Translations under genes and position numbers: made by a program
The notes under the pieces: generated by a model
What the model was told of the DNA's origin: nothing
Seen by the model: only the letters and a program-made list of their open reading frames with translations
The model's database searches: none
Part shown: positions 1 to 23,101 of the stretch, one piece after another
Position numbering within the stretch: the stretch's first letter is position 1
How the letters are laid out: each line of letters opens with the position of its first letter
Virus record (IMG/VR): IMGVR_UViG_3300047552_002215
Location: 1 to 23,101 of that record
DNA length: 23,101 nucleotides
Reading direction: 5' to 3' (one strand)
From: a virus

Positions 1-429
1 AGCAAATTCCTTAATACAATGATGTGCCTCTAACCAATTTCCTCTTTTATTGCAAACCTGGCAAATGAAGTCGTCTCTAAAAAAAATATCTGAACGCCAT
101 TGACGATATTTAAAGCTTTTTCTAATTTGAAAATTTATTTTTACTATATCTCCATTTTTCCAGGCTGGGTTATTTTTACCAATCATTCTTTGACTATGGT
201 ATTTATTTTTACAATTTTTAGAACAAAACTTTAATTGACCATCTCTAACCCAAGCTCTTTTAACTTCAAATTCTTTTTTACATAAAAAACATTTAATGCT
301 AATATTACATCTTTTTCGGTCTGCTATCCCTCTACATTTTACAGAACAATATTTTCTATTAGATTTTGATTTAGAAATATAAAATTCTTTTTTACAAATT
401 TCACATTTCTTATTAAAACCATTTTTCAT
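1..429 (-). CDS. HNH homing-type endonuclease, C-terminus cut by window edge
   Basis: The gene starts with ATG at 429 and stays open to base 1, giving 143 residues with the C-terminus missing. Two N-terminal CxxC...CxxxC zinc motifs are visible (C9, C12, C28, C32 and C47, C50, C69, C73). A NUMOD-like NPAWKNG motif follows at about 87-93. Then comes the start of an HNH domain: RDDFICQVC, with Cys at 123 and 126, and the LEAHH signature with His at 136-137. Such proteins are typically free-standing or intron-borne nicking or homing nucleases. The start lies one base beyond the stop of the upstream methyltransferase gene, so it probably shares that transcript. The remaining HNH residues (Asn and the last Cys pair) lie outside the window. 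The family call is firm; its target is unknown. Confidence 0.85.
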   Translation of the reverse strand, partial: MKNGFNKKCEICKKEFYISKSKSNRKYCSVKCRGIADRKRCNISIKCFLCKKEFEVKRAWVRDGQLKFCSKNCKNKYHSQRMIGKNNPAWKNGDIVKINFQIRKSFKYRQWRSDIFFRDDFICQVCNKRGNWLEAHHCIKEFA

Positions 430-430
430 A

Positions 431-949
431 TTATTCTATTACTACCCACCAAAGAAAATCATCACCATACTTAACTTTATCTCCAAATTTTTCTTTTACT
501 ATTCTCGCTATCCAATCTATTTGAATATCGTGTCCAGATAATATTCCACCTTTTTTAATTTTTGGTAACCAATTTTCTATATCATTTTTAACATCAATTT
601 CATCGTGCGAACCATCTATATGAACGAAATCAACTTTCTCTGGAGTATCTTCTAAGGATTCATCGCTCTTCTTCTTAATAACCACCACCCTATCTCCAAA
701 CTCAACCAATCTTTTAAGTGTTTCTCGGTAATTAATGTCGTGATATTCCTGTGGTTGTTCTGCCTCAAAGTTCTTGCCATCAATGTGAATCCAGGGGTCT
801 ATGGTATAGAGCTTGAGGTTAGGCATTCTGTTTAGCATTGCTACTGTTCCGCTACCACCTAAAGTACCAATCTCCACTCCAACTACCTCAGACTCTTTAC
901 CAAAGAAAGGGATTAACACTTGCTCCGGCAAAAATTGGTTTTGTGTCAT
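431..949 (-). CDS. class I SAM-dependent methyltransferase (Methyltransf_24-like)
   Basis: This 172-residue protein has a Rossmann-type methyltransferase core. The glycine-rich motif I is VGVEIGTLGGSG at about 23-34, an acidic residue ends strand 2 (YTIDPW, about 48-53), and a VDFVHIDGSHD motif at about 106-116 is typical of the Methyltransf_24/TylF-like group. GGILSGHDI follows. Members usually methylate small molecules or sugars, so glycan or virion modification is possible here, but the substrate cannot be read from the sequence. It is the last of three related genes in a row. Its ATG overlaps the previous stop by 4 bases (ATGA), so translation is probably coupled. Confidence 0.75.
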   Translation of the reverse strand: MTQNQFLPEQVLIPFFGKESEVVGVEIGTLGGSGTVAMLNRMPNLKLYTIDPWIHIDGKNFEAEQPQEYHDINYRETLKRLVEFGDRVVVIKKKSDESLEDTPEKVDFVHIDGSHDEIDVKNDIENWLPKIKKGGILSGHDIQIDWIARIVKEKFGDKVKYGDDFLWWVVIE

Positions 950-1506
950 ATCTTTTTAAATAAATAACTACCACCTTGTTGCTCCCAACCTTCACCCAAA
1001 TCTAGCTTAAACTTACTGAGACCTGGGTCGTGGAGTAAGATAAGATTATGTGATAAATCTCTGGATATTTCAGTCTCTAAATCTCTGCTCTGTCCGCCAT
1101 CTACGAAGACTAAATCCCAGGTCTTGCCTGGATATAATGTTTTGAAATCAGGTAATGTATATTGTTTGTAGTAATGAAAGTCAACTCTATCTTTTAAGGT
1201 TGCGTGATTCTTGAAGAGGTTTAAGTGATTTTCTAAGGTATCGCAGGACACAACATTGACTCCGAATAAATCCCAAATTTCAGTTGAAAGTCCAGTGCCG
1301 AACTCTAAGACATCTTTAATTCCGTAATCATCAATTAAACTCTTAAAGTAATAGGCGTCTTGCCAACCAATACGTCCACAACCCCAAGTAATATTAATGG
1401 TGCTGTGGTTTTTATTACCGACTATAAATTGATTAATCCTCTCATTGCACCAACCGCAAAACTCACTATTATCTTGGGCTGGGTCATTACAAATTGTGCA
1501 GTTCAT
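946..1506 (-). CDS. zinc-ribbon plus methyltransferase-like domain protein
   Basis: This 186-residue protein opens with a four-Cys zinc ribbon (C3, C6, C17, C20). A methyltransferase-like Rossmann domain follows, with motif I as DVLEFGTGLSTEIWD, then a strand-2 acid (VVSCDTLE), WDLVFVDGGQSRDLETEI, and LILLHDP near the end. The fold resembles its two neighbours, but it is the only one with a metal-binding head, which may recognise a protein or nucleic-acid partner (inference). It overlaps both neighbouring genes by 4 bases, which supports one coupled unit. Motif I is looser than in its neighbours, so SAM binding is likely but not certain. Confidence 0.65.
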   Translation of the reverse strand: MNCTICNDPAQDNSEFCGWCNERINQFIVGNKNHSTINITWGCGRIGWQDAYYFKSLIDDYGIKDVLEFGTGLSTEIWDLFGVNVVSCDTLENHLNLFKNHATLKDRVDFHYYKQYTLPDFKTLYPGKTWDLVFVDGGQSRDLETEISRDLSHNLILLHDPGLSKFKLDLGEGWEQQGGSYLFKKI

Positions 1507-2111
1507 AAATGTTTTACTTCAAATCTCTCGGCAATACTCTCATAACTCTCCATGCCTTCTACACATCTTAAAATGCCAAGTCCGTAATTATGATTAGTAC
1601 CGACAGACTCAAATCTTTTATCTTTAGTTAATTGTAACCAAGCTCCAGCCACCCCCATGTCAACTATGTCGTGACAGAATATCCAGCCATAGCCTCTCTT
1701 ATTCATCTTAGGATAAAGCAACTCTATTTCGTGCATAACTGCTTCTGTAGTGTGCTCGCCGTCAACGAAAGCAATATCAATCCTGTCTGTAAAATCAAAT
1801 GAAGTCATCTCTTTAGTATCAGCACAAATCATAGTGTGAGGTAAATCAGCTTCAGTTAAAAGCTTATCAACTCTCTCAATCAAGCCGGGATTAAAATCAA
1901 TACCGTAATACATTCCACCATGGTCTTTGGCAATCTGAGCTAAGTAATAGGAACCATAACCTTCAGCACTACCAATCTCAACAATGTTCTGGGCTTGAGC
2001 GAACTTCCCAAACATATAAATAAGAATTGGGTACCAAGCACAAGTAGCGTTCATCTGGTTTAAATAGTGGTCGGCCTTAATTACTCTATCATTCTTCAGT
2101 TCCTCTATCAT
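1503..2111 (-). CDS. class I SAM-dependent methyltransferase
   Basis: This 202-residue protein has a clear SAM-binding motif I (NIVEIGSAEGYGSYYLA, about 42-58), a strand-2 acid in YYGIDFNPGLIERV, and IDIAFVDGEHTTEAV. The motif-VI region is GWIFCHDIVDMG. It belongs to the same broad Methyltransf_24-like group as the next two genes, but has diverged strongly from them. It is the first of the three coupled methyltransferase genes and overlaps the next by 4 bases. Phage genes of this type often sit beside tail-fibre or receptor-binding genes, which fits the short beta-rich protein just upstream. Substrate unknown. Confidence 0.75.
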   Translation of the reverse strand: MIEELKNDRVIKADHYLNQMNATCAWYPILIYMFGKFAQAQNIVEIGSAEGYGSYYLAQIAKDHGGMYYGIDFNPGLIERVDKLLTEADLPHTMICADTKEMTSFDFTDRIDIAFVDGEHTTEAVMHEIELLYPKMNKRGYGWIFCHDIVDMGVAGAWLQLTKDKRFESVGTNHNYGLGILRCVEGMESYESIAERFEVKHL

Positions 2112-2129
2112 AAGACTTTATATTAATAA

Positions 2130-2465
2130 TTAAGGAGTAGTATCAATCCAGAGCATGTTAATATAGGGGTCAGCAGGAGCTGTATCAGAAAAAGCGATAC
2201 CAACCAAATTGATCCAAGCACCACCACTAACCTTCATCTCTAATACACCATTATTATCACGAATACCATAACCAGAGGAACCACTAATAGCATTAAAATT
2301 AACGTATTTATTAGTTCCCTTAATTAAAATATTCTGACCAAGAGAGGCTGATGGTTCTAAATATGTTCCGCGATCGTTCCAAGAGTTGTCAGTACGCGCG
2401 CCAAGTTTTTTATGATTGAAGATTTTATCCTTCAAAAGCCTGATAAGGCTCGCCAATTTGAGCAT
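2130..2465 (-). CDS. small structural or appendage-like protein with LGARTD motif
   Basis: From the ATG at 2465 it encodes 111 residues; an in-frame GTG at 2495 would add ten. The ATG is preferred because the GTG lies deeper inside the upstream gene, although either start overlaps it. After a basic helical N-terminus comes KLGARTDNSWND, then a Gly/Ser/Asn-rich beta segment (NILIKGTNKYVNFNAIS, SGYGIRDNNG, GGAWINL). It ends in a segment typical of phage fibre or neck proteins (DTAPADPYINMLWIDTTP). The KLG(A/S)RTD and SGYG segments recur in the protein at 3329-3688. There is no membrane segment here, unlike that relative. A virion appendage role is inference from composition and position. Confidence 0.6.
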   Translation of the reverse strand: MLKLASLIRLLKDKIFNHKKLGARTDNSWNDRGTYLEPSASLGQNILIKGTNKYVNFNAISGSSGYGIRDNNGVLEMKVSGGAWINLVGIAFSDTAPADPYINMLWIDTTP

Positions 2466-3324
2466 ATTTGTCTTTAATATATTCTTCCTGACCACGTAAA
2501 AAATCCTTTAGGTTAATAAGATGTGAGGCCTTAGCCAATTCAATGTCGTGAGCCTTAGAAGCTTCTTCTTTTTTAATCTCTAAATCAGAAATTTCTTTTA
2601 ATAAGACTTCCTTATCAGAATTAGCCTTAGTAATATCACCTTTAATATTTTCCAATGTCTTTCCGGACTCGTTAAGATTATTAACTAATGATTCTAATTC
2701 AAGTTCTTTTTTCTCTTTCTGTTTATCAAGTGATTTAATTTTTTCTTCGATTGAATCACTTAGAACGTTTAGCTCATTCACATTAACTTCAATAACATTA
2801 ATGTTTTTATTTAATCGTTCTAATTCATTGTTTTTTTCTAACAATAGCTGAGTAGCCAATTCAATATCTTGGTTTATTTTTTTTAATTCTTTGTTGCCTT
2901 TATCCTGTTCATAATTAAACTTTTGTTGTAAATCTTCGTTAAGTTTATTATGTTTTTCCACCAAAGAATTAATCTCATCATTTAAAGAAATTAAAGTATT
3001 ATTACAAGCATGAATATCACTGACAATCAAAGCCTTTTTATCTATTAATTCCTTAATTTCAGATTCAATAGATATAGTTCTTTCATCTAAATTACTAATG
3101 TCAATTAATTTTCTTGATGTTGAATTAAGAATATCGCTAAGTTCTTTATTCTTGTTTTTAATATCTTCAACCAATAATTCAATCTGTTGATTATTTTGGT
3201 TAATAGAACGAGATGTTTCAGATTCCTTAACTTTTAATTCCTGAATAACTTTAATAAGTTTATCTAATTCTTGCTGTGCCTCAATCGATTGAACATCTAA
3301 TTCTTCTTGAGTTTTTTTAGGCAT
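2425..3324 (-). CDS. long coiled-coil protein, function unknown
   Basis: The ATG at 3324 gives 299 residues; an upstream in-frame GTG at 3339 is possible but would overlap the preceding stop. Almost the whole protein from about 10 to 270 is charged heptad-rich helix, alternating Glu/Lys with Leu/Ile (for example IEEKIKSLDKQKEKKELELE), so a long coiled coil is expected. The last 30 residues (LINLKDFLRGQEEYIKDKYAQ) look like a separate helix. No catalytic motif is seen. Its place between two short beta-rich LG(A/S)RTD proteins suggests a fibrous virion part or an assembly or tether protein (inference). Its 3' end overlaps the start of the next gene by 41 bases. Confidence 0.7.
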   Translation of the reverse strand: MPKKTQEELDVQSIEAQQELDKLIKVIQELKVKESETSRSINQNNQQIELLVEDIKNKNKELSDILNSTSRKLIDISNLDERTISIESEIKELIDKKALIVSDIHACNNTLISLNDEINSLVEKHNKLNEDLQQKFNYEQDKGNKELKKINQDIELATQLLLEKNNELERLNKNINVIEVNVNELNVLSDSIEEKIKSLDKQKEKKELELESLVNNLNESGKTLENIKGDITKANSDKEVLLKEISDLEIKKEEASKAHDIELAKASHLINLKDFLRGQEEYIKDKYAQIGEPYQAFEG

Positions 3325-3328
3325 AGTT

Positions 3329-3688
3329 TTAATATCCACATTTCGACGCTATAGTTGAGCTTGGCGTTCCATTTTGGAACGAAGTATAACCATAACCAGA
3401 GTCGGAATTATTTTTAGTCCTTATACAGGCTATTGAAGTTGTTGATGATGTTCCTATGTCAATAGTAGTAGTTCCAGTAGAATAAAGATTTAAAGTACCG
3501 GCTGAAGTGCTAGTAGCTACTAAAACTTTACCACCGAAATAAACATTTCCACTTTGTAATTGCCAAAAACCGCCATCAGTTCTTGATCCTAACTTATTTT
3601 GCCTAATTAATTCAACAGAATAAATTGAAATAGCAACTGCAATAATTGAAATGATTAATGATAAATTTTTTTTCATATTATTAGTCAT
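3329..3688 (-). CDS. N-terminally membrane-anchored small beta protein with LGSRTD motif
   Basis: The preferred start is the ATG at 3688, which overlaps the previous stop in an ATGACTAA junction; an ATG at 3697 is in frame three codons upstream. The product has 119 residues. A single membrane helix (LSLIISIIAVAISIYSV) lies at about 9-25, followed by KLGSRTDGGFWQL and a Ser/Thr/Gly-rich segment rich in beta-forming residues. It ends in SGYGYTSFQNG and TIASKCGY. No signal-peptidase or lipobox site is obvious, so an N-in anchor with an outside C-terminal domain is likely. It lies in the structural operon but lacks homology I recognise. The LG(A/S)RTD and SGYG motifs link it to the gene at 2130-2465. 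Confidence 0.65.
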   Translation of the reverse strand: MTNNMKKNLSLIISIIAVAISIYSVELIRQNKLGSRTDGGFWQLQSGNVYFGGKVLVATSTSAGTLNLYSTGTTTIDIGTSSTTSIACIRTKNNSDSGYGYTSFQNGTPSSTIASKCGY

Positions 3689-4301
3689 TATAAACATTGC
3701 AAACTAAGTTTAATTTACCAGCGGACCAAGCTGTTAATTGAGCGCAAATCCAAGTACCACCATTAACATTAACCTCAAAATGTCTATGATCATCAGCGCC
3801 GGCTGGAGCGATACCGGTGTCACCATCAATAGAACTACCATCCTCTAAATCTTTAATTTGAACATAATCCCAACGATTAGTAGTGCTTTGAGCTGCGTTG
3901 AAGTTTACGTTATCTTGCTCAGAAGATTGAATCTTCAAAGTAAAATTAGCGCTACCAGAAGTTGATAAATCTAATTCAATATGACGAAAATCCTTAATTA
4001 AAAATGCTTTTCCTTTTAAATTGTAGGTGTGGGTTCCAGTACCGGCATCAGTAATATTAACAGCCTCTCCGTCTGGTGTAGTTGATACTTTAAAAGTATT
4101 GGTTGTAGCACTAATTACATAATAATTAGTTGAAGCAGATAAACCGGCTGGTAACGTAGTAGCACTTGATACCCAAATACAATCACCATTGGTGAGACCA
4201 TGGGCATTAGAAGTAATAATATCAGTCGCGGCCGCAGTAAAAGTAGCTTGCGGAGTAGCTGCTACTTTAAATATAAATTGATCGCTAATGTAGTTTCTCA
4301 T
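3681..4301 (-). CDS. virion protein with FCCH-like beta domain
   Basis: This 206-residue protein contains the phage-common domain that resembles the FCCH fold of ubiquitin-activating enzyme, at about residues 27-92. The signs are SNAHGLTNGDCIWVSSA, LPAGLSASTNYYVIS, TNTFKVSTTPDGEAVNI and DAGTGTHTY. The second half is beta-rich (RHIELDLSTSG, NFTLKIQSS) and ends with a WICAQLTAWSAGKLNLV segment. Such domains are found in tail, fibre and capsid-surface proteins of many phages. It begins after an intergenic hairpin and overlaps the following membrane-anchored gene by 8 bases, so the two are probably made together. The exact virion position is unknown. Confidence 0.7.
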   Translation of the reverse strand: MRNYISDQFIFKVAATPQATFTAAATDIITSNAHGLTNGDCIWVSSATTLPAGLSASTNYYVISATTNTFKVSTTPDGEAVNITDAGTGTHTYNLKGKAFLIKDFRHIELDLSTSGSANFTLKIQSSEQDNVNFNAAQSTTNRWDYVQIKDLEDGSSIDGDTGIAPAGADDHRHFEVNVNGGTWICAQLTAWSAGKLNLVCNVYND

Positions 4302-4325
4302 AATTTTTAAATTAATTAATGATTA

Positions 4326-4371
4326 AGTAGTTGTTACCACCCACTAAAATAGTGGGTGATGTAAAACTACT
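4326..4371 (-). other. nested intergenic hairpin
   Basis: On either strand this folds as a 7-bp outer stem (plus-strand AGTAGTT 4326-4332 with AACTACT 4365-4371) around a 9-bp inner stem (CACCCACTA 4338-4346 with TAGTGGGTG 4350-4358) and a 3-base loop. No T-run follows, so it is not a simple intrinsic terminator. It overlaps the stop codon of the gene at 4367-4612 and precedes the start at 4301. A role in mRNA stability or processing is inference. Confidence 0.6.
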
Positions 4372-4612
4372 CAATCGGGACAATAAACGTAGTGTTATCA
4401 ATATCAATAACTCTTTTCTCTTTATCATTAATATTAATTGAACTAACAATTTTTTTACCACCAATTTCTCCAAGTCCGAAATCTTGAGACGCTTCAATAA
4501 CTGGAGCTTCTTCGATTACTGGAGTTTCTTCAACCACAGGAATCTCAACAACAGGCATATCTTCGCCTAAAATTTCTTCATTCTTTTTTTTGCTTATTTT
4601 AAGTTTAGTCAT
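4367..4612 (-). CDS. small acidic protein with PV(V/I)E repeats
   Basis: This 81-residue protein has a basic start (MTKLKISKKK), then a low-complexity acidic stretch with four imperfect repeats (PVVEIPVVEETPVIEEAPVI, about 20-39). A folded-looking tail follows (KKIVSSININDKEKRVIDID). Its ATG overlaps the end of the upstream gene in an ATGACTAA junction of 8 bases. No family is recognised. The repeat resembles flexible linkers found in virion proteins. A second reading frame over 4312-4497 was judged a shadow because it lacks coupling and has poor composition. Confidence 0.6.
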   Translation of the reverse strand: MTKLKISKKKNEEILGEDMPVVEIPVVEETPVIEEAPVIEASQDFGLGEIGGKKIVSSININDKEKRVIDIDNTTFIVPIE

Positions 4613-5120
4613 AAATATAAGCGGTAGGTGAAGCCTTAATCAACTTGACTGTGATATAAACTTTACCAGCTCCAGTACAATCAGCGACGGTACATTTTGC
4701 GGTTAGTTTATTACCATTATTCAGAACTGTTCTTTGTTTAACAGTAGTGCTATTCAAATCAAGAGTAGCATAAGCGCCAAGACCGGAAACGGCATGTGAC
4801 GCAACAGTTGTAGTTCCAACAGTATTAGTTGAGGAAATTACAAAGTTGGTACCAGCAGCCAAACCAGTAGCATCAGTTTGAATAATAATATTATCGACAA
4901 TCATATCTCCATTAACTGGAACGGTAATATCAGTAGCAGTGGAACTAGCGATTTCCGAAGAAGTAAGTGTCTTTGACACAACAAACTCTCTCGGCACAAA
5001 AGAACCGCCACCAGCACCCAAATCAGTCGAAACTTCTTTAGGTAAAAAACTGACAGTTAAAAGACCAGCTAATAATAAAGCTATAACACCTAACAAAATT
5101 ACTATTTTTTTGTCATTCAT
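4605..5120 (-). CDS. membrane-anchored beta-rich virion-operon protein
   Basis: This 171-residue protein has a single N-terminal membrane helix (IVILLGVIALLLAGLLTVSF, about 6-25). The ectodomain runs from about 30 on and is rich in Thr, Val and Gly: ITVPVNGDMIVDNIIIQTDA, ATGLAAGTNFVISS, then CTVADCTGAGKVYITVKLI with two Cys that could form a disulfide. The pattern resembles small beta-sandwich proteins encoded after capsid genes. It follows the major capsid gene directly, which suggests a virion or surface role. A TDLGAGGG segment just after the helix recalls the LG motif of its neighbours. An anchored structural protein is unusual for a tailed phage, so a host-envelope role is also possible. 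Confidence 0.65.
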   Translation of the reverse strand: MNDKKIVILLGVIALLLAGLLTVSFLPKEVSTDLGAGGGSFVPREFVVSKTLTSSEIASSTATDITVPVNGDMIVDNIIIQTDATGLAAGTNFVISSTNTVGTTTVASHAVSGLGAYATLDLNSTTVKQRTVLNNGNKLTAKCTVADCTGAGKVYITVKLIKASPTAYIYD

Positions 5121-5150
5121 AATTTTATGAATTTAGTTAATTAGTAGGTG

Positions 5151-6176
5151 TTAGCTTGTTGGGCATGAACCAATAATACCTTTGCCAGAAGGAATAACAA
5201 TCATGTAGCGACAAACGGCAGCGAAGGTCCAATTAAAGTTGTGAATATCTTCACCATTACCACCTTGATTAGGTGTATAAAGAGTTGGGGCCATCTTGTC
5301 ACCAACATAAGCCTGCCAACCATTCATACCGTCAATCGAAGCGATAAACCACCAACGTCTCTTAGTGCTATCGACAGCACCAGCGGCGGTAGTAGCTAAG
5401 TTAGGTAACACAACATGATTCAATCTGGAGCGATAAACGTTAGTAATACCAGCTTGAACAGCGTCAACATTAGCAGTTGATTCCAATACGCTTCTAATTT
5501 CGCGAATAGTAGATGGGTCATCACCACTAATAATAGTGTTGAAATTCATCGTTCTCTTTTCACCAAAGTTAGAATAAATATCAGTAACAGTTAAAGCTAA
5601 AGCAGATTCCAAACCACCTTGGCTAAAAGCTGGATCACCAGAAACACGATTACGATAAGTTGTGGAGGAGAAAGCTAAAGTATGAGCGCTATAACATAAA
5701 GCATAGGTATCACCCATGGCGGTACTCACAGTTTCGCCGTTCATATCAGTATAGCTGGTAGAAGTAGCGAAAGTGAAACGATGGGTTAAATCTAAATCTT
5801 GTTTGTTATCGCAGAACTCAGACAAGTTAGTGATATAAGCGGCTACTTCGTTATAGCGGTTATCCTGACGCATTTCTAAAGTAATATCGATTTCTTTAGA
5901 GAATGTACGGACATAACCGGTCACATTGTAACCAACACCAACCTGAGCTTTTTGTGAATTGTTACCTTCAGCTTTAAATGAAGCATAGGTCTCAATGTCA
6001 ACTTCGGTAAATTTCTTAGAATTACCTTCACCCATACCGATAGAAGTGGAGATAAAAAGAGGTTTAGCGACTCTCTTAATGGTCGTTTGCTTGTACAGCC
6101 ACTCGGTTTTAACCAAAGAAGTCATCTCCGAGAGGGTTACTGTATTTAGCACAGAAGTAGATAATCCTGCAGCCAT
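5151..6176 (-). CDS. major capsid protein, HK97-fold type
   Basis: This 341-residue protein is the most likely shell subunit. The N-terminal part (about 1-100) contains an E-loop-like region (SIGMGEGNSKKFTEVDIETY). The middle (TMNFNTIISGDDPSTIREIR, then INTVYRSRLN-like text ending VVLPNL) matches the A-domain layout of Mu gpT-like and HK97-type heads, in which a sample peptide is recalled before the axial beta strands. The C-terminus (RRWWFIASIDGMNGWQAYVG, later CRYMIVIPSGKG) fits the P-domain and A-domain edge. Length and position after scaffold-like and decoration-like genes match head modules. No N-terminal protease-dependent delta domain and no protease gene is seen. The call rests on context plus pattern, not on an alignment. 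Confidence 0.8.
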   Translation of the reverse strand: MAAGLSTSVLNTVTLSEMTSLVKTEWLYKQTTIKRVAKPLFISTSIGMGEGNSKKFTEVDIETYASFKAEGNNSQKAQVGVGYNVTGYVRTFSKEIDITLEMRQDNRYNEVAAYITNLSEFCDNKQDLDLTHRFTFATSTSYTDMNGETVSTAMGDTYALCYSAHTLAFSSTTYRNRVSGDPAFSQGGLESALALTVTDIYSNFGEKRTMNFNTIISGDDPSTIREIRSVLESTANVDAVQAGITNVYRSRLNHVVLPNLATTAAGAVDSTKRRWWFIASIDGMNGWQAYVGDKMAPTLYTPNQGGNGEDIHNFNWTFAAVCRYMIVIPSGKGIIGSCPTS

Positions 6177-6197
6177 ATTTTTTCTTTAGTTAATTAA

Positions 6198-6629
6198 TTA
6201 GCTGGTCACGACGTGAGTGTTCTCAATAACAGCATTGATTTTCACTAACGCTTTTGTGGCCGAGATAAAGCCTACAATTGTGACGACCTTTTTTGATGTA
6301 GCACCAACATTCAAGCTATTGGCATCGGTTAAATCGTATTGATTACCAACCATAGCTGCAGTCAATGCAGTACCAGTATCAACATCCACTTCATAGATGT
6401 TATCAGCATAAGCTTTTAATACTGGCAAACTCTTAGCTACTGCGTAATCACTGTCAGTAGAAGCGATTGTTTTCATCGCAATACCAAGGTGATCACCTGA
6501 AGTAGAATCAGCCGGAATAACTGTACCGGAACCATTAGCATAAACTAAGTCACCAGCGACGACGACTTGGCTAGCAGCGATGGGCCAATTTTCAATTACC
6601 GACTTTCCTTTCCTTAAAATGAAAGCCAT
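6198..6629 (-). CDS. head decoration-like protein (DUF2190-like)
   Basis: This 143-residue small beta-rich protein carries the typical decoration-protein text: an IAASQVVVAGDLVYANGSG opening, then PADSTSGDHLGIAMKTIAS, and a C-terminal VVTIVGFISATKALVKIN strand pair. Proteins of this type sit on capsid hexamers or trimers and stabilise the shell. It lies 21 bases upstream of the major capsid gene, the usual order. A long leader with three hairpins precedes it, which would suit a highly expressed pair. The start ATG at 6629 follows an A/T-rich stretch without a clear Shine-Dalgarno. Confidence 0.7.
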   Translation of the reverse strand: MAFILRKGKSVIENWPIAASQVVVAGDLVYANGSGTVIPADSTSGDHLGIAMKTIASTDSDYAVAKSLPVLKAYADNIYEVDVDTGTALTAAMVGNQYDLTDANSLNVGATSKKVVTIVGFISATKALVKINAVIENTHVVTS

Positions 6630-6801
6630 AAGGTTCGAAATTAAATTAATAAAAATTTAACTTCCTTTACGTATTTTACAAGGTGTCTCCCTTGAAAAGA
6701 AATTGGTTTTTACAGGGTGACCTTCCCGATGATTTTCTATTTATACGCGAAAATAGTAACGGAATTGTGGGGCCGAGTAATCTCGGCCACACTATCTGAC
6801 A
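6630..6801 (-). promoter_or_regulatory. structured leader before decoration and capsid genes
   Basis: This 172-base gap holds three hairpins. They are GGCCGAG/CTCGGCC with a 4-base loop at 6771-6788 (extended by GTG/CAC to 6767-6792), CTATTT/AAATAG at 6737-6756, and CAAGG/CCTTG with loop TGTCTC at 6679-6694. No T-run follows the strong first stem, so it is not a classical terminator. No convincing -35/-10 pair was found on the minus strand. RNA processing, stability or a phage-type promoter are possible. Confidence 0.5.
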
Positions 6802-7191
6802 CTATTCAAAAATTTTATTAATGTCCGCCATCTTAATGTCTAAAATGTCTTTACCCCAAAGTTTCTTATTAGCCGCATTAAATGTTTCTTCTAAAGAAGT
6901 CACAACTTTAACGCGAGTATTATCAAAAGCTTGAAGTGCCATTTTGAAGACATATTCTCTATCATGCCAACTAATATTCTCCCGCAAACAAACATTCAAA
7001 ATATCTTCAGCTACTTTGGCATATCTAGCCTCAGCGTCCTTACTCATTAAGCCACCGGCTTCTGAAATGTCACCCATTGGCAACTTAGCTTCACCAATAA
7101 TCCTTAAAATTTCCTCGGCAATCGGCCGGCACTTTTCATCGCGCTCATTAGCTATATTTCCTAACTTTTTTTGTATTTTTTTAAATGCCAT
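6802..7191 (-). CDS. helical protein of unknown function in head module
   Basis: This 129-residue protein is mostly amphipathic helix, with no membrane segment or catalytic motif that I recognise. Notable text is RPIAEEILRIIGEAKLPMG, RENISWHDREYVFKMALQAF and NAANKKLWGKDILDIKMADI. It lies between an unknown gene and the decoration gene, so a head-assembly or completion role is plausible but not shown. Four bases separate it from the previous stop. A leader with a strong hairpin follows its stop. Confidence 0.6.
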   Translation of the reverse strand: MAFKKIQKKLGNIANERDEKCRPIAEEILRIIGEAKLPMGDISEAGGLMSKDAEARYAKVAEDILNVCLRENISWHDREYVFKMALQAFDNTRVKVVTSLEETFNAANKKLWGKDILDIKMADINKIFE

Positions 7192-7195
7192 ATAA

Positions 7196-7825
7196 TTAAA
7201 GATTTAGTGATTCAGAATTAAGAGTTATCTCTTGTCCGGATAATGGACCCTCGATAAATTGGACATTACAGGTGTATTGATAAGAAATAACTTCCAAATC
7301 AATATCTCTAGTCATAAACTTTTTGTTGTTATATTCATCTAGGTTCCTAGACAACATATTACCCTGACTAGTAGAAATTTCTTCAGCCACTTCTTTAATA
7401 ATCTTAACCTTAAATTTATTCTCACCATTAATTTGATTAAGAAAATCCAACCAATCGACAGTCACCTTATCACTATTATCTTTAATATTTAACTCAGCGA
7501 ATAACCTCTTTTCGTCCTTATCATTCTTTTCGCTTAAAGCTTTTTCGGTGTAGAATCTCTTAACACCTAAAACAATTTTATTATCCCAAAGGCGGAGATA
7601 AGCAAAATGTTCGTTTACTTTTTTAGTCGGCTTTGGTTTTCCTTCTAAATTTTCGACCCGAGACATTAAATTTTCTAAGAACTCTTTGCTAACAGTAACA
7701 TTATCAGTCTTCGGTTCTTCCGGAACAATATTTACTTTAACCTCTGGGTTAGTTGATGTTTCAACTAATTCTGGTTCAACACCAACCTCCGTATTAAAAC
7801 TATCTAATATTTTATCTTTTGCCAT
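7196..7825 (-). CDS. unknown head-module protein with disordered acidic N-terminus
   Basis: This 209-residue protein has an N-terminal third (about 1-75) rich in Glu, Pro and Thr with a short helix (KEFLENLMSRVENLEGK), probably flexible. From about 80 on it looks folded: YLRLWDNKIVLGVKRFYT, DLEVISYQYTCNVQFIEGP, ending in QEITLNSESLNL. No known family is recognised. It is encoded between the scaffold-like gene and the decoration gene, with short spacers on both sides. It could be a minor head protein. Confidence is high that it is a gene, low on function. Confidence 0.6.
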   Translation of the reverse strand: MAKDKILDSFNTEVGVEPELVETSTNPEVKVNIVPEEPKTDNVTVSKEFLENLMSRVENLEGKPKPTKKVNEHFAYLRLWDNKIVLGVKRFYTEKALSEKNDKDEKRLFAELNIKDNSDKVTVDWLDFLNQINGENKFKVKIIKEVAEEISTSQGNMLSRNLDEYNNKKFMTRDIDLEVISYQYTCNVQFIEGPLSGQEITLNSESLNL

Positions 7826-7834
7826 AAATTTAGT

Positions 7835-8491
7835 TTATTTTTTATCTTGAGCAAATCCTAGTCCCATAGACTTAGCTAGGGCAGATCCTTCTTCGGTGGT
7901 GGCAAATTCGACTGCATTACCACTGTTATTAATTCTCGGCGCTCCGCCTGATGAATTTATAACCTCTTTCAAAGGATCAATCTTTCTTTCTGGAAACGCC
8001 TTGGCATAAGCAATAGAATAATTTTCTTCTAAAGTTCCACCTAGCGCCATCAACTTATCAAGATAATTTTGAACTACTTGGCGTTCACTAGCATCAGAAA
8101 TCTTACCTAATAACTCACCTTTCTTATTTTCCTGCAATGCTTTAGTGACTTGGTCTGAAGCAATTTTCTGAGCATCTTCTTGAGTAATCCCAAGTGGCTT
8201 AGCAACTACTTCACCATTCTCGTTTGTTTCAATACCTTTTTCCTTTAAAGCAGACTTCATATTATCCATGGCCGCTCTAAACTTTGGCCAATTTGGATTT
8301 GCACTTTCTTTCAATTCCTTAGCATAATCCACTAAATTCTTTCCTTCTGGAACTCCTAGTGATTCATTTAGTGTTTTGACTGTACCCTCTAATTCTTCGG
8401 CCTTTTGAGCTTTGGTTTGTAAAGCGGTCTGCTCTTCCGCTGTGAGGATTTCTCGCTCTGAGCCATCCTCCAGAGTAATTTTCTCTGGCAT
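7835..8491 (-). CDS. probable capsid scaffolding protein
   Basis: This 218-residue protein is acidic, Ala/Glu/Lys-rich and mostly helical (EEQTALQTKAQKAEELEGTV, ITQEDAQKIASDQVTKALQE). It has a Gly/Asn-rich hinge (NSSGGAPRINNSGNAVEF) before a short C-terminal helix. This composition, with a flexible segment near a basic C-terminus (GFAQDKK), is usual for scaffolding proteins. The gene lies between portal and capsid, the standard scaffold position. There is no serine-protease motif, so it is not a protease-scaffold fusion. The call is from composition and context. Confidence 0.6.
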   Translation of the reverse strand: MPEKITLEDGSEREILTAEEQTALQTKAQKAEELEGTVKTLNESLGVPEGKNLVDYAKELKESANPNWPKFRAAMDNMKSALKEKGIETNENGEVVAKPLGITQEDAQKIASDQVTKALQENKKGELLGKISDASERQVVQNYLDKLMALGGTLEENYSIAYAKAFPERKIDPLKEVINSSGGAPRINNSGNAVEFATTEEGSALAKSMGLGFAQDKK

Positions 8492-8501
8492 GTGTTTTGG
8501 G

Positions 8502-8550
8502 TGTCCGTCTCCCCGCTACCTATTGCAAGTCGGTAGGTGACTGAAGGACA
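8502..8550 (-). other. nested hairpin before scaffold gene
   Basis: An outer stem (plus-strand TGTCC 8502-8506 with GGACA 8546-8550) encloses an inner stem (CTACC 8516-8520 with GGTAG 8532-8536). The connecting strand contains GTCTCCCC, which reads GGGGAGAC on the minus strand. No T-run follows. It lies 11 bases before the scaffold-like start at 8491. It could be a processing site or part of a promoter or leader. Confidence 0.5.
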
Positions 8551-8557
8551 TTAATTA

Positions 8558-8980
8558 TTAAATTGCACTATCTAATTCTTCAAAACTTTGTTCTTTTTCT
8601 GGATTAGTAATTTTCTTTAATCTTTCTTTAAAAAACTCCAAGCCATTTATTGTCATTCTAATATCTTTAACGTCTTCGAAGCTTTTACTCCTATAAGCTA
8701 AGTGTTCTATCCAATCAGCAATTAAATGGTTTGTTTCATTTTTAAAGACTTCGTTATTTAATATCGACTGAGCATCTGCGTAATACGATAACTGAGACTC
8801 ATAATCTAATTTCTCATAAGGATAAAAGCTGATGTCCCGTTTCAAAATATTCTCTATTACCTGCTCCGGACCTATCTCTGAAATTAATTCGCTAATCTTA
8901 GTGTTTTTATCTCTTATTATCTGTTGTAGTGTCTCAACTTTTCTAACCAAGTCTTTTTGTCTTTGAAAATATTTCCACAT
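8558..8980 (-). CDS. small coiled-coil protein next to portal, unknown function
   Basis: The preferred start is the ATG at 8980, just after the portal stop; an in-frame GTG at 9010 would overlap the portal gene by 29 bases. The product has 140 residues. It opens with WKYFQRQKDLVRKVETLQQI, a helical coiled coil running to about 45, followed by mixed helix (ESQLSYYADAQSILNNEVF, NHLIADWIEHLAYRSKSFED). No enzyme motif is visible. Position after the portal suggests a portal-associated, head-completion or ejection protein, but nothing in the sequence proves it. Confidence 0.6.
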   Translation of the reverse strand: MWKYFQRQKDLVRKVETLQQIIRDKNTKISELISEIGPEQVIENILKRDISFYPYEKLDYESQLSYYADAQSILNNEVFKNETNHLIADWIEHLAYRSKSFEDVKDIRMTINGLEFFKERLKKITNPEKEQSFEELDSAI

Positions 8981-8981
8981 A

Positions 8982-10997
8982 TTAGACGGCCGCAGCCATG
9001 GTATTAACACTTGGTTTATTAGTTGCTCCAGCTACCGCACCCTCTTGTAATTGATCACCAACTCTGGTCTGTCCCAAGGCAGCCAACTTTTCGTCCATAC
9101 CTTGCAGTTCTTCCGGAACCTGATTTTGTGATGGCTGATTTCCTTTCACAAACATATTTTTAGTTTTCCAAGTACTTTCAAATTCTTCAACCGCCGTGTC
9201 TGGGTTAATCTGTCGGCCGGTTAATTTAGTAACGCCGGCAGCCTGCTCCAATTTATCAGTGAACATTACTTTTTCTAAAGCACTGCCATCACGTTCTTTT
9301 TCATTAATCATTACCTTCCATAAAGTAGAAACTGAATTAAGTAGTCCTAAATTAATAAAACTAAATCTATGCGGAGTTCCACTCTGACTCATCTCATTCT
9401 CCATCTGATAAACACTGCTCAACTCATCTTCGCTTAATGGTCTGTTAGTCATCTGAATACTCTTCTTGCCCATCTTGCCACCACCAAGATCAGCGCCATT
9501 AACTGTCCACTTATTATAAATTTCCTGAACTGCACCACTTATCGGATCAATAGTCTTTGTCACGGGCTTAGTGAAATTATCTAATAGATTATAAATTCTT
9601 AAATAAGTCGCTTCGCGCTTAGCCTTATAGAGCGATAATACCGCCTGACCAAGTTGTTTCACGAAGTTCCTTTGTTGCATTGTCAACTGAGTCGCTGTTG
9701 GTTTTCCACCCTCATCTGAGAAACCCTGAGCAATATTCGGCACACCAACAAACTGTTCCACTTCCTTCGACACTAATTGTATCATCTGGAACTCAGCACT
9801 AGTGACACCCTGATTACTTGGATTTAATATCTCAAAGTCATCTTTACTAATTCCTTGAGTCATAGCCCCAGACAACCAAATATCCTTACTTAGTATCTTG
9901 TCGCTTAATACGGCCATAGGAGGCTCTATGGCTTGTCTAAACTTCCGGACGAGCAATCTTATCATTTCATCATTTAAACCTTGTAGGACCTTAGCTGAGG
10001 CCGTCAGAGGCTTACCTAGAGCAAATGTTCTGGATATTGGCTTCAATACAATAGCCGACATGTTAAACTTATTGTCCGGCCTAATAGTCCACGGACACTT
10101 CATCGGTTTATCAAACATCGGTATCATGTTGATTAAAACCTGATATTCGTTCAAATGTGGGTTAATATAATGTATTTCCTCAACTTCTTCAGGATCTAAA
10201 GTACTAACCCTATAAAACGCCGGACCCTGAGAACTCTTGGTTTGTCCTTTTGAGACATATTTAAAATTTTCCCAACCACCATATTTAATTTTAGCCTCAT
10301 CGTAGGTCTTACGATAATACTTTAAAATATATGGTTGCTCATTGAAGCGATAGGCCGGGATATTCATATCACCTAAGAATACTTGTAATCCTGGCAAGAC
10401 TCGCTTTATCGCTCTATGAACATACTCATCCTTAACTCCTTCGCTTTCATTTGTGCCATCAACACAATTTAAGTTTGAACTGCTAAATGTTTTAATATAC
10501 TCATCAAGTTCTTCAATGAAGACAATTCTCTGAGTCAACATCTCATGTACGAACTCACGCCAGAAATCATCATCACCGCACATGCCCTCAGTTTCATTCG
10601 TCCGTTTGACTATCCCCTCAAAATTTTCCCCTAACTTATCTATTTCACTGTCATATTTATCATACGCTGTAATCTCTGGTTGCAAATTTAAAGACAGTAA
10701 TTCATTCATTACCACTTCAATTTTCTTTTCCGTAGCACCAGTAGCAATTCTTACCTCGTCATCATTCTTTTTCTTTCGTAAATAAGCATTGGCTGCTCTG
10801 CGATTCAACTCATAATCAGTTTCATAATCGAGATCATCCAATTCAACTCGTGGCTGAACCCTTTGATCGCGTGCTTGCTTTAATTTTTTCTGATAATAAA
10901 ATATCGCCTCCGCCATACCAACAGGCATTTCGTAGGTTTCAAGTTTAGTTGCTTGTTCATCGGCTAACCCGACTGAAACTTTATTAACTTCTGGCAT
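8982..10997 (-). CDS. portal protein
   Basis: From the ATG at 10997 it encodes 671 residues; an upstream TTG at 11012 was rejected because it overlaps terL and is a rare start. The portal ring forms the head vertex through which DNA is packaged. The helical N-terminus and central text (DDDFWREFVHEMLTQRIVF, later EQFVGVPNIAQGFSDEGGK then PTATQLTMQQRNFVK) match the clip/stem/crown layout of large portals. The GVPNIAQGFSDEGG segment is a recurrent portal signature. The C-terminal 40 residues (NQPSQNQVPEELQGMDEK and onward) are Gln/Ala-rich and probably flexible. A length near 670 is closer to podovirus (P22-like) portals than to the shorter siphovirus type. It follows terL with no gap. Confidence 0.85.
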   Translation of the reverse strand: MPEVNKVSVGLADEQATKLETYEMPVGMAEAIFYYQKKLKQARDQRVQPRVELDDLDYETDYELNRRAANAYLRKKKNDDEVRIATGATEKKIEVVMNELLSLNLQPEITAYDKYDSEIDKLGENFEGIVKRTNETEGMCGDDDFWREFVHEMLTQRIVFIEELDEYIKTFSSSNLNCVDGTNESEGVKDEYVHRAIKRVLPGLQVFLGDMNIPAYRFNEQPYILKYYRKTYDEAKIKYGGWENFKYVSKGQTKSSQGPAFYRVSTLDPEEVEEIHYINPHLNEYQVLINMIPMFDKPMKCPWTIRPDNKFNMSAIVLKPISRTFALGKPLTASAKVLQGLNDEMIRLLVRKFRQAIEPPMAVLSDKILSKDIWLSGAMTQGISKDDFEILNPSNQGVTSAEFQMIQLVSKEVEQFVGVPNIAQGFSDEGGKPTATQLTMQQRNFVKQLGQAVLSLYKAKREATYLRIYNLLDNFTKPVTKTIDPISGAVQEIYNKWTVNGADLGGGKMGKKSIQMTNRPLSEDELSSVYQMENEMSQSGTPHRFSFINLGLLNSVSTLWKVMINEKERDGSALEKVMFTDKLEQAAGVTKLTGRQINPDTAVEEFESTWKTKNMFVKGNQPSQNQVPEELQGMDEKLAALGQTRVGDQLQEGAVAGATNKPSVNTMAAAV

Positions 10998-10998
10998 A

Positions 10999-12597
10999 TT
11001 ATATGGCGTCAAAGACGCTTAAATTTTCTTTTTGTTGAGAATTTTCTAAGGTGATTCCTCTATCATGATTTATTACCTGTCCTGAACCTGTAATCGTTCT
11101 GACTGGAGCGCCATTATCTTCCCTGGTAAATGTTAACATTAACGCGTCCACTTCATCAGGACTATTATATCCGGCCCGGCGCATATCCAATTTACTCATG
11201 ATCTGAATCTTTCCTGTCAGCGCTCTGCGAAACCTAATAGATTTAAACTGTTCTTGCCAAATTTTATCCTGTATCAACTCACCACCAGAACGCAACCATG
11301 TTTTGAGACGGAAGTAGTTTTGCGCACGAACATTCAAGTATGTTTCTCTGTCTTTTTCTCTATGGCACCTGTCTCCGACATTGATTCCATTGACACTCAC
11401 TCCAGCCAGTGCGAGTTCTTTTGCAACATTAGCACCGGTCCCAAAGTTATCCACCCAAATATTTTCTGCTTTAACCTTAAACACTTCCATTAGAGTTAAA
11501 GTTTTTTGTGCTATTTTCTTTTCGTTTGACACTTCCTCCCTTAATACTACCTTAGCCTTAAATCTATCTCTTATCACCCATGTTGTTTTATTTGTGCCTT
11601 CGCCGGCCGGATCTATGCCCATTAACACTGGTGCTATAAAATCCTGATTGGCCACGTCTGGTATTTCCCTAATATCCTGTGGCATTAATAACGCTGTATA
11701 ACCTTTGTCATCAACACTATCAGCGCGCGGAAACATTCCCCTAACGCGAATCCTATAATCATCAGCATCCCTATTGCCACCATTTTCCTCTAATTTCCTG
11801 ACACAGTAGTCCGCTTCTACGACCGGACTCTCCTCACTACTAAACACAAATCTCTGCCATCGGTGTTTTATTGTATCGTCATTATGTGATTTAAAAAATT
11901 TACCATCTAATCTTGTTGGGTTTGAAATTAATATCATGACGTAATTTTCATTCGTCATAGAGCCCTCAGCGGTCTCATATATCTCGTCCGCGACACCAGA
12001 GGCCTCATCTACCAAAAGAAGCACATCATCGCCGTGCACGCCCGCTAGAGCCTCAGGAGCGTCCTTCTTAGCTGTCTTAGCGCGTGCAAACCACTCCATC
12101 GGCTTTTCCACTATTCTAATGTGGCTAGTCTGTATATCAAACTGATTTTTTATTCTTGACGGCAGAGCACCAATCCATCTCGATAATTCCTTCCATAGAA
12201 CATCATACATCTGCTCTTTACTCGGTGCCGTACACGCAATCTGTGAAAGATAATGTGAATATAAAAACCAAATCAATATCATCGCCAGTACGCAACTTTT
12301 ACCTATACCGTGGCCAGAGGCAATCGAAATTCTGCGTTTTCCGTTATTATTTACCGCGTCCCGTACTGCTAGAAGTATCAACCATTGCTGCCAAGTGATG
12401 TGTTTTCCCTTTAAAAACGTTTTAAAGTGCGTATTTCGTATCTCGTCGTACTGTTTATTTTTTATATAGCCTGTTACTTCTTCTAAATACTGTTCCTTTA
12501 TTGGTTGCGGAACGAGACCCCACATTATTTCAATAAAATAAAGCGGATCTTTTGAAAATTTTAAATATTCCTGTAGTTCTTCATTGGTTTTCTTCAT
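10999..12597 (-). CDS. terL: terminase large subunit
   Basis: The ATG at 12597 gives 532 residues; a longer frame to 12642 would overlap terS by 62 bases. The packaging ATPase shows Walker A SGHGIGKS (94-101), Walker B LLLVDEA (about 193-199) and a coupling motif MILISNPT (about 221-228). The C-terminal RNase-H-like nuclease that cuts the concatemer has three acids: D329 in MGIDPAGEG, D383 in IWVDNFG and D484 in DEVDALM. All essential residues are present. It overlaps the terS stop by 17 bases and the portal gene follows directly, so the three are probably one transcript. Confidence 0.95.
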   Translation of the reverse strand: MKKTNEELQEYLKFSKDPLYFIEIMWGLVPQPIKEQYLEEVTGYIKNKQYDEIRNTHFKTFLKGKHITWQQWLILLAVRDAVNNNGKRRISIASGHGIGKSCVLAMILIWFLYSHYLSQIACTAPSKEQMYDVLWKELSRWIGALPSRIKNQFDIQTSHIRIVEKPMEWFARAKTAKKDAPEALAGVHGDDVLLLVDEASGVADEIYETAEGSMTNENYVMILISNPTRLDGKFFKSHNDDTIKHRWQRFVFSSEESPVVEADYCVRKLEENGGNRDADDYRIRVRGMFPRADSVDDKGYTALLMPQDIREIPDVANQDFIAPVLMGIDPAGEGTNKTTWVIRDRFKAKVVLREEVSNEKKIAQKTLTLMEVFKVKAENIWVDNFGTGANVAKELALAGVSVNGINVGDRCHREKDRETYLNVRAQNYFRLKTWLRSGGELIQDKIWQEQFKSIRFRRALTGKIQIMSKLDMRRAGYNSPDEVDALMLTFTREDNGAPVRTITGSGQVINHDRGITLENSQQKENLSVFDAI

Positions 12598-13087
12598 CAG
12601 TTTCTTCGTCATCATCAATAATTTCGCCTTCAATAGGCTCAATTATAATTTCTGACGATAAAATTTCTTTGTTTTTTTGTTCTTCTTCGCGTATTTTCTT
12701 AGCTTCTTGTGCTAATTCCGCTAAAGACAGGCCATCAATAGTGTGATCCACAGTAGTTTTTTCCGGATAACCTAAAGCCTTCAACATATTCCAATTAAAC
12801 GTTGAATTTTTTTTAGTATCTCCACCAGTTTCATAATATTCTGAGATATAAGCTAGTGCGCGAGCAATTATTTGCGCTTTTTGTTGCTCTCCTTCCTTTA
12901 CGGCGTCAATATTGACGTTTGCGTAATCAAAAATTTTACTTGGAGTTAAGTTTAAAACCAAAGCAAGCCCAGCAACTGTGGGCGTTTCATCATTTTCTTT
13001 TATTTTGTGGAAATAATCATAAATGATATTTCCAACATCGGATGGGGAGAGCTCTTGCGGTTGTAAAGCTAAACTAAATTCCTGCAT
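12581..13087 (-). CDS. terS: terminase small subunit
   Basis: This 168-residue DNA-recognition subunit has a predicted helix-turn-helix in the N-terminal half (TPTVAGLALVLNLTPSKIFDY, about 36-56), the usual terS layout for recognising the packaging site. A helical oligomerisation region follows (about 65-110). The C-terminus is very acidic (GEIIDDDEETDEENQ), as in many terS proteins that contact TerL. It is the first gene of the leftward operon, starting 142 bases after the predicted transcription start. The family call rests on the HTH, size and position upstream of terL. Confidence 0.8.
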   Translation of the reverse strand: MQEFSLALQPQELSPSDVGNIIYDYFHKIKENDETPTVAGLALVLNLTPSKIFDYANVNIDAVKEGEQQKAQIIARALAYISEYYETGGDTKKNSTFNWNMLKALGYPEKTTVDHTIDGLSLAELAQEAKKIREEEQKNKEILSSEIIIEPIEGEIIDDDEETDEENQ

Positions 13088-13125
13088 GGGAAAGAATTAA
13101 TATTAAAACCTTTGATATGAGCACG

Positions 13126-13161
13126 AGCCAGCCGTGTTCAAGAGGGAGAAGGCGGCTGGCT
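13126..13161 (-). other. leader hairpin upstream of terS
   Basis: A 9-bp stem pairs AGCCAGCCG (13126-13134) with CGGCTGGCT (13153-13161) around an 18-base loop. On the minus strand it lies in the leader between the predicted start near 13229 and the terS ATG at 13087. A second weak fold (GATAA/TTATC ends, 13201-13228, with TTGCGCAA inside) sits at the 5' end of the same leader. Read rightward, the T-run is too short for a terminator. Confidence 0.5.
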
Positions 13162-13235
13162 TTCCTGCCAACATCGTGTATTTTCTCGTAAGAACAAGAA
13201 GATAAAGGTTGCGCAAGTCAATGTTATCTCCCTTA

Positions 13236-13265
13236 ATTATATCGTACCATATATTGTGGTGAAAA
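13236..13265 (-). promoter_or_regulatory. probable late (leftward) promoter
   Basis: On the minus strand TATAAT lies at 13241-13236, with TTTTCA (4 of 6 to consensus) at 13265-13260, 18 bp apart. Transcription would begin near 13229 and run into terS and the head genes. The -10 is perfect but the -35 is weak, which may reflect dependence on an activator. Just downstream the minus strand reads AAGGGAGATAAC. Confidence 0.45.
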
Positions 13266-13299
13266 GCAAGTGGTTTGAGTAAATTAGTTTAGAAGAATA

Positions 13300-13322
13300 A
13301 GTGTCTTGACAAATGCGACACT
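13300..13322. promoter_or_regulatory. operator-like inverted repeat
   Basis: AGTGTC (13300-13305) and GACACT (13317-13322) form a perfect 6-bp inverted repeat with an 11-bp spacer. It straddles the -35 box of the rightward promoter at 13306-13334. Such a placement is typical of a repressor site. AGTGTC recurs at 14030-14035 and 14123-14128. Confidence 0.45.
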
Positions 13323-13334
13323 ATGCGATACTAT
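13306..13334 (+). promoter_or_regulatory. sigma70-type promoter of the HNH gene
   Basis: TTGACA at 13306-13311 is followed by 17 bp and TACTAT at 13329-13334 (4 of 6). The start would be near 13341, about 21 bases before the ATG at 13362. A TATAAT at 13340-13345 is at the wrong spacing for this -35. Confidence 0.6.
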
Positions 13335-13361
13335 TAAGATATAATTATTAAATAAAAATCT

Positions 13362-13877
13362 ATGGACAAAAGACGAGAAAACCCTCACGAAAATAATGGT
13401 TTTTGGAAAAGAGCTGTTATTTGTGAAAAATTTGGAATAGAATATGAAAAATATGAAGAATTATTAAAAAAATTTTATGTTGAACAACAACTATGTAGCC
13501 AAGAAATTTCAGATTTAATAAAAAATGAATCAGGTATAAATTTATCTCCAAGAAGTATTCAACGAGTTATTAATAAATTAGGAGTATCTAGAAGTATAGG
13601 TGATGCATTTAGATTGTCTTGTAGTAAAGACAGAGTTAAATGGGCATATAAAGAAGACAAAATAAAAAGAAAAACTATGAATCGCGGGTTGAGATATAAG
13701 ATTTTGCAAAGAGATGGTTTTAAATGTGTGTTATGCGGAGAGACAGGGATAAACACTTGTTTAGAAATAGATCATATTATTCCGGTATGCCAAGGTGGAA
13801 CTGATGAAGAAAAAAACTTAAGAACACTTTGTATTGATTGTAATATTGGTAAAAGAATAATAGAATATGAAAGATAA
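13362..13877 (+). CDS. HNH endonuclease with N-terminal HTH-like segment
   Basis: This 171-residue protein has an N-terminal half with a helix-turn-helix-like repeat (EISDLIKNESG then LSPRSIQRVINKLGVSRS, about 47-76), resembling DNA-binding repeats of homing nucleases. The C-terminal HNH domain begins at YKILQRDGFKCVLC, with the first Cys pair in CVLC. It continues EIDHIIPVCQGGTDEEKNLR and ends with a Cys pair in CIDC. All metal and catalytic His/Asn positions are present. HNH genes near terminase genes often help in packaging cleavage, but this one is divergent from terS and under its own promoter, so a free-standing homing role is equally likely. It ends before a terminator at 13985. Confidence 0.85.
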   Translation: MDKRRENPHENNGFWKRAVICEKFGIEYEKYEELLKKFYVEQQLCSQEISDLIKNESGINLSPRSIQRVINKLGVSRSIGDAFRLSCSKDRVKWAYKEDKIKRKTMNRGLRYKILQRDGFKCVLCGETGINTCLEIDHIIPVCQGGTDEEKNLRTLCIDCNIGKRIIEYER

Positions 13878-13984
13878 ACTTTGTCAATAGTAACTATTTA
13901 AATTGTAGAAAATTTCATTTGAAGGTATATTTTGCACCCCGGCTCGTATATGGTGGGGGTCGGTCGGCTATTTTAATTTTTTTT

Positions 13985-14029
13985 AAAAAACAGGCTTTTG
14001 CGCCGATATACGCGTGCCTGTTTTTTTTT
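13985..14029. terminator. bidirectional intrinsic terminator
   Basis: An 11-bp stem pairs AAAAAACAGGC (13985-13995) with GCCTGTTTTTT (14016-14026), with a 20-base loop and nine T in a row (14021-14029). It ends the HNH transcript rightward. Read leftward it also has a GC core followed by a T-run. The 107 bases between the HNH stop and this stem hold one further C-rich/G-rich hairpin (ACCCC near 13936 with GGGGT near 13956). Confidence 0.85.
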
Positions 14030-14091
14030 AGTGTCGCTTTGTGTCATGATTGATGTCAGCAAATAGGTATTGTTGGGACTCTTGATTTTTT

Positions 14092-14108
14092 TTGTTTAAT
14101 CTTAGCCA
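14092..14108 (+). repeat. 17-bp direct repeat, copy 1
   Basis: TTGTTTAATCTTAGCCA occurs here and exactly again at 14187-14203, with starts 95 bp apart. Copy 1 is followed by a TTGACA box. Function unknown; candidate protein-binding site. Confidence 0.7.
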
Positions 14109-14186
14109 AACTTGACAAGGCCAAGTGTCTCATTTGACAATAAATCAATAATATTGTTTATTATAATATGTTATAATATAAGTGCC

Positions 14187-14203
14187 TTGTTTAATCTTAG
14201 CCA
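14187..14203 (+). repeat. 17-bp direct repeat, copy 2
   Basis: Exact second copy of the 17-mer at 14092-14108. It lies just after the TTATAATAT repeats, and a T-run follows. Confidence 0.7.
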
Positions 14204-14552
14204 TTTTTTTATTTTGTGTTTGTGTGCTGTCCGGCGCGCCGTGATTATGCCTTTATGGGTAATTGGGAGGATATATTATAACACATTTTGACAAAAAATA
14301 ACTTTTGTGTTTGAACGTGTATTATGTATTGTAGTTTATATCATTTTTTATTAATATATATTTTTTTTTATATAGAATTTTCCACTTTAATAATTTATAT
14401 ACTTATTAATAATACAATAAAACAACAAACACAAAATGTATCGCAAAACAAAAGATCAAAGCTCTGTTTATAATCGCGTTGTATTGTTGTATTATAATCA
14501 CAAAATTAATAAAAACAAAAATACATAACTTTTTTATATAGTCAATAGCATT

Positions 14553-14561
14553 TTATCCACA
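14553..14561 (+). promoter_or_regulatory. DnaA box
   Basis: TTATCCACA is the perfect DnaA-box consensus. It is the only perfect copy in non-coding DNA of the window; a reverse copy lies inside a gene at 19567-19575. It sits next to AT-rich DNA and four bases before a -35 box, so host DnaA could act on replication or on transcription here. Confidence 0.5.
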
Positions 14562-14564
14562 GTA

Positions 14565-14593
14565 TTGACAAAATAACACTTTTTAACCATAAT
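14565..14593 (+). promoter_or_regulatory. sigma70-type promoter, early P1
   Basis: TTGACA (14565-14570), 17 bp, CATAAT (14588-14593), 5 of 6 in the -10. It lies 57 bp before an even stronger promoter pointing the same way, so the early block may have tandem promoters. Confidence 0.65.
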
Positions 14594-14621
14594 AACCATT
14601 AAAAACATTGGGCTTTTACTA

Positions 14622-14650
14622 TTGACAAAATTTTAATCAGAGCCTATAAT
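14622..14650 (+). promoter_or_regulatory. perfect-consensus sigma70 promoter, early P2
   Basis: TTGACA (14622-14627), 17 bp, TATAAT (14645-14650): both boxes match the consensus fully. Transcription would start near 14657, at the first base of the structured leader that follows. This is probably the main promoter of the early operon. Confidence 0.85.
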
Positions 14651-14654
14651 TAAC

Positions 14655-14763
14655 TTATAGGATAAATTATTGACTGCTTAACCGGCGCTGAAGCCACCCC
14701 TAAAACAGCCAACAGAGAAAAGAGCCAAGGCGTCCGGTTAAGCGGTTATAACAATCCTATAAC
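14655..14763 (+). ncRNA. structured leader or small RNA at early promoter
   Basis: Two nested stems are visible. The outer one pairs TTATAGGAT (14655-14663) with ATCCTATAA, the second half ending near 14762. The inner 13-bp stem pairs ACTGCTTAACCGG (14673-14685) with CCGGTTAAGCGGT (14734-14746, one G-T pair). Between them is a 48-base A- and C-rich loop containing TGAAGCCAC at 14689-14697. The predicted start lies inside the outer stem, so the RNA would begin with its own closing helix. No T-run follows. It matches no RNA family that I recognise; it could be a riboswitch-like leader, a processed small RNA or a 5' stabiliser. Confidence 0.6.
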
Positions 14764-14828
14764 ACATTAAAAGAATTTAAAAACTTAATCGCCCGCGCCC
14801 CGCCTGTCCACTTATCTTATAAAGGTAA

Positions 14829-14864
14829 ATGACAACGCCACGCGCCGGCCAATTAAAGCCATGA
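14829..14864 (+). CDS. possible 11-codon leader peptide
   Basis: ATG at 14829 opens a short frame (MTTPRAGQLKP) that ends at a TGA overlapping the next ATG (ATGA at 14861-14864). An AAAGG lies three bases upstream, closer than usual. The coupling suggests translation feeding into the next gene, but an 11-codon frame can occur by chance. Confidence 0.25.
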   Translation: MTTPRAGQLKP

Positions 14865-14992
14865 AACAAGTTTTAAGCGTTTACAGAGCCAATAAACAGG
14901 CTCAAGAGCAAAAAGAAAAGCAACAAAGAGCTATTGTTATTGTTGTTTTTTTCGTTTTGCCAATTATATTGGCCTTAGTCAATATGAATTAA
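14861..14992 (+). CDS. 43-residue single-pass membrane protein
   Basis: A short gene with a charged cytoplasmic N-terminus (NKQAQEQKEKQQR, about 11-23), one membrane helix (AIVIVVFFVLPIILALV, about 24-40) and a 3-residue tail. No homolog recognised. It is the first clear gene after the structured leader, and its ATG overlaps the short frame upstream. Small early membrane proteins of phages can act on host envelope functions or on superinfection, but nothing here is specific. Confidence 0.55.
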   Translation: MKQVLSVYRANKQAQEQKEKQQRAIVIVVFFVLPIILALVNMN

Positions 14993-15001
14993 ACTAAATG
15001 T

Positions 15002-15142
15002 ATGATTTACGCAATCTTTCGCCACAACATCATAATCAGCACAGCGCCAAGCTTTGCTCAAGCCTTGTTGTGGCTAACATTAAACAACAAAGACGCCGGC
15101 CACCCATTCGGCAACGGCTACACTATTAAACCCTTAAATTAA
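15002..15142 (+). CDS. 46-residue protein, unknown function
   Basis: The frame from ATG 15002 encodes MIYAIFRHNIIISTAPSFAQ and so on to GNGYTIKPLN. An overlapping frame from 14998 was rejected because its translation is Arg/Gln/His-rich and unlike protein. Spacing fits the operon: 9 bases after one stop and 5 before the next ATG. No motif recognised. Confidence 0.5.
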   Translation: MIYAIFRHNIIISTAPSFAQALLWLTLNNKDAGHPFGNGYTIKPLN

Positions 15143-15147
15143 ACTAT

Positions 15148-15378
15148 ATGAACAAAGACAACAAAATCAAAGCCCGCCTTGAATATTTGCGCCAAGAATT
15201 AAGAGCCGAGCGTTTAAGCTACCAAGAAATAGCCGAACTTCAAAGCTTAGCACCCTATATTGATAAAGGTGATGTCGAACTTCTTGAACCGGCCGGTGTG
15301 CCGGAGTTTGAGGGCGACAGCCAATTTTGGAAAATAAAAAACGGGATCGTATACGAAAACAAAGACATACCATTATAA
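15148..15378 (+). CDS. conserved small phage-type protein (YLRQELRAERLSYQE family)
   Basis: This 76-residue protein has a helical N-terminal half (KARLEYLRQELRAERLSYQE, then IAELQSLAPYIDKGDVELLE) followed by AGVPEFE. This text recurs in many bacterial and phage small proteins of unknown role; that statement is from memory of the family, not a search. The C-terminus (WKIKNGIVYENKDIPL) looks like a short beta hairpin. No enzyme motif. The ATG follows an AAACTAT leader with no Shine-Dalgarno. Confidence 0.7.
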   Translation: MNKDNKIKARLEYLRQELRAERLSYQEIAELQSLAPYIDKGDVELLEPAGVPEFEGDSQFWKIKNGIVYENKDIPL

Positions 15379-15394
15379 ACTAAACTTAAACAAT

Positions 15395-15613
15395 ATGACA
15401 AACAAAAAGATGTTTGAGAATCTTAAAAGTCAAGCGATTAAAGATTGCTTGACATATCATAAAGACATGATCAAGGAAGTTTCAAGGAAAAATGTAATTA
15501 ATAAAAGCAATGTTGTCGGTGTTATTGAAGATTTTGACCTTGACGGCTATGAGGATATTGCTTTTTTTATTGGTTATTTTCGAGCCTTGGAAGATGTTAA
15601 AGATTTAATTTAA
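15395..15613 (+). CDS. 72-residue protein, unknown function
   Basis: The sequence begins MTNKKMFENLKSQAIKDC and has a helical, Asp/Glu/Lys-rich body (GVIEDFDLDGYEDIAFFIGY) with a C-terminal helix. No motif or family is recognised. It is preceded by AAACAAT directly before the ATG and ends 5 bases before the next gene, so it is part of the same early operon. Confidence 0.6.
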   Translation: MTNKKMFENLKSQAIKDCLTYHKDMIKEVSRKNVINKSNVVGVIEDFDLDGYEDIAFFIGYFRALEDVKDLI

Positions 15614-15618
15614 ACAAT

Positions 15619-16047
15619 ATGACAACATACAACGAATTAATCAAAAAGAATGCCTATAAGTTTAATGACGCCGAACAATTGGAAGATTTTATTAATGAAT
15701 ATACCCAAAACGGCGACAGCTTGGAGGAGGTTAAAGACTTAGATGATAATATCTCTGAATATGCCGACGGTTTAGTGCCGATATACTACTACGACATTGT
15801 CAAAGAGTGGCAAGAGAATGGAGATTGTCATGAGTTAACCTTGGAAGTAGTGGGAGAGTATGATCAAAAAGCGGGTATTTATAAAATGATGATGAGCGAC
15901 TTATATTTTTGGTATGAGCAACAATTAAGAGAGGATTATAATAAATTGATTGAGATTATCGAGGACGCTGGAATTGTTGATGACTCCGACGAGAGAACAG
16001 ATGAGGAGATAATGGAGGATAACCGAGAGCCGGACATTAAAGCATAG
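15619..16047 (+). CDS. acidic 142-residue early protein, unknown
   Basis: The protein is strongly acidic overall, especially the last 30 residues (VDDSDERTDEEIMEDNREPD). A middle segment (DNISEYADGLVPIYYYDIVK) resembles a motif seen in small phage early proteins of unknown function. Very acidic early proteins can mimic DNA and block host nucleases, but this is only a possibility here. The stop TAG precedes a 112-base gap containing a hairpin. Confidence 0.65.
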   Translation: MTTYNELIKKNAYKFNDAEQLEDFINEYTQNGDSLEEVKDLDDNISEYADGLVPIYYYDIVKEWQENGDCHELTLEVVGEYDQKAGIYKMMMSDLYFWYEQQLREDYNKLIEIIEDAGIVDDSDERTDEEIMEDNREPDIKA

Positions 16048-16079
16048 ACAATTTTATCACTAACTTTTAAACCCGCCCC

Positions 16080-16108
16080 CTTGCGCTATTATTTAATAAC
16101 GGCGCAAG
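16080..16108 (+). other. intergenic hairpin
   Basis: CTTGCGC (16080-16086) pairs with GCGCAAG (16102-16108); a further TTAT/ATAA pair can extend inside the loop. No T-run follows directly, so termination would be inefficient. It separates the 15619-16047 gene from the next one and may set relative expression. Confidence 0.45.
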
Positions 16109-16159
16109 TGATGTGAGTTTAATTAAAAATAGATTTGGTGGGATCTTTTACAATTGAAT

Positions 16160-16705
16160 ATGGAAACAAGATCTTATAATGTTTATAAGTTTAATGAATT
16201 GCCGGCTGAAGCTAAAACAAAGGCCATAGAAAAACACCAATACATTCAAGTGGAGGATTATGACTGGCACCAGTGGATAATTGAAGACTGGACGGGAAAA
16301 CTTAACGCCATGGGCTATGAAGACGCCGAAATTGAATATAACGGCTTTTATAGCCAAGGCGACGGCGCTTGTTTTAGTGCTAACATCGACCTTGAAAAAT
16401 GGCTAACAGTTGAAAAGCTCAAAACAAAATATACTAAAGAGCTTAAAGATTATTTATCAGGTGAATTAACTTTGTCGATTAAACACCAAGGCTATTATAG
16501 TCATGAAATGACGATGTTCATTGATAGTTATGGCTTAGATAATGAAGAGTTGGAATCTTTAATTTTAGAGGATGCCCGCAAACAAGCCCGCTTAATTTAT
16601 GCTGAATTAATGGAAGGTTATGAAAATTTAACAAGTGATGAAAGTGTTGCGGAAATGCTTGAAGTTAATGAATATGATTTAACTATTGACGGTAAAATTG
16701 ATTAA
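16160..16705 (+). CDS. conserved phage protein with SQGDGACF motif
   Basis: The ATG at 16160 gives 181 residues; an in-frame TTG at 16154 is less likely. The opening (YNVYKFNELPAEAKTKAIEK) and the GFYSQGDGACFSANIDL motif near residue 65 match a widespread phage early-protein group whose members also start with a YxFxELxxEAxxxA helix and carry SQGDGA(C/S)F. Its function is not established. The rest is mixed alpha/beta (QGYYSHEMTMFIDSYGLDNE). No membrane segment. Recognition is from memory of the family, not from an alignment. Confidence 0.7.
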   Translation: METRSYNVYKFNELPAEAKTKAIEKHQYIQVEDYDWHQWIIEDWTGKLNAMGYEDAEIEYNGFYSQGDGACFSANIDLEKWLTVEKLKTKYTKELKDYLSGELTLSIKHQGYYSHEMTMFIDSYGLDNEELESLILEDARKQARLIYAELMEGYENLTSDESVAEMLEVNEYDLTIDGKID

Positions 16706-16723
16706 ACATTCTAAAATAAACTT

Positions 16724-16894
16724 ATGATAAACCACAACTTAGAAACCGCCGGAGCATGGCTCACAGAACTTGATATTTTGCTTTTACAAGCCCATAATAT
16801 CAAAGACTTAGAACTAACAAAAGACGATCACCAAACCATTGCCCGACATTTACAAGGCGCAAGGAAAGTAATCCTAAACCGTTTTTACAACTAA
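16724..16894 (+). CDS. 56-residue helical protein, unknown function
   Basis: The sequence has a helical pattern with hydrophobic runs (AWLTELDILLLQAHNIKD, about 11-28) and a second helix (DHQTIARHLQGARKVILNRF). It could form a small helical hairpin that dimerises. It is the last gene before a terminator, with the same A/T-rich start region as its neighbours. No homolog recognised. Confidence 0.55.
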   Translation: MINHNLETAGAWLTELDILLLQAHNIKDLELTKDDHQTIARHLQGARKVILNRFYN

Positions 16895-16928
16895 AGCCCG
16901 CGCGCGCAAGCGCCACCGGCTTAAACTA

Positions 16929-16967
16929 TAAAAACCGATCCGAACCACCACGGAATCGGTTTTTTTG
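16929..16967 (+). terminator. intrinsic terminator of the small-gene operon
   Basis: The stem pairs AAAACCGATCCG with CGGAATCGGTTTT around an 8-base loop, with one bulged A, followed by seven T (16960-16966). It closes the early small-gene operon 35 bases after the last stop codon. Confidence 0.85.
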
Positions 16968-17227
16968 TATTTATGGCCATATTTTGAAGCCATATAAGCC
17001 CCGTAGCGGTTTAGCAAGGTATAACACCACCACCACGCCGGACAAAAAATTAAACAACCGCCGGCCGGACTATTATTATTATTTTTGAACAAAGGCAAGG
17101 CCAAAAACCAAACCACCGCCGGCGACTGAATCAGGAGAGCGTGGCGGTGGATAACTTTTTTAAACTTCAAAGACTATGGTGGCTAAATCATTTTTTTCAA
17201 ACCAATTTTACATTAGATAGAGTGCGC
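16968..17227. repeat. non-coding GC-rich repeat cluster, candidate origin or binding site
   Basis: No supported gene lies here. CGCCGG-containing units occur at 17036-17043, 17058-17070 and 17117-17126, each after an A/C-rich stretch. A hairpin CCACCGCC (17113-17120) with GGCGGTGG (17143-17150) is followed by ATAACTTTTTT, which may act as a weak terminator; it also gives GGTGGATAA, one base from a DnaA box. A second hairpin TATGGC/GCCATA lies at 16972-16994. Being next to the helicase gene, the cluster could be an origin. Confidence 0.4.
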
Positions 17228-17256
17228 TTGACTTTATTTTTTGATTGACTTATAAT
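17228..17256 (+). promoter_or_regulatory. sigma70-type promoter of the replication operon
   Basis: TTGACT (17228-17233, 5 of 6), 17 bp, TATAAT (17251-17256, perfect). Transcription would start near 17263 and must cross the stem and T-run ending at 17392 before reaching the helicase gene. Confidence 0.8.
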
Positions 17257-17283
17257 ATAAAAACAAACTTTTAATTTTATATG

Positions 17284-17399
17284 TCCCTATGAAGCCACTA
17301 ACTCAAATCAAGAAACGAGAGCTCTATCCTAACACCTCACCGGTGTTTTGGCCCGGTTGGCGCCAATAGGGGGGATAGGCTCTCGTTTTTTTATTTGAG
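17284..17399 (+). promoter_or_regulatory. attenuator-like structured leader with terminator stem
   Basis: The main stem pairs AACGAGAGC and CTATCC (17314-17329, one bulged T) with GGATAG and GCTCTCGTT (17373-17387), directly followed by seven T (17386-17392): a strong intrinsic terminator. An outer CTCAAAT/ATTTGAG pair (17302-17308, 17393-17399) can extend it. A hairpin AACACC/GGTGTT lies in the loop. Upstream, CCCTAT (17285-17290) can pair either with ATAGGG in the loop (17366-17371) or, as CCTAT, with ATAGG in the terminator arm (17375-17379), giving pseudoknot or antiterminator options. TGAAGCCAC (17290-17298) is shared with the leader at 14689. The element sits between promoter and gene. 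Confidence 0.65.
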
Positions 17400-17413
17400 C
17401 TAATGCTTGTCAC

Positions 17414-18850
17414 ATGCAGATCGAAGAAATAATTCGCAAACAAAAAGCCAAACCAATAGTTATAGCCCAGTATTTCTCAGAATACCTTGGGCATATTTGC
17501 GTATATAACAATGATTTATATCGTTATAATGGCAAATTTTATGAATTATTAGAATCAGTTAATGCCGGCCAAGAGTTTGTTAAGTTTTTAACAGAACATA
17601 ACATGCTTGATTTATGGTGTTTGCAACGTGAACGCGAAGTCTGGGCCGCCATAATGCGCCTACCAAAGACCAAAACAGTGGAAATGGATATTTATGACAA
17701 CATGATTAATCTTAGAAATGGTGTGTTAAACCTCGACACCATGGAACTTATACCCCATAATCCTGATTTTCATTTCAGTTGGAATGTTGATATTAATTAT
17801 GATCCAAGCGCTATCTCAGCCCCAGAGTTTACAAATTTCTTATCATCGACATTTAATGGTGATGAAGAAACAATGGAAACAATGATTATAATTGGAGGAT
17901 ATTTAATTTATCCAATGGTAAAAATGGAACAAATGTTTGTCTTTTTAGGTAGTGGAGCTAATGGAAAATCAACATTAATCAATATTTATAAGCTATTTTT
18001 CTCTAAAAAGTTTATAACATCGTTATCTTTAATGTCATTATCAGGAAAAAATGGTGGATTTTCTCGGGAGCAACTAATAAATTCTAGACTTAATATAGCC
18101 TCAGAAGAAAAAGAAGGTAAAATTGACTCAGAAGAATTAAAGAAAATTATTTCAGGACAAGATATTGACATGTCTCGTAAATTTAAAATTGGTTTAAATT
18201 TCACTCCTAAAACTAAAATCTTAGTTGATTCTAATGGCGTTCCTTATTTTGATGATACAACCCATGGAATAAAGAGAAGATTAATAATTATAAATTTTGT
18301 CAATAGGTTTGTTGGTGGTAGTGAATGGAAAAAAGTATTAGAACTTTATGGTGACCCCAATAAATATGGAATATTTGAAGGTAAAAATTATGACGAAATG
18401 ATTAGTAAAATTAAATTAGAATTGCCGGCAATATTAAATATGTTTTTAGCTGGGTTGAATAAATTAAGAAAATTAAAATGGCAAATACCAATTAGTAAAC
18501 ATGTTCAAGCTTCAATGGATGAATATGAAGAAGTAGCTGATAGCTGGAAAACATGGATGGAGAATAATTATCAATTTGATAATTATCAATTTGATAATGA
18601 TCAATATAATTTTGGTGTTTCTTTTCAACAACTTTATAATGAATATGATGTTTGGTACCAAGATAATTATAGAAAAAACTGCCCTCAATCAAAAATTAAA
18701 TTTGGGCGCCGATTAAGGGAATATTATAAAATTACTCCAACAATTAAAACTTATCGTGACAACGAAGGAAAAGTTACTACTGATACTTTATTTCCTCTCA
18801 AAAGAAAAGAAGTTGTTATTAGTGAAAATTTAAATAAATTAAATTTCTAA
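17414..18850 (+). CDS. SF3 helicase, D5/P4-primase C-terminal type
   Basis: This 478-residue replicative helicase has an N-terminal D5-type region (about 1-150) with YRYNGKFYEL and NLRNGVLNLDTMEL. The SF3 ATPase follows: Walker A GSGANGKST (179-187), Walker B-like LNIASEE (226-232), sensor region VDSNGVP (271-277) and the arginine pair KRRL (287-290). All key residues are present. The primase part seen at the N-terminus of many P4/D5 proteins is absent; a CHC2 zinc-finger protein follows instead. A 15-bp tandem repeat adds Asn/Tyr/Gln/Phe/Asp units at residues 385-399. Expression should depend on read-through of the upstream terminator stem. Confidence 0.9.
   Translation: MQIEEIIRKQKAKPIVIAQYFSEYLGHICVYNNDLYRYNGKFYELLESVNAGQEFVKFLTEHNMLDLWCLQREREVWAAIMRLPKTKTVEMDIYDNMINLRNGVLNLDTMELIPHNPDFHFSWNVDINYDPSAISAPEFTNFLSSTFNGDEETMETMIIIGGYLIYPMVKMEQMFVFLGSGANGKSTLINIYKLFFSKKFITSLSLMSLSGKNGGFSREQLINSRLNIASEEKEGKIDSEELKKIISGQDIDMSRKFKIGLNFTPKTKILVDSNGVPYFDDTTHGIKRRLIIINFVNRFVGGSEWKKVLELYGDPNKYGIFEGKNYDEMISKIKLELPAILNMFLAGLNKLRKLKWQIPISKHVQASMDEYEEVADSWKTWMENNYQFDNYQFDNDQYNFGVSFQQLYNEYDVWYQDNYRKNCPQSKIKFGRRLREYYKITPTIKTYRDNEGKVTTDTLFPLKRKEVVISENLNKLNF
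18566..18610 (+). repeat. in-gene 15-bp tandem repeat with palindromes
   Basis: AATTATCAATTTGAT occurs twice in tandem (18566-18580, 18581-18595), followed by a third degenerate unit to 18610. Each junction makes the palindrome TTATCAA-T-TTGATAA. In the protein this gives the repeated Asn-Tyr-Gln-Phe-Asp unit. The same half-sites form the palindrome at 20220-20235. Confidence 0.85.
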
Positions 18851-18851
18851 T

Positions 18852-19439
18852 ATGAATACCGCTAAGGAATTAGCAAGTCATAAACCATTTATTGAAGCTA
18901 AAAGAAAAATCCATGCCTCATTGCTTAAGCTTGGGCAATGGGTGGACTGGATGACAGCTGAGCCTAAAATTTATAATGTTTATGAAATGGTTATTGATTC
19001 TCCGGCGCAAAGACTTAAGTTTTTAAAAAGCTATGAGAGATTGTTATTATCTAATAGAGTCGGCTGTAGCGATCAGGAGCGCTGGTTTATAGATTGGCAA
19101 CTAGCAAAAACTCAAGAGGAATACACAATAATCATGAAAAAGCTGAATTGGGAACGGTCAATCAAGCGGGCCGAGAAGTCCGGACAGCCCATAGAAAGCT
19201 TTATAAGCCTCTCGGAAATAAGAGATATACCAATAACTAAGATACTGGATATTACTCCAAATAAGCCAATCCTGTGCCTGTGGCATAATGATAAACATCC
19301 TTCTCTCCGGCTACATCCCAAGAAGAACCGGGTGAAATGCTTTTCTTGTGGTAAATATGGCTCAATAATCGATGTCTATATAGCTCAAAAGCAATGTAGC
19401 GTCGGTGAGGCTATTAAAAATTTATCAAAATTAATATGA
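18852..19439 (+). CDS. CHC2 zinc-finger (DnaG-type) protein without primase catalytic domain
   Basis: This 195-residue protein carries a CHC2 zinc finger at the C-terminus: C142 and H145 in LCLWHNDKHPSL, then C163 and C166 in KCFSCGKYGSIIDVY, followed by EAIKNL as in DnaG zinc-binding domains. In DnaG this finger reads template DNA for priming. No TOPRIM or RNA-polymerase core follows, and the N-terminal 130 residues are helical with no enzyme motif. It starts one base after the helicase stop and overlaps the next gene by 4. It may deliver the helicase or a host primase to template DNA (inference). Confidence 0.8.
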   Translation: MNTAKELASHKPFIEAKRKIHASLLKLGQWVDWMTAEPKIYNVYEMVIDSPAQRLKFLKSYERLLLSNRVGCSDQERWFIDWQLAKTQEEYTIIMKKLNWERSIKRAEKSGQPIESFISLSEIRDIPITKILDITPNKPILCLWHNDKHPSLRLHPKKNRVKCFSCGKYGSIIDVYIAQKQCSVGEAIKNLSKLI

Positions 19440-19723
19440 TCCCTAAAAACAATCAATTAATAGAGGATAAAGATTATGACGCAGACGCTTGCTTCGATTT
19501 TATATCCTCTTTAATTATTGATTGTTTTGATAAATTGCCAGACCCCAAGGAATCAAATAAGAAAACTGTGGATAACTTTAAGAAAATAGAGGCGCGCGAA
19601 CAATTTTTAGATAGTCCGTTGGTTGATAATTGGTACTGTGTTGTTTGTAAAAGCATAATATTATCGCCAATTTCCTTATCTAAACACTTTAAAAGGGTGT
19701 TTAAACATAAACTTGACATTTAA
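19436..19723 (+). CDS. small C2H2-like zinc-finger protein
   Basis: This 95-residue protein has an acidic N-terminus (LIEDKDYDADACFDF) and helical middle. The C-terminus has WYCVVCKSIILSPISLSKHF, then KRVFKH: two Cys (CxxC), 12 residues, His, 6 residues, His. This fits a C2H2-like finger, though the last spacing is longer than usual. It overlaps the CHC2 gene by 4 bases (ATGA), so the two zinc proteins are translationally coupled. Role unknown, probably in replication. A perfect DnaA-box sequence in reverse lies inside the gene at 19567-19575. Confidence 0.65.
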   Translation: MIPKNNQLIEDKDYDADACFDFISSLIIDCFDKLPDPKESNKKTVDNFKKIEAREQFLDSPLVDNWYCVVCKSIILSPISLSKHFKRVFKHKLDI

Positions 19724-19741
19724 CTAATTAACATATAAGAT
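19713..19741 (+). promoter_or_regulatory. sigma70-type promoter before HTH gene
   Basis: TTGACA (19713-19718), 17 bp, TAAGAT (19736-19741, 4 of 6). The -35 lies in the last codons of the previous gene. The start would be near 19748, the first base of the stem-loop leader that follows. Confidence 0.55.
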
Positions 19742-19747
19742 AATAAT

Positions 19748-19820
19748 ACTAGTTGGAAGGTGGCAGTTTATCGCCGCTAAGACACTACCTGTGAAAATAT
19801 TCTAGCCACCTCCAACCGGT
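19748..19820 (+). promoter_or_regulatory. stem-loop leader of HTH gene
   Basis: A 12-bp stem with one bulged A pairs GTTGGAAGGTGGC (19752-19764) with GCCACCTCCAAC (19805-19816). It is extended by ACT/GGT (19748-19750 with 19818-19820). The loop is 40 bases and includes CGCTAAGACAC and a CAC/GTG hairpin. The predicted start pairs with the end of the stem. No T-run follows, so translation control or RNA stability is more likely than termination. Confidence 0.6.
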
Positions 19821-19836
19821 AATTAATATAAAAAAT

Positions 19837-20070
19837 ATGACTCAAGGAAAAATTGTAGATTATTGTAAAGAAAAAGGTATCAGCATTACCAAAATGGCTG
19901 AGCTTTGTGGTATTAGCTTTATTGTTTTATATCGGATTAACAAAGATCCAATGTTTAATTTAACAATAGACACCATTCAAAAGATTTATCTTGGCACTAA
20001 AGAAGCCTATGGTCGTGGGCTTCGGGCCGAAGATTATCTTGACTGGCCATGCTTACATCTTAAAAACTAA
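19837..20070 (+). CDS. helix-turn-helix DNA-binding protein (XRE-like)
   Basis: This 77-residue protein has a Cro/XRE-type HTH over about residues 3-50: GKIVDYCKEKGISITKMAEL, then CGISFIVLYRINKDP, then LTIDTIQKIYLGT. The recognition helix is probably ISFIVLYRI. It is short, with no dimerisation tail beyond about 20 residues. It has its own promoter and structured leader, which suits a regulator. The palindrome at 20220-20235 and the IR at 13300-13322 are candidate targets, but nothing links them directly. An origin-binding role is an alternative. Confidence 0.7.
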   Translation: MTQGKIVDYCKEKGISITKMAELCGISFIVLYRINKDPMFNLTIDTIQKIYLGTKEAYGRGLRAEDYLDWPCLHLKN

Positions 20071-20086
20071 TATTAAATAAAAATTT

Positions 20087-20218
20087 ATGGAACCATTTGA
20101 TGAGCAAATTATCAATCCGGTCTATGAACCGGAATTAAGTCCCGACTATGATCCAACTGAAGGCCCAACAGAGCCGGAAATGGATTTCGAAGAGGACGAT
20201 GAGGACGAAGACGAATAA
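20087..20218 (+). CDS. 43-residue acidic mini-protein
   Basis: The sequence is MEPFDEQIINPVYEPELSPD, later ending FEEDDEDEDE. It is nearly free of basic residues and has a C-terminal acidic tail, so it is probably disordered. Its ATG follows an A/T-rich run 16 bases after the HTH stop. Acidic tails are common in ssDNA-binding proteins and DNA mimics; the OB-fold-like gene follows. No homolog recognised. Confidence 0.55.
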   Translation: MEPFDEQIINPVYEPELSPDYDPTEGPTEPEMDFEEDDEDEDE

Positions 20219-20219
20219 G

Positions 20220-20235
20220 GTTATCAATTGATAAC
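20220..20235. promoter_or_regulatory. 16-bp perfect palindrome
   Basis: GTTATCAATTGATAAC is a perfect palindrome in the gap between the acidic mini-protein and the OB-fold gene. It shares TTATCAA and TTGATAA half-sites with the tandem palindromes in the helicase gene. It resembles a dimeric repressor operator. Confidence 0.6.
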
Positions 20236-20262
20236 ACCTAAAATGAATTAACGAATAAATTT

Positions 20263-20700
20263 ATGCCAGAAGAAAAAACTTTCGACGAGATGGCCGCCGC
20301 TAACCAGATGGGCGGTAAAGTTGTGAGCGACGATGAGTTTGGTTTTGAAGAAGCACAAAATGGCTTCTGGAAACACAAAGTTGGAGATTCTATTAAGGGG
20401 ACTTATATTTCCAAAGACAGTGTTCCTGCTAAAGGAATTTATCAAGCTCAAATTCAATACACTTTATTAACTGATAATGGAATGATTATTTGTGCCTTTG
20501 GAGTATCTAAAAAGTTTATTCATCAGTCCATGGCTAGAGCAAGATATGGTCAATTTGTAAAGTTTGAGCGTTTAGAAGATTATGAAACCGATGCTTACAA
20601 GAAAAATCCTGAAACAGTTAAGCCGGCGCAGACTTTTAAGGTTTACTTAGGTAAAATGGATCCAAATTATAACCCAGAAGAATTGGAAGAAGCAATTTAG
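20263..20700 (+). CDS. OB-fold-like protein, candidate ssDNA-binding protein
   Basis: This 145-residue protein has beta-strand-like text in an OB order: GFWKHKVGDSIKGTYISKDS, then IYQAQIQYTLLTDNGMIICA, then YGQFVKFERLEDYETDAYKK. It ends in an acidic helix (NYNPEELEEAI), as SSB-type proteins often do. Similar phage proteins sit next to recombination exonucleases, as here (exonuclease at 20847, NinG at 22360). I do not see a canonical SSB signature, so the call rests on pattern, size and context. It could also be an inhibitor or coat of another DNA transaction. Confidence 0.5.
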   Translation: MPEEKTFDEMAAANQMGGKVVSDDEFGFEEAQNGFWKHKVGDSIKGTYISKDSVPAKGIYQAQIQYTLLTDNGMIICAFGVSKKFIHQSMARARYGQFVKFERLEDYETDAYKKNPETVKPAQTFKVYLGKMDPNYNPEELEEAI

Positions 20701-20711
20701 TAGTCCATACT

Positions 20712-20735
20712 CTGCGCTTAAGTAATTGAGCGCAG
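20712..20735 (+). other. 10-bp hairpin with GUAA tetraloop
   Basis: CTGCGCTTAA (20712-20721) pairs with TTGAGCGCAG (20726-20735, one T-G pair), capped by GTAA (20722-20725), a GNRA-type loop. The 3' arm runs into AGGA at 20734-20737, five bases before the ATG at 20740, so it may hide the ribosome-binding site. No T-run follows. Confidence 0.55.
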
Positions 20736-20739
20736 GAAT

Positions 20740-20850
20740 ATGAACTTCTTATGCAAACTAGGCCTCCATTGGTGGCTAAAAATATCAAGTACCGCCTATC
20801 ACGGACCATACAAAGCCTGTCGGCGTTGCGGTAAAAAGAAATATATATGA
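20740..20850 (+). CDS. 36-residue zinc-binding mini-protein (DUF1660-like)
   Basis: MNFLCKLGLHWWLKISSTAY is followed by HGPYKACRRCGKKKYI. Cys5, His10, Cys27 and Cys30 form a probable zinc site, with the CxRCG ending typical of DUF1660 prophage proteins. Its TGA overlaps the exonuclease ATG (ATGA at 20847-20850), so translation is coupled. The role of this family is not known. The hairpin before it may set its expression. Confidence 0.65.
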   Translation: MNFLCKLGLHWWLKISSTAYHGPYKACRRCGKKKYI

Positions 20851-21623
20851 AACTCACAAAATCCAATTATTACTCACTCACTAATAAATATATTTCTAAC
20901 TCAAAGTTAGGTGACTTTATCAAAGATAAAAATTATTTTTATCAGAAACATATTGCCGGAACTATACCCCACGAAGTTACTGACCCCATGATTATTGGCA
21001 GTGCTGTTGATACATGGCTCACACAAGGAGAAAAAAAATTCCGCGAAGATTATATCTTAGTTTCGCGCCGGAGTGATAAAGATGGCGACTATGAACATCA
21101 GCTTAATCCTACAATGTATGCCAAGATTGAGAAAATGTGCCGGAGAGTTGAGTCACAGGATGCTTATAAACAACTCAAAGGATCTAAGAGGCAGGTTATA
21201 TTACAAAAAGACATACCACTTGGTCAGTTTGAAGGTATTTGTGGAATGGTAGACTTCTTAAAAATCAAAGATGATGTAGCTTATATTATTGATTTAAAAA
21301 CGTCAGAGACTATTGATACTAAAAAATATCACTATCATGCTCTTTCCTATAACTATTATAGACAGATGGCATTTTATACTTTATTAGTAAAACATACTTA
21401 TCCGGAGGTTCAGGAAGTTGTTTGTCGGCACTTAGTGGTTGAGAAAGATCCTAATGAAATTTATACCTGCCGGACTTTTATTTTGTCTAATGAGCGCATT
21501 GAAGAAGAAATAGATTTCATTAATCTAAAGCTTAATGAAATACAACTAGAAACCAAGTGGCTCCCAAACAACTGCTCTTGGGATCAAGCAGAAACTATCG
21601 GCGCCCTAACCGAAGAATTTTAA
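20847..21623 (+). CDS. PD-(D/E)XK nuclease, RecB/Cas4/exonuclease VIII type
   Basis: This 258-residue protein shows the catalytic set D136 in GMVDFLKI, D149 and K151 in IIDLKTSE, and QMAFY at 173-177 (the QxxxY motif of the RecB/Cas4 group). The N-terminal GSAVD at 51-55 takes the place of the GxxxH/D helix motif. There is no four-Cys iron-sulfur cluster as in Cas4, so a phage recombination exonuclease is more likely. It is flanked by an OB-fold gene and NinG, as in recombination modules. No single-strand annealing protein is seen in the window. Confidence 0.85.
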   Translation: MKLTKSNYYSLTNKYISNSKLGDFIKDKNYFYQKHIAGTIPHEVTDPMIIGSAVDTWLTQGEKKFREDYILVSRRSDKDGDYEHQLNPTMYAKIEKMCRRVESQDAYKQLKGSKRQVILQKDIPLGQFEGICGMVDFLKIKDDVAYIIDLKTSETIDTKKYHYHALSYNYYRQMAFYTLLVKHTYPEVQEVVCRHLVVEKDPNEIYTCRTFILSNERIEEEIDFINLKLNEIQLETKWLPNNCSWDQAETIGALTEEF

Positions 21624-21633
21624 TTTTAATAAT

Positions 21634-21699
21634 ATGGAACTAATAATGTTTATTTGTATTGGTCTATTAATTTGGATCGCTGTAATAATAAATTTATGA
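21634..21699 (+). CDS. 21-residue hydrophobic peptide
   Basis: ATG 21634 encodes MELIMFICIGLLIWIAVIIN and one more Leu, essentially one membrane helix. The stop TGA lies inside the first 40-bp repeat and overlaps the next ATG. Whether it is translated is uncertain, but spacing and coupling fit. Confidence 0.45.
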   Translation: MELIMFICIGLLIWIAVIINL

Positions 21700-21729
21700 A
21701 CCCATTAGGCTATATAAAATTAAATAAAA
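21690..21729 (+). repeat. 40-bp direct repeat, left copy
   Basis: These 40 bases recur at 22866-22905 with one mismatch (21710 C, 22886 A). Both copies contain ATGAACCCATTAGG and start a reading frame MNPLGYIKLNK. The two copies are 1176 bp apart and enclose the C5-methyltransferase and ninG genes. Confidence 0.9.
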
Positions 21730-21740
21730 AAGTATTATGA
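21696..21740 (+). pseudogene. 14-codon fragment, duplicated 5' end of the last gene
   Basis: The frame MNPLGYIKLNKKVL stops at a TGA that overlaps the next ATG (21737). Its first 11 residues are identical to the start of the gene at 22872, after which it diverges. It is therefore probably a remnant of that gene left by an insertion or duplication, now serving at most as a coupling leader for the methyltransferase. Confidence 0.65.
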
Positions 21741-22351
21741 AGATATTAAACCTTTACGCAGGAATAGGTGGAAATAGAAAACTATGGGGTGATGACCACC
21801 AAATTACTGCCGTTGAATATAAGACAGAGATAGCTAAAATTTATCAAGACTTCTTTCCTAACGACACAGTGATAGTGGCTGACGCTCATCAATACCTTTT
21901 AGACCACTTCGAAGAGTTTGATTTTATTTGGAGTAGCCCACCTTGCCCAAGCCATAGCCATATAAGAAAAGAATTAGCCGTTGAGGCGCGGGGACAAAAT
22001 AAACCTATTTATCCTGATATGAAACTTTACGAAGAGATACTTTTATTACAAGGATATTTTAAAGGCAAGTTTTGTGTTGAAAATGTAGTTAGTTGGTATA
22101 AACCATTAATAGCTCCCCAAGAATTAAATAAACATTACTTTTGGTGCAACTTTCTTGTTAATAGATTTAGTATTAAAAGTCGTGGACACCAATTAGATAT
22201 TAAAAAGCTTGAAGAATTTAAGGGTTTTGACCTTTCTAAATATAGTGGAGTTGATAAACGCTTGTTGCTTAGGAATTGTGTTGAACCTGAAACAGGGCTT
22301 CATATTTTAGAATGTGCTTTAGGACTTAATAAACAAAAGTCATTAATTTAA
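21737..22351 (+). CDS. C5 DNA cytosine methyltransferase, short, no clear target domain
   Basis: This 204-residue protein shows motif I NLYAGIGG (5-12), E27 at the end of strand 2, motif IV SSPPCPSHS with catalytic C70, and motif VI VENV (114-117). A C-terminal RNCVEPETGLHILECAL replaces the usual motif IX-X text. It would methylate cytosine in DNA. The length is well below the usual 300 or more residues, and the target-recognition region (after about 130) is reduced, so specificity may be relaxed or unusual. It may shield phage DNA from host restriction. Its ATG overlaps the fragment upstream, and it lies inside the repeat-bounded cassette. Confidence 0.85.
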   Translation: MKILNLYAGIGGNRKLWGDDHQITAVEYKTEIAKIYQDFFPNDTVIVADAHQYLLDHFEEFDFIWSSPPCPSHSHIRKELAVEARGQNKPIYPDMKLYEEILLLQGYFKGKFCVENVVSWYKPLIAPQELNKHYFWCNFLVNRFSIKSRGHQLDIKKLEEFKGFDLSKYSGVDKRLLLRNCVEPETGLHILECALGLNKQKSLI

Positions 22352-22359
22352 AAAATAAT

Positions 22360-22875
22360 ATGGTAAAGACTTGTCGCTTTAACCAATGCCCAGAACCAAG
22401 ATACTATAACTCCTCACTCTGTAAAAAACACTACTATCAACATCAGAAAGACCTTAAAAAAGAAAAAGCCATTAAAAAGTTAGAGAATAAGAAACTCACT
22501 AAGAAGTATCAAGAGAGTATTAAGAAGACGCTTTTTAATAAGGCTTGGAAACTTATCAGTGAAGAAGTTAGGAAGTCAGGAGCAGATGAGTTCGGAATTC
22601 AAACCTGCTATACGTGTGGAGACCGGAAACCTTGGAAAGAGATGCACTGCTCTCATAGATATCACGGAAGATTAGACCTTGATTACAGGAATTTAAAGCC
22701 CTCGTGCGTATGTTGTAATACTTATTTGCACGGTAACCTCGGAAATTATGAGCGTCACCTTATCAAAGATTACGGGCTGGAGTGGGCTGAACAACTAGCA
22801 AGAGATGCCAACCAACATAAAGGTTACTCACTCGAAGACCTTAAAAGAATAATTAATGAGCTTCAAAATTTATGA
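22360..22875 (+). CDS. ninG: NinG/Rap-like recombination protein
   Basis: This 171-residue protein has an N-terminal zinc knuckle (C5, C10, C21, H24), a basic helix (about 30-65), then the NinG-type nuclease-like finger: C83 and C86 in CYTCGDRKPW, C97 and H99 in MHCSHRYHGRLDLDYRN, and the SCVCCN group at 115-120. It continues HGNLGNYERHLIKDYGLEWA as in lambda NinG. In lambda, NinG (Rap) stimulates recombination with Orf and Red, which fits the exonuclease nearby. Its last codons (Asn-Leu-stop) are part of the right 40-bp repeat, overlapping the next gene by 4 bases. Confidence 0.85.
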   Translation: MVKTCRFNQCPEPRYYNSSLCKKHYYQHQKDLKKEKAIKKLENKKLTKKYQESIKKTLFNKAWKLISEEVRKSGADEFGIQTCYTCGDRKPWKEMHCSHRYHGRLDLDYRNLKPSCVCCNTYLHGNLGNYERHLIKDYGLEWAEQLARDANQHKGYSLEDLKRIINELQNL

Positions 22876-22905
22876 ACCCATTAGGATATATAAAATTAAA
22901 TAAAA
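22866..22905 (+). repeat. 40-bp direct repeat, right copy
   Basis: Second copy of the repeat at 21690-21729, with one mismatch. It spans the ninG stop and the start of the last gene. Here the reading frame continues beyond the repeat, unlike the left copy, so this is the intact gene start. Confidence 0.9.
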
Positions 22906-23101
22906 GACGAGGTTTAGAAGATATTAAAAAGATGGTAGCGGAGAATGATTGGAATAATGGAGTTGAAGATACTGGTTATACTTCTGTGGACATCCTAACC
23001 AAAGAAGATTGGAATGTTACAGAGTATTTAACTCCTTCAGGTGGATTGATAAAGATTTCCAATAACGATGAGTGGTGGAAGCTTAAGCCAATGCCTAAAG
23101 A
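22872..23101 (+). CDS. unknown early protein, C-terminus cut by window edge
   Basis: The frame opens MNPLGYIKLNKRRGLEDIKK and stays open to the end of the window, 76 full codons. Further text is DWNNGVEDTGYTSVDILTKE and SNNDEWWKLKPMP, with no motif I recognise. Its start is coupled to the ninG stop (ATGA), and its first 40 bases belong to the right direct repeat. A truncated copy of its start lies upstream of the methyltransferase. Confidence 0.6.
   Translation, partial: MNPLGYIKLNKRRGLEDIKKMVAENDWNNGVEDTGYTSVDILTKEDWNVTEYLTPSGGLIKISNNDEWWKLKPMPK

Follow-up and report, generated by a model that had tools for sequence, protein, structure and literature searches.

A methyltransferase-ninG gene pair between two copies of one gene start in a phage early operon

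Results

A C5-cytosine-type DNA methyltransferase (MTase) gene and ninG lie between two nearly identical copies of the start of one gene, here named Y, in the early operon of a phage, and on balance we favor the explanation that the pair is an accessory cassette inserted between the short hydrophobic ORF TM21 and Y (Table 1). The DNA analysed, referred to as the window, is a complete IMG/VR virus record of 23,101 bp. Its structural genes are on the minus strand, with the terminase gene at 10999-13087, and its early genes are on the plus strand from 13362 onwards. Since the contig ends 196 nt past the right repeat, Y, which extends for at least 76 codons to the contig end, is incomplete. Beside the terminase gene, a 676-aa ORF (8982-11012, minus strand) occupies the portal position and has no PHROG match. 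The half-site TTGTTTAATNTTAGCCA occurs three times (14098 and 14193 on the plus strand, 15071 on the minus strand) within a 1.2-kb stretch between the divergent operons that holds no ORFs of 60 aa or more.

Table 1. Coordinates of the cassette, its flanking genes and the repeated sequences in the window
Feature	Position	Strand	Remarks
DUF3799/RecE-like PD-(D/E)XK exonuclease (exo)	20847-21623	+	just 5′ of the cassette; last gene syntenic with G049
TM21, 21-codon hydrophobic ORF, MELIMFICIGLLIWIAVIINL	21634-21699	+	stop lies in the repeat; overlaps the mini-ORF as ATGA
Left copy of the 40-nt repeat	21690-21729	+	bases -6 to -1 (initiation region), start codon, Y codons 2-11
Mini-ORF (stub), 14 codons, MNPLGYIKLNKKVL then stop	21696-21740	+	truncated Y start; TGA overlaps the MTase ATG
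C5-cytosine-type DNA methyltransferase, 204 aa	21737-22351	+	PF00145, 4e-7
GAAGATATTAAA, left occurrence, at the MTase start	21739-21750	+	counterpart of 22917-22928
NinG/Rap-like recombination endonuclease	22360-22875	+	PF05766, 3e-11; PHROG NinG/Rap, 2e-15
Right copy of the 40-nt repeat	22866-22905	+	start of full-length gene Y
Gene Y, orphan, MNPLGYIKLNKRRGLEDIKK...	22872-23101	+	ATGA overlap with ninG; runs off the contig end
GAAGATATTAAA, right occurrence, Y codons 16-19	22917-22928	+	counterpart of 21739-21750

The repeat pair and its contents

A sequence-only reading of this DNA had claimed that two 40-nt repeats with one mismatch, 1176 nt apart, enclose exactly a C5-MTase gene and ninG, and both points held: the direct repeats are identical at 39 of 40 positions with a spacing of 1176, and between them lie these two genes and nothing else. 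Each copy comprises six bases 5′ of the start, the start codon and 11 codons of Y, so that the same protein indeed begins twice, as had been stated, and the sole mismatch is synonymous (Gly, GGC/GGA). The left copy runs into a stop after 14 codons and the right copy opens the long gene, and the genes upstream of the two copies, the 21-codon ORF and NinG, both end in Asn-Leu-stop inside the repeat; these features were likewise found as first described. The stop of the stub and the start of the MTase overlap as ATGA.

The repeat begins at position -6 relative to the start codon, one of the two most conserved bases in the initiation regions of this phage (A at -6 in 27 and T at -1 in 28 of 32 gene starts), and thus carries the start signal plus 11 codons. 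The same 32 starts are without a Shine-Dalgarno sequence, and their T at -1 is unusual. A Bacteroidota host is suggested by A at -6 and at -12/-11 and by the missing Shine-Dalgarno, but A at -3, the main determinant according to PMC6847099, is not enriched, and this assignment is at most tentative.

Twenty first-order Markov simulations of the window yielded no repeat longer than 22 nt when one mismatch was allowed, compared with the 40 nt observed, so that chance does not account for the pair. The longest exact runs shared by the copies, 20 and 19 nt, fall below the minimal pairing lengths of 23-27 bp for Red-beta and 31-34 bp for RecA (PMC3945230), and loss of the cassette by recombination should therefore now be rare. 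With one change in 40 nt, synonymous positions of 11 codons included, it is plausible that the event was recent.

Past both copies the 12-nt sequence GAAGATATTAAA recurs, at distances of 9 nt (left) and 11 nt (right) and hence with an offset of 2 nt; the probability of a match at such an offset, computed post hoc, is about 1e-4 to 4e-4. This sequence may be a microhomology used at the joint. Its occurrence after both copies leaves two histories, in which either a cassette was inserted into the Y start or a patch of about 40 bp of Y was placed before an existing MTase.

The two cassette genes

The first gene is predicted to encode a member of a short, divergent family of C5-cytosine DNA methyltransferases (PF00145). 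Its score of 30 bits exceeds the PF00145 cut-off of 22 and lies below the NCBIfam dcm cut-off of 101; the match spans only positions 1-84 of the 324 in the profile (the N-terminal half), and neither a target-recognition domain nor a whole-profile PF00145 match was found in it. Of the SPPC and EN(V) motifs, EN and SPPC are invariant across 15 aligned members. The predicted fold (pLDDT 87) has DNMT2, M.HaeIII and DNMT1 as its best PDB matches (E 1e-6 to 1e-4), with a TM of only about 0.4 because the protein is short. NinG exceeds the curated PF05766 score (44 bits versus 25.4) and matches PHROG 5034 (2e-15). The C-termini of many MTase family members (e.g. L003, L004, L036, L055, L079 and L277) read QxxLF or nearly so, reminiscent of the motif that binds the bacterial sliding clamp; as a general feature of the MTase this tail was rejected, being present in only 19 of 76 by a simple pattern.

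The G+C contents of the MTase gene (34%) and ninG (38%) do not differ clearly from those of their neighbours. In a scan confined to sigma-70-like promoters, 8 matches were obtained against a shuffled expectation of 8.2, and the plus strand has no terminator-like site; judged from this layout, expression of the cassette seems to rely on read-through and coupling. A transposon with a target-site duplication was rejected, since the profile matches of the two cassette genes include no transposase, no substantial terminal inverted repeats are found at either cassette edge, and the repeats, 40 nt long in the window and 74 nt in the contig L051 described below, have ends that follow a gene start and not a constant length.

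Search for relatives

IMG/VR, GTDB genomes, INPHARED and 775 genomes of two phyla yielded no relative that carries Y, TM21 or the junction, the last set being 380 Patescibacteria (the phylum of L277) and 395 Bacteroidota (the phylum of L286) scanned with Y, and no homologue of Y was detectable in any of these collections. Scans of IMG/VR, GTDB and INPHARED with Y, exo, primase, ninG or the repeat pattern returned no close relatives, and a degenerate pattern of the repeat, by which only near-identical peptides are detectable, had no match in IMG/VR. An empty site of this phage, with TM21 joined directly to Y, was not found in the databases searched.

The terminase profile returned one long relative, G049 (L094; 47,851 bp; TerL 44%), which keeps primase, the CHC2 protein, the HTH protein, the acidic ORF, a p145-like gene and exo in the order of the window. 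Its exo is followed by a helicase, and TM21, MTase, ninG and Y are not there. Further along, it also contains a decayed duplication array (L171:119-2300) with three copies of one gene start at L171:157, 601 and 1449, the first of which is a 26-codon stub ahead of a YopX-family phage gene; the array has two such YopX-family genes, which are paralogous, and a Dam-type MTase; the position given to the array assumes a circular record, as both ends share a GTCGNG repeat. Though not an empty site, the array demonstrates that gene starts do become duplicated in this region of a genome related to the window phage. Just 5′ of the G049 primase (L170:4013-4475) are seven GGCTAATNTTAGCC-like palindromes; these and the TTGTTTAATNTTAGCCA sites of the window are probably operator or replication sites common to the two phages.

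A second contig and the MTase family

The anatomy of the window recurs in an unrelated contig, L051, which has a stub (MSEEKNYINGIILKGKT..), an MTase of the same family, a 314-aa gene and a full-length gene Z (MQEEKNYINGIILKEKT..). The repeat of L051 is about 74 nt long and includes the Shine-Dalgarno sequence: its stub has AAGGAG, and its MTase is without a Shine-Dalgarno of its own. In both the window and L051, the gene whose start is copied is exactly the one after the cassette.

As no relative of Y was found for the window phage, the MTase family, which is common (518 IMG/VR stretches), was used as the test object. Among Gordonia phages, Margaret has the MTase between terS and gene 3, and Button and Jamzy are without it; their empty site is a coupled stop-start joint, TGATG. 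The insert of Margaret is 624 bp long and consists of the MTase only; CTGA is present at either edge, and the stop codon of the MTase overlaps the next ATG. The Vibrio phages 1.082.O and 1.182.O have a common 870-bp block (a 58-aa ORF plus the MTase) with 95% identity between unrelated flanks, the right edge of which is the start codon of the next gene. In Vibrio phages 1.074.O and 1.176.O the MTase is absent and the 58-aa gene runs straight to the next gene, which represents the empty site of 1.082.O, where the MTase is inserted at the 3′ end of the 58-aa gene with an A-run as the joint. The clean insertions in Gordonia and Vibrio phages have joints of just 4-9 nt, without a duplicated gene start. 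In the Flavobacterium phages hemulen and lillamy, one site is occupied by different MTase modules, and native MTase starts (ATGAAGATATTAAA) are present in the unrelated loci L011, L072 and L079.

In Vibrio phages 1.182.O and 1.147.O ninG is also in the MTase region. The MTase and NinG are directly adjacent, in either order, in only 2 of 80 family loci and hence do not form a known fixed unit. In Vibrio phage 1.165.O (L305:302-919), the 58-aa ORF and a coil-containing ORF are fused in one frame at the site where the MTase is inserted; the two are separate in 1.074.O. On a Woesearchaeota contig (L278:5453-6004) the MTase adjoins an ORF resembling, by eye, an IS200-type TnpA transposase. A preference of the MTase for ATGA joints was considered, as its start overlaps the upstream ORF in 38 of 56 members, but was discounted because the MKIL/MRIL start contains ATGA in any case.

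Repeat statistics

Repeats between the upstream flank and downstream DNA (score of at least 20) were present at 6 of 79 MTase loci versus about 20 of 2275 other genes, the latter denominator being approximate because MTases were removed from it by eye. This test was devised after the window had been seen; without the window and L051 the count is 4 of 77 (Fisher p = 0.007), with 18 validation loci added it is 5 of 95 (p = 0.003), and the validation set alone gives 1 of 18, which is not significant (p = 0.15). The repeat cases include L007, L010 and L015, in which gene ends and not starts are duplicated. L256 and L223 were discarded as parallels since their repeats sit in repetitive arrays, as were L196, L200 and L267, where downstream similarity scores trace the repeats to paralogous genes. 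Gene starts are not a general hot spot for such repeats: among 72 pairs in 2.7 Mb of phage DNA, 17 touch starts, compared with 14.4 ± 3.3 under random placement.

Alternative histories of the repeat pair

The main rival to insertion is a templated patch, which would leave nearly the same sequence. The MTase and ninG would already have been present and TM21 in direct coupling with the MTase (AATTTATGAAGATATTAAA); a switch of the nascent strand at AAATTTATGA to the Y start, in the course of replication or repair, would have copied about 40 nt before a return near GAAGATATTAAA. One mutational event would suffice, the required microhomology is at both ends (AAATTTATGA and GAAGATATTAAA), the flanks of 21696-21736 alone let TM21 end in Asn-Leu-stop and overlap the MTase as ATGA, and the MTase would retain the native start of its family, ATGAAGATATTAAA. 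However, copying up to GAAGATATTAAA first removes the MTase start codon, and later changes are needed (AAGTATTAT versus GACGAGGTTTA). Moreover, that the copied start in the window and in L051 is exactly that of the post-cassette gene is something that insertion needs and a patch does not, and we consider the patch rather doubtful. Copying in the reverse direction is unlikely: the stub and the MTase start would have been placed before an older, shorter Y beginning at the internal ATG at 22932 (MVAENDW...), giving Y a new N-terminus. GAAGATATTAAA within Y would then be the copied MTase start, and an in-frame ATG does follow right after this similar stretch, but fusion of the frames takes a net +2 indel plus several further changes although 39 of the 40 flanking bases are unchanged, and the same shape of the downstream long gene in L051 would call for the event twice in that direction.

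Duplication of a multi-gene unit ending in Y, with the first Y subsequently replaced or truncated, has a precedent in the G049 array with its three start copies and paralogous YopX-family genes. No paralogous remnants lie beside the repeats of the window, however, and the genes 5′ of the two copies, TM21 and NinG, are unrelated, so we give this history little credence. Least probable is an assembly artefact, in which contig-terminal sequence would have been wrongly joined at the repeat, as might be suspected from a contig that stops 196 nt after the right copy. De Bruijn assemblers usually work with a minimum of 21-mers, and the longest exact identity of 20 nt is below that size; the frames at both junctions are coherent and coupled, and the same anatomy occurs independently in L051.

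Discussion

Insertion of the cassette, the history that we favor, could have proceeded as follows. Recombination would have joined the Y start (at about codon 11-20) to a point just 5′ of the MTase start, through phage exonuclease/annealing functions acting on very short homology (an A-run or GAAGATATTAAA); the adjacent RecE-like exonuclease and NinG itself are candidate enzymes by their predicted families. The right side of the incoming segment would have carried, or been joined to, a complete Y including its initiation region, which would leave Y intact and a 14-codon Y stub before the MTase. With the initiation region of Y (AAATTT-ATG) and the ATGA overlap, the stub could pass ribosomes on to the MTase through termination-reinitiation; the truncated start would possibly serve as a translational leader, and the ATGA geometry suggests that translation of the MTase is coupled to the Y start signal. 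We infer the direction, insertion rather than patch, along with this scheme. Several results count against it: neither an empty site nor a Y homologue in the databases searched, short joints and no start duplication in the Gordonia and Vibrio insertions, the validation set taken alone, no general enrichment of repeats at gene starts, unremarkable G+C contents, and the rarity of adjacent MTase and NinG.

The sequence-only reading had proposed an insertion for which a coupled junction served as the joint. By analogy this is well supported, namely by TGATG in Button and Jamzy versus the filled site of Margaret, by Vibrio phage 1.082.O versus 1.074.O and 1.176.O and by the anatomy of L051; for the window phage itself, with Y, TM21 and the junction absent from the genomes scanned for relatives, the insertion is no more than probable. 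A more general idea, which we advance only tentatively, is that the small, widespread MTase family is a recurrent invader of translationally coupled joints and that, on landing at a gene start, it leaves the truncated start of the displaced gene as a coupled leader providing a ribosome entry site, with the gene regenerated downstream, as in the window and, independently, in L051.

The way in which compact phage operons take up accessory genes while translation stays unbroken has mostly been inferred from old, blurred joints. The window offers a fresh duplication of a 5′ start, and is accompanied by L051 and by empty and filled sites resolved to the base in cultured Gordonia and Vibrio phages, and laboratory phages now allow direct tests of the insertion process and of the idea of the stub as a leader.

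Short repeats at module joints are known (PMC3029335 and the lambdoid boundary sequences cited there). In the mycobacteriophages Island3 and Brujita (PMC3029335, Fig. 5C), as in the window, an extra gene lies between two copies of one sequence, which in those phages is about 60 bp long and shared by neighbouring gene ends; a relative has one recombinant copy, and recombination at short repeats was proposed. There, however, 3′ ends are duplicated and the close single-copy relative is known, whereas the window has a duplicated 5′ start with its initiation region and lacks a known relative of that kind. The lambdoid boundary sequences (Clark et al. 2001; Susskind and Botstein 1978), as far as PMC3029335 describes them, resemble the window in having repeats at gene boundaries, in the ninG region, and were proposed as seeds of modular exchange; in the window, by contrast, both copies are in one genome, one of them a dead-end stub, and no second phage shared the boundary sequence in the IMG/VR scan for near-identical peptides. 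Like morons and other single-gene insertions, members of the MTase family are present in some phages and absent from close relatives at one joint (Gordonia and Vibrio phages), but the window cassette differs from morons in that no sigma-70-like promoter above chance and no plus-strand terminator of its own were found in it. The Start-Associated Sequences of Cluster K mycobacteriophages (PMC3203893) are also repeated at several gene starts, but they lie 5′ of the start codon of many genes, whereas the two copies in the window extend 34 nt into the coding region from the start codon. A duplicated gene start with a coupled stub, seen twice with one MTase family, is a variant not found in the literature searched, and the arrangement in the window is a variant of known phage mosaicism.
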